This document shows, one piece after another, positions 1 to 64,000 of a stretch of 64,000 nt of DNA; positions within the stretch are counted from its first letter, which is position 1; each line of letters begins with the position of its first letter. The notes beneath the pieces were generated by a model that was not told the origin of the DNA, ran no database searches, and saw nothing but the letters and a program-made list of their open reading frames with translations. The translations under genes and the position numbers were made by a program. The DNA is from Oscillospiraceae bacterium (GTDB lineage: Bacteria > Bacillota > Clostridia > Oscillospirales > Ruminococcaceae), in contig JAFXGY010000018.1 in NCBI GenBank assembly GCA_017536625.1, forward strand, positions 62,001-126,000, read 5' to 3'.

Positions 1-1211
1 TCGATGTCGATATATCCGCCGATAACTTCGCCGGCACCGAGCATTTCAACAAGCTGGCATGCACGGTTTACAGCATCCATACACATTCTGGAATCGAGGT
101 TTTTCTCGAAGCGGCCGGAAGATTCGGTTCTCATGCCGAGTTTTTTTGCGGTGGTTCTTACGGAAGAACCGAGGAAGGAAGCGGATTCGAAAACGACCAT
201 GTTGGTGTCGTCCTGAATTCCGCTGTATTCGCCGCCCATAACACCCGCTACGCAGGAAGGTTTTTCGGCATCGCAGATGCAAAGCATTTCGGGGGAAAGT
301 TTTCTTTCAACGCCGTCGAGGGTCATAATGCTTTCGCCTTCTTCGGCATTGCGAACAACAATTTTGTTGCCTGCAAGATATTTGTAATCGAATGCGTGCA
401 TGGGCTGGCCATATTCAAGCATTACGAAGTTTGTGATATCAACGAGGTTGTTGATGGGGCGAACACCGCTTGCGCGAAGTCTTTCTCTCATCCATCTGGG
501 GGAAGGAGCGACTTTGATATTTTTAATCATTCTTGCAACGTAACGGCGGCAAAGGGTGGGGTTTTTAACTTCGACAGAAAGAAGTTCATTGATATCGCCG
601 GTTTCGTTTTCGATTTTCACTTCCGGCATATGAAGTTCTTTTCCGAAGGTTGCTGCTGCTTCTCTTGCAAGCCCGAGGACGGAAAGGCAGTCCGGGCGGT
701 TGGAAGTGATTTCGAATTCGACGCAGACGTCGTCGATTCCGAGTGCGGTTCTGATATCGTCACCGGGTTTGCAGTCCTCTTTGATATCAAGAATGCCGTC
801 TTCGATGGCATAGGGGAAATCGTGGACGGTAACGCCAAGTTCCGCAACGGAGCACATCATTCCGTTGGAAGGAACGCCGCGGAGTTTTCCTTTTTTGATT
901 TTGATTCCGCCGGCAAGGGTGGAGTTATCGAGAGCTGCGGGAACGAGCATTCCTTCGTAAACGTTCTGTGCGGCGGTTACGATCTGGATGGGTTCTTCGC
1001 GGCCGATATCGATCTGGCAGATCTGGAGCTTATCGGCATCCGGGTGTTTTTCAATTTTGAGAATTTTGCCGACAACAACGTTGGAAATATAGTCGGCTTC
1101 GGTATTATAGCATTCGACTTTGGAGCCGGACATGGTCATTGCATCACAGAACTGTTTGGGTGTGACGCCGGTTTCGACATAGTCGGCAAGCCATCTGAGA
1201 GATAAATCCAT
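1..1211 (-). CDS. pheT: Phenylalanine--tRNA ligase beta subunit, 5' part (runs off the window)
   Basis: Beta chain of the heterotetrameric enzyme that charges tRNA-Phe in the cytosol. About 403 of the usual roughly 800 residues are present; the C-terminal half lies beyond base 1. It starts MDLSLRWLADYV at the ATG at 1211-1209. Around residues 40-150 there is an OB-fold tRNA-binding domain (KHPDADKL, then GVPSNGMMCS), and around 165-300 the B3/B4 editing region (EITSNRPDCLS, RPINNLVDITNFVM, GQPMHAFD), which hydrolyses mischarged Tyr-tRNA in this family. The gene is last in a pheS - small unknown gene - pheT order on the minus strand. About 160 bp holding a palindromic repeat separate it from the small gene, so it is probably co-transcribed under the T-box leader of pheS. 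Confidence 0.97.
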   Translation of the reverse strand, partial: MDLSLRWLADYVETGVTPKQFCDAMTMSGSKVECYNTEADYISNVVVGKILKIEKHPDADKLQICQIDIGREEPIQIVTAAQNVYEGMLVPAALDNSTLAGGIKIKKGKLRGVPSNGMMCSVAELGVTVHDFPYAIEDGILDIKEDCKPGDDIRTALGIDDVCVEFEITSNRPDCLSVLGLAREAAATFGKELHMPEVKIENETGDINELLSVEVKNPTLCRRYVARMIKNIKVAPSPRWMRERLRASGVRPINNLVDITNFVMLEYGQPMHAFDYKYLAGNKIVVRNAEEGESIMTLDGVERKLSPEMLCICDAEKPSCVAGVMGGEYSGIQDDTNMVVFESASFLGSSVRTTAKKLGMRTESSGRFEKNLDSRMCMDAVNRACQLVEMLGAGEVIGGYIDI

Positions 1212-1236
1212 TGTTTAACCTTCTTTACATTATTTA

Positions 1237-1370
1237 TGCCTCCCTTGTCAAAGGGAGGTGGCATCGGAGCGCAGCGGCGATGACGGAGGGATTCTTTTGA
1301 TAATATTGGGATATTGGAATGAATCCCCTCGCCACTTCGTGGCCCTCTCCCCTTTAACAAGGGGCGCTTT
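1237..1370. repeat. Intergenic palindromic repeat inside the pheS-pheT operon
   Basis: The segment opens with the dyad CCTCCCTTGTCAAAGGGAGG (1239-1258) and closes with CTCTCCCCTTTAACAAGGGG near 1345-1366. In between is a stretch ending in GACGGAGGGATTC. The same units recur in at least nine other intergenic spots of this window. It lies between the unknown gene at 1373-1768 and pheT, so it is probably transcribed. No ORF is supported in it. Confidence 0.75.
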
Positions 1371-1372
1371 GT

Positions 1373-1768
1373 TTATTTTTCACCGCCGGGAATATATTTT
1401 CTTACGGCTTCGGGAATTTTTTCAACAGGGATGATTTCCGGTTCCGGATCCGGACCGATTTCGCCGTTTATTGCTTCTTCAATGGTTGCGGAAAGGGTGA
1501 GCCCATCAACCGCAAGTCCCTGATAAACGGTGGGAAGAATGAGATTTGCCTGGAAGCAGAGTTTGAAAAGATAAGTGATGTTATCTGCCTGACTTTTTGC
1601 TTCGGGATAATCTTCTTCCTTTATCGCTTTCGCAAGCTTTGCTGCTCTGTCACGGAGTTCGACGGAATATTCGCGCTCCTGAAGGTCGAAAAAGAGCTTG
1701 CGGTAAATGTTAAGAGTTCTTGCCTGAAAACGAAGAGTAAGATCGGAAAGTTCTTTTCTGTTTGTCAT
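1373..1768 (-). CDS. Uncharacterised 131-residue protein between pheS and pheT
   Basis: I do not recognise the family. The ATG at 1768 is chosen over an upstream in-frame TTG (1786) because AAAGGAAG sits 7 nt before it. The first two thirds are charged and predicted helical (MTNRKELSDLTLRFQARTLN, then LRDRAAKLAKAIKEED). The C-terminal third is acidic and proline-rich (GPDPEPEIIPVEKIPEAV). There is no signal peptide, no membrane segment and no cysteine pair. It follows pheS by 18 nt and is read in the same direction, so translation is probably linked to PheS. It could be a small regulatory or structural protein, or have nothing to do with aminoacylation. Confidence 0.75.
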   Translation of the reverse strand: MTNRKELSDLTLRFQARTLNIYRKLFFDLQEREYSVELRDRAAKLAKAIKEEDYPEAKSQADNITYLFKLCFQANLILPTVYQGLAVDGLTLSATIEEAINGEIGPDPEPEIIPVEKIPEAVRKYIPGGEK

Positions 1769-1786
1769 TTCAAAACTTCCTTTCAA

Positions 1787-2821
1787 TCAGAACTGGTCGA
1801 GGAAGCGAAGATCGTTTTCATAAAGAAGACGAAGGTCGTTGATTGCGAATCTTCTCATAACAATTCTTTCAAGGCCGATGCCGAATGCAAAACCGCTGTA
1901 TTCTTCGGGGTCGATGTTGCAGTTGGAAAGGACCTTCGGGTGAACCATTCCGCAGCCGAGGATTTCGATCCAGCCTTCATTTTTGCACATGGGGCAGCCT
2001 TCGCCGTGGCAGTTGAAGCACTGGATATCCATTTCAGCGGAAGGTTCGGTGAAGGGGAAGTGATGGGGACGGAAGCGGACTACGGAATCTTCGCCATAAA
2101 GACGTTTGATGAAGATTTCGAGGGTGCCCTTGAGGTCTGCCATGGTGATGCCTTTATCGACAACAAGTCCTTCGATCTGGTGGAAAAGCGGGGAATGGGT
2201 TGCATCAACTGCGTCGCTGCGATAAACTCTTCCCGGTGCGATTATGCGGATCGGGGGCTGCTGTTTTTCCATAACACGGACCTGAACAGGAGAGGTCTGG
2301 GTTCTGAGAAGGACATTTTCGGTGATATAAAAAGTATCCTGGGTATCTCTTGCGGGGTGGTCCTTCGGAAGGTTGAGGGCTTCGAAGTTATAATAATCGG
2401 TTTCAACTTCCGGACCTTCCGCGATGGAAAAGCCCATGCCGAGGAAGATATCTTCAACTTCGTTAAGAACGATGTTAAGGGGGTGTTCCTTTCCGGTGGG
2501 TGCGGGAGTTCCCGGAAGAGTTACGTCGATGGTTTCGGAAGCAAGTTTCTTTTCAAGAAGATGCTGATGGATTTTTTCCGCGGCGGCGCTGATATCGTTT
2601 TCGATTTCTTCGCGCACCTGGTTTGCAAGCTGGCCGATTACAGGGCGTTCTTCGGCAGAAAGCTTGCCCATCTGTTTAAGAATGGCGGTAAGTTCGCCTT
2701 TTTTGCCAAGGTAGCGGATTCGAAGTTCTTCGAGTGCTTTGGGATCTTCGCAAAGCAAAAGGGCTTCTTTTGCGCTCTGGCGGATCTGTTCAAGCTGATC
2801 TTTCAATTTTTTCAACTCCAT
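1787..2821 (-). CDS. pheS: Phenylalanine--tRNA ligase alpha subunit
   Basis: Catalytic alpha chain of PheRS: it activates Phe with ATP and transfers it to tRNA-Phe. At 344 residues it has the normal bacterial length. An N-terminal coiled-coil arm (residues 1-85) is followed by the class II catalytic core. This has the [20 protein letters not shown] stretch (motif 2 and Phe pocket), [26 protein letters not shown] and the C-terminal motif 3 [16 protein letters not shown]. Two CxxC pairs in the core ([12 protein letters not shown]) suggest a small zinc site seen in some bacterial PheS. The ATG at 2821 heads a minus-strand operon and lies downstream of a T-box leader (2875-3150). Expression should therefore rise when uncharged tRNA-Phe accumulates. 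Confidence 0.98.
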
Positions 2822-2874
2822 TTATAAAAATTCTTTTTGTTTATGAGGTTTTGCGTTTGCTTTGCGGAAAAAGG

Positions 2875-3150
2875 GAATAAAAAAATCCTCGCCCCAAGCC
2901 GCAAATCTGGGACGAAGACTCATAAACGAAATTTCTCCGCGGTACCACCCGCATTCCCGGCGAAAAAAACACCGGGCACTTAATATGGCCTTTAACGGAG
3001 CCTTGCCGTTTCTGCCTAATGGAAAATCTTTCAGCAGAACCGCTCGCGGGTGAACTTCGAAACCTTTTCCGCGGAAAAACTTTCAGCCCTTTGGTTTTTC
3101 CTCTCTTTTCGGAAGCGGGGTTTTTACTCTCCCGGTCAACGCGTTATATT
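2875..3150 (-). ncRNA. T-box leader of pheS (tRNA-Phe responsive)
   Basis: Read on the minus strand, the leader carries the invariant T-box core GGGTGGTACCGCGG (2950-2937), which pairs with the free CCA end of uncharged tRNA. About 65 nt upstream of it and before pheS there is a stem-I-like region with a GAGAGG element near 3100. A TTC followed by A at 3054-3051 is the best candidate for the Phe specifier codon. The terminator follows at 2886-2923. The limits are approximate because stem I was not folded computationally. Gene context (pheS immediately downstream) and the specifier agree. Confidence 0.93.
2884..2925 (-). terminator. Terminator arm of the pheS T-box
   Basis: On the minus strand CGTCCCAG...CTTGGGGCG forms a stem (with one G-U pair) followed directly by GATTTTTTTA. 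It lies between the T-box core and the pheS ATG, as expected for the default transcription stop in a T-box leader. Confidence 0.85.
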
Positions 3151-3279
3151 AATATTAACAACAAAAGAGATAATAACATAATTAAAAGCAATTTTCAAGC
3201 CCTTTTTGTTCCGATGCAAAAGATAGCCTTTCATAAAATAAAAAAAGGCAGTGCGGGGACATTTTTCTTTGCCGGAATG

Positions 3280-3308
3280 TTTAAATTCAAAGTATTATGT
3301 GGTATAAT
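3280..3308 (+). promoter_or_regulatory. Promoter of murD
   Basis: A perfect TATAAT (3303-3308) is preceded by TTTAAA with a 17-nt spacer. It lies about 50 nt before the murD start, divergent from the pheS leader. Confidence 0.6.
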
Positions 3309-3359
3309 ATTAATTTAGTTAAAAAACAAATCTCCCGAAAAAGGAGGGCTTTTATATTT

Positions 3360-4790
3360 ATGACAAGCGCAGAAAAATTCTTTGAAAGCATCAAAGATAA
3401 AAAAGTTGCATTCATCGGCATAGGCGTTTCCCACACCGACGTTATCCGCCAGTTTGCGGAAAAAGGCATTGCCACCGAAGCAAGAGATAAATCCGACCGG
3501 GAAAAGCTTGGCGAAACCGCGGATATTCTCGAAAAATCCGGCGCCGTTCTCAAGCTTGGCGAAGGATATCTTGACGACATTGATGCGGATATCGTTTTCC
3601 GCACCCCGGGAATGAATTGGTGGAACCCTACCCTTTGCGAACTTCGCAGAGAAGGCAAGGCGGTTACCAGCGAGATGGAGGTTTTCTTCGATCTCTGCCC
3701 CTGCAAAAAATACGCCGTGACCGGTTCCGACGGAAAAACAACAACCACCACCCTGATTTCCGAATTCCTTGCGGCGGAAGGCAAAAAGGTCCATAAGGGC
3801 GGAAATATCGGAAGAGCGCTTCTTCCCATCATCGAGGAAATCGGAAGCGACGACAGAGCGGTTGTGGAACTTTCCTCCTTCCAGCTTATTTCCATGCGGA
3901 CTTCCCCGGACGTTGCGGTGGTAACAAACGTTGCGCCTAACCATCTTGACGTTCACAAGGATATGGAAGAATATATCGAAGCAAAGCGCAATGTGCTCCG
4001 GCACCAGAACGCTTTTTCCGTCGCTGTTCTCAATGCGGATAACGTCATTACAAAAAGCATGGCGGAGCTTGTTCGCGGAGAACTGCGCTGGTTCAGCCAT
4101 CTGAACCCGGTTGAAAACGGAGCTTTCCTCCGGGAAGACGGAATGCTTTGCTATTCCGAACACGGAAAGACCACCGAGCTTTTCCACAGAAGCGATATCA
4201 GAATTCCCGGACTTCACAACGTGGAAAACTATCTTACGGCCATCGCCGCAACCTGGGGCGAAGTTTCTGTCGAAACCATACATTCCGTTGCAAAAAACTT
4301 CGGCGGGGTCGAACACAGAATTGAACTTTGCAGGGAATTTGAAGGAGTCAGATGGTATAACGATTCCATCGCCACCAGCCCCACAAGAACCATTGCAGGG
4401 CTTTCCTGCTTTGACCAGAAAGTTATTCTTCTTGCGGGAGGATATGATAAAAACATTCCCTATGCTCCCCTTGCGCCAAGCCTTATTGAAAAGGTAAAAC
4501 TGCTTATTCTTTGCGGTGCCACCGCACCGAAAATCGCAGAAGCCCTTCAGAACCACCCGGATTATAACGGCGAACCTGAAATGATCTTCGTTGAAGATAT
4601 GGAAGAAGCGGTTTCCACCGCTTATGCCTATGCCGAAGAGGGCGATATAGTCACCCTTTCCCCCGCCTCCGCAAGTTTTGACCGCTATAAAAACTTCGAA
4701 ATCCGCGGAAAGCACTTCAAGGAACTGGTTTCCAAAATCGGCCAGGTGGAAGGCCTTTCTGCCGAAGAACTTTGGCCGGAATATAAATAA
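3360..4790 (+). CDS. murD: UDP-N-acetylmuramoyl-L-alanine--D-glutamate ligase
   Basis: Cytosolic Mur ligase that adds D-Glu to UDP-MurNAc-L-Ala, the second amino-acid addition of peptidoglycan stem synthesis. The ATG at 3360 follows AGGAGG (3342-3347); this gives 476 residues, close to the usual 450. An N-terminal Rossmann-like UMAG-binding domain (VAFIGIGVSHTDV) is followed by the ATP-binding central domain with the Mur ligase P-loop GSDGKTTTTTL and the SSFQL motif typical of MurD. The C-terminal domain carries YNDSIATSPTRT and LLAGGYDKN, also MurD-like. It stands alone rather than in a dcw cluster, which is seen in some Clostridia. The next gene starts 141 bp later, beyond repeat-like hairpins. 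Confidence 0.94.
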   Translation: MTSAEKFFESIKDKKVAFIGIGVSHTDVIRQFAEKGIATEARDKSDREKLGETADILEKSGAVLKLGEGYLDDIDADIVFRTPGMNWWNPTLCELRREGKAVTSEMEVFFDLCPCKKYAVTGSDGKTTTTTLISEFLAAEGKKVHKGGNIGRALLPIIEEIGSDDRAVVELSSFQLISMRTSPDVAVVTNVAPNHLDVHKDMEEYIEAKRNVLRHQNAFSVAVLNADNVITKSMAELVRGELRWFSHLNPVENGAFLREDGMLCYSEHGKTTELFHRSDIRIPGLHNVENYLTAIAATWGEVSVETIHSVAKNFGGVEHRIELCREFEGVRWYNDSIATSPTRTIAGLSCFDQKVILLAGGYDKNIPYAPLAPSLIEKVKLLILCGATAPKIAEALQNHPDYNGEPEMIFVEDMEEAVSTAYAYAEEGDIVTLSPASASFDRYKNFEIRGKHFKELVSKIGQVEGLSAEELWPEYK

Positions 4791-4792
4791 AA

Positions 4793-4918
4793 AACGGACG
4801 GTATAATCCTTCCTCCTCCGAGGAGGCATTTACATCGGATATAATCCGCAAAAAATTACAGTCCCTCAGTCTTTCGCCCTCGGCGAAATCCGGCTCCTTT
4901 TACTTAATGGAGTCTAAA
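4793..4918. repeat. Palindromic intergenic elements between murD and the first M42 gene
   Basis: An imperfect dyad spans roughly 4799-4848 (GGTATAATCC ... GGATATAATCC with an inner CCTCCTCCGAGGAGG). It resembles the dyad at 11207-11249. It is followed by the CCCTCAGTCTTTCGCCCTCGGCGAAA unit found in the other repeat clusters. It may act as a hairpin at the end of the murD transcript, but there is no clean T tract. Confidence 0.6.
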
Positions 4919-4931
4919 TAAGGAGATAAAA

Positions 4932-5954
4932 ATGAACACAAAAGATATGCTTTTGAAATTTTCTTCCGTGGACGGAAATTCCGGCGACGAAAAGCTTGCG
5001 GCAGAAGCCGCGGTGGAAATTCTTTCCGCTTACGGAAAAACCCATACCGATAACCTCGGAAGCGTCATCTGCGAAGTTGCCCCCGCAAAAAACGGCAGAC
5101 ACGTTATGCTTGATGCGCACCTTGACCAGATCGCGCTCCTTGTAATCAACATCGAAGAAAACGGTTTTCTTCGTACATATCCCTGCGGCGGAATCGACCG
5201 CAGAGGAATTTTTGGAACAAAAGTCCGCGTCCTTGGAAAAGACGGAGAATATTCCGGAATAGTCTGCAACGTTCCTCCGCACCTTAAAGACGTGAGCGAC
5301 AAAAACCCCGAAAGGGACGAAATTTTTATTGATATCGGTTTTTCCAAAGAGGAAACCGAAAAGAAAGTCCGCCTTGGCGACAGGGTTATGCTTTGCGGAA
5401 GATGGAGCGAAATCGGAAACGGATATGTGACCGGCCCGGCACTTGATGACAGAAGCGGCTGTGTCACAATTCTTGAAGCGCTGGAAATCCTTAAGGATAA
5501 AGAACTTCCCTGCGGGCTTACCGCTGTTTTTTCCACCCGTGAAGAAACCGGCGGTCAGGGCGCAGGCGCAGCTTCCTTTGCCGTTGCGCCCACCGAAGCC
5601 ATCGAAATCGACGTGGGCTTTGGCAAAACCCCCGATACCACCGAAATCAATTCCAAGGCAATGAAAAAAGGCCCGGTAATTGCCTTCCACCCGACCCTTG
5701 ATATGGCTCTTTCGAGGAAGCTTGTTTCCCTTGCGGAAAAGAACGAGATTCCCTTCCAGGTCGAAGCCTTCGGCGGTTCTTCCACCGGAACGAACGCAGA
5801 CGATATTGCTTCCGCCGGAGCAGGGGTCCGCACCGGACTTATTTCCATTCCCCAGCAATATATGCACAGCATTATCGAAAAAGTTTCCGTCGATGACGTA
5901 AAAAACGTCGGAAAACTTCTTGCCGCCTATGTTATGGAAGGAGGAGAAAACTGA
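4932..5954 (+). CDS. M42 family metallopeptidase, first of three
   Basis: Probable cytosolic aminopeptidase of the M42 (glutamyl aminopeptidase / TET) family, which removes N-terminal residues from short peptides with a two-metal centre. The ATG at 4932 follows AAGGAG; 340 residues is the family length. Candidate metal ligands are visible in order: His and Asp in DAHLDQI, Asp in ALDDRSG, the Glu pair in TREETGG (general base and ligand), Asp in EIDVGFG, and His in QYMHS. A second M42 gene follows with a one-base gap, so the two may form hetero-oligomers or act on different peptides. Substrate specificity cannot be read from the sequence. Confidence 0.9.
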   Translation: MNTKDMLLKFSSVDGNSGDEKLAAEAAVEILSAYGKTHTDNLGSVICEVAPAKNGRHVMLDAHLDQIALLVINIEENGFLRTYPCGGIDRRGIFGTKVRVLGKDGEYSGIVCNVPPHLKDVSDKNPERDEIFIDIGFSKEETEKKVRLGDRVMLCGRWSEIGNGYVTGPALDDRSGCVTILEALEILKDKELPCGLTAVFSTREETGGQGAGAASFAVAPTEAIEIDVGFGKTPDTTEINSKAMKKGPVIAFHPTLDMALSRKLVSLAEKNEIPFQVEAFGGSSTGTNADDIASAGAGVRTGLISIPQQYMHSIIEKVSVDDVKNVGKLLAAYVMEGGEN

Positions 5955-5955
5955 T

Positions 5956-6990
5956 ATGAAAACCTTCCTTGAAAATCTTGAAGCACTTTCTCTTGCAAGG
6001 GGAACTTCCGGCGATGAAGGTGCTGTAAAAAAACTTATTTATGACGAAGTCATCGGATATCCGGACTGCGTTGCAAAAACCGATAACGCCGGAAACCTTA
6101 TCGTTTTTAAAAAAGGTAAAAACAAGCCGAAAAACCGTCTTATGTTTTCCGCCCACATGGACGAAGTTGGATTCATAATCACCCACATTGACGAAAACGG
6201 CTTCCTTAAATTCAGCAACGTCGGCGGAATCGACAGCCGCGTTATCATTGGAAAACGCCTTTTGGTGGGCGAAAACGCCATTCCCGGACTTCTTGGCAGC
6301 AAGGCAATCCATCTTGTTAAAGAGGACGAATTCAAAAACCCCGTAAAAACCGATTCCCTTTATATCGACATCGGCGCGGACAGCAAAGAAGAAGCCGAAA
6401 AGCTTGTAAAACTTGGCGACAGAGCGGTTTTTGACAGCGATTTTGAAAAATTCGGCGAAGACTGCGTTATGGGCAAAGCCCTTGATGACAGAGCAGGCTG
6501 TGCCCTTCTTATGGAACTTCTTAAAGAAGAAGCGGAATATGATATCACCGTCTGCTTCACCATAAGGGAAGAAATCGGCGGAAACAGCGCCGGCAACGCA
6601 GCCTTCACCGTCGATCCGGATATAGCCGTTGTTGTTGAAGCAACTTCCGCCGCGGACGTTCCCTGCGTTCCCGGGGAAAAATTTGTCTGCAAACAGGGCG
6701 AAGGTCCTGTTGTTTCCTTCCGGGATAACGGAACCCTTTATGATATGGAGCTTTACCGCTTCATCATGGAGCTTTGCAAAGAGAAAAACATCCCCGCCCA
6801 GACCAAACACAGCATCTGCGGCTTCAACGACGCGAAATTTATTCATCAGGCAAGGGGCGGAATCCGCCCGGTGGCTGTTTCGCTCCCCGCAAGATATATC
6901 CACAGCCCCTATGCGAGCATCCGTCTTTCCGATGCAGAAAACACCGCCGCCCTTCTTAAAATTCTGAGCACGAAGCTTTGCGAAATATGA
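5956..6990 (+). CDS. M42 family metallopeptidase, second of three
   Basis: A paralogue of the preceding gene, with 344 residues. The ATG at 5956 was chosen because GGAGGAG lies just before it and it abuts the upstream stop; an earlier in-frame start would lie inside the upstream gene. Ligand motifs: SAHMDEVGF, ALDDRAG, REEIGGNSA and RYIHS. At the position of the fifth ligand the sequence reads VVVEATSAAD, so a Glu may replace the usual Asp. It is followed with an ATGA overlap by the GNAT gene, which points to one operon of peptide-processing and acetyltransferase functions. Confidence 0.9.
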   Translation: MKTFLENLEALSLARGTSGDEGAVKKLIYDEVIGYPDCVAKTDNAGNLIVFKKGKNKPKNRLMFSAHMDEVGFIITHIDENGFLKFSNVGGIDSRVIIGKRLLVGENAIPGLLGSKAIHLVKEDEFKNPVKTDSLYIDIGADSKEEAEKLVKLGDRAVFDSDFEKFGEDCVMGKALDDRAGCALLMELLKEEAEYDITVCFTIREEIGGNSAGNAAFTVDPDIAVVVEATSAADVPCVPGEKFVCKQGEGPVVSFRDNGTLYDMELYRFIMELCKEKNIPAQTKHSICGFNDAKFIHQARGGIRPVAVSLPARYIHSPYASIRLSDAENTAALLKILSTKLCEI

Positions 6991-7790
6991 TAAAGCTTAT
7001 TGACGATATTGCGCTTCTGGATCGGCTTTCCGAAAAGGAGCCTTACTTCGGCTGTCTTTTTTCAGCAGCCGCCGCGGCCTTTTTGGATGACCCGGAATTT
7101 TTGAGCATCTGGGTGGAGCTCGATGAAAAATGGCGTGCTCATTCCTTCCTCAATGCTGGTTCGGATTATCTTATGCTCTTTTCGCCCTTTGGTCTTCCCG
7201 GGGCGGAAATGGTTTTTTTCGTATCCAACCTTATTGCCCAGGGCGGCATTGAGCATATTGAATGCGACGAAAATTCACTTGCAGTGCTCAAAAATCTCTG
7301 TGATTTCGATGTTGAAAACGCAGTGCAGATGTTCGCCAAAAACCGCATTGTTATGCCAAAAAGCGGCTTTGATACCCGCGATTCCGGGAACTTTGACGAA
7401 GCTTATGACGTTATAAAAGAAGCCTTCGGCGAGGAAGATTCCCCGGGGAAAGAATTCTGGAAGCTGAAGATGGTGCGCGGCGTGCTCAGAAAGCAAAGCA
7501 CCCTTCTGACCCTTCATGACACCGAAGCTGTTTCCACCGCCTGTATTCGCGGAAGAACAAAAAAATCCGGCGCAATAACCTCCGTCGTGACAGTTCCGAA
7601 GCATCGGCACAAAGGGTACGCATCATATCTCACCGCCATGTGCGCCAATATGCTCATTGATGAGCACCGCACCCCGTGGCTTGTTCCCGCAAACGCGGAT
7701 GTGCGCAAAATGTATGAAAAACTCGGCTTTGAAGCCGCAAAAGAATATTATTATCTTTACAACATCAAGGAAAAGGAAGAACAGAAATGA
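6987..7790 (+). CDS. GNAT family N-acetyltransferase
   Basis: 267 residues; the ATG at 6987 overlaps the stop of the M42 gene (ATGA), preferred over a TTG at 6978. The acetyl-CoA fold is in the C-terminal half: VVTVPKHRHKGYASYLT contains the R/Q-x-x-G-x-A pyrophosphate-binding loop (here RHKGYA), and ADVRKMYEKLGF is the typical final alpha-helix motif. The N-terminal 130 residues are less typical and may form a second, degenerate GNAT-like half. The acceptor is unknown; being in an operon with two aminopeptidases suggests a small amine or peptide. Confidence 0.85.
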   Translation: MIKLIDDIALLDRLSEKEPYFGCLFSAAAAAFLDDPEFLSIWVELDEKWRAHSFLNAGSDYLMLFSPFGLPGAEMVFFVSNLIAQGGIEHIECDENSLAVLKNLCDFDVENAVQMFAKNRIVMPKSGFDTRDSGNFDEAYDVIKEAFGEEDSPGKEFWKLKMVRGVLRKQSTLLTLHDTEAVSTACIRGRTKKSGAITSVVTVPKHRHKGYASYLTAMCANMLIDEHRTPWLVPANADVRKMYEKLGFEAAKEYYYLYNIKEKEEQK

Positions 7791-9046
7791 CCGAATTTTT
7801 CAAAATCGACAGCCGCCTTCGCGAACTTGCCGAAAGAGCCGAAGCGGACTGTCAGAAGCCTTTCGCAAGAATCAGCGAAATCGAAACTTATAATAACGAA
7901 AAAGTGCTCCGTGCTTTCATTGATAACCGTGTAAGCGAAAGTCTTTTTGCCGGTTCCTCCGGCTATGGCTATGACGACCGCGGAAGAGAGGTTCTCGACA
8001 GAGTCTGGAGCCAGATTTTCGGCACCGAGGATTCCATGGTGCGCCACAACTTCATGAGCGGCACCCACGCCATTGCAACCGCTCTTTTCGGTGTGCTCCG
8101 CCCCGGAGATAAAATGGTTTCTCTCACCGGAACTCCTTATGTCACCCTGAACGGCGTTATCCACGGAAAAGGAGTCGGCTCCCTCGAGGAATTCGGCGTT
8201 ATTTATGAGGAACTTCCTCTTCTTGATGACGGAAGCGTTGATTATGATGGCATTCCCGATGCTGTTAAAGGTGCAAAAATGGCTTATATCCAGCGTTCCC
8301 GCGGATATTCCACCCGTCCCAGCCTTACCATCGAAGTAATTAAAAAGATTTTTGATATCGTTCATGAAGCAAATCCGGATGCAGTATGCGTCTGCGATAA
8401 CTGCTACGGCGAATTTGTTGATAAGCTTGAACCCACCGAAGTGGGCGCTGATCTTATCATCGGTTCCCTTATCAAAAACCCCGGCGCAGGCATTGCCCAC
8501 ACCGGCGGTTATATCACCGGCAAGCATGAATATGTGGAACTTTGCGCCCACCGCCTTTCCGCACCCGGAGTTGGCAGAGAAGTCGGCTGCACCCTTAATG
8601 AACTCCGCCCTATGTATCAGGGACTTTTCTTCTCCCCCACCGTAACCGCTTCCGCGGTTAAAACCGCCGTTTTCGCAAGCAGATTCTTTGAACTTTGCGG
8701 ATTTGAAGCTGACCCTTATTTTGATGAGCCCAGAACCGACATCATCGAAACCATCGCGCTTAAAACCCCCGAAGCCCTCTGCGCTTTCTGCCGCGGAATC
8801 CAGAGCGGTTCCCCCATTGATGCTTACGTCACACCGGAACCCTGGGATATGCCCGGTTATGACAGCCAGGTAATCATGGCTGCCGGTGCTTTCAATCTTG
8901 GCGCTTCCGTTGAACTTTCCGCGGACGCCCCCCTTCGCGAACCCTATTCCGTATGGATGCAGGGCGGACTTACCTATCCCACCGCAAAAATGGGCGTAAT
9001 GCTTGCGGCGCAATCCATGATGAACGAAGGACTTCTTTCCCTTTGA
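7787..9046 (+). CDS. Met-gamma-lyase-like PLP enzyme (YnbB / aluminium-resistance family)
   Basis: 419 residues, ATG overlapping the preceding stop (ATGA). Fold-type I PLP-dependent enzyme of the family often annotated as cystathionine beta-lyase-like or aluminium-resistance protein. Visible family features: FAGSSGYGYDDRGRE near the N-terminus, MSGTHAIATALFGVLRPGD (cofactor phosphate region), VCVCDNCYGEF (Asp for the pyridine nitrogen), and GSLIKNPGAGIAHTGGYI, where the Lys of SLIKNPG is the presumed Schiff-base lysine. The true substrate of this family is not established. It ends the operon; a hairpin and a new promoter follow. Confidence 0.88.
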   Translation: MTEFFKIDSRLRELAERAEADCQKPFARISEIETYNNEKVLRAFIDNRVSESLFAGSSGYGYDDRGREVLDRVWSQIFGTEDSMVRHNFMSGTHAIATALFGVLRPGDKMVSLTGTPYVTLNGVIHGKGVGSLEEFGVIYEELPLLDDGSVDYDGIPDAVKGAKMAYIQRSRGYSTRPSLTIEVIKKIFDIVHEANPDAVCVCDNCYGEFVDKLEPTEVGADLIIGSLIKNPGAGIAHTGGYITGKHEYVELCAHRLSAPGVGREVGCTLNELRPMYQGLFFSPTVTASAVKTAVFASRFFELCGFEADPYFDEPRTDIIETIALKTPEALCAFCRGIQSGSPIDAYVTPEPWDMPGYDSQVIMAAGAFNLGASVELSADAPLREPYSVWMQGGLTYPTAKMGVMLAAQSMMNEGLLSL

Positions 9047-9075
9047 TTGACAGAAAAATAAATTTGTTGTAAAAT
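9047..9075 (+). promoter_or_regulatory. Promoter of tRNA-Leu
   Basis: TTGACA (9047-9052), a 17-nt spacer and TAAAAT (9070-9075). The -35 starts directly after the stop of the YnbB-type gene. It is positioned about 40 nt before the tRNA. Confidence 0.85.
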
Positions 9076-9079
9076 TAGC

Positions 9080-9110
9080 GGCGGAAGCAAGCTTCCGCCT
9101 TACATTTTTT
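9080..9110 (+). terminator. Hairpin between the promoter and tRNA-Leu
   Basis: GGCGGAAGCAAGCTTCCGCC (9080-9099) is an almost perfect palindrome followed by TTACATTTTTT. It could terminate the upstream operon. It also lies at the expected start of the tRNA transcript, so it may instead be part of the tRNA precursor's 5' leader. Confidence 0.55.
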
Positions 9111-9115
9111 AATTT

Positions 9116-9198
9116 GCGCCTGTGGCGGAATTGGCAGACGCGCCAGACTTAGGATCTGGTGTTTTTACGTGCGGGTTCGACCCCTGTCAGGCGCACCA
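9116..9198 (+). tRNA. tRNA-Leu (anticodon UAG), CCA encoded
   Basis: The acceptor stem GCGCCTG pairs with CAGGCGC and is followed by A and an encoded CCA. The anticodon stem CCAGA/TCTGG encloses the loop CTTAGGA, giving the anticodon TAG, which reads CUN leucine codons. A long variable arm (TGTTTTTACGTG region) and the T-loop GGTTCGACCCC support class II tRNA-Leu. Length 83 nt including CCA. Confidence 0.97.
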
Positions 9199-9199
9199 G

Positions 9200-9231
9200 A
9201 AAATGCCGCAGAATTTCTGCGGCATTTTTAT
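9200..9231 (+). terminator. Terminator after tRNA-Leu
   Basis: ATGCCGCAGAATTTCTGCGGCAT followed by TTTTA, directly after the tRNA CCA end. Confidence 0.85.
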
Positions 9232-9253
9232 ATTCCGGAAAGGAGAGGATATT

Positions 9254-10132
9254 CTGAAATCATCTTCAAAGGCATGGCTTGCCGCATTTATCGGCTATGG
9301 AATATTCGGTTTCAGCTTCATTTTTTCGAAAACCGCACTTGAATATGCCGGAACCTTCACCCTTCTTGCGGCGCGTTTTTTTATCGCTCTTCTTGCGCTG
9401 AACCTTCTTCTGCTTTTCGGAAAAGCAAAAATTTCCTTTGCCGGAAAGCCCCTTGGAAAATTATTTCTGCTTGGTTTTATCCAGCCGGTCTGTTATTTTA
9501 TTTTTGAAACATACGGAATCGCTTCCACTTCCGCCGCTTTTTCCGGAGTTATGATCGGCACCGTTCCAATCGTCGGGCTTATTTTGGGGGTGCTTTTTCT
9601 CCATGAAAAATGCAGTTTTCTTCAGGGAATCTGCACCGTTTTTTCCGTTTTCGGAGTTTATCTTACCACTTCCGGAGGTTTTTCCGTTTCGGCAAAAGGC
9701 TTTTTTCTCCTTTTGGGTGCGGTTGTTTCCGCCGCGCTTTTCACCGTTTTAAGCCGCAAAACGTCGGAACATTTCACCGCTTTTGAGCGGACTTACGCCA
9801 TGTTCGTGCTCGGATTTTTTGTTTTTCTTCCCCTTGCGCTTTTTGAGCACGAAGGTCAGCTTTTGCTGATGCTAAAGCCATTTTTTGAGCCACAGTTTAT
9901 AATTTCGGAACTTTATCTCGGCGTTGTTTCTTCGGTTATTGCGTTCCTTCTTATAAATTTTGCGCTCAATCATATCCCCGCAGGGAAGGCGCTTATATTT
10001 TCGAATTTCACAACCGTTGTTTCCGTGCTCGCAGGAATTTTCATCATGGGGGATTCTTTCACTCCCACCCAGCTTATAGGAATCGCGATAATCGTTTTTT
10101 CTGTTTTTATTGTTTCCGGTTCCAAAAAATGA
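9254..10132 (+). CDS. EamA / DMT-superfamily transporter, unusual CTG (or ATT) start
   Basis: Ten-TM drug/metabolite transporter of the cytoplasmic membrane (two EamA repeats, about 292 residues). The first helix is AWLAAFIGYGIFGFSFIF, and later helices are regularly spaced up to IGIAIIVFSVFIVSG. No ATG, GTG or TTG is available near the start of helix 1. A strong AAGGAGAGG (9240-9248) precedes ATT (9251) and CTG (9254), so initiation is probably at CTG. An ORF call running into the tRNA would be artefactual. There is no obvious own promoter after the tRNA terminator, so expression may depend on read-through. Substrate unknown. Confidence 0.8.
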   Translation: MKSSSKAWLAAFIGYGIFGFSFIFSKTALEYAGTFTLLAARFFIALLALNLLLLFGKAKISFAGKPLGKLFLLGFIQPVCYFIFETYGIASTSAAFSGVMIGTVPIVGLILGVLFLHEKCSFLQGICTVFSVFGVYLTTSGGFSVSAKGFFLLLGAVVSAALFTVLSRKTSEHFTAFERTYAMFVLGFFVFLPLALFEHEGQLLLMLKPFFEPQFIISELYLGVVSSVIAFLLINFALNHIPAGKALIFSNFTTVVSVLAGIFIMGDSFTPTQLIGIAIIVFSVFIVSGSKK

Positions 10133-10140
10133 ACGCAAAA

Positions 10141-10168
10141 AAACGCACCCCTGCGGGTGCGTTTTTTT
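10141..10168. terminator. Bidirectional terminator between convergent genes
   Basis: ACGCACCCCTGCGGGTGCGT with an A run on the left and a T run on the right serves both the transporter (plus) and the phosphorylase (minus). Confidence 0.9.
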
Positions 10169-10179
10169 ATTATACTTAA

Positions 10180-10959
10180 TTATTTTTCCTTATCCGCTTT
10201 GATGAGTTTTCTGATAGCTTCAACTCCGACGGTGATTGCCATTTCGGTATCGTGAACAATGGGGTTTTCCATTCCAAGTGCGTTTCTTTCCTGATTTCCC
10301 ATTACGAGGAAGCAGGAACCGCAGCGTGCGCCAAGAAAGCTTGCAACGGTGAAGAGCGCGGCGGATTCCATTTCGGAAGCTTTGGTGTGAAGGCGCTTCC
10401 AGGCTTCCCACTTATTAAGGAGTTCATAGCTTACGGGCATAAGTTCCGGATCGTGCTGACCATAAAAAGCGTCTTTGCACTGAACAACGCCTGCGTGATA
10501 GCGAAGACCGAGATCTTTGCAGGAATCCACAAGGGCGTTTGCGACTTCAAGATCCGCCACCGCGGGGAATTCGATGGGAGCATATTCCTTGCTGGTGCCT
10601 TCCATGCGGATAGCGCCGGTTGCTACAACAACATCGCCGCCCATTACGTCAAGGTCGATTCCGCCGCAGGTTCCCACACGAATGAAAGTATCCGCGCCGC
10701 ATTTGAAAAGCTCTTCCATGGCGATGGAAGCGGAAGGTCCGCCGATTCCGGTGGAAGTTACGCTTACTTTTTCGCCGTCGAGATATCCGGTATATGTAAC
10801 ATATTCCCTGCTGTCCGCAACAAGGACGGGGTTATCAAAATGCTTCGCGATTTTTTCGCATCTTTTGGGATCGCCGGGAAGAATTACATAACGGCCGACG
10901 TCACCGGGTCTTGTCATAATATGATACTGCAATCCTTCTTCGCCAGAATAATTCTGCAT
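10180..10959 (-). CDS. udp: Uridine phosphorylase-type nucleoside phosphorylase
   Basis: Cytosolic PNP/UDP-family enzyme splitting a nucleoside with phosphate into base and (deoxy)ribose-1-phosphate. 259 residues from the ATG at 10959, which has GGAGG 8 nt upstream; the longer in-frame extension lacks a ribosome site. Motifs: [15 protein letters not shown] (phosphate site), [27 protein letters not shown], and [12 protein letters not shown] (ribose-binding Glu region). The QHDPE segment and the length fit uridine phosphorylase better than PNP, but purine activity cannot be excluded. It is monocistronic, with TATAAT on the minus strand at 11016-11011. Confidence 0.87.
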
Positions 10960-11010
10960 AATAATCCTCCTTTTTGGGGTTCTGATTTTTTCAGGGTATT
11001 TTCCATTTTC

Positions 11011-11016
11011 ATTATA
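11011..11016 (-). promoter_or_regulatory. -10 box of the uridine phosphorylase gene
   Basis: TATAAT on the minus strand, about 50 nt before the start codon. The hexamer 17 nt upstream (TTTCAA) matches the -35 consensus only weakly. Confidence 0.5.
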
Positions 11017-11175
11017 TACCAAATCCCCGCAGGTTGAAAGACATATTTTGAAAAAATTTTTATTAAAAACTATGCAGCCTGCTTATTGATTTTTCAGAAT
11101 CATTCGCTAATCTGAATACTATTATAATATAACGCGTCAGAGAAATCTTGTTTGAAATCACTTCGGGAAGTTTTT

Positions 11176-11660
11176 GCGGAACGGTCAGGACCGTTCCCTA
11201 CGATAAGGTGATAACCTCCTCAGAGGAGATTTTTACAGCGGATATCACCATTTCATTGTAGGGCGGGGGCTTGCTCCCGCCGTAATTAAGCCTCCCTTGC
11301 CTAAAGGGAGGGGATTTTCGGTGATTTATCACCGAAAAGACGGAGGGATTCCAAAAAGGATTACCGGAGGGCACATCAAAACATGTCAGGGATTTCTCTC
11401 CCTCAGTCACCTTCGGTGACAGCTCCCTCATCAGAGGGAGCTTGTTCCACCCTTCCGTCTTTCGCCTTCGGCGAAATCCACCTTTGCTCGCCGCAGACGG
11501 CAGACCCCTCTGTTTCGCTTCGCTCAACATCTCCCCTAATAGGGGAGTCTCCTTTCAGGGGAGGCAAGATTTCGGAACGGTCAAGACCGTTCCCTACGGT
11601 AAAATAGCGAGGTTTTTTGGGCGGATGATATCCGCCCCTACAGTTGGCAAGGGAGGCTAA
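11176..11660. repeat. Cluster of palindromic intergenic elements (about 485 bp)
   Basis: Several separate units lie head to tail. GGAACGGTCAGGACCGTTCC is at 11178-11197 and again, with one change, at 11574-11593. A GGTGATAACC...GGATATCACC dyad is at 11207-11249. GTAGGGCGGGGGCTTGCTCCCGCC is at 11258-11282, CCTCCCTTGCCTAAAGGGAGG at 11291-11311, and TTTTCGGTGATTTATCACCGAAAA near 11315-11338. GTCACCTTCGGTGAC follows near 11406-11420 and GGGCGGATGATATCCGCCC at 11619-11637. The block 11374-11459 recurs at 12755-12840 with four mismatches over 86 bp. No gene is supported here. Confidence 0.8.
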
Positions 11661-11739
11661 AGCCTTCGGAGAAGCTTATAAAAAACAAAAATTCCGTGCT
11701 TTTATCCAAAAATCGCCCGCTAAATTTGGTAAAAACGCC

Positions 11740-11768
11740 TTGATTTTCTTGAAAAATCAATATATAAT
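11740..11768 (+). promoter_or_regulatory. Promoter of the HAD phosphatase gene
   Basis: TTGATT (11740-11745), a 17-nt spacer and TATAAT (11763-11768), about 45 nt before the ATG. Confidence 0.8.
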
Positions 11769-11810
11769 ATAATCGACAACGCTTATTATCTCACATAAGG
11801 AGTTTTATAA

Positions 11811-12596
11811 ATGATAAATTTCAACGAAATCAAAGGCTTCATCTGCGATATGGATGGAGTTATCTATCGCGGCAACCAGATCATTCCCGGTGTCCGCGAA
11901 TTCATCGACTGGCTTCATGCCGAAAACAAAAAATTCCTCTTCCTTACCAACAACAGCTGCTATACCCCCAAGGAACTTCAGCAGAAGCTTGCAAGAATGG
12001 GTCTTGACGTTTCCGAAGACCATTTTTATACCAGCGCCCTTGCAACCGCCGCATTCCTTAAGGAACAGGCACCCGGATGCAGCGTTTATGCCATCGGCGA
12101 AGCGGCACTTTTCAACGCGCTTTATGATGCGGGCATCACCATGAACGACATCAACCCGGATTACGTTGTTGTCGGCGAAGGAAAAACCTATTCCTTTGAT
12201 ACCATCACCAAGGCGGCAAACCTTGTTCGCGGCGGCGCAAAACTTATCGGAACCAACTCCGATATTTCCGCACCCATCGAAAACGGAATTATGCCCGCCT
12301 GCGGTGCACTTGTTGCTCCCATCGAAATTGCCACCGGCAAAAAGGCATATTTCTGCGGAAAACCGAACCCCCTTATGATGCGCACCGGTCTTCGCATGCT
12401 CAACTGCCATTCCAACGAAGCGGTCATGGTCGGCGACAGAATGGATACTGACGTAATTTCCGGTCTTGAATCCGGCATGAAAACCGTGCTTGTTCTTTCC
12501 GGCGCTTCCACCGAAGAAACCCCGAAAACCTATGGCTACCGCCCTTCCGCAATTCTTGAAAACGTCGGCTGTATTCCGAAAGAAGCCGCAAAATAA
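11811..12596 (+). CDS. HAD-IIA family hydrolase (NagD-like phosphatase)
   Basis: 261 residues; the ATG at 11811 follows AAGGAG. Cytosolic haloacid dehalogenase-type phosphatase of subfamily IIA. Motif I is DMDGVIYRG (residues 13-21, nucleophile Asp and acid/base Asp), motif II is LTNNS, Lys-containing motif III lies in FCGKPNP, and motif IV is GDRMDTD. The large C2 cap between motifs II and III is typical of NagD/AraL/p-nitrophenylphosphatase proteins. The physiological substrate of such proteins varies (sugar phosphates, nucleotides, glycerol phosphate) and cannot be read here. Single gene, flanked on both sides by closely similar repeat blocks. Confidence 0.9.
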   Translation: MINFNEIKGFICDMDGVIYRGNQIIPGVREFIDWLHAENKKFLFLTNNSCYTPKELQQKLARMGLDVSEDHFYTSALATAAFLKEQAPGCSVYAIGEAALFNALYDAGITMNDINPDYVVVGEGKTYSFDTITKAANLVRGGAKLIGTNSDISAPIENGIMPACGALVAPIEIATGKKAYFCGKPNPLMMRTGLRMLNCHSNEAVMVGDRMDTDVISGLESGMKTVLVLSGASTEETPKTYGYRPSAILENVGCIPKEAAK

Positions 12597-12611
12597 GCAA
12601 AAACAGAAAAA

Positions 12612-12641
12612 TCAACGCCCGCTCTGCGGGCGTTTTTTTGT
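12612..12641 (+). terminator. Terminator of the HAD gene
   Basis: ACGCCCGCTCTGCGGGCGT followed by TTTTTTT, starting 16 nt after the stop codon. Confidence 0.9.
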
Positions 12642-12659
12642 TTTTTCAAAGTTCTTCGG

Positions 12660-12962
12660 GGAATTTTTGCGGAGAGGTAAAAATCTCCTCGGAGGAGGAG
12701 GTGGCATTTCCGAAGGAAATGACGGAGGAGGGATTGCCAAGAATGCGGAGCGCTCATCAAAACCTGTCAGAGATTTCTCTCCCTCAGTCACCTTCGGTGA
12801 TAGCTCCCTCATCAGAGGGAGTTTGTTCCACCCTTCCGTCAAAACCTGCGGGAAGGCTACTCTCCGGGAAAGCATTTAAAACCCTTTCGTCAAAACCTTC
12901 GGTTTTGCCACCTCCCTTTTCAGGGGAGGCAAAATTTCGGCGGGAGCAAGCCCCCGCCCTAC
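12660..12962. repeat. Second cluster of palindromic intergenic elements
   Basis: It contains the 86-bp block 12755-12840, shared with 11374-11459, the CCTCCCTTTTCAGGGGAGG dyad at 12911-12929 and a CGGCGGGAGCAAGCCCCCGCCC unit at 12938-12959. It also has several short ACCTTCGGT-type stem-loops. The order of units differs from the 11.2-11.6 kb cluster, so these look like independently assembled modules rather than one element. Confidence 0.75.
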
Positions 12963-13015
12963 AATAAAATTGCAAGATTTACGGCGCAAAAACCATCACA
13001 GATTCATCACAAACA

Positions 13016-13032
13016 CTATGCAAACTGCATAG
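13016..13032. promoter_or_regulatory. Dyad CTATGCA-N3-TGCATAG upstream of the giant gene
   Basis: Perfect 7-bp inverted repeats with a 3-nt spacer. The half sites TATGCA/TGCATA are the same as in the dyad overlapping the promoter -35 at 13120-13138, about 105 bp downstream. Shared half sites suggest one regulator binding twice; its identity is unknown. Confidence 0.5.
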
Positions 13033-13119
13033 GGTTTTCCCGCGAAAATATGCCGTTTTTGCGAATTTCGGACGGATTTGGTACAGCTGTTGACGCGTTG
13101 ATAACCTCAACGAAAAAGT

Positions 13120-13138
13120 TTATGCATTTTTTGCATAA
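13120..13138. promoter_or_regulatory. Dyad TTATGCA-N5-TGCATAA over the -35 box
   Basis: A perfect 7-bp inverted repeat that contains the -35 hexamer TTGCAT (13131-13136). Its position would let a bound protein block or modulate RNA polymerase. Confidence 0.5.
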
Positions 13139-13159
13139 CATCACTGTTCGCTATATAAT
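13131..13159 (+). promoter_or_regulatory. Promoter of the giant repeat-protein operon
   Basis: TTGCAT (13131-13136), a 17-nt spacer and TATAAT (13154-13159). Transcription would begin near 13166, leaving a leader of about 510 nt before the ATG at 13678. Confidence 0.7.
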
Positions 13160-13165
13160 AGTATT

Positions 13166-13677
13166 ATAATTAAAATAATCATAACTGTATTAAAAGGGGT
13201 ATTTTTCGCCCTTTTTAAGGAAACCGCCCTTTTTTCTTCCCCAAAAGGGTCCTTCCCGGAGAGGAAACGGCGTTTTTTCCCAAAAATATAGTTATGCACA
13301 AAAAAAGTTTGCCCGAATTCACGCGATTGGCCTTTTGCACGAAACGAAAGCGCCGATGGCGCTTTGGAACTTGCGTTTGTGCGAATGCATGGAACGCCGC
13401 TTTTGATGGTGAGCGGTTTTTCGTGCAAGATGCCGATCGCATAAAAATGCGGTGCGGTTTTTTTCGTCCGAAAGGGAGTGTTGATGGTCGCTTCCTTTGC
13501 CACGGAAAAAACCAAAGCCAATTCCGAATAAAGGCGAACGACCTTGCCGAAAAGCTTTGTTTTTGGGAGTAAGTACGGACGGAAGAAATTTCCCGTCTGC
13601 CGTCCGGAAAATTTTTCGGCACAAAGGGAACTTTTTCCCGAAAAAAATTTTTAGAAAAAAGGAAGGATGAAAAGCTT
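13166..13677 (+). ncRNA. Long, apparently structured 5' leader of the giant gene
   Basis: No credible coding sequence occupies this stretch. Visible stems are GCACGAAACG pairing with CGTTTGTGC around an inner AAGCGCC-GAT-GGCGCTT (about 13335-13382), and CGGACGG...CCGTCCG followed by GGAAAATTTTT (about 13574-13620). The second resembles a terminator or anti-terminator close to the ribosome site AAGGAAGG. I do not recognise a known riboswitch consensus. It may be a cis-regulatory RNA, but this rests on inspection only. Confidence 0.45.
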
Positions 13678-16600
13678 ATGAAAAATTTCAAACGTTTCCT
13701 GAGCTTGGCACTCGCAGTGCTGATGACCCTTTCCTACGCTCCGACCATTGCTTATGGTATCGAGCTCGAGCAGGCAACCGATGCTCTTATCGAGTATATT
13801 GAGCCTGTCGAAGAAGGCGAACTTAGCACTGAACCTATTGAATCACCCGAAGAGGGTGAAATCCTTGAGGAAGGAGGCGAAGCTGAACTCCTCGCAGAAG
13901 TAACTGAAACCACTTTAGATGGTGAAGGCACCGCAGAAAGTCCGTATCTCATCAACGATCTTGATGATCTTAAATGGTTCAGAGATGACGTAAACAGCGG
14001 CAAGACCTATGCAGGCAAATACGTCAAACTTACTGAAGATATCAATCTTACCGGTGAAGTCTGGACTCCTATCGGTACCAGCAACTATGACAAGACTCCG
14101 ACTACTGAAGGCGTCAAAATGTTTGCAGGTAACTTCGACGGCGGCGACCACACCATCACTGGTCTCTCTTCTGTTGGTTATGTTCCCGCTTCCTCCGAAA
14201 CCGGCAGCACCGAATACAGCTTCGGTCTTTTCGGTTATGTTTACGGCGCAAATATTTCCAACGTAAAACTTGCAGATGTTAATATCGAATGCGGAACCCG
14301 TACTGACAGTGAAGGTAACGAAGTCTATGGTTCCGGCGTTGCAGCTCTCGTTGGATATTATTTCCCCGCAAATGAAAAAGCAACCGTAATTGAAAACTGC
14401 CATGTTCTCAGCGGTACTGTTGCAGCTTCCAACAACATGGGCGGTCTTATCGGACATATGGACTCCCAGCTGAGCCAGCCCAAAGTTGATATCACCATCA
14501 GAGACTGCTCCAACGCTGCAGCAGTAACCACCGAAGCACGTGAAGCCGGCGGTATTCTCGGTCTTATGAACAGCGCACGCGAAGAAGGCAACTATCTTGT
14601 TACTATGCGCGGCACTGTCACTTTCGAGAATTGTGTCAACACCGGTGCCATCACTTCTCTTGGCGGCGGCGCACCCAGCGCAGGCGGCATTCTTGGCCGT
14701 GACCACAACCAGGCAGCAGGCCAGAGACTTAAAATCGTTTTCGACGGCTGCGAAAACTCCGGTACCATCACCGTAACCGCAAATGGAGAAACCCATGCAG
14801 CAGGTATCGGCGCAGGTTATTATTCCGCAGGCGCATGGCTTATTGCCAAAGACTGCGAAAACACCGGTGACGTTGTTGTCAACGGCACAGGCGATGTTTA
14901 TGCAGGCGGCCTTATTTCCTACGGCGGTGTTGTAGAACTTATCGACAGCACTTCCACCGGAACTGTAACCGGCGGCATCGGCAACACCCATGTCGGCGGC
15001 GCACAGAGTATCCTTTTCCTTGAGAAAATGGATAATTTTACCGATACTGTAAACGGCTATACTTACTACCTCAACGGCGGTACTTCTCCTGAATATGCTG
15101 CATTGGTAGATGACGCTGCATATGGCGGCAACTTCCATCTCGTTGAAACCGCATATAAAGACGGTTCCGAGTTTGTCGGTTGGTATGACAATGCTGAACT
15201 TACCGGCGAAGCATACACCGCTCTTAACGCAAATGTAAAAACCTACTATGCAAAATGGGTTGTTTGTGCTGAAAAAGTCGGCACCTTTGCTGAACTCCAA
15301 GCTGCTCTTGAAAATGGCAAAACCAACATAGAACTCACAGGAGATATCTATGTTGATGAAAGCATCGACTTGACTGGCATAGAAATTGATGTTAAAGATT
15401 ATAATCTTTACATTGCAACAATAGTTCGTGTCACAGAAGAGAAAGAGGATTACAATGTAACAGAAACCAAAGCAGGTTCTATTACCGGATTTAACGGAAC
15501 ACCCGGCTATGTAATTTCTCTTGACGGCGGCAACACCTGGATTACTGACACCACAAACGGTAATGCTCAGGCTGTTACTGTAAAAACTGACGGCACTACT
15601 GTTCTTTCCACCAGCTTCCAGAGCGCATTTACCTCTGCTAATACCGGTGAAATCGTTCACTTGCTGAAAGACGTTCATGTTCAGAGCACCAACCCCAAAA
15701 AGAACAACGGTCCTCTCCGTTCCTATTATGGCCTTATCCTTGAAGGTAACGGACACACCATTTATACCGACCTTGAATCTTCCGGTGCAAGCAATGAATA
15801 TGCAACCATCAAATTCACCTCTTATCTTGCAGGCACTGGCCCCGAAGTAAACCCCGTTCTCAAGAACGTTACTATCGACAGCCAGAAAAATGCAAAAGCA
15901 GACCTTGACTTTGTAAGCGGTGATGTAACTTTCACTGTTACCATGTATAACGTTAATCTGCTCGGCAACTGCCAGTATGCAAGCTTCGCAATGAAGAGTC
16001 CGTCCATGATTATCAACAAATCCAAAGTTGAAATCTATGACTGCACTATTCCCAGCTGGGATGCAGGTTCTGCTAATGCAATTGACCTTTACAGCGGTGA
16101 ATATTCCCTTACTCTCAACAGCAAATGTACTGTTTATGGCGGCACATTCACCAAAGACGTCACTAACTATCTTGCCGAGGGTCGCAAGATAGAAATGGTC
16201 GACGGAAAATACGTTGTTAAAATCGACCCTACATATGGCAAAGTTGCAGAGGTTAACGGCGAATATTACGAAACCCTTGCAAAAGCAATTGAAGCGGCAC
16301 AGCCCGGTGACACCATCACCTTCCTTGCTGACATTACCGAAGACGTAACTATCAGCAAAAACCTTACCATTGACGGTGCAAACAAAACTTACACCGGCAT
16401 GATGACTCTTAAAGCTGATACCACCATCCAAAATGTAAACTTTGACGGTAAAGGCTATAACGGTTATGCTGTTGAAACCCGTGGTGCAAATTATCTTACC
16501 ATTGAAGATTGTACCGCTAAAAACTACGGATACGGTTTCGTACAGCTTGCTTCCGGTACTGCTCTCACTACTGTAAAGAACGTCACCGCAAGCAACATGA

Positions 16601-19600
16601 ACTACGGTGTAAAAATCGACTACAGTAACGCAGTAGTTCTTGAAAACGTAGATATCACTGCAACTGTTGCAGCTGTTCTCAACTCCAACTATGGAGCAAA
16701 GACCATTACCATCAAAAACAGCGACATCAGCATTCTTGGTACTTGGACAAGAAACGACACTATCAAGAGCACTTATGTATTCGAGGGCGATAACTCTATT
16801 GATGAATTCGTCATTGATGCGGCTATCGACGTATTCAAACTTGCAGCAGGTGCAACCCTTACTGCTCCCGAAGACATTGAAGTAATCACCGACGTTGAAG
16901 ACCATCAGGTTAAATATGAAAACGGTGCTTACATCGTTGTTGAAAAAGATTTTGTTGCACAGGTTGGCGAAACCAAATACGAAAGCCTTGAAGAAGCAGT
17001 TGCAGCTGCAACTGAAGGCGCAACCATCACTCTTCTTGCTGACGTAGTTCTTGCCGATACTCTTACCATTCCGGCAGAAAAAACCATCACCCTCGACCTC
17101 AACGGCAAGACCATCAGCCAGACCAAAGCACAGACTGCAGGCTATCAGATGATCCTCAACGATGGTAACCTTACCATTGCAGACTCTGTCGGCACCGGTA
17201 AAATCAGCTATACTGACTCCGGCAACGGCGGCGAATATATCTCTGATACCATCTATAACAGAGGTACTCTTGTTATTAAAGGCGGTACCATTGAAAACCT
17301 CAGCTCTGAAACTGTTGCTTCCAATGGCTATCCTCACGCAGTAGATAACTATTCCGGTATCCGCGATACATCTCTCACCATCGAAGGCGGCACCATTTAC
17401 TGCGCTGAATATTCCGCAATCCGCATGTTCTGCGTAAGCGCAACCAACAAAGCTGACCTTGTTATCAACGGCGGCACTATAAAAGGCGCAGTTGATATGC
17501 AGAACGGCACCAAAGATGCTGCTCTTGGTTCTCTTACCATAAACGACGGTACCTTTGAAACCACCAAAAATGCAAACAACATTCGTTTTGCAAACTGGAA
17601 CGGCGGCGCAACCGAATACGGCATCACCGCTGAAATCAAAGGCGGTTCCTTCAACGGCGGAATCACTACCCAGTATGTTCCCGCTGCTGCAAACTGGAAC
17701 AGCAAAATCATCACCGGCGGTACTTTCTCTGTTGACCCGTCTAAATATCTTGCTGAAGGATATGTAGCTGTTGAAAACGGCGACGGCACTTACGGCGTAG
17801 AAGTATGGGACTATACTATCAAAAACAAAGCCCAGCTGCTTATGTTTGCTGAAATGGTAAACGGCGGCGAAACCTTCGCAGGCAAAACCGTAACCCTTGC
17901 AGCAGATATCGACCTTGCAGGTATCGACTGGACTCCTATCGGTAACGATACCAACTATTTCTGTGGTACTTTTGATGGTCAGAACCACATCATCAGCAAC
18001 ATGACCATCAACGTCAACACCCCCGACGAAAATGTATTTGCAGGTCTTTTCGGCGGCATCAAGAAAGCTACTGTCAAGAACCTGACCATGACTAATGTCA
18101 ACATCGACGCTGTCGGCGCAAAAGTTCGTGCGGCGGCCGTTGTTGGTATTGCACACAGCAACAGCGAAAACAGAACTGATGCTACTATCAATTTTGAAAA
18201 CATCGCTGTTAATGGCTGCACCATCAAAGCAGAAGCAAAATCCGGTTCTGCATTGGTCGGCGGTGTTGTTGGCTATAACTACCCCGCAGACATGAGCAAC
18301 ATTACCGTTTCCGACCTTACCATCAATGCTAAAGCAGAAGGCAACGAAGTTCGCGCAGCAGCCATCAATGGTTATGTCTGCGGTCAGAATATCAGCAACA
18401 ACGGCAACACCAGAGCTCCGATGACTGTTGATACTTTCAACGTAAGCAATGTTTCCATCACTGCAGATGCCTATACTGTTTTCGCAGGCGGTTATGCTCC
18501 TTATACTTATTATGGATATATCACCCTCAAAGACGGCAATATCGACGGTCTTGAAATAGACGTTGACGCACACGAAGCATTCGTCGGCGGTCTTGTTGGT
18601 TATTTCTGGAGAAGCGATAACGGTCATACCGTAAATAATGTTAATATTACTGGCATCGACTTCGACGTAACCACCGATTACCTTGGCGAAACCCGTATCG
18701 GCGGTGTTGTTGGTACTTCCCAGAGCCCCAACACCAAATATACTAACGTTTCCGTTTCCGGTAAAATCGTTGAACGCTGCAGCGACTCCGAAAACCCTGT
18801 AAACTATCACGCAAAAGTCGGCGGCTTCGTTGCAAGAACTTACGAATACGCACAGCAGACTTACACCAACTGCGTTGCTGACGTTGACGTAACCGGTTCC
18901 AACATTGCCGGCGGATTCGTTGGTAACCACAACTCCACCGTAAGCTATGTAAACTGCGAAGCAAAAGGTGACGTTACCGCAAACACCGCAGGTGGATTTG
19001 CAGGACGCATTACCGAGCACGGATATACCACCGATGTTACTTTCGACAGCTGCAAAGCTTTCGGCGTAGTTACCGGTACTAATGTTGCAGGCGGCTTCAT
19101 CGGCTCCACCGCAAACCACGGCTGGGCTGCCTGGGCAGCCGGCAACGGCACCGCTTACGGCAAAAACATCACCCTTAAAGACTGCGTTGCTTCCGAAACA
19201 GTAACTGTAACTGGCAATACTAAATACGTAGCAGGCGTTATCGGCGAAGCAAAAGTAGCAGATGGCAAAACCATCACCCTCGATAACGTAACTTATACTG
19301 TTGAACCTGCTATTTATCCTATAGTTGTTGCACAGATTGGCGATAAAGAGTATTACAGCCTCCAGGCAGCAGTTGAAGCTGCAACTGAAGGCGATACCAT
19401 TACCGTTGTTGCTGACATCGAACTTGACGAAACCCTTATCATTCCGGCAGGAAAAACCATCACCCTTGACCTCAATGGTAAGACTGTTTCCTACACTTCT
19501 AATACTCCCGGCGAAGATATGATTACCAACAAAGGTAACCTTACCATAACCGACAGCACCGAAGCTAAAGCAGGTAAACTTACTTATAACAATACTGATA

Positions 19601-22600
19601 CTACCGCTTCCAATGTAACTGTAAGCACTATCAGTACTGAACCCGGTTCTGTTCTTACTGTTAAAGCAGGCACCATTGAGAACAAAACTGTAAAAGCAGA
19701 TGGCTCCTCCATTTATCCTTATGCTATCGACATTCTCACTAACGGCTCCCTCGGCGACGTAACTGTTAATGTTGAAGGCGGCACCGTATATTCCGATTAC
19801 ATGGCAATTCGTCAGTTCAACAACGGCGAAGCTTGCAAAAATACTCTTAATGTAACCAGCGGTTATATCTACGGTGCAAAACGCGCAATCCAGATTCACT
19901 TTAAGAATAACGCTGCTTACACCACCATTTCCGGCGGTAAAGTTGAAGGTGGAAATTATTCTCTCTGCTTCCTCACCACTTCCGAAAATGTTTCTGTAAC
20001 CGGCGGCGAATTCATCGGTGATGTCTGGTATTCCGGTACCAAAGGCTTCATCTCCGGCGGTACTTACACCCAGGATGTTTTCGAATACCTCGCTCCCGAT
20101 ACCGGTCTTGTTTATGACGAAGTAACCGACACTTATACCACCACCAATCACGTTTATAATCTTTATTTCCGTGATCCTGTAACCGGCGAACAGTCTGCCG
20201 ACGTTGGTCCTCTTCAGGGCAACGACCCCGCAAGCCTTGTTGCACTCGGTAAGTTCTTCTATGCAGATTATTACAAGATGGAACTTGAGGTTCTTTACAA
20301 CGCGAAAATCGATGAAACCATCGTTATCGATTATCCGATGACTGTAAACCTCAACGGCAAAACCCTTACTGTAACCGACGATATGTACGCAACCCCTGCA
20401 ATCCGCGTTCTTTCCGACGTAACCGTTAAAGGCGGCACCATTGACGCAACCGCAGGAACCAGCACTTATGCATTCATCGTCGGTAACAGCAATACCGCAG
20501 GTACCCTCACCATCAAAGACGGTACTTATAAAGGTAGCGTAACCGCTGTTTCCGTTACCAAAGGTATTGCAACCATTGAAGACGGTACTTTTGAAGCAAC
20601 CGAATATGAAGGTGCTCATGAATTCACCCTCAACTGCATCGACGCAAACTATAAAGACGGTTCTGCAAAGATTGAAGTTGAAGGCGGCACTTTCTATAAG
20701 TTCAACCCCGCAGACAACGCAGCTGAAGGCGCAGGCACCAACTTTGTTCCTAAAGGTTATAAAGCAACTCAGGAAGGCGATAACTACACCGTAGCTGCAA
20801 ACATGATTTTCGAAATCCGTCTTACCGATGCAAACGGCGAAGCTCATTGGCTTTCTCCTTTGAGAAGCAATGACCCCAACAGCATTCTTGAAACCGGTAA
20901 AGTTTGGTATGATTCCCTCCAGGGAACTTACGATTTCACTCTTGTATTCCTTGAAGATTACGAGCTTGATGAAACCGTTGTTGTAAACTTCCCGCTTACC
21001 ATTGACGGTGCAGGCAAAACTCTTACCGGCATGATTGAAAACCGTGCTGAACTCACTATTAAAAATGTTACTGTCGATGGCGGCGATCTTGCTGCAATTG
21101 ATAACTACGGCAAGCTCACTGTTGAATCCGGTACTTATTCCGGTGCAATGTCCGCAATTTATAACAACGAACTCACTTCCGGCGAAAAAGCAGAAGTTAT
21201 TATCAAAGACGGCGAATTCACCGCCCCCGGAGATTGGTGCGCAACCATCGAAAACCGTTACGGCATTCTTACTGTCAACGGCGGTAAAATCACCGCAACC
21301 GCCGACGCAAGCTATGCTATCGTAGATACCTGCGGCGAAACCACCATCAACGGCGGCGAAATCATTTCTGCAAAAGGAACTGCTGTTGAAACTTATGATG
21401 GCAAAATCGTAATTAGAGACGGTGAATTCACCGGTAAGGTAATTGTTGAAAACCAGGCAGGTGAAGTCGACGTTTACGGCGGCACTCTTGTTTCCAACAC
21501 TCCTGAATATTATTACGGTCTTACCATTGCAAATGGCGGCGCCACCACCCTTTACGGCGGTACTTATGAAAGAGATTACACCACCGCAGCAGGCACTTCC
21601 GTTAAAGTTGCAGAAGGCTATGCAGTCGAAAACAACGGCGACGGTACTTATACCGTTAAAGAACTGCCCGATGTTGCAGCTATTGGCGAAACCAAATATA
21701 AATCTCTTGCAAAAGCAATCGCAGCTGCACAGCCCGGCGATATCATCACCTTCCTTGCTGACATTACCGAAAACGTAACCGTAAGCAAGAGCGTTACCAT
21801 TGACGGTGCAAAATTCAAGTACACCGGAACAATGACTGTAAGCGCTGGTTTTACCGTTACTGTTCAGAATGTCAAATTTGTAAACGGCGGTATTGATAAG
21901 AGCACAAAATCTACTACCGGTACTTATACCATTAAGAATTGTACCTTTGACGGTGAAGGCAAATATGCTTATCCGCTGCGTTTCAAAGGCGCAAATAACG
22001 TTACTGTTGAAAATTGTACTGTAAAGAATTATCTTTATTCTTTCCTCTACATCACTTCCGGTACAAATACTGTATCTGTCAATAATGTAACTGTTGAAGA
22101 TTGTCCCAACTATGCAATTTATTTCTCTTCCGGCGTAAATAGTGCAACCATCGAGGGCCTTACTGTTAAGAACTCTAACAACGGATTTGTTATTAATAAC
22201 ACCGCTAACAGAGCTCTTACAATCAAGAATTGCAAGATGGAAAACGTTACCACTGCTATTAATCACTCTGACGGAACCAATACCATCACTTGCACCGTTC
22301 TTGGCAACGAAAATGACTTTGGCACTGCTGCCACCAGCCAGTACGCTAAATACGTTCTTGCTGAAACAACCGCAACCCTTACTGCACCTGAAAGTTATAC
22401 TGTAACCACCAGCGTTGCAGACCACGAGGTTGTTTACAGAGATGGCAAACACATCGTTATTAATCCTATCGCAAAAGTCATCGATAAAAACAATAACGAA
22501 GCCATTTATAACAGCCTCCAGGAAGCAATCAATGCAGCAGAAGACGATGAAACCGTTGTTCTTCTCAAGGATATCAACCTTGCTGAAACCGAACTTCAGA

Positions 22601-25191
22601 CTCTCGATGGTTCTTACGATACTTACTTCCTTGTTGAAGGCAAATCCGTAACCATCGACCTTGCCGGTCATAAGATTTTCGGCGCATATACCGGTTCCAT
22701 GCTTGTTGGTGTATTCTCCACCGATAAGAACGGTCATATCACCCTTACCGGTAACGGTACTGTTGATGTAACCGCAACCGGCAGCGTTTACTGCCTTATC
22801 ACTGCGTATAATGACGGTTCTACTTTCACCATCAAAAACGGTACCTATAAACTTGATAAAGCAAGAACTAATGGTGCCCTTGTCTATTACGGCGGCTATA
22901 CCGATAGAGCTGTTACTGTTAACGGAGGTACCTTCTATCTCGGCAATATTGACGATGTAAACAGTCCCTGGATCTTCAACGTATATGGCGCAGGCGACCA
23001 TTACATTTATGTAACCGGCGGTACTTATTACTTTGATATCAACCGTCAGAAGTGGAGCAATGAAGTTCTTGTTCCCGAAACTTATTACACTGTTGACAAC
23101 GGTGACGGCACCTGGACTGTAAAAGACGGCGCTGTTGCTTATGTCAAAACCGGCATGCTCACTGGTCCTTACTATGCACCCAAAAACATCGGTTATGCAA
23201 CTATCGAAGAAGCATTTGAAGCGGCAGTTGCATATAACGACAGACCTATCACTTTGCTTGAAAGCGTAGATCTTGAAGCAAATGTTGAAATCAGCATTCC
23301 TAACATCGTCCTTGACTGCGGCGACTACACTCTTACCTGCGGCGACAAAGAAATCAAACTTACCACCGCAGAAGCAACCCTTACCGCACCCGAAGGCCTT
23401 AATGTAACAACCAGCGTTGAAGGCGCAACCGCATTCTATGACGGCACCAAATACTATGTTGGTTATGCAGTTGCAGCAATCGGCAACACCAATTATCCCA
23501 GCCTCCAGGCAGCAATCAATGCGGCTGCACAGACCGGAGATACCATTGTTCTTCTCAAGGATATCAACCTTGCTGAAGCCGAACTTCAGACTCTCGATGG
23601 TTCTTACGACACTTACTTCAAGGTTGAAGGCAAAAACGTTACTCTTGACCTTGCCGGTCATAAGATTTCCGGCGAATATACCGGCACAAATATCATGCTT
23701 GTTGGTGTATTCTCCACCGATAACAATGGTCACCTTACCCTTACCGGTAACGGCACCGTTGATGTAACCGCAACCAATAAAGTTTATAGCCTTATTGCAA
23801 ACTATGAGAATGGTTGCTCCATCACCATCGAAAACGGTACTTACAAACTTGATAACGCTTCCGACTCCCTTATTTATTCCGGAGCAGATGAATGCGTTAC
23901 CGTAAAAGGCGGTAACTTCACTCTTGGTAATGTAGGCACCGGCTCCAACGATTCTCCTTGGATCTTCAACGCTAAAGGCCAGAACACTGCAAACATCATT
24001 GTTACCGGCGGTACCTTCAATGCAGATATCTTCCATCAGTATTACATCTTTGAAGTAAAAGATACTACTGAAGTAGCAGAATTGCTCGGTGTTCCCGTTA
24101 AAGCCGCACAGAACAACGGCGACGGTACCTGGACTGTTGTTGACGCAGTTGCTTATGTAAATGAGCAGCATAAGAGCGACAAGTATTATACCCAGAATAC
24201 CGGTTATGCAACCATTGAGGAAGCATTTGCTGCTGCCGGCGAGTATGTCAACGGTAATTTGGGTTACACCGTAACTCTTGTTAAAGATGTAAATGAAACC
24301 GTAACCGTTGAACTCGGCAAAGCAATCACTCTTGAACTCAACGGCAAAACTTTCAGCGGCGAAATCGTTCTTACTGATGCAGAAAAAGCAGAACTTACTG
24401 CAGTTAAAGAGCTTAATGTAACTTCCGGCGTTGATGGATACTTCGTTGTTTATGAAAACGGTACCCATAAACTTGCAGAAGCTGTTGCAGAAATCGTTGA
24501 AACCGGCGCTATATTTACAACTGTTCAGGAAGCAGCTGATGCAGCAAGCGAAAACCAGACTGTTAGACTTCTTGCAAATTCTGAAGAAGATATTGTAATG
24601 CTTGGTAACGGAATCACCCTTAACCTTAACGGAAAAGTTCTTACCACAAGAAGATTTATTTCCTTTGAAGGTGACCAGGTGACCGACAGCTACATCGACA
24701 ATAATAAAACCATCGAAGGTACCGGTCTTCTTAAAGCAGACAAGATCATTATCGATGACGGAAACACATACGCTCCTGTCTGGACCGGCGAAGGATATCT
24801 GTTTGCTGACGTTAAATTTGCTATTAGTTCTGAAACAACCACTAACGGCGTTAAATTCACTTTCCTTCCTGCACCTATTCTTGATGTTGTAGAAATGTTC
24901 AAAGATGGCGTGGCAGATAACAAAGTGGGTATTGTTCTCCGTATTTACTGGGATTCCGTGGTTGATGGTAAAATAGCAACTTCTTCCATGGATGTCACTA
25001 TCCCTGAGAGCTTGGTTGAATCCATTTACGGACAAAATACTGGAACTCAATTCGGATATCCTAAGCGCTTCTCTGTTGAATTCACCAATGTAGCCAGCTT
25101 CTCTAATCTTTCTGCACAGGCTATGGTTATATCCGACTTTGGTCCTTCTGACTGCAGTAATGTAAAAGCCGCTCCTGTTGTCAACAACTAA
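13678..25191 (+). CDS. Giant secreted beta-helix repeat protein (3,837 residues)
   Basis: Exported surface or matrix protein, probably adhesive; no enzyme motif is recognised. Residues 1-27 are a Sec signal peptide (KNFKRF, hydrophobic core, cleavage near IAYG). An acidic linker of Glu-rich repeats (30-78) follows. Residues about 80-480 and 1380-1880 are GLUG-type beta-helix regions (GKYVKLTEDINL, FDGGDHTITGL, many GGxxG turns). An InlB-B-like segment (FVGWYDNAELTG, YYAKW) lies near 500. Nine modules of one type start near residues 856, 1094, 1885, 2667, 2932, 3154, 3266, 3492 and 3604. They have the pattern AxIGxxxYxSLxxAIxAA, TITLLxDI and ITLDLNGKT and are right-handed beta-helix-like. The modules at 2932 and 3266 share long nearly identical DNA 990 bp apart. 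The C-terminus (3700-3837) is a different, non-repetitive domain. No LPxTG, SLH, dockerin or C-terminal TM is seen, so anchoring is unexplained. The ATG follows AAGGAAGG. The 43-residue peptide gene starts 17 nt after the stop. Confidence 0.9.
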   Translation: MKNFKRFLSLALAVLMTLSYAPTIAYGIELEQATDALIEYIEPVEEGELSTEPIESPEEGEILEEGGEAELLAEVTETTLDGEGTAESPYLINDLDDLKWFRDDVNSGKTYAGKYVKLTEDINLTGEVWTPIGTSNYDKTPTTEGVKMFAGNFDGGDHTITGLSSVGYVPASSETGSTEYSFGLFGYVYGANISNVKLADVNIECGTRTDSEGNEVYGSGVAALVGYYFPANEKATVIENCHVLSGTVAASNNMGGLIGHMDSQLSQPKVDITIRDCSNAAAVTTEAREAGGILGLMNSAREEGNYLVTMRGTVTFENCVNTGAITSLGGGAPSAGGILGRDHNQAAGQRLKIVFDGCENSGTITVTANGETHAAGIGAGYYSAGAWLIAKDCENTGDVVVNGTGDVYAGGLISYGGVVELIDSTSTGTVTGGIGNTHVGGAQSILFLEKMDNFTDTVNGYTYYLNGGTSPEYAALVDDAAYGGNFHLVETAYKDGSEFVGWYDNAELTGEAYTALNANVKTYYAKWVVCAEKVGTFAELQAALENGKTNIELTGDIYVDESIDLTGIEIDVKDYNLYIATIVRVTEEKEDYNVTETKAGSITGFNGTPGYVISLDGGNTWITDTTNGNAQAVTVKTDGTTVLSTSFQSAFTSANTGEIVHLLKDVHVQSTNPKKNNGPLRSYYGLILEGNGHTIYTDLESSGASNEYATIKFTSYLAGTGPEVNPVLKNVTIDSQKNAKADLDFVSGDVTFTVTMYNVNLLGNCQYASFAMKSPSMIINKSKVEIYDCTIPSWDAGSANAIDLYSGEYSLTLNSKCTVYGGTFTKDVTNYLAEGRKIEMVDGKYVVKIDPTYGKVAEVNGEYYETLAKAIEAAQPGDTITFLADITEDVTISKNLTIDGANKTYTGMMTLKADTTIQNVNFDGKGYNGYAVETRGANYLTIEDCTAKNYGYGFVQLASGTALTTVKNVTASNMNYGVKIDYSNAVVLENVDITATVAAVLNSNYGAKTITIKNSDISILGTWTRNDTIKSTYVFEGDNSIDEFVIDAAIDVFKLAAGATLTAPEDIEVITDVEDHQVKYENGAYIVVEKDFVAQVGETKYESLEEAVAAATEGATITLLADVVLADTLTIPAEKTITLDLNGKTISQTKAQTAGYQMILNDGNLTIADSVGTGKISYTDSGNGGEYISDTIYNRGTLVIKGGTIENLSSETVASNGYPHAVDNYSGIRDTSLTIEGGTIYCAEYSAIRMFCVSATNKADLVINGGTIKGAVDMQNGTKDAALGSLTINDGTFETTKNANNIRFANWNGGATEYGITAEIKGGSFNGGITTQYVPAAANWNSKIITGGTFSVDPSKYLAEGYVAVENGDGTYGVEVWDYTIKNKAQLLMFAEMVNGGETFAGKTVTLAADIDLAGIDWTPIGNDTNYFCGTFDGQNHIISNMTINVNTPDENVFAGLFGGIKKATVKNLTMTNVNIDAVGAKVRAAAVVGIAHSNSENRTDATINFENIAVNGCTIKAEAKSGSALVGGVVGYNYPADMSNITVSDLTINAKAEGNEVRAAAINGYVCGQNISNNGNTRAPMTVDTFNVSNVSITADAYTVFAGGYAPYTYYGYITLKDGNIDGLEIDVDAHEAFVGGLVGYFWRSDNGHTVNNVNITGIDFDVTTDYLGETRIGGVVGTSQSPNTKYTNVSVSGKIVERCSDSENPVNYHAKVGGFVARTYEYAQQTYTNCVADVDVTGSNIAGGFVGNHNSTVSYVNCEAKGDVTANTAGGFAGRITEHGYTTDVTFDSCKAFGVVTGTNVAGGFIGSTANHGWAAWAAGNGTAYGKNITLKDCVASETVTVTGNTKYVAGVIGEAKVADGKTITLDNVTYTVEPAIYPIVVAQIGDKEYYSLQAAVEAATEGDTITVVADIELDETLIIPAGKTITLDLNGKTVSYTSNTPGEDMITNKGNLTITDSTEAKAGKLTYNNTDTTASNVTVSTISTEPGSVLTVKAGTIENKTVKADGSSIYPYAIDILTNGSLGDVTVNVEGGTVYSDYMAIRQFNNGEACKNTLNVTSGYIYGAKRAIQIHFKNNAAYTTISGGKVEGGNYSLCFLTTSENVSVTGGEFIGDVWYSGTKGFISGGTYTQDVFEYLAPDTGLVYDEVTDTYTTTNHVYNLYFRDPVTGEQSADVGPLQGNDPASLVALGKFFYADYYKMELEVLYNAKIDETIVIDYPMTVNLNGKTLTVTDDMYATPAIRVLSDVTVKGGTIDATAGTSTYAFIVGNSNTAGTLTIKDGTYKGSVTAVSVTKGIATIEDGTFEATEYEGAHEFTLNCIDANYKDGSAKIEVEGGTFYKFNPADNAAEGAGTNFVPKGYKATQEGDNYTVAANMIFEIRLTDANGEAHWLSPLRSNDPNSILETGKVWYDSLQGTYDFTLVFLEDYELDETVVVNFPLTIDGAGKTLTGMIENRAELTIKNVTVDGGDLAAIDNYGKLTVESGTYSGAMSAIYNNELTSGEKAEVIIKDGEFTAPGDWCATIENRYGILTVNGGKITATADASYAIVDTCGETTINGGEIISAKGTAVETYDGKIVIRDGEFTGKVIVENQAGEVDVYGGTLVSNTPEYYYGLTIANGGATTLYGGTYERDYTTAAGTSVKVAEGYAVENNGDGTYTVKELPDVAAIGETKYKSLAKAIAAAQPGDIITFLADITENVTVSKSVTIDGAKFKYTGTMTVSAGFTVTVQNVKFVNGGIDKSTKSTTGTYTIKNCTFDGEGKYAYPLRFKGANNVTVENCTVKNYLYSFLYITSGTNTVSVNNVTVEDCPNYAIYFSSGVNSATIEGLTVKNSNNGFVINNTANRALTIKNCKMENVTTAINHSDGTNTITCTVLGNENDFGTAATSQYAKYVLAETTATLTAPESYTVTTSVADHEVVYRDGKHIVINPIAKVIDKNNNEAIYNSLQEAINAAEDDETVVLLKDINLAETELQTLDGSYDTYFLVEGKSVTIDLAGHKIFGAYTGSMLVGVFSTDKNGHITLTGNGTVDVTATGSVYCLITAYNDGSTFTIKNGTYKLDKARTNGALVYYGGYTDRAVTVNGGTFYLGNIDDVNSPWIFNVYGAGDHYIYVTGGTYYFDINRQKWSNEVLVPETYYTVDNGDGTWTVKDGAVAYVKTGMLTGPYYAPKNIGYATIEEAFEAAVAYNDRPITLLESVDLEANVEISIPNIVLDCGDYTLTCGDKEIKLTTAEATLTAPEGLNVTTSVEGATAFYDGTKYYVGYAVAAIGNTNYPSLQAAINAAAQTGDTIVLLKDINLAEAELQTLDGSYDTYFKVEGKNVTLDLAGHKISGEYTGTNIMLVGVFSTDNNGHLTLTGNGTVDVTATNKVYSLIANYENGCSITIENGTYKLDNASDSLIYSGADECVTVKGGNFTLGNVGTGSNDSPWIFNAKGQNTANIIVTGGTFNADIFHQYYIFEVKDTTEVAELLGVPVKAAQNNGDGTWTVVDAVAYVNEQHKSDKYYTQNTGYATIEEAFAAAGEYVNGNLGYTVTLVKDVNETVTVELGKAITLELNGKTFSGEIVLTDAEKAELTAVKELNVTSGVDGYFVVYENGTHKLAEAVAEIVETGAIFTTVQEAADAASENQTVRLLANSEEDIVMLGNGITLNLNGKVLTTRRFISFEGDQVTDSYIDNNKTIEGTGLLKADKIIIDDGNTYAPVWTGEGYLFADVKFAISSETTTNGVKFTFLPAPILDVVEMFKDGVADNKVGIVLRIYWDSVVDGKIATSSMDVTIPESLVESIYGQNTGTQFGYPKRFSVEFTNVASFSNLSAQAMVISDFGPSDCSNVKAAPVVNN
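22558..24150 (+). repeat. Recent in-frame internal duplication in the giant gene (990-bp period)
   Basis: DNA starting GTTCTTCTCAAGGATATCAA at 22558 recurs at 23548 and stays nearly identical for over 80 bp before diverging. Similarity continues at protein level through the DLAGHKI, VGVFSTD and LTLTGNGTVDVTAT stretches. The period is exactly 330 codons. Confidence 0.8.
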
Positions 25192-25207
25192 TAGAAAGGT
25201 TGTAATT

Positions 25208-25339
25208 ATGAAAACTTATCAAAAACCTGATGTTGAATTTGTAAAATTCACTTCATTTGAATCGCTCACCATCGATCTTCCAAAAGACCCCATCATTGGT
25301 GAAGAAAGCAACACTTTTACTGAAGACGATTTCTCCTAA
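25208..25339 (+). CDS. 43-residue peptide, candidate RiPP-type precursor
   Basis: A very short ORF with its own ribosome site (AGAAAGG, 25193-25199), 17 nt after the giant gene's stop. It begins MKTYQKPDVEFVKF and ends in FTEDDFS. Residues 4-7 form a Y-x-x-P motif followed by alternating hydrophobics, like the leader segment bound by PqqD-type RRE domains in lasso-peptide systems. There is no cysteine. The C-terminal part (IIGEESNTFTEDDFS) is rich in Ser/Thr and acids, and the last residue is Ser. The genes behind it encode an HPr-kinase-like protein, a PqqD-like domain, a peptidase and an ABC exporter. That makes it the natural candidate for the modified and exported product. Function is inferred; it could also be a spurious ORF, but the ribosome site, position and motif argue against that. 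Confidence 0.7.
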   Translation: MKTYQKPDVEFVKFTSFESLTIDLPKDPIIGEESNTFTEDDFS

Positions 25340-25344
25340 TCCTT

Positions 25345-26064
25345 ATGTTTTGTAAGATTTCGGACCTTTTAGTCGAAGTTCCCGCAGCGGGTGGAATGCC
25401 CGCCCGCTGCGGTGATTATTTAACTGATGAAACCGAACCGGCGGATATTGTTATATCCGCCGATAGGTATAAATCAGAAAAATATCCTTTGCTTTCTTAT
25501 GATAATATGTGTTACATGGAATCCGGCAGACAATTTTGTGCTAAATTGATAGAATTTGGTGGATTCTATTTACACTCCTCAGCTATTGAACTTGACGGAA
25601 AGGCCTATCTTTTTTCCGGTCCTTCCGGTATGGGTAAATCCACCCATACAAGGCTCTGGCAGTCCATATTCGGAGAAAAAGCCTGCGTTTTTAACGATGA
25701 CAAGCCCGCTCTCCGCCGCATTGACGGAAGATGGTATGCTTACGGCACACCCTGGTGCGGAAAGGACGGTATTAACCAGAACAAAAAGGTTCCCCTGGCG
25801 GGAATCTGCTTTTTGAAGCGCGGCGAGGAAAACAAAATCCGCCGCCTTGACCCAAAAGAGGCTTTGCCCCTTTTGATGTCGCAGACCATACACAAATTCA
25901 GAAAAATCGAAAATCTCGACCTCCTATTAAATAATGTTAATTACATTATAAAGGAGATACCGATTTTCGAGCTTGAAAACAGGCCGGTGGAAGAAGCCGC
26001 CCGCCTTAGTTATGAAACAATGCTTTCGGCATCCAAGGAGGTTTTTGACCGTGAAAATCAATGA
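25345..26064 (+). CDS. HPr kinase-like protein of a RiPP-type cassette
   Basis: 239 residues. The P-loop GPSGMGKST (92-100) follows HSSAIELDGKAYLFS (77-91); later come NDDKPA (117-122) and YGTPWCGK (133-140). This order matches HPr kinase/phosphorylase-like (PEPCK-fold) proteins found with lasso-peptide and other RiPP genes. There, characterised members phosphorylate the C-terminal serine of the precursor peptide. No CBS/DRTGG N-terminal domain of a true HPr kinase is present, so carbon-catabolite control is unlikely. The ATG at 25345 lies 5 nt after the peptide gene without a clear Shine-Dalgarno, suggesting translational coupling to it. The last 14 nt overlap the PqqD-like gene. Confidence 0.82.
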   Translation: MFCKISDLLVEVPAAGGMPARCGDYLTDETEPADIVISADRYKSEKYPLLSYDNMCYMESGRQFCAKLIEFGGFYLHSSAIELDGKAYLFSGPSGMGKSTHTRLWQSIFGEKACVFNDDKPALRRIDGRWYAYGTPWCGKDGINQNKKVPLAGICFLKRGEENKIRRLDPKEALPLLMSQTIHKFRKIENLDLLLNNVNYIIKEIPIFELENRPVEEAARLSYETMLSASKEVFDRENQ

Positions 26065-26317
26065 AAATTTTGTGCTCCGCGAAGTTGCGGGCAGCTGGGT
26101 TGTCATTCCCATAGGCGAAAAAAGCGTTGATTTCAATGGAATGATGAACCTCAACGAAACCGGCGTGCTCCTTTGGCGCGAACTTGAAAAAGGCGCGGAA
26201 AAAGAAGAGCTTGTTGCGGCAATTACCGGTGAATATGAAGTTTCCGCCGAAGAAGCCGCAAAGGATATTGATGAATTCATCGCTGTTCTTATGAAAGCCG
26301 GCTGCATCGAAGCATAA
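26051..26317 (+). CDS. PqqD-like protein (RRE-type peptide-binding domain)
   Basis: 88 residues from a GTG at 26051, preceded by AAGGAGG at 26036-26042 with an 8-nt spacer; upstream in-frame sequence belongs to the kinase gene in another frame. The pattern is that of a PqqD / RiPP recognition element: FVLREVAGSWVVIPIG (beta strands), FNGMMNLNETGVLLWREL (start of the helical part), then an acidic helix AEEAAKDIDEFIAVLMKAGCIE. In RiPP pathways such domains bind the precursor leader and present it to modifying enzymes. It overlaps the kinase gene, so the two products are probably made in step. A strong hairpin follows. Confidence 0.88.
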   Translation: MKINENFVLREVAGSWVVIPIGEKSVDFNGMMNLNETGVLLWRELEKGAEKEELVAAITGEYEVSAEEAAKDIDEFIAVLMKAGCIEA

Positions 26318-26353
26318 AAGACGGACCGTAAGGTCCTTTTCGGTCCGTCTTTA
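26316..26353 (+). terminator. Hairpin inside the cassette after the PqqD-like gene
   Basis: AGACGGACC...GGTCCGTCT with an inner GTAAGGTCC and a short TTTATTA tail, just after the stop. The weak T tract suggests partial termination. It would leave the peptide, kinase and PqqD genes more expressed than the export genes behind it. Confidence 0.75.
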
Positions 26354-26394
26354 TTACTTAATTTTGAAATTTATCGGGAAAGGAAATCCTGTTT

Positions 26395-27045
26395 ATGAAT
26401 GATAAAATTATAAAATGGGCAATAACTGGTCTTGCGGTTTTGCTTGTAATTGTTCTTGTTATAATCTGCGTTAAAATGGACATATTCATCGAGCCTTTTG
26501 ACGGAATCAACCACAGCAAGGATGAATCTTCTTCTCAAAGTGAAAGTGAAGCCATGAGTGAAACCGAAGAACCCTCCGAAGGTTCTGAAGAAAGCGAACC
26601 CGGCAGCGAAATTGACTCCGGCGATGAAGAAGAATCCAAACCTTCCGGAAACGGAAACGCCACCAACAATTCCGCATCTTCTTCCACTTCCTCTGTAACC
26701 AATATTTCCGGAAGCGGAAATTCCGGAAATACTTCTTCAAGACCTTCCGGCAACAGCGGAAGCACTTCTTCTAACACTTCTTCCGGAAGCAGTTCCGGTT
26801 CTTCCTCCGCTCCTTCCGTTGATGATTCCGAGCCTGCTGAAAAAGTTACATATGAAGAATATATGGCTATGAACAATGAAGAACAGAAAAAATATATGAA
26901 TTCTTTCTCTGATCTTGATGCTTTCTTTAATTGGTTTGATGAAGCAAAAGCAAAATATGATGAAGAACATCCTTCCATCGAAGTTGGCGAAGATGGCAAA
27001 ATCGACCTCGGCGAAATCATCGGCAGCGGAAGCAGCAACCCCTGA
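26395..27045 (+). CDS. Membrane-anchored Ser-rich protein with conserved-looking C-terminal domain
   Basis: 216 residues, family not recognised. Residues 8-27 are one membrane helix (WAITGLAVLLVIVLVIICVK) after a short Lys-containing N-terminus, so the rest should face outward. Residues 42-82 are Ser/Glu acidic, and 85-140 a Ser/Gly/Asn low-complexity linker. Residues 150-210 form a compact, non-repetitive domain (VTYEEYMAMN, EEQKKYMNSF, DAFFNWFDEAKAKYDEEHP, VGEDGKIDLGEII). The ribosome site is GGAAAGGAAA and the next gene starts 2 nt after its stop. The position between the PqqD-like gene and the peptidase/exporter genes suggests a tethered partner. It might receive, hold or process the exported peptide, or be the product itself. 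This is inference. Confidence 0.8.
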   Translation: MNDKIIKWAITGLAVLLVIVLVIICVKMDIFIEPFDGINHSKDESSSQSESEAMSETEEPSEGSEESEPGSEIDSGDEEESKPSGNGNATNNSASSSTSSVTNISGSGNSGNTSSRPSGNSGSTSSNTSSGSSSGSSSAPSVDDSEPAEKVTYEEYMAMNNEEQKKYMNSFSDLDAFFNWFDEAKAKYDEEHPSIEVGEDGKIDLGEIIGSGSSNP

Positions 27046-27047
27046 TT

Positions 27048-27509
27048 ATGCCGGAAATAAAACAGATCGAAACCAGCCTTGAAGAGCTTATGCCCCTTAT
27101 GAAAGAATGCCTTGCGGCGGGGAAATCCTTCCGGTTTTCTCCCAGGGGAATCAGCATGCTGCCCATGCTTCGGCAAGGGAAAGACAGCGTTTTGCTTTCT
27201 CCCCTTCCGGAAAAGCTCCGAAAATACGATATTCCCCTTTACCGGCGGGATAACGGAAAATATGTTTTGCACCGCATTTCCGAAACCGGCGAAACTTTCA
27301 CCTGCATCGGGGATAACCAGTTCGTTTATGAAAAAGGTATTCGCCGTGAACAGATGATTGCCGTTGTTACGGAATTTTATCGGGGCGAAAAACGCCATTC
27401 GATAAACGAACCGGCATATAAAATCTATTGCCGGCTCTGGAACTTCAGCCGCCCTTTGCGGCATTTCGCTTGGCGGGGAATCAATTTTTTGAGGAGGCAC
27501 CTCAAATGA
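27048..27509 (+). CDS. S24/S26-like peptidase (S26B-type Ser-His signature), no membrane anchor
   Basis: 153 residues. Key motifs resemble S26B signal peptidases: RGISMLPML (Ser37 as nucleophile), KYVLHRI (His75 in the place of the S26B general base) and CIGDNQ (Asp89, equivalent to the GDNN box). Signal peptidases normally carry at least one membrane helix. None is evident here; instead the C-terminus is strongly basic and aromatic (WNFSRPLRHFAWRGINFLRR) and could lie on the membrane surface. A leader-removing protease for the 43-residue peptide is the simplest role. The stop overlaps the ABC transporter start (ATGA). Confidence 0.82.
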   Translation: MPEIKQIETSLEELMPLMKECLAAGKSFRFSPRGISMLPMLRQGKDSVLLSPLPEKLRKYDIPLYRRDNGKYVLHRISETGETFTCIGDNQFVYEKGIRREQMIAVVTEFYRGEKRHSINEPAYKIYCRLWNFSRPLRHFAWRGINFLRRHLK

Positions 27510-29143
27510 AAAAAACATCCACGGTTTTCTGGATAATCAAAAAAATTCGCCGGAGAATTCCGGCGATTTTAATAATGACCTTTGCCCATATCGGCCAGGC
27601 ACTTTTGGGTGTTGCTTTTGCCCTTGGGACAAAAAACGTCATTGATGCGGCAACTTCCGGCATTCGGGAAGATTTTCTTTTTGCCTGCATAAAACAGGGT
27701 GCAATAATTGCCGGGGTGCTCCTTTGCACCATTTTTTACCGCCATCTGCACGATACCCTTTCTGCGGAACTTGACCGGGACTGGAAAAGGGAGCTTCTTA
27801 ACGGAATTCTTCATGGAGATTACCCTTCCGTTTCCGCTTTTCACAGCGCGGAACTTATTAACCGCCTTAATAACGACGTGCGCACGATCAATGACGGCGT
27901 GCTTGCGATTCTTCCGAATCTTTCCGCTATGGCCGCAAGGCTTGCTTCCGCCGCGGCGGTCCTGATAACCCTTGAACCGCTTTTCGGCGGCGCCGCAATA
28001 ATCTGCGGGCTGCTTTTCGTTTCTATAACCGCCGCCCTGAGAAAGCCCCTCAAGGCGCTCCATAAAAAGGTAAGCGCCGCGGACGGCAAAGTTTCGGGCA
28101 TCATTCAGGAATCCATCGAAAAGCTTCTTATGATACAGTCCATGGACGTTGCTTCCGAAATGGAAAAGCGCACGGACGAACTGCTTGGGGAACGTTTTTC
28201 GCTCCAGCGAAAAAGAAAGAATCTTTCCCTTGTTGCAAACACGGGCATAAGTTTTCTTTCCCAGATGGCAGGGTTCATCGCCCTTGTGTGGTGTTCCTTC
28301 AATCTTCTTAACGGGAACATGACCTTTGGCGAACTTACCGCCGTAACACAGCTTGTAAGCCAGCTCCAGATGCCGCTGGTGGGCATTTCCGGCATTATTC
28401 CGCAATATATAGCCATGGCGGCAGCGGCGGAAAGAATCATGGAAATTGAGGCTATCGAAAGGGAACCTTCTCCCATGGAAGGTGAACCTTCGGAAATTTA
28501 TTCTTCCATCGAAAAAATTTCCGCGGAAAATCTTGCTTTTTCCTACGGAAGAGAAACTGTCTTTGAAAATCTTTCCTTCTCCCTCGAAAAAGGTTCTTTC
28601 TGCGTTGTTCTCGGTCCTTCCGGAAGCGGAAAAAGCACCCTTCTTAAACTGATGCTCGGGGTTCTTCGCCCGGAAAGCGGCGAAATCTTCTTCGGAACTT
28701 CCGGCGAAAAAATCCCCATGGACCGCAGAACCAGAAGGCTTTTTGCCTATGTTCCCCAGGGTAACCTGCTTCTCAGCGGAACGCTCCGGGAAAACCTTGT
28801 TATCACAAATCCCACCGCAACGGAAGAAGAAATCCGCCTTGCCACTTATGTAAGCGCCATGGATGATTATATCGGAACTCTTCCCCATGGGCTTGATACC
28901 CTGCTTGGAGAAAACGGTTCCGGACTTTCGGAAGGTCAGGCACAGCGCCTTGCCATTGCAAGGGCGGTGCTTTGCGGTTCGCCGATTCTTCTTCTTGATG
29001 AATGCACTTCTGCACTCGATTCCGAAACGGAAATAAAAGTTCTCGAAAGGCTCCACGCTCTTCCGGATAAAACTTTTATCGCGGTGACCCACCGTCCCGC
29101 CGCTTCTGAAATTGCGGATTCGAAAATCCTTATTGAAAAGTAA
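27506..29143 (+). CDS. ABC exporter, fused permease and ATPase
   Basis: 545 residues from the ATG at 27506, which follows GAGGAGG and overlaps the upstream stop; a longer in-frame start would lie inside the peptidase gene. An N-terminal exporter membrane domain (about six helices within residues 1-300) is followed by an ATPase with Walker A GPSGSGKST (about 370), signature LSEGQAQRLAI (about 473), Walker B ILLLDE (about 494) and H-loop VTHR (about 525). There is no N-terminal C39 peptidase domain, so leader removal would need a separate enzyme such as the S26-like protein before it. It ends the cassette and is followed by a terminator. Confidence 0.93.
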   Translation: MKKTSTVFWIIKKIRRRIPAILIMTFAHIGQALLGVAFALGTKNVIDAATSGIREDFLFACIKQGAIIAGVLLCTIFYRHLHDTLSAELDRDWKRELLNGILHGDYPSVSAFHSAELINRLNNDVRTINDGVLAILPNLSAMAARLASAAAVLITLEPLFGGAAIICGLLFVSITAALRKPLKALHKKVSAADGKVSGIIQESIEKLLMIQSMDVASEMEKRTDELLGERFSLQRKRKNLSLVANTGISFLSQMAGFIALVWCSFNLLNGNMTFGELTAVTQLVSQLQMPLVGISGIIPQYIAMAAAAERIMEIEAIEREPSPMEGEPSEIYSSIEKISAENLAFSYGRETVFENLSFSLEKGSFCVVLGPSGSGKSTLLKLMLGVLRPESGEIFFGTSGEKIPMDRRTRRLFAYVPQGNLLLSGTLRENLVITNPTATEEEIRLATYVSAMDDYIGTLPHGLDTLLGENGSGLSEGQAQRLAIARAVLCGSPILLLDECTSALDSETEIKVLERLHALPDKTFIAVTHRPAASEIADSKILIEK

Positions 29144-29162
29144 ACCATTGTTTTTGAATATC

Positions 29163-29197
29163 CAAAAGGCGTACTTTTTCCGGTGCGCCTTTTTTAT
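29163..29197 (+). terminator. Terminator at the end of the cassette
   Basis: AAAGGCGTAC...GGTGCGCCTTTTTT, about 20 nt after the ABC transporter stop (stem with one mismatch). Confidence 0.8.
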
Positions 29198-29240
29198 CCG
29201 CGGAAATATTATAATTCATACTGATTTTGCAGTAATTCTG

Positions 29241-29269
29241 TTGACTGTGTTTTTCTGCATTGATATAAT
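29241..29269 (+). promoter_or_regulatory. Promoter of the second EamA transporter
   Basis: TTGACT (29241-29246), a 17-nt spacer and TATAAT (29264-29269), 40 nt before the ATG. Confidence 0.85.
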
Positions 29270-29308
29270 TATTCCGGAGATAATTTTAAAAGCCGGGAGG
29301 TGTTTTTT

Positions 29309-30172
29309 ATGTGGATAATCGCCGCCGTTGGTTCCGCTTTTTTTGCCGGAATTACTTCCGTTCTTGCAAAATGCGGCATTAAAAAGACGGATTCCGATAT
29401 TGCCACCGCCATAAGAACAGGCGTTGTGCTTCTTTTTTCCTGGATAATGGTTTTTTTCGCCGGCTCATTCAATACGATTTTTCAAATCTCTCAAAAATCC
29501 TTCATCTTCCTTGTCCTTTCCGGAATTGCCACGGGTGCTTCCTGGATATGCTACTTCAAGGCGCTTTCCATGGGTGACGTGAACAAGGTTGTTCCCATTG
29601 ATAAATCCAGCACCATTCTTACGATTATTCTTGCGATAATCTTCTTCGGAGAAACGGAATCTCTTATCCTTAAACTTATTTTCACAACAATTCTCGGCTT
29701 CGGAATTCTTCTTATGATCGAAAAAAAGGATTACAGCGGAAAAAACCGCCGCGGTTGGATGATTTATGCTGTACTTTCGGCGGTTTTTGCTGCCGCAACC
29801 TCAATTCTTGCAAAAATCGGTATTGACGGGGTGGAATCCAACCTTGGCACCGCCATTCGCACCGTTGTCGTTCTTTTAATGGCATGGGCTGTTGTTTTTA
29901 TGAAAGAAAAACAGAAAAAAGTAAAATCCGTTGATAAAAAGGAACTTCTTTTTATCTGCCTTTCGGGAATCGCCACCGGCGCTTCCTGGCTTTGCTATTA
30001 TTACGCTATTCAAAACGGAGTTGTAAGCATTGTTGTTCCCATTGATAAGCTAAGCATAATTGTTGCGGTGGCTTTTTCATATTTTGTTTTCGGCGAAAAG
30101 CTGAACCGAAAAAACACACTGGGACTTTTTCTTATGACAGCCGCGACCATTGGAATGGCGGTTTTTTGCTGA
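29309..30172 (+). CDS. EamA / DMT-superfamily transporter
   Basis: 287 residues from the ATG at 29309, 8 nt after GGGAGG. Two homologous EamA halves are evident: the segment SGIATGASWICYFKAL...VVPIDKSS in the first half is mirrored by SGIATGASWLCYYYAI...VVPIDKLS in the second, each followed by a GE(T/K)-containing turn and a final helix. Ten membrane helices are expected in the cytoplasmic membrane. The substrate is unknown. It is monocistronic between its own promoter and a strong terminator, and probably unrelated to the upstream cassette. Confidence 0.9.
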   Translation: MWIIAAVGSAFFAGITSVLAKCGIKKTDSDIATAIRTGVVLLFSWIMVFFAGSFNTIFQISQKSFIFLVLSGIATGASWICYFKALSMGDVNKVVPIDKSSTILTIILAIIFFGETESLILKLIFTTILGFGILLMIEKKDYSGKNRRGWMIYAVLSAVFAAATSILAKIGIDGVESNLGTAIRTVVVLLMAWAVVFMKEKQKKVKSVDKKELLFICLSGIATGASWLCYYYAIQNGVVSIVVPIDKLSIIVAVAFSYFVFGEKLNRKNTLGLFLMTAATIGMAVFC

Positions 30173-30177
30173 AACAA

Positions 30178-30213
30178 AAACAAGGCGCTTTTAAAAAGCG
30201 CCTTGTTTTTTTG
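30178..30213 (+). terminator. Terminator of the EamA gene
   Basis: AAGGCGCTTTTAAAAAGCGCCTT followed by GTTTTTTTT. Confidence 0.9.
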
Positions 30214-30237
30214 AATATCTGATAATCTTGCGGCTGC

Positions 30238-30312
30238 ATCAGCCTTTTTCGGTGATGCTTTCTCTGCCGAATTCTTCAATGATGGCTTTTACCCTGCCGG
30301 TTTTGCTTCGCG
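30238..30312 (-). pseudogene. Possible C-terminal gene remnant
   Basis: On the minus strand an open frame reads KTGRVKAIIEEFGRESITEKG before a stop, with no start codon or ribosome site. It is downstream of the prmC terminator. The sequence looks protein-like but is too short to assign. It may be the tail of a deleted gene or chance. Confidence 0.25.
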
Positions 30313-30346
30313 AAAAAACAAAAAAGCGGGAGCATTGCTCCCGCCG
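30313..30346 (-). terminator. Terminator of prmC, built from a repeat unit
   Basis: On the minus strand GGCGGGAGCAATGCTCCCGC is followed by TTTTTTGTTTTTT. The stem closely resembles the GGCGGGGGCTTGCTCCCGCC unit of the dispersed repeats. Confidence 0.85.
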
Positions 30347-30350
30347 TAGT

Positions 30351-31181
30351 TCAGGGTTTTATTGCCGTGACAACTCTGTCGCGGCCTTCATAATCCTGCA
30401 AAACGGACACGAAAAGATATCCGTTTTCCAAAAGGATATTCTTCACTTCCGCGCCCTGGGTATCGCCGATTTCGAAGGCAATAAGCCCGCCGGAATTTAT
30501 GTGCTCAAACCAGTTCTTCGCGATAGCCCTGTAAAAATCGAGTCCGTCCTCTCCGCCGAAAAGAGCGGTTTCCGGTTCGAAGGTGACTTCCTTCTGGAGC
30601 TCCTTCATTTCCTTCCCGGTTATATAGGGGGGATTTGAAACGACGCAGTCGAAATTTCCGAACGCTTCAAGAGCGTCTCCTCTGACCGTTTTTACGCAGT
30701 TTCCGTGGAATGCGTTGTTCTTCGAAAGATATTCAAAAGCCCCTTCATAAAGCTCCAGGGCGCTTACAGAAGCACCGCTGAGTTCCTTTGCAAGAGTTAT
30801 GGCGATGCAGCCGCTTCCGGAACAGAGATCAATGATTTTCGGCGGTATTTTCCGCGAAAAAAATTTGAGCACCGCTTCGCAGAGAAGTTCGGTTTCCGGC
30901 CGCGGAATGAGCACGCCTTCGCCTACGAAGAACTTTCTTCCGAAGAATTCCCAGTTGCCGATGATATATTGGAGAGGGTATCCTTCCTCTCTTTTTTTTG
31001 CGGCGGCAAAGATTTTTTCTTCCTGCTCGGTTTCGAGCACCGTTTCCCCGGCGGTTATTTCAGGATTCCTTGGAAGAGCCAGAAGATCTTCCATAAGCAC
31101 GGAAACTTCAAAGGCAGGAGAATCCACCCCTGCCTTTTCAAAGCGCTCTTTTATTATTTCAAAAGCTTCTTTTACCTTCAT
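30351..31181 (-). CDS. prmC: Release factor glutamine methyltransferase
   Basis: 276 residues; the ATG at 31181 overlaps the stop of the DUF1385 gene (TGATG). SAM-dependent methyltransferase that methylates the GGQ glutamine of release factors RF1/RF2 in the cytosol. The helical N-terminal domain (residues 1-85, ending near YIIGNWEFFGR) is followed by the Rossmann domain with LIPRPETELL, IIDLCSGSGCIAI (SAM motif I) and the catalytic VSNPPYI motif. The pairing with a DUF1385 protein is common in Clostridia. Confidence 0.95.
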   Translation of the reverse strand: MKVKEAFEIIKERFEKAGVDSPAFEVSVLMEDLLALPRNPEITAGETVLETEQEEKIFAAAKKREEGYPLQYIIGNWEFFGRKFFVGEGVLIPRPETELLCEAVLKFFSRKIPPKIIDLCSGSGCIAITLAKELSGASVSALELYEGAFEYLSKNNAFHGNCVKTVRGDALEAFGNFDCVVSNPPYITGKEMKELQKEVTFEPETALFGGEDGLDFYRAIAKNWFEHINSGGLIAFEIGDTQGAEVKNILLENGYLFVSVLQDYEGRDRVVTAIKP

Positions 31182-32116
31182 CAAAACGCTGCGTCCTCCG
31201 GATTTTCGGGCAAAACGGGTTTTACCGCGGCAATGGCAATTTCGATCATGCTGTCATCCGGTTCCTGGGTGGTGAAATTCTGGAACCAAAGACCCGGCGC
31301 TGAAATTATGCGGGTGAACCAGTTATCATGTCTTCCGGCGAATTTGATGATTTCATAGGAAATTCCAACGGTTACCGGAAGAAGAAGGATTTTGAGCACC
31401 ACGCGCATAAGCACGTTATCCCATGTTACCACGGAAGAAACAAGGATGCTTACCACGAGCACGATGAGCAGAAAGCTTGTTCCGCATCTGGGGTGGAAGC
31501 GTTTTTGTTCCCTTACGTTTTCGACTGTAAGTTCAAGACCTTTTTCATAGCAGAAAATAGTTTTGTGCTCGGCACCGTGATACATAAAAGTGCGGTGGAT
31601 ATCGCTGAGTTTTGAAACGCCGATGATATATGCAAAGAAAAGTGCGATTTTGATGATTCCTTCAATTACGGAAAGAAGCATTTTGCTTTCGATGTAATTT
31701 CCGGCAAATCCGGCAATCAGCGCGGGCACTCCAAAGAAAAGACCGATGGCAAGCACCGCCGCCACAAGAGTAACCACGAAGCTGAAAACGCTTCCGGCGG
31801 CTTTGCCGAAGGTTTTGTTGAGCCAGAGTTCGAATTTATCCGGTTCCTCTTCCTGGCCGGAAATTTCTGCGGACTTCATAAGGCAGTCATAGCCCTGGAT
31901 GAGGGTATCGATAAAATTGAAGGTTCCGCGGATGAAGGGAACTTTTCTTATTCCGGTGAGTTTTTTCGTATCCCATACGGAAAGGTCGATTTCTCCGTTC
32001 GGCTTTCTGACAGCCATTGCGCTTTTTTCCGGACCTTTCATCATGATTCCTTCAAGAAGAGCCTGTCCGCCCACGGAGGTTTTTATTGTGCAGGCTTTGT
32101 TTTCGTTATTTTCCAT
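31181..32116 (-). CDS. DUF1385 family membrane protein (YqhQ-like)
   Basis: 311 residues with AAAGGAG before the ATG. Family hallmarks are VGGQALLEGIMMKGP near the N-terminus and the central MYHGAEHKTIFCYE...RFHPRCGTSFLLIVL stretch with conserved His and Cys. About four membrane helices lie between residues 110 and 260. The function of DUF1385 proteins is not established. It sits between the histidine kinase gene (28 nt gap) and prmC (overlap), at the end of a five-gene minus-strand unit. Confidence 0.92.
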   Translation of the reverse strand: MENNENKACTIKTSVGGQALLEGIMMKGPEKSAMAVRKPNGEIDLSVWDTKKLTGIRKVPFIRGTFNFIDTLIQGYDCLMKSAEISGQEEEPDKFELWLNKTFGKAAGSVFSFVVTLVAAVLAIGLFFGVPALIAGFAGNYIESKMLLSVIEGIIKIALFFAYIIGVSKLSDIHRTFMYHGAEHKTIFCYEKGLELTVENVREQKRFHPRCGTSFLLIVLVVSILVSSVVTWDNVLMRVVLKILLLPVTVGISYEIIKFAGRHDNWFTRIISAPGLWFQNFTTQEPDDSMIEIAIAAVKPVLPENPEDAAF

Positions 32117-32144
32117 TGATTTCTCCTTTGTTTTTTTGCTTGGG

Positions 32145-33557
32145 TTATTTATCTATGGGAAGGCGGATGGTGACGGTTGTTCCCTCACCTTCGATGCTGT
32201 CGAGCAGAATCTCGCCGCCGTGCATTCGGATTATTTCGTCCGCAACCGCAAGCCCGATTCCGCTTCCGCGGCGGGTTGCGTTGCCTTTGAAGAATTTTGT
32301 TTTTACTTTTTCAAGCTGGTCCGCGGGAATTCCGATTCCCGTATCCGCAACGGCGATATCCACAAAGCCGTTTTCTGTGCGGGAAGCGGTTATTGTAACG
32401 CTTCCGCCTTCGTCGCTGTATTTTATCGCGTTATCTATGATATTCACGAAAACCTGGCGCAGGCGGTTTTTATCGCCCAAAACCGGGATTATATCGTCGA
32501 TTTCCTCATAAATAAGAGCTTTTTTCTCGCGGATGGCGCGCTGTTCAAAGGTGAGGACCGCTTCGGAAAGTTCCGCGATTATATCGAGCTTCATGGGCTG
32601 AAGAACCATTCTTCCGCTTTGGAGGCGTGAGAAATCCAGAAGTTCTTCCACCATGACGGAAAGACGCTCTGTTTCTCCGATTATAACGCCCATTCCCCTG
32701 GAAAGTGTGGCGTTATCGATGGATTCGTCCTTCGAGGAATCTTCAAGCATTTCTGCCCAGCCTTTTATGGCGGTGAGAGGGGTTCTAAGTTCGTGGGAAA
32801 CGGAGGATATGAAATCGTTCTTCATTCTTTCCGTTGCGCCAAGTTCATCTGCCATATAATTTATTGTATCGCAAAGTTCGCCGATTTCGTCGTCGGTTTT
32901 CTTTTCAAGGCGGGTGTGGAAATCTCCCTCCGCAATTTTTTTGGCGGCATCGCCGATCTGTCCCACCGGAATTACTATTGAATTGATGAAATAGGAACCG
33001 GAAACCACCACAAAAAATACTATGGCAATGCAGATAAGCCCGGTTACCGCAATAATAAAGAAAATCTGCCTGTCCGCATTTTCAAGGGAAGTTACAAGAC
33101 GGAAAGCCGCAAAATTTGCCGTGTTTCCTTCCGGAATGACCGTTACGGAAATTACGTTTTCACCGTTAAGTTCGCCCGTATATTCCGCTCTTTTATCGAC
33201 GGAGGAGGAAACTTCGTAGCAATCGTTCGTAAGATAATCCTTTTCCGGCAAAAATCCGCTGGAGGTAAGCGTCACTTCTCCCCTGCTGTTGAGCACCATA
33301 AGTTCCATGATATCGCGGTGTTCGAAGGAAGTTACTATTCCGCGGAAATATGCTTCATAACCACCGGTTTCTTCCGAAGCGTGCTTTGAAAGAAGGCCCG
33401 AAACGGTTTCTGCCTGGGAATATACGATTCTTTCGATGCTTCCGTAATAATAATCCTTTACGGAAAAAGCTATCACAAATTCAAGTGCGATAAGAATTAC
33501 AAGAATAACGCCGAGGCTGTTTGAAAGCCAGCGTTTTGTGATTTTCTTTACTGCCAT
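32145..33557 (-). CDS. Sensor histidine kinase, first two-component system
   Basis: 470 residues. Membrane helix 1 (about 12-32), an extracytoplasmic sensor domain (33-163), membrane helix 2 (about 165-193), a HAMP linker (about 193-245), a HisKA domain with the phospho-accepting His255 in SVSHELRTPL, and an HATPase domain with the N box, VADTGIGIP and GSGIGLAVADEI. AAGGAGG precedes the ATG. Its partner regulator (33709-34401) is upstream in the same direction, but a repeat block of about 150 bp lies between them. The ligand is unknown; the upstream lipoprotein with VCBS-like repeats may belong to the same signalling unit. Confidence 0.95.
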   Translation of the reverse strand: MAVKKITKRWLSNSLGVILVILIALEFVIAFSVKDYYYGSIERIVYSQAETVSGLLSKHASEETGGYEAYFRGIVTSFEHRDIMELMVLNSRGEVTLTSSGFLPEKDYLTNDCYEVSSSVDKRAEYTGELNGENVISVTVIPEGNTANFAAFRLVTSLENADRQIFFIIAVTGLICIAIVFFVVVSGSYFINSIVIPVGQIGDAAKKIAEGDFHTRLEKKTDDEIGELCDTINYMADELGATERMKNDFISSVSHELRTPLTAIKGWAEMLEDSSKDESIDNATLSRGMGVIIGETERLSVMVEELLDFSRLQSGRMVLQPMKLDIIAELSEAVLTFEQRAIREKKALIYEEIDDIIPVLGDKNRLRQVFVNIIDNAIKYSDEGGSVTITASRTENGFVDIAVADTGIGIPADQLEKVKTKFFKGNATRRGSGIGLAVADEIIRMHGGEILLDSIEGEGTTVTIRLPIDK

Positions 33558-33579
33558 ACGGCGTCCTCCTTTCGTTTTT

Positions 33580-33706
33580 TCCAGGCTCCCCTGAAAGGGG
33601 AGCTGGGTTTTGCCGAAGGCAAAAGACTGAGGGGTTTTAAATCAATATAAAAACCCTTCCGCCAAAACCTTCGGTTTTGACACCTTACCTTTAACAAGGG
33701 GTGTCA
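33580..33706. repeat. Palindromic repeat block between response regulator and kinase genes
   Basis: It contains GGCTCCCCTGAAAGGGGAGC (near 33583-33603), GCCGAAGGC, CCAAAACCTTCGGTTTTG and CCTTTAACAAGG units. These are shared with the clusters at 11.2, 12.7 and 53.7 kb. It splits an otherwise tight two-component operon. Confidence 0.75.
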
Positions 33707-33708
33707 GT

Positions 33709-34401
33709 TTATGCCATCCATTTATAGCCGAAGCCCCATACAGTCTGGAGATGTGCGGGGTTCGAAGGTTCTTCTTCGATTTTCATGCGAAGTCTTCTTA
33801 TATTCACGTCAACGATTTTATCGTCGCCGTTATAGCTTTCGCCCCAGATGCGAACAAGAATGTTCTTTCTTTCAAGGGCGGTGCCTTCGTTGTTCATAAA
33901 AAGCTCCATAAGCTGGAATTCCACCTGGGTAAGATCGATGGGATTTCCGTTTTTGGTAAGGGTCCTGCTAAGAATATTAAGTGTGAACGGGCCGGAAACG
34001 AGAAGATCGTTATGCACACTTTCGGGAACAATGGCGATTCTTCTGCAAATGGCATCAACCCTTGCGGTAAGTTCGCTTGGGGAAAAAGGTTTTGTGATAT
34101 AGTCATCGGCGCCGAGCATAAGGCCGTTTACTTTATCCATTTCCTGCGATTTTGCGGAAAGAATGATTATTCCCACGTTGCTGTTTTGTTTTCTTATGCG
34201 CTGGCAAACGGCAAAACCGTCGATTCCGGGCATCATTACGTCAAGAAGCACCACGCTGAAATCATTGGGTGCGGCTTCAAAATATTTTATGGCGTCCTCT
34301 CCGCAGGAAGCATCAATAACTTCGTAACCTGCGCGGCGAAGGGTTATGACTTCAAATTCGCGGATGGCGTCTTCATCTTCACAAACAAGAATTTTTTTCA
34401 T
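33709..34401 (-). CDS. OmpR-family response regulator, first two-component system
   Basis: 230 residues. Receiver domain 1-118 with acidic pair E8/D9, phospho-acceptor Asp54 in VVLLDVMMPG and KPFSP near 104. The winged-helix DNA-binding domain is in 135-230 (LTQVEFQLMELFMNN, KIVDVNIRRLRMKIE, VWGFGYKW). AGGAGGG precedes the ATG. Its gene lies between the lipoprotein (19 nt downstream of it) and the kinase. It probably controls its own operon and unknown envelope targets. Confidence 0.96.
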   Translation of the reverse strand: MKKILVCEDEDAIREFEVITLRRAGYEVIDASCGEDAIKYFEAAPNDFSVVLLDVMMPGIDGFAVCQRIRKQNSNVGIIILSAKSQEMDKVNGLMLGADDYITKPFSPSELTARVDAICRRIAIVPESVHNDLLVSGPFTLNILSRTLTKNGNPIDLTQVEFQLMELFMNNEGTALERKNILVRIWGESYNGDDKIVDVNIRRLRMKIEEEPSNPAHLQTVWGFGYKWMA

Positions 34402-34420
34402 TTTTCATCCCTCCTGTGAT

Positions 34421-35752
34421 TCATATAAAGGTAAAGCAGTTTTCAAATTCTGCCGGGTCTGTATAAAATTTGCTTTCCTCCGGGGCAAAGGCTTCGATAT
34501 AATAGTTATATTCGCCGTTTTCCGCCGCAAGGATATAATTTTCGTATTTATCCTGATAATCGCTTTTGAGTACCGAATGAATTTTGAGGATCGTTTCGCC
34601 GGATTCTATGCTTTTGAACCGAAGTTCGCCGGAAGAGGAATCTATCACAGCTTCCGCCGCGGAATTCCAGAATTCCGGAACAGAGAAAAGGTAGCCCGCT
34701 TCGGCGTTGGCAATTCCGTGCCATACGGCGGAGGAATTTGTTCCGTCATACTGCATATATTCCAGATAATAAACCTTGTCGGAAGCTTCCCTTGCGTAAT
34801 CTTCCCTTACTTCCACCGGGAATTCCATGATTCCGTCACCGTTTATATCCATACAGCCAACCGGGGTGTTCCTTGTGAAGATCCTTCTTTTGCCAAGGTT
34901 TCCGCCCACTATCACGATGATGCCGGATTCATCCTCTTCTTCCTGTTCGGCGGTTTCGTCTTCAACAAAATCGTCTATGGTGTGTTCGATTACTCTGTTT
35001 TCCTCAAGGGTAAGGAATTCCGTAAGATAAACTCCTTCATAAATTTCCGAATCAAGAAAATATGCGGTTCTTCCGTCGCCGAATTTTCCGACGGAGGAAG
35101 AATAAATTTCGCCGTATTCCGCATGGGTGGCAACATCTTCCGTAAGAACGGTTTTTCCGTTATGGCTGTGGAAAACGTTCAGCATGGAACGGTCCATATT
35201 GATGCCTTCGAAGATAATAATATCGCTGTAACCGTCCCCGTCCATATCCGCAATGTCGGAACCGTGGCATTCGGAACCATGAAGCCTTTCGAGCCGGTTT
35301 TCTTCGAAGCGGTAAATTCCGATTTCGAAGGACCATTTTATCACAACTGCGGGGCTTTTTTCGTCAATATCCGCAAATTCGATGCTTTCGATATCCCCGG
35401 AAAAACCCGCTGCTTCATAAACGGAAACCCAGCCTTCGCCGGTGCTTTTAAGGATATTTATCCTTGTGTTGTTATCTTCCGTTGAATAGAAAGCCATGGC
35501 TTCATCGGTTCCGTCCTCGTCAAGATCCCGGAAGATGAACGCGGAGTTCGCTCCGCCGCTGGCTGGATATTTAAGGCTGTAATCTTCGCCGATAACCGCG
35601 GAAAGAGCTTCGTTGAGTTTTGCCTGTTCTTCCGAAAAGACCGGAGGGCGCATCAGGGCTTCGGTATCCGTTTCGAAAACGGTACAGCCGGAAAAAGCAA
35701 GGCACAAAGCCAGCATTGCAAAAACAACCAGAACTTTTCTTAAGTTTTTCAA
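34421..35752 (-). CDS. Lipoprotein with VCBS-like DxDxDG repeats
   Basis: 443 residues from a TTG at 35752; AGGAGG lies 11 nt upstream and the next residues form a lipoprotein signal (KNLRKVLVVFAMLALCLAFS before the lipobox Cys). The body has several calcium-binding-like loops of the integrin/VCBS type (LDEDGTDE, MDGDGYSD, INGDGIME), each starting a beta-rich repeat, and an acidic stretch ETAEQEEEDES near the middle. It is probably attached to the outer face of the membrane. It is first in the operon with the two-component system, so it may modulate signal sensing. No enzymatic motif was found. Confidence 0.85.
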   Translation of the reverse strand: MKNLRKVLVVFAMLALCLAFSGCTVFETDTEALMRPPVFSEEQAKLNEALSAVIGEDYSLKYPASGGANSAFIFRDLDEDGTDEAMAFYSTEDNNTRINILKSTGEGWVSVYEAAGFSGDIESIEFADIDEKSPAVVIKWSFEIGIYRFEENRLERLHGSECHGSDIADMDGDGYSDIIIFEGINMDRSMLNVFHSHNGKTVLTEDVATHAEYGEIYSSSVGKFGDGRTAYFLDSEIYEGVYLTEFLTLEENRVIEHTIDDFVEDETAEQEEEDESGIIVIVGGNLGKRRIFTRNTPVGCMDINGDGIMEFPVEVREDYAREASDKVYYLEYMQYDGTNSSAVWHGIANAEAGYLFSVPEFWNSAAEAVIDSSSGELRFKSIESGETILKIHSVLKSDYQDKYENYILAAENGEYNYYIEAFAPEESKFYTDPAEFENCFTFI

Positions 35753-35799
35753 AACGGAAACACCTCCTGCCAAATAAATTCTATAAATATCTATAATAT

Positions 35800-35829
35800 A
35801 ATATAATACAAAAAGCCTTTCCTTGTCAA
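35800..35829 (-). promoter_or_regulatory. Promoter of the lipoprotein/two-component operon
   Basis: On the minus strand TTGACA (35829-35824), an 18-nt spacer and TATATT (35805-35800). The region has overlapping AT-rich hexamers, so the exact -10 is uncertain. Confidence 0.7.
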
Positions 35830-35902
35830 TCAATAAGGTGTAAACATTGTGTAAAATGAAAAAAGCTTTCTGTTAAGGTTTGGCCTTCGCGTTTTACCTA
35901 AT

Positions 35903-35921
35903 GGGCGGATATTATCCGCCC
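35903..35921. repeat. Palindrome GGGCGGATATTATCCGCCC
   Basis: A perfect 19-bp dyad in the intergenic space between divergent operons. The same unit appears at 11619-11637, 53675-53697 and 56006-56029. The rest of 35830-35970 shows nothing else I can name. Confidence 0.7.
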
Positions 35922-35977
35922 GCAAAAAACCTTTCTGGAAAACCAGAAAAAGAAATTTTATATTTTCCTATTATATA

Positions 35978-36005
35978 TTGACATCGCCTTACATAGTGCT
36001 ATAAT
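35978..36005 (+). promoter_or_regulatory. Promoter of psuK-psuG
   Basis: TTGACA (35978-35983), a 16-nt spacer and TATAAT (36000-36005), about 50 nt before the GTG start. Confidence 0.85.
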
Positions 36006-36056
36006 TTAAGCAAATGTTTATTTTAATAAACTTAAATTTAGGGGAGGCGTTTTTCC

Positions 36057-37145
36057 GTGACACAAAGGGAAAGGCAGATTCTTCAGCTTATCGAAGCGAA
36101 TCCCATGATTCAGCAGCAGGAAATTGCCGATAAACTCGGCATAACCCGCTCTTCCGTTGCTGTTCATATTTCAAACCTTATCAAAAAAGGCTGCATCGCC
36201 GGAAAAGGTTACGTCCTTCGCACCGGAAGCTATGTTGTGGTGGTCGGCGGAGTAAACGTCGATATCGGCGGCCGTTCCTTCAATCCGCTGGTTGCGGAAG
36301 ATTCCAACCCCGGCGAATCCATCACAAGCCTTGGGGGAGTCGGCAGAAACATCGCCCATAACATGAGCCTTATGGGGCTTGATGTTCGGCTTCTTTCAGC
36401 CTATGGCGACGACCTTAACGGCGAAAGAGTTGCCGCTTCCTGTTCCGAACTCGGAATCGACCTCAGCAACGCTCTGCGCGTTCCCGGGGCAACCACCTCC
36501 ACCTATCTTTACATAACCGATCCGGAAGGCGAGATGGCCCTTGCCATTTCGGATATGGAAGTCTGCAAAAAGATAACCCCGGAATATCTTTCGAAGAACC
36601 TTTCGCTTCTCCAAAACGCCCAGGTGGTCGTTGCGGATGCGAATATTCCGGAAGAATCCCTCAAATTCCTTGCGGATAACCTTTTTGTTCCCCTTTTCGT
36701 GGATACTGTTTCCACCGCAAAGGCAGAAAAAGTCCGCGGCATTCTTCCGAAGATACATACCCTTAAGCCGAACCGCATTGAAGCGGAACTTCTTTCCGGA
36801 GTGAAAATCGAAAAGGAAGAGGATGCGGAAAAAGCCGCAAAAGCCCTTATCGAAAAAGGGGTGCGCAGGGTTTTTATTTCCATGGGTGCAAAGGGAGTTT
36901 TTGCCGCAACGGCGAAGGAAAGCCTTTGGCACGGAATAATCCCGGGAAAAATGGTGAACACCACCGGCTGCGGAGATGCCTTTATGGGTGCTCTCGTCTG
37001 GGCATATCTTGAAGGAATGAACCTTGAAGAAACCGCCTGCGCCGGACTTGCCGCAGGTTCCCTTGCCATGGAATCAGACCAAACCATAAATCCGCTTATG
37101 AGCGCGGAACTTTTGAAAAAACGAATGAAACGCAAAAACAAATAA
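36057..37145 (+). CDS. psuK: Pseudouridine kinase with N-terminal winged-helix domain
   Basis: 362 residues from a GTG preceded by GGGAGG. The N-terminal 55 residues are a MarR/Lrp-like helix-turn-helix (RERQILQLIEANPMIQQQEI, ITRSSVAVHISNL), and the rest is a PfkB-type ribokinase fold. Its first strand is VVVVGGVNVDI and the C-terminal signature NTTGCGDAFMGALVWA contains the catalytic Asp. It phosphorylates pseudouridine to pseudouridine-5'-phosphate, which the next gene (PsuG) cleaves. The HTH fusion suggests autoregulation by the kinase, as proposed for similar PfkB-HTH proteins; the PsuG neighbour settles the substrate. Confidence 0.9.
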   Translation: MTQRERQILQLIEANPMIQQQEIADKLGITRSSVAVHISNLIKKGCIAGKGYVLRTGSYVVVVGGVNVDIGGRSFNPLVAEDSNPGESITSLGGVGRNIAHNMSLMGLDVRLLSAYGDDLNGERVAASCSELGIDLSNALRVPGATTSTYLYITDPEGEMALAISDMEVCKKITPEYLSKNLSLLQNAQVVVADANIPEESLKFLADNLFVPLFVDTVSTAKAEKVRGILPKIHTLKPNRIEAELLSGVKIEKEEDAEKAAKALIEKGVRRVFISMGAKGVFAATAKESLWHGIIPGKMVNTTGCGDAFMGALVWAYLEGMNLEETACAGLAAGSLAMESDQTINPLMSAELLKKRMKRKNK

Positions 37146-37177
37146 ACGAAAACAAAAATAAAAAAGGAGATATGACC

Positions 37178-38098
37178 ATGAACCTCAACAAATTCCTCGA
37201 CGTAAACGCAGAAGTTGCAAAAGCCATAGAAGAAGGCAAACCCGTTGTTGCTCTTGAATCCACCATCATCAGCCACGGAATGCCTTACCCCCAGAACGTT
37301 GAAACCGCCCTTCAGGTTGAACAGATAATCCGCGATAACGGTGCCGTTCCCGCAACCATCGCCATCATCGGCGGAAGACTTAAAGCAGGCCTTACCCCCG
37401 AAGAAATAGAATATTTCGGCAAAAAAGGACAGGCGATCCACAAAGCTTCCCGCCGCGACCTTGCGGTTCTTTGTTCCAGAGGCGAAGACGGCGCAACCAC
37501 CGTTACCACCACCATGATCATCGCCCACATGGCAGGAATCAAAATCTTCGCAACCGGCGGCATCGGCGGCGTTCACCGCGGAGCAGAAACCACCATGGAT
37601 ATCTCCGCCGACCTTGAAGAACTTGGCCAGACCCCTATGATGGTTGTCTGCGCAGGCGCAAAATCCATTCTTGACCTTGGCCTTACCCTTGAATATCTTG
37701 AAACCAAGGGCGTTCCGGTAATCGGCTTCGGCACCGAAGAACTTCCTGCTTTCTATACCCGTTCTTCCGGATTCAAAGTTGATTACCGCATCGATACCCC
37801 GAAGGAACTTGCCGCGGCATTCAAAGCTTCCGGCGATATGGGACTTAAAGCAGGAATGCTTGTTGCAAACCCCATTCCCGAAGAATACGCAATGCCCCTT
37901 GATGTTATCAACCGCGCCATTGATACCGCCATTGCCCAGGCAAACGAAAAAGGCATCAAAGGCAAGGAAACCACTCCTTTCCTTCTCGCAAAAGTTGCGG
38001 AACTTACCGGCGGCGATTCTCTCGCTTCCAACATCCAGCTTGTTTTCAACAACGCAAAAGTTGCCGCACAGACCGCTGTGGAACTTTCCCGGATGTAA
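37178..38098 (+). CDS. psuG: Pseudouridine-5'-phosphate glycosidase
   Basis: 306 residues. The ATG at 37178 is preferred over one at 37172 because AAGGAG then has an 8-nt spacer instead of 2. PsuG reversibly cleaves the C-C glycosidic bond of pseudouridine-5'-phosphate to uracil and ribose-5-phosphate. Family motifs: VALESTIISHGMPYPQN, RDLAVLCSRGEDGATTVTTT (with the catalytic Lys/Asp region nearby), FATGGIGGVHRGAE and LVANPIPEEYAM. With psuK it completes pseudouridine salvage. A strong terminator follows. Confidence 0.96.
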   Translation: MNLNKFLDVNAEVAKAIEEGKPVVALESTIISHGMPYPQNVETALQVEQIIRDNGAVPATIAIIGGRLKAGLTPEEIEYFGKKGQAIHKASRRDLAVLCSRGEDGATTVTTTMIIAHMAGIKIFATGGIGGVHRGAETTMDISADLEELGQTPMMVVCAGAKSILDLGLTLEYLETKGVPVIGFGTEELPAFYTRSSGFKVDYRIDTPKELAAAFKASGDMGLKAGMLVANPIPEEYAMPLDVINRAIDTAIAQANEKGIKGKETTPFLLAKVAELTGGDSLASNIQLVFNNAKVAAQTAVELSRM

Positions 38099-38105
38099 TA
38101 AAACA

Positions 38106-38146
38106 CAAAAGCGGAGGTGCCTTTCCGGCATCTCCGCTTTTTTATT
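38106..38146 (+). terminator. Terminator of psuKG
   Basis: AAAGCGGAGGTGCC and GGCATCTCCGCTTT form a long stem followed by TTTTATTT. Confidence 0.9.
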
Positions 38147-38163
38147 TGATATTTAAAAGAAAG

Positions 38164-38222
38164 AATGAAATAAAACCCTTCCGCCTGCTTCGCAGGTACC
38201 TCCCCTTTCAGGGGAGGCTTTT
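38164..38222. repeat. Single palindromic repeat unit
   Basis: CCTGCTTCGCAGG and CCTCCCCTTTCAGGGGAGG, matching elements at 12911 and 33583. It sits between psuG and the convergent XRE gene. Confidence 0.65.
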
Positions 38223-38324
38223 TTGAGGTGACATAAAAAAACAGAGGCGGAAAACCACCTCTGTTTTAAAATTTTTACAATATTCGGGTTTAAATTGCCT
38301 TCATAACATGGTAAAATATATCTG

Positions 38325-38996
38325 TTATTTATCCATGCTGTCTTCGCAGTTTTTGATAAGGCTGAAAAGGCTTGACGCAAAAAGAGGATAGGTCCTCGAA
38401 AGGCTTTCGGAAGAAACGGAAATGTTTTCTGCCTTGACGGAAGGATCTCCTTCGAGCTTCTTTGCCTTTGCTTCGCAGTTCTTCATATATGCATCCGCGC
38501 TTTCAAGAGCGCCTGCGTTGGGAACACTGAAGGTGTTCATATTGTTCTTCGGGCTCATGGAATAAACAATTCTGAACATACGGTAAACCGCGCCCATAAG
38601 ATAGCCCGAAACCTGCTTCGTAAGTTCCTTGCTTCCGCTTTTGGATAAAAGGTCGAAAAGCACGTTAAGGGAGTTTGCTATAAGCTTTTTGTTGATTATG
38701 GGAAGAACCCCCGCGCCGGAAAAAGTGTTTTCCTTGCCGGCAGCATCCGGTTCCGGAATATCTTCGACCGTAAGGGTCATGCCTTCCGGGTCTGCGCTTC
38801 TTCCAAGAAGATAATCCGCGGAAACGCCGTAAAAATCCGCCGCACGGATGAGGAAATCAAGCCCGCATTCGCGGATTCCTTTTTCGTAATGGGAAAGAAG
38901 CGCCTGGGAAACCCCAAGCTGGGAAGCAGCTTCCTTCTGGCTGATGCCTTTTTCTTTTCTCAAAAGCGACAAAACTCGCGGAAAATCTGTTTTCAT
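38325..38996 (-). CDS. XRE-family transcriptional regulator
   Basis: 223 residues from the ATG at 38996. The N-terminal HTH (about residues 5-60) reads FPRVLSLLRKEKGISQKEAA, LGVSQALLSHYEKGIRE, then YGVSADYLLGR. The rest (70-223) is an unrecognised helical domain with no membrane segment. It is divergent from the histidine phosphatase gene. An imperfect palindrome over its -10 box (39026-39042) suggests autoregulation. Confidence 0.88.
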   Translation of the reverse strand: MKTDFPRVLSLLRKEKGISQKEAASQLGVSQALLSHYEKGIRECGLDFLIRAADFYGVSADYLLGRSADPEGMTLTVEDIPEPDAAGKENTFSGAGVLPIINKKLIANSLNVLFDLLSKSGSKELTKQVSGYLMGAVYRMFRIVYSMSPKNNMNTFSVPNAGALESADAYMKNCEAKAKKLEGDPSVKAENISVSSESLSRTYPLFASSLFSLIKNCEDSMDK

Positions 38997-39025
38997 ATTA
39001 CAAAATCCACCTTTTTTCGATAACT

Positions 39026-39042
39026 GTTTGTATATTATAAAC
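39026..39042. promoter_or_regulatory. Candidate operator GTTTGTATATTATAAAC
   Basis: A 17-bp imperfect dyad with GTTT/AAAC ends covering the -10 of the XRE promoter, and lying between the two divergent genes. A likely XRE binding site by position; unproven. Confidence 0.4.
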
Positions 39043-39062
39043 CTGTTCATACATTTTGTAAA
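39034..39062 (-). promoter_or_regulatory. Promoter of the XRE regulator gene
   Basis: On the minus strand TTTACA (39062-39057), a 17-nt spacer and TATAAT (39039-39034). Confidence 0.75.
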
Positions 39063-39081
39063 GTATTTTTTAGGAGGAAAT

Positions 39082-39756
39082 ATGGTAACTTACAGAATCC
39101 ACCTTATCCGCCACGGAATGGCGGAAGACCCCGAAAAGAAAATCTGTCTTGGCTGCAAAAGCGACCCTGCCCTTACCCCCGAAGGCGCAGAGGAACTTCG
39201 AGAACTTATGGATACATACCAGTATCCCTATGCCGAAAAAGTTTATTGCAGTCCTTCCCTTCGCTGCAGACAGACCGCAGATATCCTTTTCCCCGAAACG
39301 GAAGCAGAAATCATGGACGAGCTTCGGGAATGCGACCTTGGGGATTTTGACGGAAAGCCCATTGCAGAACTTATGGAAAACCCCGCTTTCATCGGCTGGG
39401 TCGAAGGCAAATGCCCCCCGCCGAACGGCGAAAAATCCGATGAATTTGGTGCAAGAATCGCCTGCGCCTTTGACGATATAATCCACGATATGTCCAAAAA
39501 TCACCTTATCGAAACCGCCGTAGTCACCCACGGAACGGTGATTATGGGGCTTTGCGCCATGTGCGGATATCCCCGCCAGGAAATGCGCTACTGGGCATCG
39601 AACAGCGGCTGCGGATACACCCTTTCCACCTCCGTTTCCCTTTGGATGCACGACCAGTGCTTCGAGGTGATTTCGACCCTTCCTTTTGAACCTTATGACG
39701 AGGAAAAGGAACCCCAGCTTTCCGAGGAGGAACGTGAATGGAACTTTTTCGAATAA
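39082..39756 (+). CDS. Histidine phosphatase family protein
   Basis: 224 residues; the ATG at 39082 follows TAGGAGGAA. The phosphoglycerate-mutase-like fold is shown by LIRHGMAED (residues about 7-15, phospho-His in RHG), the Arg in CSPSLRCRQTADIL, the Glu in LRECDLGDFDG and the second His in VVTHGTVIM. The length and the CSPSLRCRQTA motif resemble CobC/PhoE-type small phosphatases, but no cobalamin gene is nearby. The substrate is unknown. The stop overlaps the next gene by 19 nt. Confidence 0.9.
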   Translation: MVTYRIHLIRHGMAEDPEKKICLGCKSDPALTPEGAEELRELMDTYQYPYAEKVYCSPSLRCRQTADILFPETEAEIMDELRECDLGDFDGKPIAELMENPAFIGWVEGKCPPPNGEKSDEFGARIACAFDDIIHDMSKNHLIETAVVTHGTVIMGLCAMCGYPRQEMRYWASNSGCGYTLSTSVSLWMHDQCFEVISTLPFEPYDEEKEPQLSEEEREWNFFE

Positions 39757-40616
39757 TCAAAAAAGATGCCCGCAGGGCTTTGCATTCCTTTGCCGGAAGA
39801 GCGACCGCTTCCGTCCTTATAATCGCCATGGCATATCTTGCGGTGACGATTACCCATTCCGTCCTGCTTTTCATCTTTTCCGGTGCGGAAAGCCTTCAGT
39901 ATGATTTTTTCAGCATAGCGGAATCTTCCGCGGAAATTCTTGCTGTCACCGGCGGAATGAGCCTTCTTTATTTTCTTATAATGCCTGCGCTCTTCCTTGG
40001 ATACACCAAACTGCATTTTGCTTTTGCGGAAGGAAAGGACGAAAGCATAAACACCCTTTTCGATATGTTTTCTTCCCCGAAGAAGTTCTTCGGTTCTTTC
40101 ATTTTCGGAATCTGCTGTGCGGTTTTGGGAATTCTTTCCTTCGCCGCCGGAACTGCCCCCGGCGCAACGCTTTTTTACTGCGCATATAACTTTATTCCGG
40201 AATCCACCGCCACCCTTTCGATCCTGCGGATAGGTGCCCTTTGCATCTGCACTTCCGTAATCATCCTCGGCGCGGTTTTTACTCTTGTTTTCATCCGCCG
40301 CTGGCATCTTGCGCCCTATTATTTCGTCACCGGAAGCGGAATTTTCCGTTCTTTCCGCCAAAGCGCAAAAGCAACCGCAGGAATCCACGGCGATATTCTT
40401 CGCTTCAGGCTTTCGTTCATCGGCTGGGCTTTGCTTTCGTTCTTCATTCTTCCAATGCTTTACAGCATTCCTTATTTCTTTATCGCAAGCGCCATCCACG
40501 CAAAATATCTTATGGAAAAATATGAGCATTCCCTTGCCGTGGTTCCGGAAAATTTTGAGCACGGCGAAGCGGAAAGCGAAATTACCGAAGAAAAAGATTC
40601 ACCGCAAGAACGCTGA
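39738..40616 (+). CDS. Multi-pass membrane protein of unknown function
   Basis: 292 residues; the ATG at 39738 follows GAGGAGG and overlaps the phosphatase gene. About six hydrophobic helices are visible (for example ASVLIIAMAYLAVTITHSV, LLYFLIMPALFLGYTKL, FGICCAVLGILSFAAGT, FILPMLYSIPYFFIASAI), with an acidic cytosolic tail (ENFEHGEAESEITEEKD). The arrangement recalls DUF975-type proteins but I cannot assign it firmly. Its last 35 bp overlap the convergent spmB gene. Confidence 0.75.
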   Translation: MELFRIIKKDARRALHSFAGRATASVLIIAMAYLAVTITHSVLLFIFSGAESLQYDFFSIAESSAEILAVTGGMSLLYFLIMPALFLGYTKLHFAFAEGKDESINTLFDMFSSPKKFFGSFIFGICCAVLGILSFAAGTAPGATLFYCAYNFIPESTATLSILRIGALCICTSVIILGAVFTLVFIRRWHLAPYYFVTGSGIFRSFRQSAKATAGIHGDILRFRLSFIGWALLSFFILPMLYSIPYFFIASAIHAKYLMEKYEHSLAVVPENFEHGEAESEITEEKDSPQER

Positions 40617-41109
40617 AAATCGCGGCGGAAACATCCGCCAGAAGCGCGGCAGGAACTGTGTTCCTGCCGTTTTTTATTCCGATTGCGCCGTAATAAACCG
40701 CAACGGTATAAAAAGTCGTTTCGCTTCCGCCCATGAGCACCGAAGCCACCCTTGCGGAAAAAGAATCCGGCGGCAGATTTTTGCAGAGTTCTTCATAAAA
40801 TCCAAGAGCGCCGGAACCGGAAAAAGGACGCAAAAATGCCAGAGGAAGAACTTCTTCCGGGAAGCCGATTTTATCCGAAAACGGCTTTATAAAGCCGATT
40901 ATTGCTTCAAGCATTCCGCTTTCCCTCATCATTCCCACTCCGGTCATAAGAAAGCACAGCGCCGGAAGCACCGCCGCTGCGCTTCGAAGTCCTTCCTTCG
41001 CGCCTTCGGTAAAAACAGAAAAAACATCCGTCTTTTTCATCACCCCATAACCGATGATGAAAGCCACCGCCGCCGGAAGAATCAAATCCGTGCTCAAAAG
41101 CGTGCTCAT
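40582..41109 (-). CDS. spmB: Spore maturation protein B
   Basis: 175 residues; the ATG at 41109 overlaps the stop of spmA (ATGA). Membrane protein of the Gate / nucleoside-recognition family, needed with SpmA for proper dehydration of the spore core. Typical segments: KTDVFSVFTEGAKEGLRSA, LPALCFLMTGVGMMRESGML, RPFSGSGALG and MGGSETTFYTVAVYYG. It supports endospore formation by this organism. The 3' end overlaps the convergent membrane-protein gene. Confidence 0.93.
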   Translation of the reverse strand: MSTLLSTDLILPAAVAFIIGYGVMKKTDVFSVFTEGAKEGLRSAAAVLPALCFLMTGVGMMRESGMLEAIIGFIKPFSDKIGFPEEVLPLAFLRPFSGSGALGFYEELCKNLPPDSFSARVASVLMGGSETTFYTVAVYYGAIGIKNGRNTVPAALLADVSAAIFSVLAVNLFLR

Positions 41110-41687
41110 TTTTCTTCCCCTTTCGGAAAGGTGATTTTTGCCGCAAAAATTCCAAGCAGAAGCGAGCACGCGCTTACGAACCAGACCGCCGGAAGAATAT
41201 CAAGCGGTTCCTTCGAACCCGCTTCTGACCGGAGAAACGCAACGGTGGTGGGCAAAAGCTGGAGAGAGGCGGTGTTCATCACAACAAAGCAGACCATTTC
41301 CTTCGTTGCGCTTTTCCCGAATCCGGAAATTTTGTGCAGCTCCTTCATGGCTGAAATTCCAAAGGGGGTTGCCGCGTTCCCAAGCCCGAGCATATTTGCC
41401 GCAACATTCATCGAAATTGCACCGAGGGCTGCTTTTTCGTTCCTCAGCGCAGGAAAAACAAGCGAAAGCAAAGGCTTCAGCAAAAAACAAAGTTTTTCAA
41501 CAAGGCCGCTTTTTTTCGCAACTTCCATAAGCCCGCTCCAGAAGCAAAGGGAACCCAGAAGCCGAAGCGAAAGTTCCGCCGCGTGGCCGGATTCTTCCAG
41601 AACAGCCGAAGAAACTCCGGACATATTCCCGGAAAGCAAACCGAAAATTATTGAAAGCACCGCCGCCGCAAGAAAGAATATTCCCAA
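41106..41687 (-). CDS. spmA: Spore maturation protein A
   Basis: 193 residues from a TTG at 41687 preceded by GGAAAGGGG; this matches the usual length of about 195, whereas the first TTG at 41759 would add a charged, non-homologous extension. Membrane protein of the Gate family; signature SMNVAANMLGLGNAATPFGISAM and LNTAS-like NTASLQLLPTTVAFLR. It works with SpmB in spore core dehydration. Confidence 0.92.
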   Translation of the reverse strand: MGIFFLAAAVLSIIFGLLSGNMSGVSSAVLEESGHAAELSLRLLGSLCFWSGLMEVAKKSGLVEKLCFLLKPLLSLVFPALRNEKAALGAISMNVAANMLGLGNAATPFGISAMKELHKISGFGKSATKEMVCFVVMNTASLQLLPTTVAFLRSEAGSKEPLDILPAVWFVSACSLLLGIFAAKITFPKGEEK

Positions 41688-41752
41688 TTTATAATTCCCC
41701 TTTCCGTTTCTTAATTTTTTATTAAATTTTATGTGAAAGTCACCAAATATCC

Positions 41753-41781
41753 TTGACAAAAAAAGGAAATTACTGTATATT
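41753..41781 (+). promoter_or_regulatory. Promoter of the AbrB-like regulator
   Basis: TTGACA (41753-41758), a 17-nt spacer and TATATT (41776-41781). Confidence 0.85.
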
Positions 41782-41819
41782 TAAGTTGCAAAATGTAAAT
41801 ATTTGGGAGGAATGCCTTT

Positions 41820-42059
41820 ATGAAATCAACCGGTATAGTCCGAAAAGTCGATGAACTTGGAAGAATCGTCCTTCCCATTGAGCTTCGCAGGACGCTTAAT
41901 ATCGAAGAAAAAGACGCCCTTGAAATCTATGTTGATGAGAACACCATTATGCTCAAAAAATACGAACCCGCCTGCATCTTCTGCGGAAGCGCCGACGGAG
42001 TTATCGATTTTAAGGGCAAAAACATTTGTGAACACTGCATCAAAGAAATTTCCAAATAA
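41820..42059 (+). CDS. AbrB-family regulator with C-terminal zinc-ribbon-like tail
   Basis: 79 residues. Residues 1-47 are an AbrB/SpoVT SpoVT-AbrB swapped-hairpin DNA-binding domain (STGIVRKVDELGRIVLPIEL, LEIYVDENTIMLKKY). Residues 50-75 hold two CxxC pairs, C52/C55 and C70/C73 (CIFCGS, ICEHC), which probably bind zinc. It follows GGGAGG and has its own promoter and terminator. AbrB-like proteins control growth-phase and sporulation genes; being divergent from spmAB is suggestive only. Confidence 0.92.
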   Translation: MKSTGIVRKVDELGRIVLPIELRRTLNIEEKDALEIYVDENTIMLKKYEPACIFCGSADGVIDFKGKNICEHCIKEISK

Positions 42060-42069
42060 AAAAGCAAAA

Positions 42070-42109
42070 TAAAAATCCCTTTCCGGAAAACGGAAAGGGA
42101 TTTTTTTGT
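42070..42109. terminator. Bidirectional terminator between abrB-like and clpE-like genes
   Basis: AAAAATCCCTTTCCG, a short loop and CGGAAAGGGATTTTTTT. A and T runs on both sides suit both convergent genes. Confidence 0.9.
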
Positions 42110-42121
42110 TTGTATCTTATA

Positions 42122-44425
42122 TTATTCTGAAAGTTCCGGTGTTTTGAAGGATTCTTTTACCGTAATATTTTCGCCTTCGGCAGAAACGGCGATTCCTTCA
42201 AGCTTTTTATCCGCGTTATCAACAATAAGTTCGCAGACTTTGTCTTCAACTTCCTTGCGGATCACCCTTACAAGATCCCTGGCGCCGCCTTTTTTGCCGT
42301 GGGATTTTTTCGCGATGGCTTTGAGCGAAGCTTCGTCATAGGAAAGGCTTATGCCTTTTTCCATAAGGGGCTGGCGGAGTTCATCAAGGCGAAGCGCGGC
42401 GATTTTTTCGTAATCTTCCACTGTAAGTTCGTGGAAAACCACAATTTCGTCAACCCTTCCGATGAATTCCGGACGGAGGAACTGAGAAAGAGCCTTATAA
42501 ACCTTATCCGTTTCAAGGGAATAGGAATCTCTTCCGAAGCCAAGGGCTTTTTCCTTGTTTTCGCTTCCGGCGTTGGAAGTCATTACAATAACCGTATTGG
42601 CGAAGGAAACGGTTCTTCCGTGGGCATCGGCGATTTTTCCTTCGTCAAGAATCTGGAGAAGGATGTTCATAACGTCCGGATGAGCCTTTTCGATTTCGTC
42701 GAAAAGGATTACGGAATAGGGCTTTCTGCGCACTTTTTCGGTAAGCTGGCCGGCTTCGTCATATCCTACGTAACCGGGAGGCGAACCTACTATTCTTGAA
42801 ACGGCGTGTTTTTCCATAAATTCGGACATATCAAGGCGGATGAGAGGATCTTCCGTCTGGAACATTTCGTTCGCAAGAACTTTCACAAGTTCGGTTTTTC
42901 CAACTCCGGTGGGGCCAACGAAGATGAAGGAAGCGGGTCTTCTTCTGGCAGAAATCTGTACCCTTGAACGCTTCACCGCCGCGGCAACAAGCCTGCAGGC
43001 TTCGTCCTGGCCGATGACGTGCTGTTTAAGGGTTGCTTCCAGTTCCCCAAGCTTCCTAAGGTCGCTTTCCTGCACTTTGCTTGCGGGAATTCCGGTCCAG
43101 AGTTCAATTACCGTCGCAAGGTCCTTCGGCGCAACTTCCGCCGCAAGAGCTTTTGGTTCAAGGCGGTTGTGGTGGATTTCAAGCTGGAGGGCTTCTGCCT
43201 TTGCGGTGGCAAGGGCTTCATAATCTATGGTTTCTTCCTGCTGAAGGGCTTCGATTTTTTCCTGCATTGCCCGAAGTTTCTGTCCGCTGATTTCATATTC
43301 CGCAAGGTCCTTGTTCGCAAGGGCGGCGCAGGAACAGGCTTCATCAAGAAGGTCGATGGCTTTATCCGGAAGGAAGCGGTCGGTTATATATCTTTCCGAA
43401 AGGCGCACGCAGCTTTCGATAAGTTCTTCGCTTATTTTGACGTGATGGAATTTTTCATAGTTCGGGGCAATTCCTTTAAGAATTTCAATGCTGTCCTTCA
43501 TGGAAGGTTCTTCCACAGTCACGGGCTGGAATCTGCGTTCGAGAGCCGCATCCTTTTCGATATGCTTGCGGTATTCGTTAAAGGTGGTGGCACCGACAAC
43601 CTGGAGTTCGCCCCTTGAAAGCGCGGGTTTAAGGATATTGGCGGCGTTCATGCTTCCTTCGGCGTCGCCGGTTCCCACAAGGTTATGGATTTCATCAATG
43701 AAAAGAATGATGTTTCCTTCGCGCTTTACCTCATCAACAAGGCCTTTTACCCTGCTTTCAAACTGTCCGCGGAACTGGGTTCCGGCAACGAGAGCGGTGA
43801 GGTCGAGCCTCCAGATTTCTTTCCCTGCAAGTTTTGCGGGAACTTCGTTTGCAGCGATTTTTTGGGCAATTCCTTCCGCAATGGCGGTTTTGCCAACCCC
43901 GGGTTCGCCGATAAGGCAGGGGTTATTCTTTGTGCGGCGGTTAAGGATCTGGATAACTCTTCCGATTTCTCTGTCGCGTCCGATGATGGGATCGAAGCCG
44001 CCTTTTCTTGCCCTTTCGGTAAGGTCTTCGCAATAAAGGCTGAGGAATTTTTTCTCCTCCGGCTGTTTTCCCTTTTTCTGTGTTTTTTTATTGTTTTTGG
44101 GTGCTTCGGCGGAAGTTCCTTCCGCAGGAGCTTCCCCGGGAACAATTCCGTCGCCGAAAATGCTGTTGAGGAAGGGGAAGGCCTGGGCTCCGCCCATTTC
44201 GAAGTTCGGGTCATCTTCGCCCATGGCCATCATCTGTTCGCTGATGGCATCCAGCTCATCGCCGGAAATTCCCATTTTATTCATAAGGTCTTCGACGGGT
44301 TTTATTCCAAGTTCCTTTGCGCACTGAAGGCAAAGTCCTTCGTTAAAGGTTTTATCGCCCTCCATGCGGGTGACGAAAACCACCGCCATTCTTTTTTTGC
44401 ATCTTGAACAAAGCATACTGTTCAT
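42122..44425 (-). CDS. ClpE-like AAA+ unfoldase with N-terminal zinc finger
   Basis: 767 residues from the ATG at 44425 (GGAGG 7 nt upstream). HSP100 ATPase that unfolds proteins for the ClpP protease. Instead of the ClpC N-domain it starts with a zinc finger (C6, C9, C32, C35), as in ClpE. There follow a flexible linker rich in Ala/Lys, AAA1 with GEPGVGKTA and LFIDEIHNL, a short coiled-coil middle region around RAMQEKIEALQQEE, and AAA2 with GPTGVGKTE and ILFDEIEKAH. The C-terminal D2 region ends in a Glu-rich tail. No CtsR box was recognised upstream. Confidence 0.9.
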   Translation of the reverse strand: MNSMLCSRCKKRMAVVFVTRMEGDKTFNEGLCLQCAKELGIKPVEDLMNKMGISGDELDAISEQMMAMGEDDPNFEMGGAQAFPFLNSIFGDGIVPGEAPAEGTSAEAPKNNKKTQKKGKQPEEKKFLSLYCEDLTERARKGGFDPIIGRDREIGRVIQILNRRTKNNPCLIGEPGVGKTAIAEGIAQKIAANEVPAKLAGKEIWRLDLTALVAGTQFRGQFESRVKGLVDEVKREGNIILFIDEIHNLVGTGDAEGSMNAANILKPALSRGELQVVGATTFNEYRKHIEKDAALERRFQPVTVEEPSMKDSIEILKGIAPNYEKFHHVKISEELIESCVRLSERYITDRFLPDKAIDLLDEACSCAALANKDLAEYEISGQKLRAMQEKIEALQQEETIDYEALATAKAEALQLEIHHNRLEPKALAAEVAPKDLATVIELWTGIPASKVQESDLRKLGELEATLKQHVIGQDEACRLVAAAVKRSRVQISARRRPASFIFVGPTGVGKTELVKVLANEMFQTEDPLIRLDMSEFMEKHAVSRIVGSPPGYVGYDEAGQLTEKVRRKPYSVILFDEIEKAHPDVMNILLQILDEGKIADAHGRTVSFANTVIVMTSNAGSENKEKALGFGRDSYSLETDKVYKALSQFLRPEFIGRVDEIVVFHELTVEDYEKIAALRLDELRQPLMEKGISLSYDEASLKAIAKKSHGKKGGARDLVRVIRKEVEDKVCELIVDNADKKLEGIAVSAEGENITVKESFKTPELSE

Positions 44426-44465
44426 CAAAAATCCTCCGTAGGGAAATCATATATGTTTTCCGAAG

Positions 44466-44494
44466 AACCTTTTTATGTTGGTCTTCGGTTTTTA
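44466..44494. other. Hairpin between cvpA-like and clpE-like genes
   Basis: CCGAAGAACC...GGTCTTCGG stem. The T run (TTTTTATCG) is on the plus strand, where no gene needs terminating, so its role is unclear. It may be an mRNA-stabilising hairpin of the minus-strand operon. Confidence 0.4.
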
Positions 44495-44497
44495 TCG

Positions 44498-45226
44498 TTA
44501 AAAAATATTTATACGGCTCAGTACTGAAAGAGTATCGCCTTCAAAGGCAAAATATATCCATCTGAAAAGAAAAGTTTCTGAAATAATTTCTTCGGAAAAA
44601 TATTCCGGAAAGATGTTCGCAGAAATAACAAACCTTAAAACCGCCGCGGCAATGAAAAGTTCCAAAGCGCCGTTGAGGATTCCGAAAACACCGCCGAAGA
44701 AGCTGTTTATTCCGCCGATTACCGGCACTTCGTTCACGATTTTCGAACCCTTTGCGATGAAGGAAACCACCGCGCCGAGAATTATCAGCGAAAAGGCAAA
44801 AATCACCGTTTCGAGTATGGGTTCCATCATGGGCTTGATGACGCTTTCCGCCACGTTTTCCGCAATGGCGGAATAATCCGGCCCGACGGATTCCAGAAGG
44901 CTTTCGGCGGCTTCGCTGAAATCAAAAAGAAGATAGGATATTGCGGGAAGGCTTTCGATTGCGGAGGTAAGCCCGTTCACAACGCTTTGGGCATCCACCG
45001 CTCCTTCAAGAGAAGCTTCCATGCTTGAAACAAGTGCGGGTTCCACCGCGAATGAATATATAAGCGCCGCGCAGATTCTGCTTATTACGAGGGAAGCGAT
45101 TATCGCGCAGATATATCCGACGCTCTGGACTGCCGTTTTTGCAAAACCGTCCTTTTTTCCGCGTAAAATGCAGGTTATAACTATTGCTGCGGCGAGAAAA
45201 TCATATATAAGGGATATAAAATTCAA
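44498..45226 (-). CDS. CvpA family membrane protein
   Basis: 242 residues from a TTG at 45226 with AAGGAGG upstream (spacing somewhat long, 13 nt). N-terminal helices FLAAAIVITCILRGKKDGFAK and VGYICAIIASLVISRI match the CvpA start pattern (xxDxxxxxxxxxxGxxxGF). Two more helices lie at IFAFSLIILGAVVSFIAK and INSFFGGVFGILNGALELFIAAAVL, with the family's GGxxG turn between. The middle insert (about 65-125) is longer than in classical CvpA. The role of CvpA proteins in Gram-positives is not settled. Confidence 0.82.
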   Translation of the reverse strand: MNFISLIYDFLAAAIVITCILRGKKDGFAKTAVQSVGYICAIIASLVISRICAALIYSFAVEPALVSSMEASLEGAVDAQSVVNGLTSAIESLPAISYLLFDFSEAAESLLESVGPDYSAIAENVAESVIKPMMEPILETVIFAFSLIILGAVVSFIAKGSKIVNEVPVIGGINSFFGGVFGILNGALELFIAAAVLRFVISANIFPEYFSEEIISETFLFRWIYFAFEGDTLSVLSRINIF

Positions 45227-45277
45227 TTACGGAAAAAAGCCTCCTTTCGTTTTTTGGGTCAATCCGGAAAAGACTTT

Positions 45278-46450
45278 TTATTCTTCGATTTTACAGAACT
45301 GATCCCTTGTTATGGCAAAAAGGGATTCCTTCCCGAGCTCCACAAGGATTGCATCCTGTTCGGAAGAAAGCACCGCGGTTTTTTCGCCGCTGTTATCAAA
45401 AACGTTTGCAACGCCGGAACAATAAATTGCCGTGTTGTTTTCGCTTCCGTCACAGCAGATATATTTTCCGCTGACGGAAGCTTTTTTCGCTTCGGAAAAA
45501 TCCTTCCCGAGGAAGACCGCTTCCGCGGTTCTGGCTTCGGTGAAGCGGTCGAAAATTATAACAGCGCCGTCCTTGCCGGTAAGGTTTATGCTTGCGGCGG
45601 GGACGGAATCATATTCGTATCTTCCGAGGATATGCCCTTCCCTGTCGAGAAGCGATGCAAGGTTATCGCAGATAAGTTTTACGTCGCCCTTGGTATCAAA
45701 TTCAATATTGAGCACCGCGGAACCTTTGAATTCCTTTTTGCCGAGTTCGAGAGCGGCTTCGGTGGTGAAAAGATGGACCGTGGTTACGATTTCGCCGGAT
45801 TCATTGGCGGAAAGCGCCGCTGCGGCAACGGTTTTGCTTCCTTTGTGGGAAGCTGCCGCAACGACATATTCATCGGAAGAGGACCAGCTGAAAATTTCGC
45901 TGTAATCCTCATCAAAAACATGGAGCTTCGAAGCGTATCTCTGGGCGGAAGTTACGACGGAAAGCCAGCCTTCCTCCGAAATATCCGCGGATATGATTTT
46001 ATATTCAAATTCCTTTTCAAAAAGAATTTTATCCCTCATTCTTACAACAAGCTTGTTTCCGCCCTGGTCATAAATAAGGAATCTTCTTCCGGCGGCTTCG
46101 ACTATCGGGTTTGCAAAGCCGTGCTGCTGGGAAAGAAGCTGTTTTCCGTTTTCGGCATAAAGGTAATAAACCGCATCGGTCATGATTCCGATATGTTCGC
46201 CCACCGTGAAGGTTTCGAGAACCGTTGTTCCGGACATATCCACCGGAAGTCCTGCCGTTCCGGAAGAGGAAGAGGCGATTCTGTCGCCAATGATTCCGGC
46301 GATATCTTCTTTTATGAAGAAATGTATTCCGACGCAGAGGACGGTAAGAATTATTACCGCGCCGATAAATTTTCTTTTGCGCTGGGCGGCGAATTTTTTG
46401 CGGCGTTTTTTTCGCGCAATTTCAAATTCATTCTGTTCTTTTTTTGCCAA
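45278..46450 (-). CDS. DUF5711-like membrane-anchored beta-propeller-type protein
   Basis: 390 residues from a TTG at 46450, preceded by a GGGGGG ribosome site; no in-frame ATG is available nearby. A very basic N-terminus (ARKKRRKKFAAQRKRKF) precedes one membrane helix (about 28-45). The rest lies outside the membrane and consists of repeated beta-hairpin units of about 40 residues (for example TVLETFTVGEHIGIMTDAVYYLY, NKLVVRMRDKILFEKEFEYKI), suggesting a propeller. It matches what is annotated as DUF5711 in Clostridia; function unknown. It lies between the ECF component and CvpA in a minus-strand run. Confidence 0.75.
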   Translation of the reverse strand: MAKKEQNEFEIARKKRRKKFAAQRKRKFIGAVIILTVLCVGIHFFIKEDIAGIIGDRIASSSSGTAGLPVDMSGTTVLETFTVGEHIGIMTDAVYYLYAENGKQLLSQQHGFANPIVEAAGRRFLIYDQGGNKLVVRMRDKILFEKEFEYKIISADISEEGWLSVVTSAQRYASKLHVFDEDYSEIFSWSSSDEYVVAAASHKGSKTVAAAALSANESGEIVTTVHLFTTEAALELGKKEFKGSAVLNIEFDTKGDVKLICDNLASLLDREGHILGRYEYDSVPAASINLTGKDGAVIIFDRFTEARTAEAVFLGKDFSEAKKASVSGKYICCDGSENNTAIYCSGVANVFDNSGEKTAVLSSEQDAILVELGKESLFAITRDQFCKIEE

Positions 46451-46468
46451 ATTCCATGCCCCCCTTTT

Positions 46469-47098
46469 TTATCGGTTTTCCTTCTTCATATATTTGAAAA
46501 GCGCCGTGCAGACAGCGCCGCAGATTACCGCGGAAACAATTGCTTCGGTAATCCCCGCACCGGTTATGGTTGCGGAAACCGCCGTCATCAGGGTGTTATA
46601 AGCAATATCCTTCGCGGCGGAATAACTTTCGCCGAAGAAAAGATAGATTCCACCCATAACAAGAACAGTATTCGTGAGCGAACCGCAGAAACCCGCAGCG
46701 GCAGAAGCAATGGTTTTATTGAGCTTCATTTTCGAAAGCAGGGAAAAAACTCCCGCGGCGCAGATTCCTATCATCACCCTTGGCAAAAGGCTTATAATTA
46801 TCGCCCAAAAGCTTCCGCTTTCTTCGCCGAAAACGGGAACAAACGGAGAAAAAACAAAGGAAGTAACATTCGGCTGAAGGGTGTTTTTAATAAGGCTTGT
46901 CAGCCCGAAAACCCCACCGAGGAACGCGCCTTTTTTCCAGCCGAAAAGAACCGCGCCGATGATTACCGGCATCTGTATGGTGGTTGCGTTTATTGCTCCC
47001 AGGGGAATATATCCAAGCGGAGTTACCGAAAGCAATATTATAAGCGCGATGAAAAGCGCTGTTTTTACCATATCGGAGGTCTTTTTGCTTTTTATCAT
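46469..47098 (-). CDS. ECF transporter S component (pantothenate/vitamin type)
   Basis: 209 residues from the ATG at 47098 (AAGGA upstream). Substrate-binding membrane subunit of an energy-coupling factor vitamin importer, with six helices. The N-terminal helix ALFIALIILLSVTPLGYIPLGAINATTIQMPVII carries the ECF-type AxxAALxxxL-like helix and the PLG(A/S)IN(A)TxxHxP-like segment found in PanT-type proteins; here the usual His is Gln. The energy module (EcfAA'T) is not in the window and would be shared. Confidence 0.8.
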   Translation of the reverse strand: MIKSKKTSDMVKTALFIALIILLSVTPLGYIPLGAINATTIQMPVIIGAVLFGWKKGAFLGGVFGLTSLIKNTLQPNVTSFVFSPFVPVFGEESGSFWAIIISLLPRVMIGICAAGVFSLLSKMKLNKTIASAAAGFCGSLTNTVLVMGGIYLFFGESYSAAKDIAYNTLMTAVSATITGAGITEAIVSAVICGAVCTALFKYMKKENR

Positions 47099-47138
47099 TG
47101 TTTTTCCTTCTTTTTTCAAAAAGATGATTAATTATATA

Positions 47139-47167
47139 ATTATACTACTATAAAAGCTTTATGGCAA
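47139..47167 (-). promoter_or_regulatory. Promoter of the ECF S-component operon
   Basis: On the minus strand TTGCCA (47167-47162), a 17-nt spacer and TATAAT (47144-47139). Confidence 0.85.
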
Positions 47168-47227
47168 GTTTTGGGGTTTTTTATTGTTTGGTTTTTGTGC
47201 CTGCGCAAAAACTGCGGATAAATCAAT

Positions 47228-49255
47228 TCAAATGGCCGCTTCTTCAAGGAGTTTTCTTATATTTTTCGCAAGGGCGGCGTTTTCCGCTTTTTCAAGTTTC
47301 GGGTCATCGGAAAGAATTTCCGCCGCGGCTTTTTTTGCCGTTTCAAGAAGGGAAATATCCGTCATCATATCCGCCATTTTAAGCATCGGAAGTCCGCTTT
47401 GGCGGTAACCGAAGAAATCCCCCGGTCCCCGGAGCTTGAGATCCTCCTCCGCTACCTTGAAGCCGTCGGTGGTTTTTGCAATAACTTCAAGCCTTCTTTT
47501 CGTTTCCGGATTCTTCTTTCCGGAAATTAAGATGCAATAGCTTTGTTCTTTTCCTCTTCCTACCCTTCCCCGAAGCTGATGAAGCTGGGAAAGACCGAAT
47601 CTTTCGGCATTTTCTATCACCATGCAGACCGCATTGGGGACATCGACGCCCACTTCGATTACGGTGGTGGAAACAAGCACCTGGAGCCTGTTTTCCGCAA
47701 AGGCCTGCATGACTCTTTCCTTTTCCGCGGGCTTCATTTTTCCGTGGAGAAGTCCCACGTTGCAGTCGCAAAGTTCCTGCCCCGCAATCTGTTCCGCAAG
47801 ATCCGCCGCCGCTTCCAGCGGAAGAGAATCTTCGTTTCTTTCGATAAGCGGGCAGACGATATAGCTTTGTTTGCCTTCCTTCGCAAAGTTGCGCACAAAA
47901 TTAAGCGCCCTTTGAGAAAGTTCCGGTTCCACAAGATAGGTTTTTACCGGAATGCGGTTTTTCGGCATTTCATCAAGGATGGAAATATCAAGGTCGCCAT
48001 AGAGAACGAAGGCAAGAGTTCTCGGAATCGGCGTTGCGGACATTACTATTGTATGGGGGGCTTTGCCTTTTTTGCCAAGGGCCATTCGCTGGCGAACACC
48101 GAAGCGGTGCTGTTCATCGGTGATGATAAGCCCGAGGTTCCAAAATTCCACGTCCTCCTGAATAAGCGCGTGGGTTCCGGTCACAATGGTGATTTCGCCG
48201 GATTTTATCGCCTCTTTCACGGCGTTTTTTTCGGAAGCCTTCATGGAACCGGTGAGGATTCCGACCTTTATTCCGAAAGGCGCAAACATTTTTTCAAGAG
48301 TCGCTTTATGCTGGGAAGCAAGAACTTCCGTCGGTGCCATCATGGCGCTTTGAAAGCCGTTTTTTGCCGCAAAATACATGCAGGCGGCGGCAATGGCGGT
48401 TTTTCCGCTTCCCACATCGCCCTGGATAAGCCGGCTCATGGGAACGCTTGAGCACATATCTTTTTTGCATTCGGCGATGACTCTTTTTTGAGCACCGGTC
48501 AGTTCAAAACCGAGCGATTCTTCAAATTTTTCGGTGCTCAGGTTCAAAAAGGCATTTCCCTCCGCAAGTCTTTCTCTTCCCTTCGTAAGGCTCATTCCAA
48601 GGGTGAAAGCAAGGAATTCTTCGAAAATAAGGCGTTTTTTTGCCCTTTCAAGCTCATTTGAGCACGAAGGAAAGTGGATTCCGCGGATTGCTTCTTCTTT
48701 TGAGCACAGGTCATATTTTTTGAGCACGGAACCACAGAGGGTTTCCCGGATAAAGCTTCCGCAATTTTTGATAGCCTCTTTCATCTGTGCGGAAACCATC
48801 TTTGAAGAAAGCCCTTCCGTAAGCGGATATTGGGGCAAAAATCCCCTTTCTTCCGTGGAAATCACCGTCGGGGAATTCATTTCTCCGCCGGTAAAGCGTC
48901 TTGAAAAATCGCCGTAAAAGATATATTCCTTCCCGATTTCAAGGGCATCGACGGTATATTTCGCGTTCCAGAAGGTTATAAGGATATCACTTTCCATATC
49001 CGTTGCACGGACTTTTGTTACGGTAAGTCCTCTTCTTATGGGGCGGGTGGCGCTTTTTTGTGTAACCACCGCTTTAATTGCGCAGGGGTGTTCATCGGAA
49101 GCTTCTTTTATCGAAAGGCTTCCCGTAAGGTCAAGATATCCTCTCGGGTAATGTTCAAGCAGTTCGCCGATATTGTTTATCCCGAGCTTTTGATAAAGCT
49201 TTGCGCGTTTTTCGCCGACCCCTTTAAGTACGGTAAGCGGAGATTCCAGATTCAT
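47228..49255 (-). CDS. recG: ATP-dependent DNA helicase RecG
   Basis: 675 residues, full length. A branch-migration helicase acting on stalled forks and recombination intermediates. N-terminal wedge domain (residues 1-200; LTVLKGVGEKRAKLYQKLG, then the OB fold), helicase motifs QGDVGSGKTA (I), DEQHRFGVRQR (II), VMSATPIPRTLA (III), then VLVSTTVIEVGVDVPNA (V), QLRGRVGRG (VI), and the C-terminal TRG-like GDFFGYRQSG. AGGAGG precedes the ATG. It is the only gene of its transcription unit that is visible. Confidence 0.98.
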   Translation of the reverse strand: MNLESPLTVLKGVGEKRAKLYQKLGINNIGELLEHYPRGYLDLTGSLSIKEASDEHPCAIKAVVTQKSATRPIRRGLTVTKVRATDMESDILITFWNAKYTVDALEIGKEYIFYGDFSRRFTGGEMNSPTVISTEERGFLPQYPLTEGLSSKMVSAQMKEAIKNCGSFIRETLCGSVLKKYDLCSKEEAIRGIHFPSCSNELERAKKRLIFEEFLAFTLGMSLTKGRERLAEGNAFLNLSTEKFEESLGFELTGAQKRVIAECKKDMCSSVPMSRLIQGDVGSGKTAIAAACMYFAAKNGFQSAMMAPTEVLASQHKATLEKMFAPFGIKVGILTGSMKASEKNAVKEAIKSGEITIVTGTHALIQEDVEFWNLGLIITDEQHRFGVRQRMALGKKGKAPHTIVMSATPIPRTLAFVLYGDLDISILDEMPKNRIPVKTYLVEPELSQRALNFVRNFAKEGKQSYIVCPLIERNEDSLPLEAAADLAEQIAGQELCDCNVGLLHGKMKPAEKERVMQAFAENRLQVLVSTTVIEVGVDVPNAVCMVIENAERFGLSQLHQLRGRVGRGKEQSYCILISGKKNPETKRRLEVIAKTTDGFKVAEEDLKLRGPGDFFGYRQSGLPMLKMADMMTDISLLETAKKAAAEILSDDPKLEKAENAALAKNIRKLLEEAAI

Positions 49256-49441
49256 AAAAAAAGCCTCCTTCCTTCCAAAAATCCTATTTTCCCATTATAT
49301 TTTAATCTTACATCATATTCAGAAAAAAACAAGGGTGATTTTGTAAACAAAATTTTGAAAAAGATGTAATATTGATTCAGAAATTCTGTCATTAAAGATG
49401 AAAGGCCTTTTTTGATTATTACGAAAGGAGGTTTGATTTTT

Positions 49442-50002
49442 TTGAACGATGAGGAAATAATCGCTCTTTATTTTGAGCGAAACGAAGACGCCATAGACGA
49501 AACGGCAAAAAAATACGGCGCATATTGCCGCGCCGTTGCCGAAAATATATTGCATGATTCCGAAGATTCGGATGAAATTCTCAATTCTTCCTGGCTTTTT
49601 GCATGGAATTCCATTCCGCCGAACAGCCCGAAGAATCTAAGAATTTATCTTGCAAAAATAACCCGCAGCCTTTCCATAAACCGGCTTCAGGAAAAAAACG
49701 CCGCAAAACGCGGCGGAAAAGAAATTCCGGCGCCCTTTGATGAACTTTCGGAATGTCTTCCTTCCGGGGAAAACATCGAGGAAAATTTCATCGGGAATGA
49801 GCTTTCCGAAAGCATAAACCGCTTTATCGAAAAACTTCCGGAAAAGGAGAGAAATATTTTTATCAGAAGATACTTCTTTTGCGAAAGCCTTTGCGAAATC
49901 GGCGAAAAATTTAAAATTTCCCAAAACGGGGCGGCGGTAATTCTTTGGCGAACCAGAAAAAAACTTAAAAACCACCTTAAAAAGGAGGATTGGACTTTAT
50001 GA
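49442..50002 (+). CDS. RNA polymerase sigma factor, ECF-like (sigma-70 family)
   Basis: 186 residues from a TTG at 49442, 10 nt after AAAGGAGG. Region 2 (NDEEIIALYFERNEDAIDET, then DSDEILNSSWLFAWNSIPP) and region 4 (RFIEKLPEKERNIFIRRYFF, EIGEKFKISQNGAAVILWRTRKKL) are clear; no region 1 or 3 is seen. It recruits RNA polymerase to a small regulon, probably envelope-related. The stop overlaps the start of the next gene (ATGA), which encodes a membrane protein likely to act as its anti-sigma factor. Confidence 0.92.
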   Translation: MNDEEIIALYFERNEDAIDETAKKYGAYCRAVAENILHDSEDSDEILNSSWLFAWNSIPPNSPKNLRIYLAKITRSLSINRLQEKNAAKRGGKEIPAPFDELSECLPSGENIEENFIGNELSESINRFIEKLPEKERNIFIRRYFFCESLCEIGEKFKISQNGAAVILWRTRKKLKNHLKKEDWTL

Positions 50003-50706
50003 CAAAAAAAGACCTTGCTTTTGCCATCGGAGAAATCAATGATGAATATATCGAAGCGAGCGAAAAAAACAAAAACCGCAGAACCTTCGGCAAATTCGGA
50101 AGCCTTGTTCTTGCGGCTGTTCTTGTTCTTGCTTTTTCGGTAACCGCGGTTGCTGCGGCAACTTTTTTCAACACCATAAACGGCGGAAATCTTTCTTTCG
50201 TGGAAGCGGTTGGCGAATACACCGGCGATGTTTATAAAATCACCTTTGATATGGAAATTTCCGACGACGCAAAATATGTAATCGACGAATATTACGTTCC
50301 CATGTATCTTGAAGAAAACTGGGTGGATTGCGGCGGCGAAGCTTTTGAAACCGGGCTAATCACGGTTTATGATAATTATGACGAAAACTGGTACGCGATT
50401 TTTCAGCAGCATCCGGCGTTTTATCACAAATACGGCGGTTCGGTGGTTTATAACGTCCCCGCCGGAACAAAAATGAACCAGACCTATTTTGAATTTGAAG
50501 GCGAAAAAATCTTCTGCATAGAAACCCAGCCCCATGATGACGGGTTCATAGGAGATCCTTTCGGCACAAGAATGCTTTTCTGGTCGGACGGTTATTATAT
50601 TTTTGAACTTGAAACACGGCTTACCATGGATGATGAAATTCTGCGCGAAATACTGCGCAGTATTCAGAAGGTCGATGATATTTCGGATTACGTGCGGTTG
50701 GGATAA
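49999..50706 (+). CDS. Putative anti-sigma / sigma-coupled membrane protein
   Basis: 235 residues; the ATG at 49999 follows AAAGGAGG. The cytosolic N-terminus (MTKKDLAFAIGEINDEYIEASE) is followed by one membrane helix (about 35-56, FGSLVLAAVLVLAFSVTAVAAA) and an extracytoplasmic domain of about 175 residues that ends DEILREILRSIQKVDDISDYVRLG. That ending resembles DUF4367-type domains found behind ECF sigma factors. Translational coupling to the sigma gene supports an anti-sigma or sensor role, but no ZAS motif is visible. Confidence 0.75.
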   Translation: MTKKDLAFAIGEINDEYIEASEKNKNRRTFGKFGSLVLAAVLVLAFSVTAVAAATFFNTINGGNLSFVEAVGEYTGDVYKITFDMEISDDAKYVIDEYYVPMYLEENWVDCGGEAFETGLITVYDNYDENWYAIFQQHPAFYHKYGGSVVYNVPAGTKMNQTYFEFEGEKIFCIETQPHDDGFIGDPFGTRMLFWSDGYYIFELETRLTMDDEILREILRSIQKVDDISDYVRLG

Positions 50707-50723
50707 ATTAATATTTAATCTAA

Positions 50724-50868
50724 AAAACCTCCCTTGTCAAGGGGAGGGGGACCATCGCCTTTTTTGCGATGGTGGAGGGATTCTCTGTGATTAAAGAAAG
50801 AATCCCCCAGTCTTTTTTAACCGCAAGCGGTTAAAAAATCCAGCCCCCTTTAACAAGGGGGCTTAATG
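50724..50868. repeat. Palindromic intergenic repeat block
   Basis: CCTCCCTTGTCAAGGGGAGG, CCATCGC...GCGATGG, TTTTTTAACCGCAAGCGGTTAAAAAA and CCCCCTTTAACAAGGGGG dyads in a row, between the sigma locus and the convergent MazG-like gene. It may stop both transcripts. Confidence 0.7.
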
Positions 50869-50882
50869 GGATAGGCAATAAT

Positions 50883-51209
50883 TTATTCTTCTCTGTTAAT
50901 GGACCTTTCGGCGGAAAAGCCTTCGGGATATCTTTTGCGAAGTTTTTCGATGTTGCGTTCGAGCACTTCTTCAAGGGAAATTCCAAGAGCTTCAGCGCCC
51001 TCCGCAAGGTACCAGGCAACGTCGCCCAGTTCTTTTATAAGCGCCTCTCTGTCAAGTTCGTGGGAATGGAAAAGATGTTTTTTCACTATGTCGCAGGCTT
51101 CGCCGCTTTCTCCGCAAAGGCCCATCACCGCATTGGTGAGCATTTCCTTTTCGCCAAGTTCACGGTTCAAAGTAACCATGGCAAGCTTCTGATATTCGTT
51201 CACGGTCAT
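50883..51209 (-). CDS. MazG-like nucleotide pyrophosphohydrolase
   Basis: 108 residues, one MazG domain. The metal-binding EExxE-ExxD pattern is present in GLCGESGEACDIVKK and KELGDVAWYLAEGAEALGISLE. Such small all-alpha NTP pyrophosphatases hydrolyse (d)NTPs to NMP and PPi and clean the nucleotide pool. It is monocistronic, with a promoter at 51250-51278 on the minus strand. Confidence 0.93.
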   Translation of the reverse strand: MTVNEYQKLAMVTLNRELGEKEMLTNAVMGLCGESGEACDIVKKHLFHSHELDREALIKELGDVAWYLAEGAEALGISLEEVLERNIEKLRKRYPEGFSAERSINREE

Positions 51210-51249
51210 TTTATTTTTTCACGCCTTCCGCAATTTTTCTTATGGAAAA

Positions 51250-51278
51250 ATTATAATAAAATTCTTCAAAAAAAGCAA
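51250..51278 (-). promoter_or_regulatory. Promoter of the MazG-like gene
   Basis: On the minus strand TTGCTT (51278-51273), a 17-nt spacer and TATAAT (51255-51250). Confidence 0.65.
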
Positions 51279-51307
51279 CAGCGGGCAATAAAACCCGCTG
51301 TTTTTGA
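51277..51307 (-). terminator. Terminator of the small exported-protein gene
   Basis: On the minus strand ACAGCGGG, a loop and CCCGCTGT are followed by TGCTTTTTTT. It abuts the MazG promoter. A plus-strand T run also exists. Confidence 0.7.
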
Positions 51308-51390
51308 TGTAAAATATTTTGTTTTATAATACTGCAAAGTATATAATTTAGTGTACTGAATTTAACAAAATGGCTTATTTATGCGGTTTT

Positions 51391-51696
51391 TCAGCCCGGG
51401 TTGATGGAATCATACCACACAAAGAATGGCAGCCAGCGGTAATATACCCCGATATGCCTTGTGGTGCCCATTTCGCCGGAAGGATTCGGTCCGCCGCTGA
51501 AATAGACGAAATATGAATCGTGCGCCGGGGAATATTCGGCATATTCCGCCTTGTAAAATTCTCCGTAAAGCTGGTTTTCCATATATTTTTCCGCCGCTCT
51601 TATGGCGGCTTTTTCCGGAAGGAACCCGCAGAACCAAAGCAAAAGCAAAGCTGCGCAAAGCAGCCCAGCCGCAGCGGCGAAAAGCTTCTTTTTCAT
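51391..51696 (-). CDS. Small exported or membrane-anchored protein of unknown function
   Basis: 101 residues from the ATG at 51696 (GGGAGG upstream). KKK and a hydrophobic stretch (LFAAAAGLLCAALLLLWFCG, residues 5-24) make a signal anchor or lipoprotein-like signal without a clear lipobox. The remaining 75 residues are aromatic-rich (YGEFYKAEYAEYSPAHDSYFVYF, GVYYRWLPFFVWYDSINPG). No family is recognised. It is not in an operon with either neighbour. Confidence 0.7.
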   Translation of the reverse strand: MKKKLFAAAAGLLCAALLLLWFCGFLPEKAAIRAAEKYMENQLYGEFYKAEYAEYSPAHDSYFVYFSGGPNPSGEMGTTRHIGVYYRWLPFFVWYDSINPG

Positions 51697-51800
51697 AAAA
51701 AATCCTCCCTTCTTCCGATAAGACAAGTTTAGCAGAAGGCATGGGGCTTGGCAACGGAAAAGGGCAAATCTTAATAAAAGATTAAGATTTGACTGGCCGC

Positions 51801-51837
51801 AAAAAACGGACCGGAATAAACTTCCGGCCCGTTTTTT
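51801..51837 (-). terminator. Terminator of the second two-component operon
   Basis: AACGGACCGGAA, TAAAC, TTCCGGCCCGTT with A/T runs on both sides. Confidence 0.85.
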
Positions 51838-51860
51838 CAAAGAGGAGTACTATGAAAAAA

Positions 51861-52901
51861 TTAAAGTTTTACTGTAAATTTTGCGCCGCCTTCCGGGCGG
51901 TTTTCGGCAAAAACTTTTCCTCCTTCAAGGGTAAGAATATTCTTCACAAGAGCAAGTCCAAGCCCGTTGCCCTCTTCCTTATGGGAAGAATCGCTCTGAT
52001 AAAATTTATCGAAGATATGCTCTTTGGAACCTTCGGTGATTCCGGGGCCGCTGTCCTCGACGGTGCAAATTATATCTTCACCTTCGGAATAAAGGCGTAT
52101 CTTCAGAAGACCTTCTTCCGGGTTAAATTTGATGGCGTTTGCAATAAGATTGTTCCAGACGTGGAACATAAGGTTTTCGTTGCCCTCATATTCGATTTTA
52201 TCAAGGTCGATATCGAGTTCGATATCCTTTTTATCCCATTCGGATTCAAGCCCCATGAGGGATTGCCTTATCTGTTCATCAAGGCGGTATTTTTTTATTT
52301 CCGGGCGGATTGCTTTGTTATCGACCTTTGAAAGAAGAAGAATGTTCCCCACAAGGGCAGAAAGCCTTCGGGTATTGAAAAGGATTTTTTCGGTATAAAT
52401 CTTTTCTTCCTCACAGCAGTCCGGGTTGCACTGCAAAAGGGTTGCGTAACCTTCTATTGCATTGATTGGGGTTTTGAATTCGTGAGAAACGTTCGAAACA
52501 AAATCCGTCTGCAGAATTTCCGTTGCGCCAAGTTCCTTTGTCATTATATTGAAGTTTTCATACATATTCTTGATTTCGCGGAAGGGGCTTTTTGTTTCAA
52601 GGCGGATATCGAAATTCCCTTTCGAAACTTCGTGCATGGCGTTGCTGAGCTTTGTTATGGGTTCAAAGAAAAGTTTTCCGAGGAAAAAGCTCAGTGAATA
52701 GCCGATTATAATATTGAAAACCACAAACCAGATGAGAAGAAGAGTGGTTTCCCTTACGGAAAAAATCCAGCCGAGCAATGCCGCCAGCGCCGCGGAAACA
52801 AAAAAAGTTACCACCAGCTGAACCATTGCAAGAAGAGTGAAATAGACCCTTGTGCTTCTTTTTACCGCTGTTCTTGCTTTTTCTATTTCGTTTATCTTCA
52901 T
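51861..52901 (-). CDS. Sensor histidine kinase, second two-component system
   Basis: 346 residues, start overlapping the regulator's stop (ATGA). Two membrane helices close together (about 19-47 and 52-75) leave only a few residues outside, so it is an intramembrane-sensing kinase of the kind linked to cell-envelope or antibiotic stress. A HAMP-like linker (76-128), HisKA with His140 in NVSHEFKTPINAI and an HATPase with VEDSGPGI and GNGLGLALVKNI complete it. No dedicated ABC transporter gene is adjacent. Confidence 0.95.
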   Translation of the reverse strand: MKINEIEKARTAVKRSTRVYFTLLAMVQLVVTFFVSAALAALLGWIFSVRETTLLLIWFVVFNIIIGYSLSFFLGKLFFEPITKLSNAMHEVSKGNFDIRLETKSPFREIKNMYENFNIMTKELGATEILQTDFVSNVSHEFKTPINAIEGYATLLQCNPDCCEEEKIYTEKILFNTRRLSALVGNILLLSKVDNKAIRPEIKKYRLDEQIRQSLMGLESEWDKKDIELDIDLDKIEYEGNENLMFHVWNNLIANAIKFNPEEGLLKIRLYSEGEDIICTVEDSGPGITEGSKEHIFDKFYQSDSSHKEEGNGLGLALVKNILTLEGGKVFAENRPEGGAKFTVKL

Positions 52902-53569
52902 GCTTTCACTACCTTATAGCCGACCCCGCGGATTGTCACGATTCTGAAATCCTCGTTTTCGCGGAATCTTTCGCGCAGTCTTCCGATATGTACGTCAACG
53001 GTGTGGGTGTCGCTTTCGTTTTCATATCCCCAGATATCATCCATAAGCTGCTGACGGGTGAAAATTTTTCCCGGGAATGAAGCCATCTTATAAAGAAGCA
53101 TGAATTCCTTCTGGGGGAGCACCATGCTTTCCTTCGGGGTTGTTACGGTAAGGGAATCGCATTCCATAAGGGTGGAACCAATGGTCTGGCGGCGTTCGTT
53201 TATCATCTGCGCCCTTCTTAAAAGTGCGCCGACCCGAAGAACCATTTCGTTCACGTTCACGGGTTTCACCATAAAATCGTCCGTTCCGGAAAGGAAGCCA
53301 AGGCGCATATCGTCAAAGGCATCCTTTGCGGTTATCATCATAACCGGGGTGTTTATTCCGGATTCCCGAAGGGAACTTACCAGTTCATAGCCATCCATAA
53401 CCGGCATCATAATATCGGAAATAATGAGGTCGTAATAATCCGAATCCATGGCATCAAGGGCTTCTTTTCCGTCGGAAACGCCTTTTACCGTATATCCGTT
53501 TTTGGTAAGAACGTGCTGGAAAAGCTGGCGAAGTTCCTTATCGTCCTCCGCAATAAGAATTTTGAACAT
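52898..53569 (-). CDS. OmpR-family response regulator, second two-component system
   Basis: 223 residues from the ATG at 53569, preceded by AAAGGAAG; an ATG 27 nt further upstream lacks a ribosome site. Receiver domain with D9/D10, phospho-acceptor Asp52 in LIISDIMMP, conserved Lys in FMVKPVNV. Winged-helix domain with LPQKEFMLLYKMASF, THTVDVHIGRLRERF and TIRGVGYKV. It is first in its operon, with a promoter and a perfect 16-bp palindrome just upstream. Confidence 0.95.
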   Translation of the reverse strand: MFKILIAEDDKELRQLFQHVLTKNGYTVKGVSDGKEALDAMDSDYYDLIISDIMMPVMDGYELVSSLRESGINTPVMMITAKDAFDDMRLGFLSGTDDFMVKPVNVNEMVLRVGALLRRAQMINERRQTIGSTLMECDSLTVTTPKESMVLPQKEFMLLYKMASFPGKIFTRQQLMDDIWGYENESDTHTVDVHIGRLRERFRENEDFRIVTIRGVGYKVVKA

Positions 53570-53608
53570 AAGGCAAAATCTTCCTTTCTGATTCATTCTT
53601 CACTTATG

Positions 53609-53637
53609 ATAATACACTATCTTCAAAAAGGTGTAAA
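53609..53637 (-). promoter_or_regulatory. Promoter of the second two-component operon
   Basis: On the minus strand TTTACA (53637-53632), a 17-nt spacer and TATTAT (about 53614-53609). Confidence 0.75.
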
Positions 53638-53643
53638 CCGAAG

Positions 53644-53659
53644 TTCAACAATTGTTGAA
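53644..53659. promoter_or_regulatory. Perfect palindrome TTCAACAATTGTTGAA, candidate operator
   Basis: A 16-bp perfect dyad 6 nt upstream of the -35 of the response-regulator promoter. That is the usual place for an activator or autoregulating response regulator. Confidence 0.5.
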
Positions 53660-53674
53660 AAAATCCGGCATTTT

Positions 53675-54060
53675 GCGGGCGGATGATATCTGCCCGCAAA
53701 CTCGCCTCCCTGAATGGGGAGGTTAAACATCCGGGTTCTTGGCTCCCCTGAAAGGGGAGCTGGATTCGGTCGAAGACCGAAGACTGAGGGGTTTAACTAT
53801 GTAAACCCTCCGGGTTCTTGGTAATCCCTCATCCGTCTTTCGCCTTCGGCGAAATCCACCTGTACTCTTGCCGTTAACGTCTTTATGCTACGGCACGCCT
53901 TGCATAAAGACGACGGCTGCGCCAAACCCTGCTCGCTTCATCGTCCACAGGACGCGCTTCGCAGGCTTTGCTCTTTGGGAAGGCTGCCCTCCGGGAATCC
54001 TTTTTACGGCGGGAGCAAGCCCCTGCCCTGCATTGCGGAACGGTCAGGACCGTTCTCTGC
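53675..54060. repeat. Cluster of palindromic intergenic elements
   Basis: Units present: GCGGGCGGATGATATCTGCCCGC (53675-53697), GGCTCCCCTGAAAGGGGAGC (near 53741-53761), the GTCTTTCGCCTTCGGCGAAATCC unit (near 53832), GGCGGGAGCAAGCCCCTGCC (54008-54027) and GCGGAACGGTCAGGACCGTTCTCTGC (54035-54060). In the middle (53870-53990) is a GC-rich stretch that I cannot relate to the other clusters. No gene is supported here. Confidence 0.75.
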
Positions 54061-54094
54061 GGTAAAACGGCGGGGTTTTCGTGCAATAAAATAT

Positions 54095-54123
54095 TTGCCA
54101 AAACGGGGTTTTTCCGTTATAAT
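54095..54123 (+). promoter_or_regulatory. Promoter of the class II aldolase gene
   Basis: TTGCCA (54095-54100), a 17-nt spacer and TATAAT (54118-54123), 33 nt before the ATG. Confidence 0.85.
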
Positions 54124-54155
54124 GAAAACAGACCTATTTTTCAGGAGGAATTTTA

Positions 54156-54800
54156 ATGAACTATAAAGCTTTTCTTATTGAAGCAGGAAAAAGAATGCTT
54201 CATTCCGGTTTTACCGTCGGAACCTGGGGCAACATAAGCGTCCGTGACCCCGAAACCGGATATGTTTACCTTACCCCTTCCGGTATGCCTTACGATACCC
54301 TTACCGAGGATGACATAGTAGTTATGGATCTTGATGCAAACCGCATTGAAGGTGAACGCAGACCCACCATCGAATATCTTATGCACCTTGGAATTATGAA
54401 AAACCGCCCGGACGTGAACGCGGTTATTCATACCCACCCCATCTATTCCCAGATCTTCGCTCTTCTTCATGAAGAGATCCCGCCTGTAATCGACGAAGCG
54501 GCTCAGGCTCTTGGCGCAAACCCCGTCCGCATCACCGAATATGCTCTTCCCGGTTCCGTCGAAATGGCCGAAAACGTAATCAAAACCCTCGGAAATGACG
54601 CTTCCTGCCTTATCGGCAACCATGGCGCCGTTGCAGTCGGCAAAGATATGGAAACCGCTTTCAAGGTATGCACCATTCTTGAAATGTCCGCCCAGATTTA
54701 TTATATGGCAAGATGCATCGGCACCCCGAAGCCCATTCCCCAGGATAAAGTTGAATATATGGTAAACGTAACCGTAAAAGAATACGGACAGAAAAAATAA
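54156..54800 (+). CDS. Class II aldolase/adducin-family protein
   Basis: 214 residues; CAGGAGG precedes the ATG. Zinc-dependent L-fuculose-phosphate-aldolase-like enzyme. Family motifs: GTWGNISVRD, LTPSGMPYDTL, the zinc ligands in IHTHPIYS, a candidate acid in the PPVIDEAA stretch, and the third zinc His in GNHGAVAVG. Substrates of this family include fuculose-, rhamnulose- and ribulose-phosphates and methylthioribulose-phosphate; nothing nearby settles which. Monocistronic. Confidence 0.92.
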   Translation: MNYKAFLIEAGKRMLHSGFTVGTWGNISVRDPETGYVYLTPSGMPYDTLTEDDIVVMDLDANRIEGERRPTIEYLMHLGIMKNRPDVNAVIHTHPIYSQIFALLHEEIPPVIDEAAQALGANPVRITEYALPGSVEMAENVIKTLGNDASCLIGNHGAVAVGKDMETAFKVCTILEMSAQIYYMARCIGTPKPIPQDKVEYMVNVTVKEYGQKK

Positions 54801-54815
54801 TTCGAAGCGATAACA

Positions 54816-54851
54816 AAAACAGCACCGGAAATCCGGTGCTGTTTTTTTTCG
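54816..54851. terminator. Bidirectional terminator
   Basis: AACAGCACCGGAAATCCGGTGCTGTT followed by TTTTTT, between the aldolase gene and the convergent M42 gene. Confidence 0.9.
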
Positions 54852-54898
54852 ATTTAAAAAATTTTTTGCGGGTCAGGCTTTGCCCTCCGGGAAGGCTT

Positions 54899-55939
54899 TT
54901 ATATATCGAGGACGTAGCCGAGAAGGAGATTTGTGGTATTGAGAAGACCGGAAATATGGGTTCTTTCCATGCCGTGGCTGCACCATACGGCCATTCCGAA
55001 GGTTGCGGCGCGAAGATTATTGCCCGCTCTCACTGCGGCATTGGCGTCGGTTCCGTAATGATAATAGATATCCACTTCATAATCACATTCGGCTTTTTCG
55101 GCATATCCGATAAGGCGGTTGGTGAGTTCGAAGTCATAAGGCGCTGCGGCATCCTTTGCGCAGATGGAAACGGCATATTCGTTTCCGTTATATCCCGGGC
55201 CGATAAGACCGATATCAATGGCAACATATTCGGAAACTTCCGGAGGAACATAGGTTCCGCCCATGCCGATTTCTTCGGAATAGGGGAAGGCAAGCATGGT
55301 TCTGTATTTGGGTTTAAGGTTGTTTTCGGTAAGATATTTGAGCATTGCGAAAACGCAGGCAATGGCGCCTTTATCATCAATAAAGCGTGATTTGATATAT
55401 CCGTTTTCGGTAACCTGGCATCTGGGATCGACGGAAATGAAATCTCCGTGGCGGATTCCAAGGGCTTTTACTTCTTCGCGGGAAGATACTTTTTCGTCAA
55501 GAATCACTATCATGGTGTTTTCGTCACGGGGAAGGGTTCTTGCATCATCAAAAACATGGACAGAATGGCTTTGGCAGGTCATAAGTCCGGTGTATTCCTT
55601 TCCTTCGCGGGTATGAACGGTTACCGTTTCGCCTTCAAAGCTGCTGTAATTCACTCCGCCAAGCTGGCGAACACGGATCATTCCGTCTGCATCAATGGTG
55701 CGAACCACCATTCCAAGGGTATCCGGATGGGCACCCACAAGAACGGTTTTGGAATTATCCTCGCCTTCAAGGGTGATATAAGCGGTGCTTTTGTTATCAT
55801 AAGTTACCTTGCAGCCGAATTTTGCGGCATATTCTTCGAGAAGGGGATTCATTTTTACGTAATAGCCAACGGGGCTTGGGGTATTCACGATATCTTTGAA
55901 ACAATCGATAATGAATTTTTCGTCAACGCTGAATTTCAT
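54899..55939 (-). CDS. M42 family metallopeptidase, third of three
   Basis: 346 residues from the ATG at 55939 (GAGGTG upstream; the longer frame has no ribosome site). Metal-ligand motifs: VGAHPDTLGM, FIDDKGAIA, YSEEIGMGG, VAIDIGLI and WCSHGME. It is clearly more distant from the two tandem M42 proteins at 4.9-7.0 kb than they are from each other (for example PD in place of MDE after the first His). Probably a cytosolic aminopeptidase with other specificity. It has its own promoter and a repeat in its 5' UTR. Confidence 0.9.
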   Translation of the reverse strand: MKFSVDEKFIIDCFKDIVNTPSPVGYYVKMNPLLEEYAAKFGCKVTYDNKSTAYITLEGEDNSKTVLVGAHPDTLGMVVRTIDADGMIRVRQLGGVNYSSFEGETVTVHTREGKEYTGLMTCQSHSVHVFDDARTLPRDENTMIVILDEKVSSREEVKALGIRHGDFISVDPRCQVTENGYIKSRFIDDKGAIACVFAMLKYLTENNLKPKYRTMLAFPYSEEIGMGGTYVPPEVSEYVAIDIGLIGPGYNGNEYAVSICAKDAAAPYDFELTNRLIGYAEKAECDYEVDIYYHYGTDANAAVRAGNNLRAATFGMAVWCSHGMERTHISGLLNTTNLLLGYVLDI

Positions 55940-56005
55940 AATATACACCTCACTTAATTTATAGCCGTATGAGATTGCCTTTCCGGGAATGTTCATAAAA
56001 ACCGT

Positions 56006-56097
56006 GGCGGCGGATATTATCTGTCCGCCATTTTCCGGACTGGGTCACAATCCCTCAGTCAGCTTCGCTGACAGCTCCCTTTACACAAGGGAGCCTT
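56006..56097. repeat. Palindromic elements in the 5' UTR of the third M42 gene
   Basis: GGCGGATATTATCTGTCCGCC (within 56006-56029), GTCAGCTTCGCTGAC and GCTCCCTTTACACAAGGGAGC. They lie between the minus-strand promoter at 56108-56135 and the gene, so they are transcribed. Confidence 0.7.
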
Positions 56098-56107
56098 ATT
56101 GATTTCA

Positions 56108-56135
56108 ATTATAGCACTGTTTTTTCATCTTGCAA
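56108..56135 (-). promoter_or_regulatory. Promoter of the third M42 gene
   Basis: On the minus strand TTGCAA (56135-56130), a 16-nt spacer and TATAAT (56113-56108). Confidence 0.75.
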
Positions 56136-56241
56136 GAAGCAAAAAATGAAGCATTTCCTGCATGGTTTTTTCATCGTTACGGATAGCCTTCAAAACCCAA
56201 AAATAAACGAACTTTATGCATATTTTATGTTCCTTTTATTC

Positions 56242-56270
56242 TTGACAACGCTTTTAAATAATGTTAAATT
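56242..56270 (+). promoter_or_regulatory. Promoter of the purine operon
   Basis: TTGACA (56242-56247), a 17-nt spacer and TAAATT (56265-56270). The ZTP aptamer starts about 20 nt later. Confidence 0.8.
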
Positions 56271-56289
56271 TATTATATAAGTGAATACA

Positions 56290-56395
56290 CATTCTTTGCA
56301 ACTGACGGACTTAGTGGAGAACCACGGTGGAGCAAAGAATTGATTGGGGAACGGCTTCCCCATTTTTATTTTTTAGCCGACCGTCTGGGCACATT
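56290..56395 (+). ncRNA. ZTP (pfl) riboswitch aptamer
   Basis: TTCTTTGC (56292-56299) pairs with GCAAAGAA (56332-56339) around ACTGACGG and a GTGG-AGAACCAC hairpin, as in the pfl motif. The conserved 3' half GCCGACCGTCTGGGCA (56376-56391) follows after a GGGGAACGGCTTCCCC linker hairpin. Such aptamers sense ZMP/ZTP, which build up when 10-formyl-THF is short, and switch on purine and one-carbon genes. The purE start is 62 nt further on. Confidence 0.9.
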
Positions 56396-56440
56396 TACTC
56401 CCTTTTTCTTAAAGGAGCAAGTGTGTCCATTTTTTATTTT
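56385..56440 (+). terminator. Riboswitch-controlled terminator before purE
   Basis: TGGGCACATTTACTCC pairs with GGAGCAAGTGTGTCC (some G-U), followed by ATTTTTTATTTT. The left arm takes over the CTGGGCA end of the aptamer, so ligand binding and termination exclude each other. Confidence 0.85.
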
Positions 56441-56456
56441 CAAAAGGAGAATTGCC

Positions 56457-56945
56457 ATGAAAAAAGTTGGAATCATTATGGGAAGCGACAGCGATCTTCC
56501 CATCGTAACCAAAGCAACCGATACCCTTAAAGCGCTCGAAATTCCTTTCGAAGTCCATGTTTATTCCGCGCACAGAACACCGGTTGAAGCACGCGATTTT
56601 GCGGTTAATGCAAGAGAAAACGGCTTTGGCGCAATTATTGCCGCCGCGGGCATGGCTGCGCACCTTGCGGGTGCAATTGCCGCGAACACCACCCTTCCGG
56701 TAATCGGAATCCCCTGCAAATCTTCGAATCTTGACGGCATTGACGCCCTTCTTTCCACAGTACAGATGCCCACCGGAATTCCGGTAGCGACTGTTGCCAT
56801 AAACGGAGGAGCCAATGCCGCTTTGCTTTGTGCCCAGATTCTTGCCGTTGAGGATAAGGAGCTTGCCGCAAAGCTTGACGCAAAACGCGCAGCTGACGCC
56901 GCAAAAGTTCTTGAAAAAGATGCTGCGATCAGCGCTTCTTTTTGA
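56457..56945 (+). CDS. purE: N5-carboxyaminoimidazole ribonucleotide mutase
   Basis: 162 residues from the ATG at 56457, which follows AAAAGGAG; an upstream in-frame start would lie in the riboswitch. Class I PurE converts N5-CAIR to CAIR in purine synthesis. Motifs: GIIMGSDSDLPI, SAHRTPVEA (His and Arg of the active site), AAAGMAAHLAGAIAA and LLSTVQMPTGIPVATVAI. First gene of a nine-gene operon. The partner PurK is not seen in the window. Confidence 0.97.
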   Translation: MKKVGIIMGSDSDLPIVTKATDTLKALEIPFEVHVYSAHRTPVEARDFAVNARENGFGAIIAAAGMAAHLAGAIAANTTLPVIGIPCKSSNLDGIDALLSTVQMPTGIPVATVAINGGANAALLCAQILAVEDKELAAKLDAKRAADAAKVLEKDAAISASF

Positions 56946-56995
56946 TTTGTATTAAAATTTTTTCAAATAATTTATATTTTTAAGGAGTTAAAACT

Positions 56996-57682
56996 ATGGA
57001 AAACAAACTTGTTTACACCGGCAAAACCAAAGACGTATTCGCACTTGAAAACGGAAACTATCTTCTCAAATTCAAAGATGACTGCACCGGCAAGGACGGC
57101 GTTTTTGATCCGGGCGAAAATACCGTTGGTCTTACCATCGAAGGCGTCGGCGACGTAAACCTTCGTATGTCCATCTATTTCTTCGAAAAAGTAAATGCCG
57201 CCGGCATCAAAACCCATTTTGTTTCCGCCGACCTTGAAAACACCACCATGGAAGTTCTTCCTGCAAAAGTTTTCGGTCACGGCCTCGAAGTTATCTGCCG
57301 CCACAAAGCAGTAGGCTCCTTCATCCGCCGCTATGGTGATTATATCGAAGACGGCGCTGACCTTCCCGCATACGTTGAAACCACATTCAAAAATGACGAA
57401 AAAGGCGATCCGCTTGTAACCAAAGATGCCCTTGTTGCTCTCGGCGTAATGAGCGACGAACAGTATGACGATATCAAATCCATGACCCAGCAGATCACCC
57501 AGATTGTTGCGGACGACCTTAAAGAAAAAGGCCTTGTTCTTTATGATATCAAATTCGAATTCGGTTATGACGCAGACGGCAAAGTAATGCTCATTGACGA
57601 AATTGCTTCCGGCAATATGCGCGTTTATAAAGACGGCAAATATATCGACCCCATGACCCTTTCCAAACTCTTCTTCGCATAA
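56996..57682 (+). CDS. purC: SAICAR synthetase
   Basis: 228 residues; AAGGAG precedes the ATG. Joins CAIR and aspartate with ATP to give SAICAR. Motifs: [23 protein letters not shown] (ATP-binding part), [14 protein letters not shown] and [22 protein letters not shown]. Normal bacterial length. Confidence 0.96.
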
Positions 57683-57718
57683 TTTTTTCTTAAAACGAAA
57701 TAAAACAAAGGAGATAAT

Positions 57719-59143
57719 ATGGGAGGATTTTTTGGCGTAGCCTCTAAAACCGACTGTATGGTGGACGTCTTCTTCGGAACGGACTATCATTCCCACCTTG
57801 GCACCCGCCGCGGAGGAATGGCAGCTTTTGACGAAGAAGTCGGACTCCAGCGTCAGATTCACAATATTGAAAACTCGCCTTTCAGAACCCGCTTCGAAAA
57901 CATTTTCGACGAGATGAAAGGCAAATCCGCCATCGGATGCATAAGCTCCATGGAACCCCAGCCTTTGCTCATCCGTTCCGGGCTTGGCGCGTTCGCAATC
58001 TGCTTCATCGGAATCATCAACAATGCTGATGAACTTATCGAAAGATATCTTTCCAAAAGAAGCGGATTCTTCAACGCCATGACCGGCGGAAAAGTAAACT
58101 CCGTGGAACTTCTTGCGGGACTTATCAGCCTTAAGGAAGATTTTACCGAAGGCATTAAATTTGCCCAGGAAGTAATCGACGGCACCGCAAATATCCTTAT
58201 CCTTAAAAATGACGGAAATATCATCACCGCAAGGGATAAAATGGGCCGCCTTCCGGTAATAATCGGAAAAGACGAAAACGGCCACTGCGTAACTTTTGAA
58301 TCCTTCGCGGCAAAAAAACTTGAATATGAAATTATAAAGGAACTCGGCCCCGGCGAAATTGTTGAAATCACTCCGGAAGAAGTTGTTCAGCTTTCTCCCC
58401 CCGGGGAAGAAATGCGCATCTGTGCTTTCCTCTGGTCCTATTACGGATATTCCACTTCCGCTTATGAAGGAATCAATGTTGAAACCATGCGTTACCGCAA
58501 CGGAAGCCTTCTTGCGCAGATGGATAAGGCAAACGGATTTGATACCCACATCGACTATGTCGGCGGCGTTCCGGATTCCGGAACTCCCCACGCCATCGGT
58601 TATGCGAACGAAAGCAAAATTCCCTTTGCCCGTCCGTTCATAAAATATACCCCCACCTGGGCAAGAAGTTTTATGAGCACAAAGCAGACCGAAAGAGCCA
58701 AAGTCGCGAAGATGAAACAGATGCCCGTTGATGAACTTATAAACGGAAAAGACCTTCTCTTCGTGGATGATTCCATAGTCCGCGGAACCCAGCTTCGGGA
58801 AACGGTTGACTTCCTTTACAGCAACGGCGCAAAATCCGTACATATGCGTTCCGCATGCCCGCCGATTATGTACGGCTGCAAATATCTCAACTTCTCCCGC
58901 GCCACAAGCGATATGGAACTTATCGCAAGACGCACCATTATGGAACTTGAAGGGGAAGAGGGCTTCAAATATATTGAAGAATACAGCGACGGAAACACCG
59001 AACGCGGAAAGAATCTCCGTGCTGCCATCTGCGAAAAACTTCATTTCGCATCCCTCGATTTCCAGAACGTCGATGGAATAATCAAATCCATCGGGCTTCC
59101 CGCCTGCAAACTTTGTACTTATTGTTGGAACGGAAAGGAATAA
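57719..59143 (+). CDS. purF: Amidophosphoribosyltransferase-like protein lacking the N-terminal catalytic Cys
   Basis: 474 residues; AAAGGAG precedes the ATG. PurF makes phosphoribosylamine from PRPP and glutamine, the first committed purine step. The Ntn-glutaminase domain (1-225) keeps the GTRRGGMA loop, but the chain begins MGGFFGVASKTDC, so Gly stands where the nucleophilic Cys of MCGxxG should be; no propeptide is present. The PRPP-binding loop LLFVDDSIVRGTQLRET is intact in the phosphoribosyltransferase domain, and C-terminal cysteines (PACKLCTYC, with SACPP upstream) could hold an Fe-S cluster as in Bacillus PurF. It may use free ammonia, or an unlinked glutaminase, or depend on a second purF elsewhere. 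Confidence 0.9.
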   Translation: MGGFFGVASKTDCMVDVFFGTDYHSHLGTRRGGMAAFDEEVGLQRQIHNIENSPFRTRFENIFDEMKGKSAIGCISSMEPQPLLIRSGLGAFAICFIGIINNADELIERYLSKRSGFFNAMTGGKVNSVELLAGLISLKEDFTEGIKFAQEVIDGTANILILKNDGNIITARDKMGRLPVIIGKDENGHCVTFESFAAKKLEYEIIKELGPGEIVEITPEEVVQLSPPGEEMRICAFLWSYYGYSTSAYEGINVETMRYRNGSLLAQMDKANGFDTHIDYVGGVPDSGTPHAIGYANESKIPFARPFIKYTPTWARSFMSTKQTERAKVAKMKQMPVDELINGKDLLFVDDSIVRGTQLRETVDFLYSNGAKSVHMRSACPPIMYGCKYLNFSRATSDMELIARRTIMELEGEEGFKYIEEYSDGNTERGKNLRAAICEKLHFASLDFQNVDGIIKSIGLPACKLCTYCWNGKE

Positions 59144-59149
59144 TTTTTT

Positions 59150-60193
59150 ATGAATACCAATTCAAGATCTGACAGCTATGCAGCAGCCGGTGTTGATATC
59201 ACCGCGGGCTATAAAGCTGTTGAACTTATGAAACAGCATATCGCAAAAACCATGACCTCCGGGGTCTGCTCCGATGTGGGCGGCTTCGGCGGACTTTTCG
59301 AGCTTGATATCACCGGAATGGAAAGACCTGTTCTTGTTTCCGGCACCGACGGAGTCGGCACCAAGCTTAAACTTGCATTTCTTCTTGATAAACACGACAC
59401 CGTCGGCATCGACTGCGTTGCAATGTGCGTGAACGATATCATCTGCGTAGGCGCAAAGCCCCTTTTCTTCCTTGATTATATTGCCTGCGGCAAAAATGTT
59501 CCGGAAAGAATCGCCGATATCGTAAAAGGCGTTGCGGAAGGCTGTGTTCAGTCCGGCTGCGCGCTCATCGGCGGCGAAACCGCAGAAATGCCCGGATTTT
59601 ATCCCGCAGATGAATATGACCTTGCGGGTTATTCCACCGGCGTTGTTGATAAGAAAAACATCATCGACAACAAAACCATGAAAGCCGGCGACGTCGTAAT
59701 TGCACTTCCTTCCAGCGGCGTTCATTCCAACGGTTTTTCTCTTGTAAGAAAAGTTTTTGACGTTGAAAACGCGGATATCACCGCACCGGAAGAAAAGCTC
59801 GGCGGAAAATCCATCGGCGAAACCCTTCTTACCCCCACCAGAATTTATGTAAAATCCGTCCTTGCCCTTCTTGAAAAAGTTAAGGTAAAAGGCATTTCCC
59901 ATATCACCGGCGGCGGTTTTTATGAAAATATTCCGAGATCCATTCCCGATGGTCTTGGCGCAAAAATAAGCCGCAAAGATGTGCGCGTTCTTCCGATTTT
60001 CGAACTCCTTATGGAGCGCGGCGGAATTTCTGAGCACGATATGTTCAACACCTTTAATATGGGCGTCGGCATGAGCATTGTTGTTTCCGCAGAAGATGCT
60101 CAGACCGCGCTTGACGTGCTCAAAGAAAACGGCGAAGATGCCTATATCATCGGCACCATCGAAGAATCCGAGGAGAAAATCACTATATGCTGA
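59150..60193 (+). CDS. purM: Phosphoribosylformylglycinamidine cyclo-ligase
   Basis: 347 residues, 6 nt after purF. Makes AIR from FGAM with ATP. Motifs: [69 protein letters not shown] and [12 protein letters not shown]. The stop overlaps the FNT channel gene by 7 nt. Confidence 0.97.
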
Positions 60194-60801
60194 AACTTAT
60201 AATTGACGGCATTAAAGCCGGAATCATGATCGCCATAGGCGGAAGCGTCTTTCTTGCCTGTGAAAACAGATACATCGGCGCAATTCTTTTTTCCGTTGCG
60301 CTTCTCTGCATCTGCCTAAAAGGATACTCCCTTTTCACCGGAAAAGTGGGCTATCTTCCCGAAAAACACGACAAAGAAGCCTTCAGAATCCTTCTTTGCG
60401 GCCTTTTGGGCAATATTATTTCGACCATCTCCCTCGGCTTTGCCGTCAGTTTCGCAAATCCCGCTCTTGGTGAAGCGGCAAAAACCATCTGCGAAGCAAA
60501 GCTCGGCCAGGATCCACTCCAGACCCTTATCCGCGCTTTCTTCTGCGGCGTGCTCATGTATATGGCCGTGAGCACCTATCGCGAAAAAGGAACCCTTGCG
60601 GGAATCTTCTTCTGCGTGCCGGTCTTCATCCTCAGCGGATTTGAGCACTCCATCGCAAATATGTTCTATTTCGGAGCTTCCGGCATGATAAATATGGAAT
60701 CTGTTATTTATCTTGCAATCGTTGTAATCGGAAACTCCCTCGGCGGAATGGCAATGCCCATTCTCAATATTCTTGGAAAAGGGGAACCGAAAAATGCTTG
60801 A
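60187..60801 (+). CDS. Formate/nitrite transporter (FNT) family channel in the purine operon
   Basis: 204 residues, somewhat short for FNT proteins (usually about 250-280). About six helices with the family signatures [14 protein letters not shown] (first helix), [36 protein letters not shown] (the LARGIGCNWLV-like loop), [16 protein letters not shown] (containing the conserved FEHSIANM with the central His) and VIGNSLGGM. It overlaps both purM and purN. Formate is the source of 10-formyl-THF used by PurN and the AICAR transformylase, so formate uptake or release is the likely role; nitrite or bicarbonate-like substrates are possible. Confidence 0.93.
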
Positions 60802-61405
60802 AAACCCGGTAAAAATCGCCGTGCTCGTTTCCGGCGGCGGAACGAACCTTCAGGCGCTTATTGATGCTCAAAATTCCGGCATCATCAAAAGCGGAAAAAT
60901 CGAACTTGTAATCGCCAACAACGCCAATGCCTTTGCCCTTGAAAGAGCGGCAAACGCCGGCATAAAAACCGCCGTCGTCCTTAAAAAGGAACTCGGCTCC
61001 GCCGAAGCTTTTGAACAGAAAATAAAAGATCTTCTTTCCGAAAACGGAATCGAAATCATTGTTCTTGCGGGCTTTATGGCGATTCTCAGCGAAAATTTCA
61101 CAAAGGATTATCCCAAAAGAATAATCAACGTTCATCCGGCGCTTATTCCTTCCTTCTGCGGAAAAGGTTTTTACGGTCTTCATGTTCATGAAGCTGCCCT
61201 TGCTTACGGCGTAAAAGTTACCGGCGCCACCGTTCATTTCGTGAACGAAATTCCCGACGGCGGCGAAATCATTATGCAGAAAGCGGTCAATATCCGCGAA
61301 AACGATACCCCCGAAACCCTTCAGAAACGCGTTATGCGCCAGGCCGAATGGAAGATCCTTCCTCTTTCGGTCGAAAAAGTCTGTGCAAAATTAATTTCGG
61401 AATAA
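60794..61405 (+). CDS. purN: Phosphoribosylglycinamide formyltransferase
   Basis: 203 residues from the ATG at 60794, overlapping the FNT stop by 8 nt. Transfers the formyl group of 10-formyl-THF to GAR. Motifs: VLVSGGGTNLQAL, LAGFMAILSENF, NVHPALIPSF (catalytic Asn/His) and GATVHFVNEIPDGGEII with the Asp of the active site. Confidence 0.96.
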   Translation: MLENPVKIAVLVSGGGTNLQALIDAQNSGIIKSGKIELVIANNANAFALERAANAGIKTAVVLKKELGSAEAFEQKIKDLLSENGIEIIVLAGFMAILSENFTKDYPKRIINVHPALIPSFCGKGFYGLHVHEAALAYGVKVTGATVHFVNEIPDGGEIIMQKAVNIRENDTPETLQKRVMRQAEWKILPLSVEKVCAKLISE

Positions 61406-61432
61406 ATTAAAAAAAGAGAGGTAAAAAAGAGT

Positions 61433-62152
61433 ATGGACATTTACAAAATCAATGACATCGCCGAGCTTATCAAAGATAACGCCTATGTTGGCCGCGGAAT
61501 CGTAATCGGCAAAACCGCCGATGCAAAAAAAGCCGCAGTTGCTTATTTCATCATGGGCAGAAGCGCAAACAGCCGCAACCGCATTTTTGTTGAACGGGAC
61601 GACGCACTTTTCACCGAACCTTTCGATGCTTCCAAAGTCGAAGATCCGAGCCTTATCATTTATGCGGCTCTCCGCAAACTTGGCAATAAACTCATCGTCA
61701 CAAACGGTGACCAGACCGACACCATTTATGACGGAATCAGATGCGGCGGAACTTTTTCCGGAAGCCTTGCAACCCGCGAATTTGAACCGGATGCTCCGAA
61801 CCTTACCCCCAGAATCAGCGGCATGGCAACCTTCTGCTGCGGCGATTTTTCCTATCAGATGAACATACTCAAAAGCGCAGATGCGGAAGGCACCGCCTGC
61901 AACCGTTATACCTTCGATTACCCCGCACTTCCCGGTCTCGGACATTTCATTCACACCTATGTCTGCGACGGAAACCCCATCCCCACCTTCCAGGGTGAAC
62001 CCGAAAGAGTTGCAATTCCGGACGATATCGATGTTTTCACCGAATCCCTTTGGAACGCTCTTAACGAAAACAACAAAATCTCCCTTTACGTACGCTATAT
62101 CGACCTTGCCACCGGCGAAGAAGAAAACAGACTTATCAATAAAAATAAATGA
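61433..62152 (+). CDS. IMP cyclohydrolase, PurO-type
   Basis: 239 residues; GAGAGG precedes the ATG. Closes FAICAR to IMP, the last step of the pathway. The sequence has the PurO-type pattern (YVGRGIVIGKT, VAYFIMGRSANSRNR, VTNGDQTDTI, EPDAPNLTPRISG) rather than the N-terminal domain of PurH. PurO was first described in archaea, and similar stand-alone genes occur in Clostridia. It is directly followed by a transformylase-only gene, so together they replace the bifunctional PurH. Confidence 0.9.
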   Translation: MDIYKINDIAELIKDNAYVGRGIVIGKTADAKKAAVAYFIMGRSANSRNRIFVERDDALFTEPFDASKVEDPSLIIYAALRKLGNKLIVTNGDQTDTIYDGIRCGGTFSGSLATREFEPDAPNLTPRISGMATFCCGDFSYQMNILKSADAEGTACNRYTFDYPALPGLGHFIHTYVCDGNPIPTFQGEPERVAIPDDIDVFTESLWNALNENNKISLYVRYIDLATGEEENRLINKNK

Positions 62153-62173
62153 TATATAAGGAGCAAACGAAAG

Positions 62174-63358
62174 ATGAAAGAATTTGAACTTAAATACGGA
62201 TGCAACCCCAACCAGAAACCTTCCAGAATTTTTATGGATAACGGCGAGGATCTTCCTATAGAAATCCTTAACGGCCGCCCCGGTTTCATCAACTTCCTTG
62301 ATGCTTTCAACAGCTGGCAGCTTGTTAAAGAGCTTAAAGAAGCTCTTGGTATGCCCGCAGTAACTTCCTTCAAACACGTAAGCCCCACTTCCGCAGCTGT
62401 TGGTATTCCGCTTTCTGATGAACTTAAAAAAGCCTGCTTTGTTGACGATATCGAAGGCCTTGACGAATCTCCTCTTGCATGCGCTTATGCAAGAGCACGC
62501 GGCACCGACAGAATGAGCTCTTTCGGCGACTGGGTTGCTCTTTCCGACGTTTGCGACGTTACCACCGCTCTTATGATTAAACGCGAAGTTTCTGACGGTG
62601 TAATTGCCCCCGGTTATGAACCCGAAGCTCTTGAGATTCTCAAATCCAAACGCAAAGGCGGCTATAACATCGTAAAAATCGACCCGGATTACGTTCCCGA
62701 AGTTACCGAACACAAACATGTTTTCGGCATCACCTTTGAACAGGGAAGAAACAACTTCAAAATCGATGCAGACCTTCTTAAAAACATTGTAACCGAAAAC
62801 AAAGATATGCCCGAATCCGCAGTCCGCGACCTTATCGTTGCGCTCATCACCCTTAAATATACCCAGTCCAACTCCGTTTGCTATGCTGTTGACGGCCAAG
62901 CAATCGGCGTCGGCGCAGGTCAGCAGTCCAGAATTCACTGCACCCGTCTTGCGGGCACCAAAGCAGATACCTGGTTCCTCCGCCAGCACGAAAAAGTTCT
63001 TAACCTTCCCTTCAGACCCGAACTTGGAAGACCCGACCGCGATAACGTCATCGACGGTTACATCAACAAAAACGAAGAGGACGTCTGCGCAGAAGGCAAC
63101 TGGCAGAAATATTTCACCGAACAGCCCGCTCCCCTTACCGATGAAGAAGCAAAAGCATTCCTTGCAACCCGCGAAGGCGTTGCTCTCGGTTCCGATGCAT
63201 TCTTCCCCTTCAGCGACAACATTGAAAGAGCAAAACGCAGCGGCGTAAAATATATCGCAGAACCCGGCGGTTCCATTCGTGACGATGCGGTTATTGAATG
63301 CTGCAACAAATATGACATGGTAATGGCATTCACCGGAATGCGCCTTTTCCACCATTAA
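62174..63358 (+). CDS. AICAR transformylase (stand-alone, PurH C-terminal type)
   Basis: 394 residues; AAGGAG precedes the ATG. Formylates AICAR with 10-formyl-THF to FAICAR. It starts straight at the transformylase domain: LKYGCNPNQKPS, SFKHVSPTSAAVG (with the catalytic Lys-His), ARARGTDRMSSFGDWVALSD, GVGAGQQSRIHCTRLAG and SDAFFPFSDNIERAKRSGVKYIAEPGGSIRDD. The MGS-like cyclohydrolase domain of PurH is missing, which the upstream PurO-type gene makes good. Confidence 0.94.
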   Translation: MKEFELKYGCNPNQKPSRIFMDNGEDLPIEILNGRPGFINFLDAFNSWQLVKELKEALGMPAVTSFKHVSPTSAAVGIPLSDELKKACFVDDIEGLDESPLACAYARARGTDRMSSFGDWVALSDVCDVTTALMIKREVSDGVIAPGYEPEALEILKSKRKGGYNIVKIDPDYVPEVTEHKHVFGITFEQGRNNFKIDADLLKNIVTENKDMPESAVRDLIVALITLKYTQSNSVCYAVDGQAIGVGAGQQSRIHCTRLAGTKADTWFLRQHEKVLNLPFRPELGRPDRDNVIDGYINKNEEDVCAEGNWQKYFTEQPAPLTDEEAKAFLATREGVALGSDAFFPFSDNIERAKRSGVKYIAEPGGSIRDDAVIECCNKYDMVMAFTGMRLFHH

Positions 63359-63388
63359 TCAATAATTTCCGTTTACGGAGGCTTTTTT

Positions 63389-64000
63389 ATGGAAGTTTTA
63401 GTAGTCGGCGGCGGCGGCCGCGAACACGCAATAATCAAAAAAATCAAAGAAAATAAAGAAGTCACAAAAATCTATGCTCTTCCCGGCAACGGCGGCATTG
63501 CCGCCGATGCCGAATGCGCACCCATCGGCGCAAAGGATATTGACGCCATAGTTGAATTTGCAGTTGAGCATAAAGTTGACTATGCAATAGTCGCTCCGGA
63601 CGATCCGCTGGTTCTCGGCGCGGTCGATGCCCTTGAAGCAAAGGGAATTCCCTGCTTCGGACCCAGAGCAAACGCAGCCATCATCGAAGGCAGCAAGGTT
63701 TTTTCCAAAGACCTTATGAAAAAATACGGAATTCCCACCGCGGAATATGAAGTTTTCCACGATATGGAATCCGCCCTTGAATATCTTGAAACCGCACCAA
63801 TCCCCACCGTTATCAAAGCGGACGGACTTGCCCTTGGCAAAGGCGTAATCATCGCCGAAACAAGGGAAGATGCAAAAGAAGCTGTTCGCTCCATGATGGA
63901 AGATAAAGTTTTCGGCAAAAGCGGCGATAACATCGTAATCGAAGAATTCCTTACCGGACCGGAAGTTTCCGTTCTTTCCTTCACCGACGGAAAAACCGTT
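63389..64000 (+). CDS. purD: Phosphoribosylamine--glycine ligase, 5' part (runs off the window)
   Basis: 204 of about 420 residues. The ATG at 63389 follows ACGGAGG. GAR synthetase joins phosphoribosylamine and glycine with ATP. MEVLVVGGGGREHAI (N-terminal), YALPGNGGIA, APDDPLVLG, GPRANAAIIEGSKVFSKDLM and IKADGLALGKGVIIA (ATP-grasp) are clear. The usual Glu in the PE(V/A)PLV region is replaced by DDPLV. Confidence 0.96.
   Translation, partial: MEVLVVGGGGREHAIIKKIKENKEVTKIYALPGNGGIAADAECAPIGAKDIDAIVEFAVEHKVDYAIVAPDDPLVLGAVDALEAKGIPCFGPRANAAIIEGSKVFSKDLMKKYGIPTAEYEVFHDMESALEYLETAPIPTVIKADGLALGKGVIIAETREDAKEAVRSMMEDKVFGKSGDNIVIEEFLTGPEVSVLSFTDGKTV

What the first reader, a model, noticed from the sequence alone, without database searches (positions are those of the whole stretch)
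25208..29143. Compact RiPP-like cassette without a recognised cyclase: peptide, HPr-kinase-like, PqqD/RRE, tethered Ser-rich protein, S26B-like peptidase, ABC exporter
Six genes are packed with gaps of 2-5 nt or overlaps, apart from one internal hairpin, behind a giant surface-protein gene. PqqD-like RRE domains and HPr-kinase-like proteins are both known partners in RiPP (notably lasso) pathways. Here, however, no asparagine-synthetase-like cyclase, transglutaminase-like B2 protease, radical SAM or YcaO enzyme exists within 12 kb either side. A kinase may therefore be the only tailoring enzyme: a phosphopeptide or a new class.
Basis: partly seen in the sequence, partly recalled or inferred. 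Interest (0 to 1): 0.9.

Follow-up and report, generated by a model that had tools for sequence, protein, structure and literature searches.

The report
Linear phosphopeptide pathway with surface partner
A gut-type bacterium carries a compact set of genes that very probably makes a small, linear, phosphate-decorated peptide by a route first reported in 2026, and in several related bacteria the peptide ends in the same short tag as a protein anchored on the cell surface, which hints at a job in surface recognition.

Summary
25208-29143 encodes peptide A, HPrK-like kinase K, PqqD/RRE B, tethered Ser-rich protein T, Ser-His-Asp signal-peptidase-like protease S and exporter D. This is the gene order, plus T, of the LPP (linear polyphosphorylated peptide) RiPP family (PMC13381572, May 2026), where phosphorylation by the kinase and RRE-guided leader cleavage without a cyclase were shown in a Bacilli cluster. 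It is a Clostridia variant: N unlinked, T added, and the acceptor serine kept by most relatives missing.

New here: T-type genes recur beside K. In 15 loci holding both, the C-termini of A and T match within loci far better than between loci (0 of 100,000 permutations as good; 1 of 120 in five loci fetched after the idea arose). The match is clear in 6 of 15 and not significant in the window itself. T's helical domain recurs five-fold in proteins of capsule-type gene clusters in two sister genomes. Function is inferred; nothing was tested at the bench.

The parts
25208..25339 (+). A, precursor peptide, 43 aa; YxxP leader, predicted cut after residue 19 (FES), core LTIDLPKDPIIGEESNTFTEDDFS
25345..26064 (+). 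K, HPrK-like kinase, 239 aa; P-loop GPSGMGKSTH and NDDKP motif
26051..26317 (+). B, PqqD-type RRE, 88 aa, GTG start; Asn and Asp matching LppB N33 and D70
26317..26352 (+). hairpin between B and T, terminator- or attenuator-like
26395..27045 (+). T, membrane-tethered Ser-rich protein, 216 aa; one copy of a helical domain near the C-terminus, tail EVGEDGKIDLGEIIGSGSSNP
27048..27509 (+). S, SipW-like Ser-His-Asp leader peptidase, 153 aa (Ser36, His75, Asp89)
27506..29143 (+). D, MsbA-like ABC exporter, 545 aa
13678..25191 (+). giant surface protein gene upstream, 3837 aa, beta-helix match; neighbourhood of the cassette in close relatives, role unknown

Best explanation
The cassette is a Clostridia variant of the LPP (linear polyphosphorylated peptide) RiPP pathway. 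B binds the YxxP leader of A; K phosphorylates a hydroxyl residue near the start of the core (core Thr2 is the nearest candidate, since the usual serine is absent); B presents the leader to the Ser-His-Asp protease S, which cuts 16 residues on, counting the Tyr as the first; D exports the linear core. The NTP_transf_5 enzyme N, encoded on another contig behind capsule-type genes, probably adds a further group. T is an added partner anchored in the membrane, with a Ser-rich stalk, a helical domain and a tail outside the cell, and probably holds or receives the peptide at the surface or capsule. Shown here: gene set, order, conserved motifs, conservation of the peptide, no B2 match in the genome. 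Shown by others for a Paenibacillus homologue: phosphorylation, RRE binding, cleavage. Inferred: every biochemical step in this organism, the acceptor residue, and the roles of N and T.
For: Same order and functions as lppA-K-B-S-D. The Ser/His/Asp matching LppS S29/H68/D93 is in 122 of 122 S rows (120 after duplicate loci are dropped); the RRE Asn in 128 of 135 and Asp in 115 of 135 rows, matching LppB N33 and D70 (2 of the 135 rows from duplicate loci). Forty leaders from 34 of 181 unique K loci share one register. K has B nearby in 105, S in 99 and both in 91 of 143 loci with enough flank. No B2 and no full-length cyclase match in the genome. N occurs in all 3 genus genomes with the cassette and 1 of 12 without (Fisher p 0.009); in all four N lies behind relatives of the same capsule-type genes. 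The cassette adjoins capsule-type genes directly in L084 and L087 (gene names recalled), as the paper reports for Bacilli.
Against: K and S score below curated cut-offs and their folds could not be predicted. The window core has Ile at 3 and Asp at 4, not Ser; none of 7 peptides of the window group has Ser4 against 29 of 33 others. N is not in the cluster. The HQ part of the Bacilli leader consensus is absent. In 52 of 143 K loci B and S are not both seen nearby, so K alone does not define the pathway. No role of T is tested.
Confidence: 0.82

Rival explanations
1. K, B and S serve mainly the large surface proteins (T or the giant gene product): the short peptide is an adaptor or regulator, and the kinase acts on the surface protein's tail before export.
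For: In 14 loci a T-type gene ends within 200 nt upstream of K, or overlaps it (L203 and L192 are doubtful as T). In L162 A, T and K stand together with no B or S found on that strand nearby. A and T tails match in several loci. In L060 one open frame runs from a lipoprotein stalk into a full YxxP leader and core.
Against: The other T proteins show no YxxP leader; T has an N-terminal export signal or membrane segment, so a cytoplasmic kinase would have to act before export; the tested homologue acts on the short peptide.
Confidence: 0.1
2. It is a decayed or split lasso peptide cluster whose cyclase and B2 lie elsewhere or were lost.
For: K, B1-type RRE and N are shared with paeninodin-type lasso clusters.
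Against: No B2 match in the 97%-complete genome; Asn_synthase matches cover only 61 and 38 of 354 positions; S is present with its triad intact; the leader has Tyr where paeninodins have Trp; the same layout without cyclase recurs in relatives (where a cyclase was sought only by an SGGxDS motif).
Confidence: 0.04
3. As the main reading, but the phosphate sits on the C-terminal Ser of A, as in paeninodin, or on another distal Ser or Thr.
For: The peptide ends in DDFS and lacks Ser at core 3 and 4; HPr kinases that modify a C-terminal Ser of a lasso precursor are reported (passage of PMC7533575).
Against: The sister peptides in L005 and L006 do not end in Ser; in the tested LPP the site is core Ser3.
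Confidence: 0.25

Closest known systems
LPP family, lppA-K-B-S-D-N of Paenibacillus alginolyticus (PMC13381572)
   Same: Gene order A-K-B-S-D; discrete RRE; SipW-like Ser-His-Asp leader peptidase; MsbA-like exporter; HPrK-like kinase; YxxP leader with FEx at the same distance from the Tyr; no cyclase; link to capsule-type genes
   Different: Clostridia; N unlinked; tethered T gene between B and S; hairpin between B and T; no Ser at core 3 of the window peptide; most other Clostridia peptides found here have their conserved Ser at core 4
Paeninodin-type phosphorylated lasso peptides
   Same: HPrK-like kinase, PqqD-type B1, NTP transferase, ABC exporter
   Different: They need the B2 protease and a macrolactam cyclase, neither found here; Trp instead of Tyr in the leader
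ScmC (SynChlorMet) and HprK-related kinase models of NCBIfam
   Same: Best specific NCBIfam matches of K
   Different: Scores far below cut-off (33 bits against 125; 16 against 200)

Membership tests
LPP RiPP family | SpI/SipW-like leader peptidase with Ser/His/Asp triad | tested here: met
   Ser36/His75/Asp89; 122 of 122 rows
LPP RiPP family | Discrete RRE with Asn and Asp equivalent to LppB N33 and D70 | tested here: met
   Both in window B; 128 and 115 of 135 rows. Equivalence set by motif position, not by aligning LppB itself
LPP RiPP family | HPrK-like kinase beside the RRE | tested here: inconclusive
   Motifs and gene order fit; library scores below cut-off; fold not predicted
LPP RiPP family | MsbA-like exporter | tested here: met
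   ABC_membrane and ABC_tran; MsbA_rel among the best NCBIfam rows, below its cut-off
LPP RiPP family | NTP transferase N in the cluster | tested here: not met
   Absent from the cluster; one PF14907 gene on contig C49. N is near K in 33 of 143 loci with enough flank
LPP RiPP family | Leader consensus YxxPxVLxHQxIxFETxxS | tested here: inconclusive
   YxxPxV and FES in the right register; HQ and the final S absent
LPP RiPP family | Ser at core position 3 as phospho-acceptor | tested here: not met
   Core starts LTID; sister L006 has ITS. Hence filed as a variant that works like an LPP, not as a full member
LPP RiPP family | RRE falls in the LPP clade of the RRE tree | not tested
   No RRE tree built; of the paper's two RREs only PbaB1 (9x90) appeared in the PDB search
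LPP RiPP family | Product is a linear polyphosphorylated peptide | not testable with these tools
   needs mass spectrometry
Lasso peptides | B2 transglutaminase-like protease | tested here: not met
   PF13471 no match in the genome
Lasso peptides | Asn-synthetase-like macrolactam cyclase | tested here: not met
   Two PF00733 matches over cut-off, but only 61 and 38 of 354 positions, on contigs C31 and C10, not near the cassette

The most novel reading that the evidence does not exclude
In Clostridia the exported phosphopeptide and a co-encoded surface-anchored stalk protein (lipid, TM, S-layer or giant-protein type) carry the same C-terminal tag, which differs from locus to locus but is matched within a locus. 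The LPP would then be one half of a two-part self-recognition system: a diffusible or capsule-bound phosphopeptide, and a tethered copy of its tag that acts as dock, decoy or immunity determinant. In the window's group the stalk's helical domain, repeated five-fold in capsule-locus proteins of sister genomes, would hold the peptide at the capsule.
Probability: 0.3. Interest if true: 0.85.

Novelty: new variant of a known kind. Interest (0 to 1): 0.62.

Why it matters
The LPP paper (2026) studied a Bacilli cluster and calls the biological role unknown. K relatives occur in 126 of 394 genomes sampled from the window's order, not all of them with the full cassette, so related pathways are common in Clostridia of gut and rumen. 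The matched tails are, as far as I know, the first sequence clue to function: they point to a partner on the producer's own surface and to the capsule, and they name a test that needs only the change or removal of a short tail.

Tried and rejected
Lasso reading: rejected. Chance ORF for the peptide: rejected. Tail match in the window itself: tried, not significant (1497 of 5000 shuffles as good with gap cost 11, 503 of 5000 with gap cost 6; the five loci window, L005, L006, L086, L207 among themselves 17 of 120 permutations). A scan for shared 5-mers among all small ORFs gave mostly matches between unlikely frames, and was not used as evidence (its output was cut). PDB sequence search with K found nothing. 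Pfam gave T no family. DUF2153 passes its cut-off on the repeat protein of L235 (9e-6) but no single stretch passes, so I treat it as noise of repeats. Structure prediction of S and K was switched off. My first gene map missed the capsule-type genes before N in the window's own genome because it kept longer antisense frames; a direct comparison found them.

Rows dropped and limits: 3 duplicate K loci were removed, leaving 181. Loci were taken as best K matches of three searches, so frequencies are not unbiased. T was called by composition: 30 loci flagged, some spurious (for example the frame at -4310 in the window, L068, L124, L203); these were kept in the permutation test. The fused L060 peptide was left out of the test. 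L084 (T not Ser-rich) and L085 (partner is the giant protein) are not among the 15. The idea arose on L085, L086, L160 and L162 before the test; only L164-L223 are independent of it.
Full report
What is there. The window lies on contig C14 of a 1.90-Mb, 60-contig genome assembly, 97% complete. B is a clear PqqD domain and D a clear ABC exporter; K and S match library models only weakly. B is the only PqqD match in the genome.

Is the peptide real. Three of 15 genomes of the genus have K, the window's own and two sisters. Both sisters carry giant gene, A, K, B, T, S, D (L005, L006). A more distant locus in a sheep-colon Clostridia MAG (L084, K 56% identical) has giant gene, A, K, B, a short T, S, N and then capsule-type genes. 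A leader profile from 37 peptides outside the genus puts the window peptide first of 605 frames.

What it is. The order A-K-B-S-D, with N, is that of the LPP family of Popov et al., May 2026 (PMC13381572; abstract, Results and Discussion read). They report, with a B. subtilis host and in vitro assays, that LppK puts phosphates on core Ser3, that LppS cuts the leader with the help of the RRE LppB, that S29, H68 and D93 of LppS are needed, and that N33 and D70 of LppB matter for binding the YxxP leader; the cluster has no cyclase. Here the matching Ser, His and Asp of S stand in 122 of 122 rows, the RRE Asn in 128 of 135 and the RRE Asp in 115 of 135. The main text of that paper holds none of the strings clostrid, lipoprotein, membrane protein, ruminococc, immunity or S-layer; its supplement was not open to me. 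A search for the family name found that paper alone; the other paper searches listed none that I recognised from title and abstract as describing such Clostridia cassettes or shared tails, but only this library of open papers was searched.

How it differs. N is not in the cluster; one PF14907 gene sits on contig C49. In the genus N occurs in 4 of 15 genomes, including all 3 with the cassette. In all four it lies behind relatives of the same genes, which look like capsule chain-length, phosphatase and glycosyl-phosphate transferase genes (names recalled). Forty leaders from 34 of 181 K loci share one register: Tyr, then mostly Phe at -6, Asp/Glu at -2, predicted cut, Ile/Leu/Val/Met, often Thr, x, Ser. 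Ser at core 4 is present in 29 of 40. It is missing in all 7 peptides of the window's group (window, L005, L006, L207, L084, L085, L086) and in 4 of 33 others (Fisher p 1.8e-5; related sequences, group chosen after looking, so the value is only indicative). A tree of the 34 K proteins supports six of the seven as a clade (100/99); L086 joins them with weak support (79/85). So in this group the acceptor must be another residue, perhaps Thr2, or the chemistry differs.

The tethered protein T. Ser/Thr/Gly-rich anchored proteins were flagged by composition in 30 of 181 K loci, some of them doubtful. In 14 loci one ends within 200 nt upstream of K or overlaps it. Anchors differ: TM segment in the window, lipobox in L160 and L175, S-layer domain in L198. 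In the 15 loci with both A and T, the last 20 residues of A and T score 401 in sum within loci, against a permuted mean of 271.8 (sd 23.3), reached by 0 of 100,000 permutations. With whole cores the values are 436 against 279.1, 1 of 100,000; for ten earlier loci 22 of 100,000; for the five loci fetched after the idea arose 161 against 108.8, 1 of 120, the smallest value possible. Six of the 15 are clear by eye: L038, L086, L160 (ELPFVPA), L162 (PNETEIL), L166 (IELPII), L198 (EGDNGTGWG). Nine are not: window, L005, L006, L054, L060, L068, L175, L192, L207. Outside the 15, the giant protein of L085 ends GGWETETENPEGWE and its peptide GGWETDVSLPEGWM, and two anchored proteins of L180 share an 18-residue tail. 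In six matched stretches 20 of 48 degenerate codons differ; the stretches were picked for identical residues, so this shows only that silent sites have drifted. In L060 one open frame runs from a lipoprotein stalk into a full leader and core.

A link to the capsule. T of the window, L005, L006, L207 and L084 shares a helical-looking domain of about 40 residues. A profile of it, run on 9,887 frames of the fetched loci, found beyond those five only two proteins, seen in overlapping loci: membrane proteins with five copies each, E 6e-28 and 2e-24. They sit among nucleotide-sugar-type genes on the contigs that carry N in the sisters G010 and G011. In a draw of 247 family genomes the profile matched 2, the window's genome and G012, where it lies on the contig of N. 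That draw held only four genomes of the genus in the rows shown (G000, G012, G013, G014); the single-sequence search of all 15 found G000, G010 and G011 and missed G012, so other members may be missed too.

Judgement. The pathway assignment rests on order, motifs and homology to a tested system. The role of T is the open and more interesting part. My reading is that T displays a tag related to the peptide core and that the peptide works at the cell surface or capsule, with T as dock, decoy or immunity factor. In the window itself this is suggested only by T and its domain, not by a significant tail match.

Noticed in passing
window 25382-25412: A 13-bp G+C-rich hairpin lies inside the start of K, just after A; it could lower expression of the genes behind A.
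   Followed up: no
L060 7454-7996: One open frame joins a lipoprotein with Ser/Thr stalk to a complete YxxP leader and core ending ELPIIPIR; a GAGGGGG stretch precedes the internal ATG.
   Followed up: partly
L180: Two different anchored proteins upstream of K share the tail EPSMEDLATSDEGWTGIY; no leader peptide was detected there.
   Followed up: partly
L234 1183-2085; L235 1210-2064 (minus strand): Membrane proteins with five copies of the T domain among nucleotide-sugar-type genes of two sister genomes, on the contigs that carry N.
   Followed up: partly
L036, L046, L068, L073, L075, L096, L105, L137, L150, L159, L166: Eleven K loci with a radical SAM gene nearby (10 of the 143 loci with enough flank): possibly a mixed class with a second modification.
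   Followed up: no
L161 6495-7736: In a Spirochaetales MAG a frame with an SGGxDS motif stands next to K-B-S-D-N; it could be a cyclase-type enzyme. Seen by motif only.
   Followed up: no
window 13678-25191: 3837-aa surface protein with a right-handed beta-helix match; giant genes also stand upstream of the cassette in L005, L006, L084, L085 and L086 (partial at contig or locus ends in some).
   Followed up: partly
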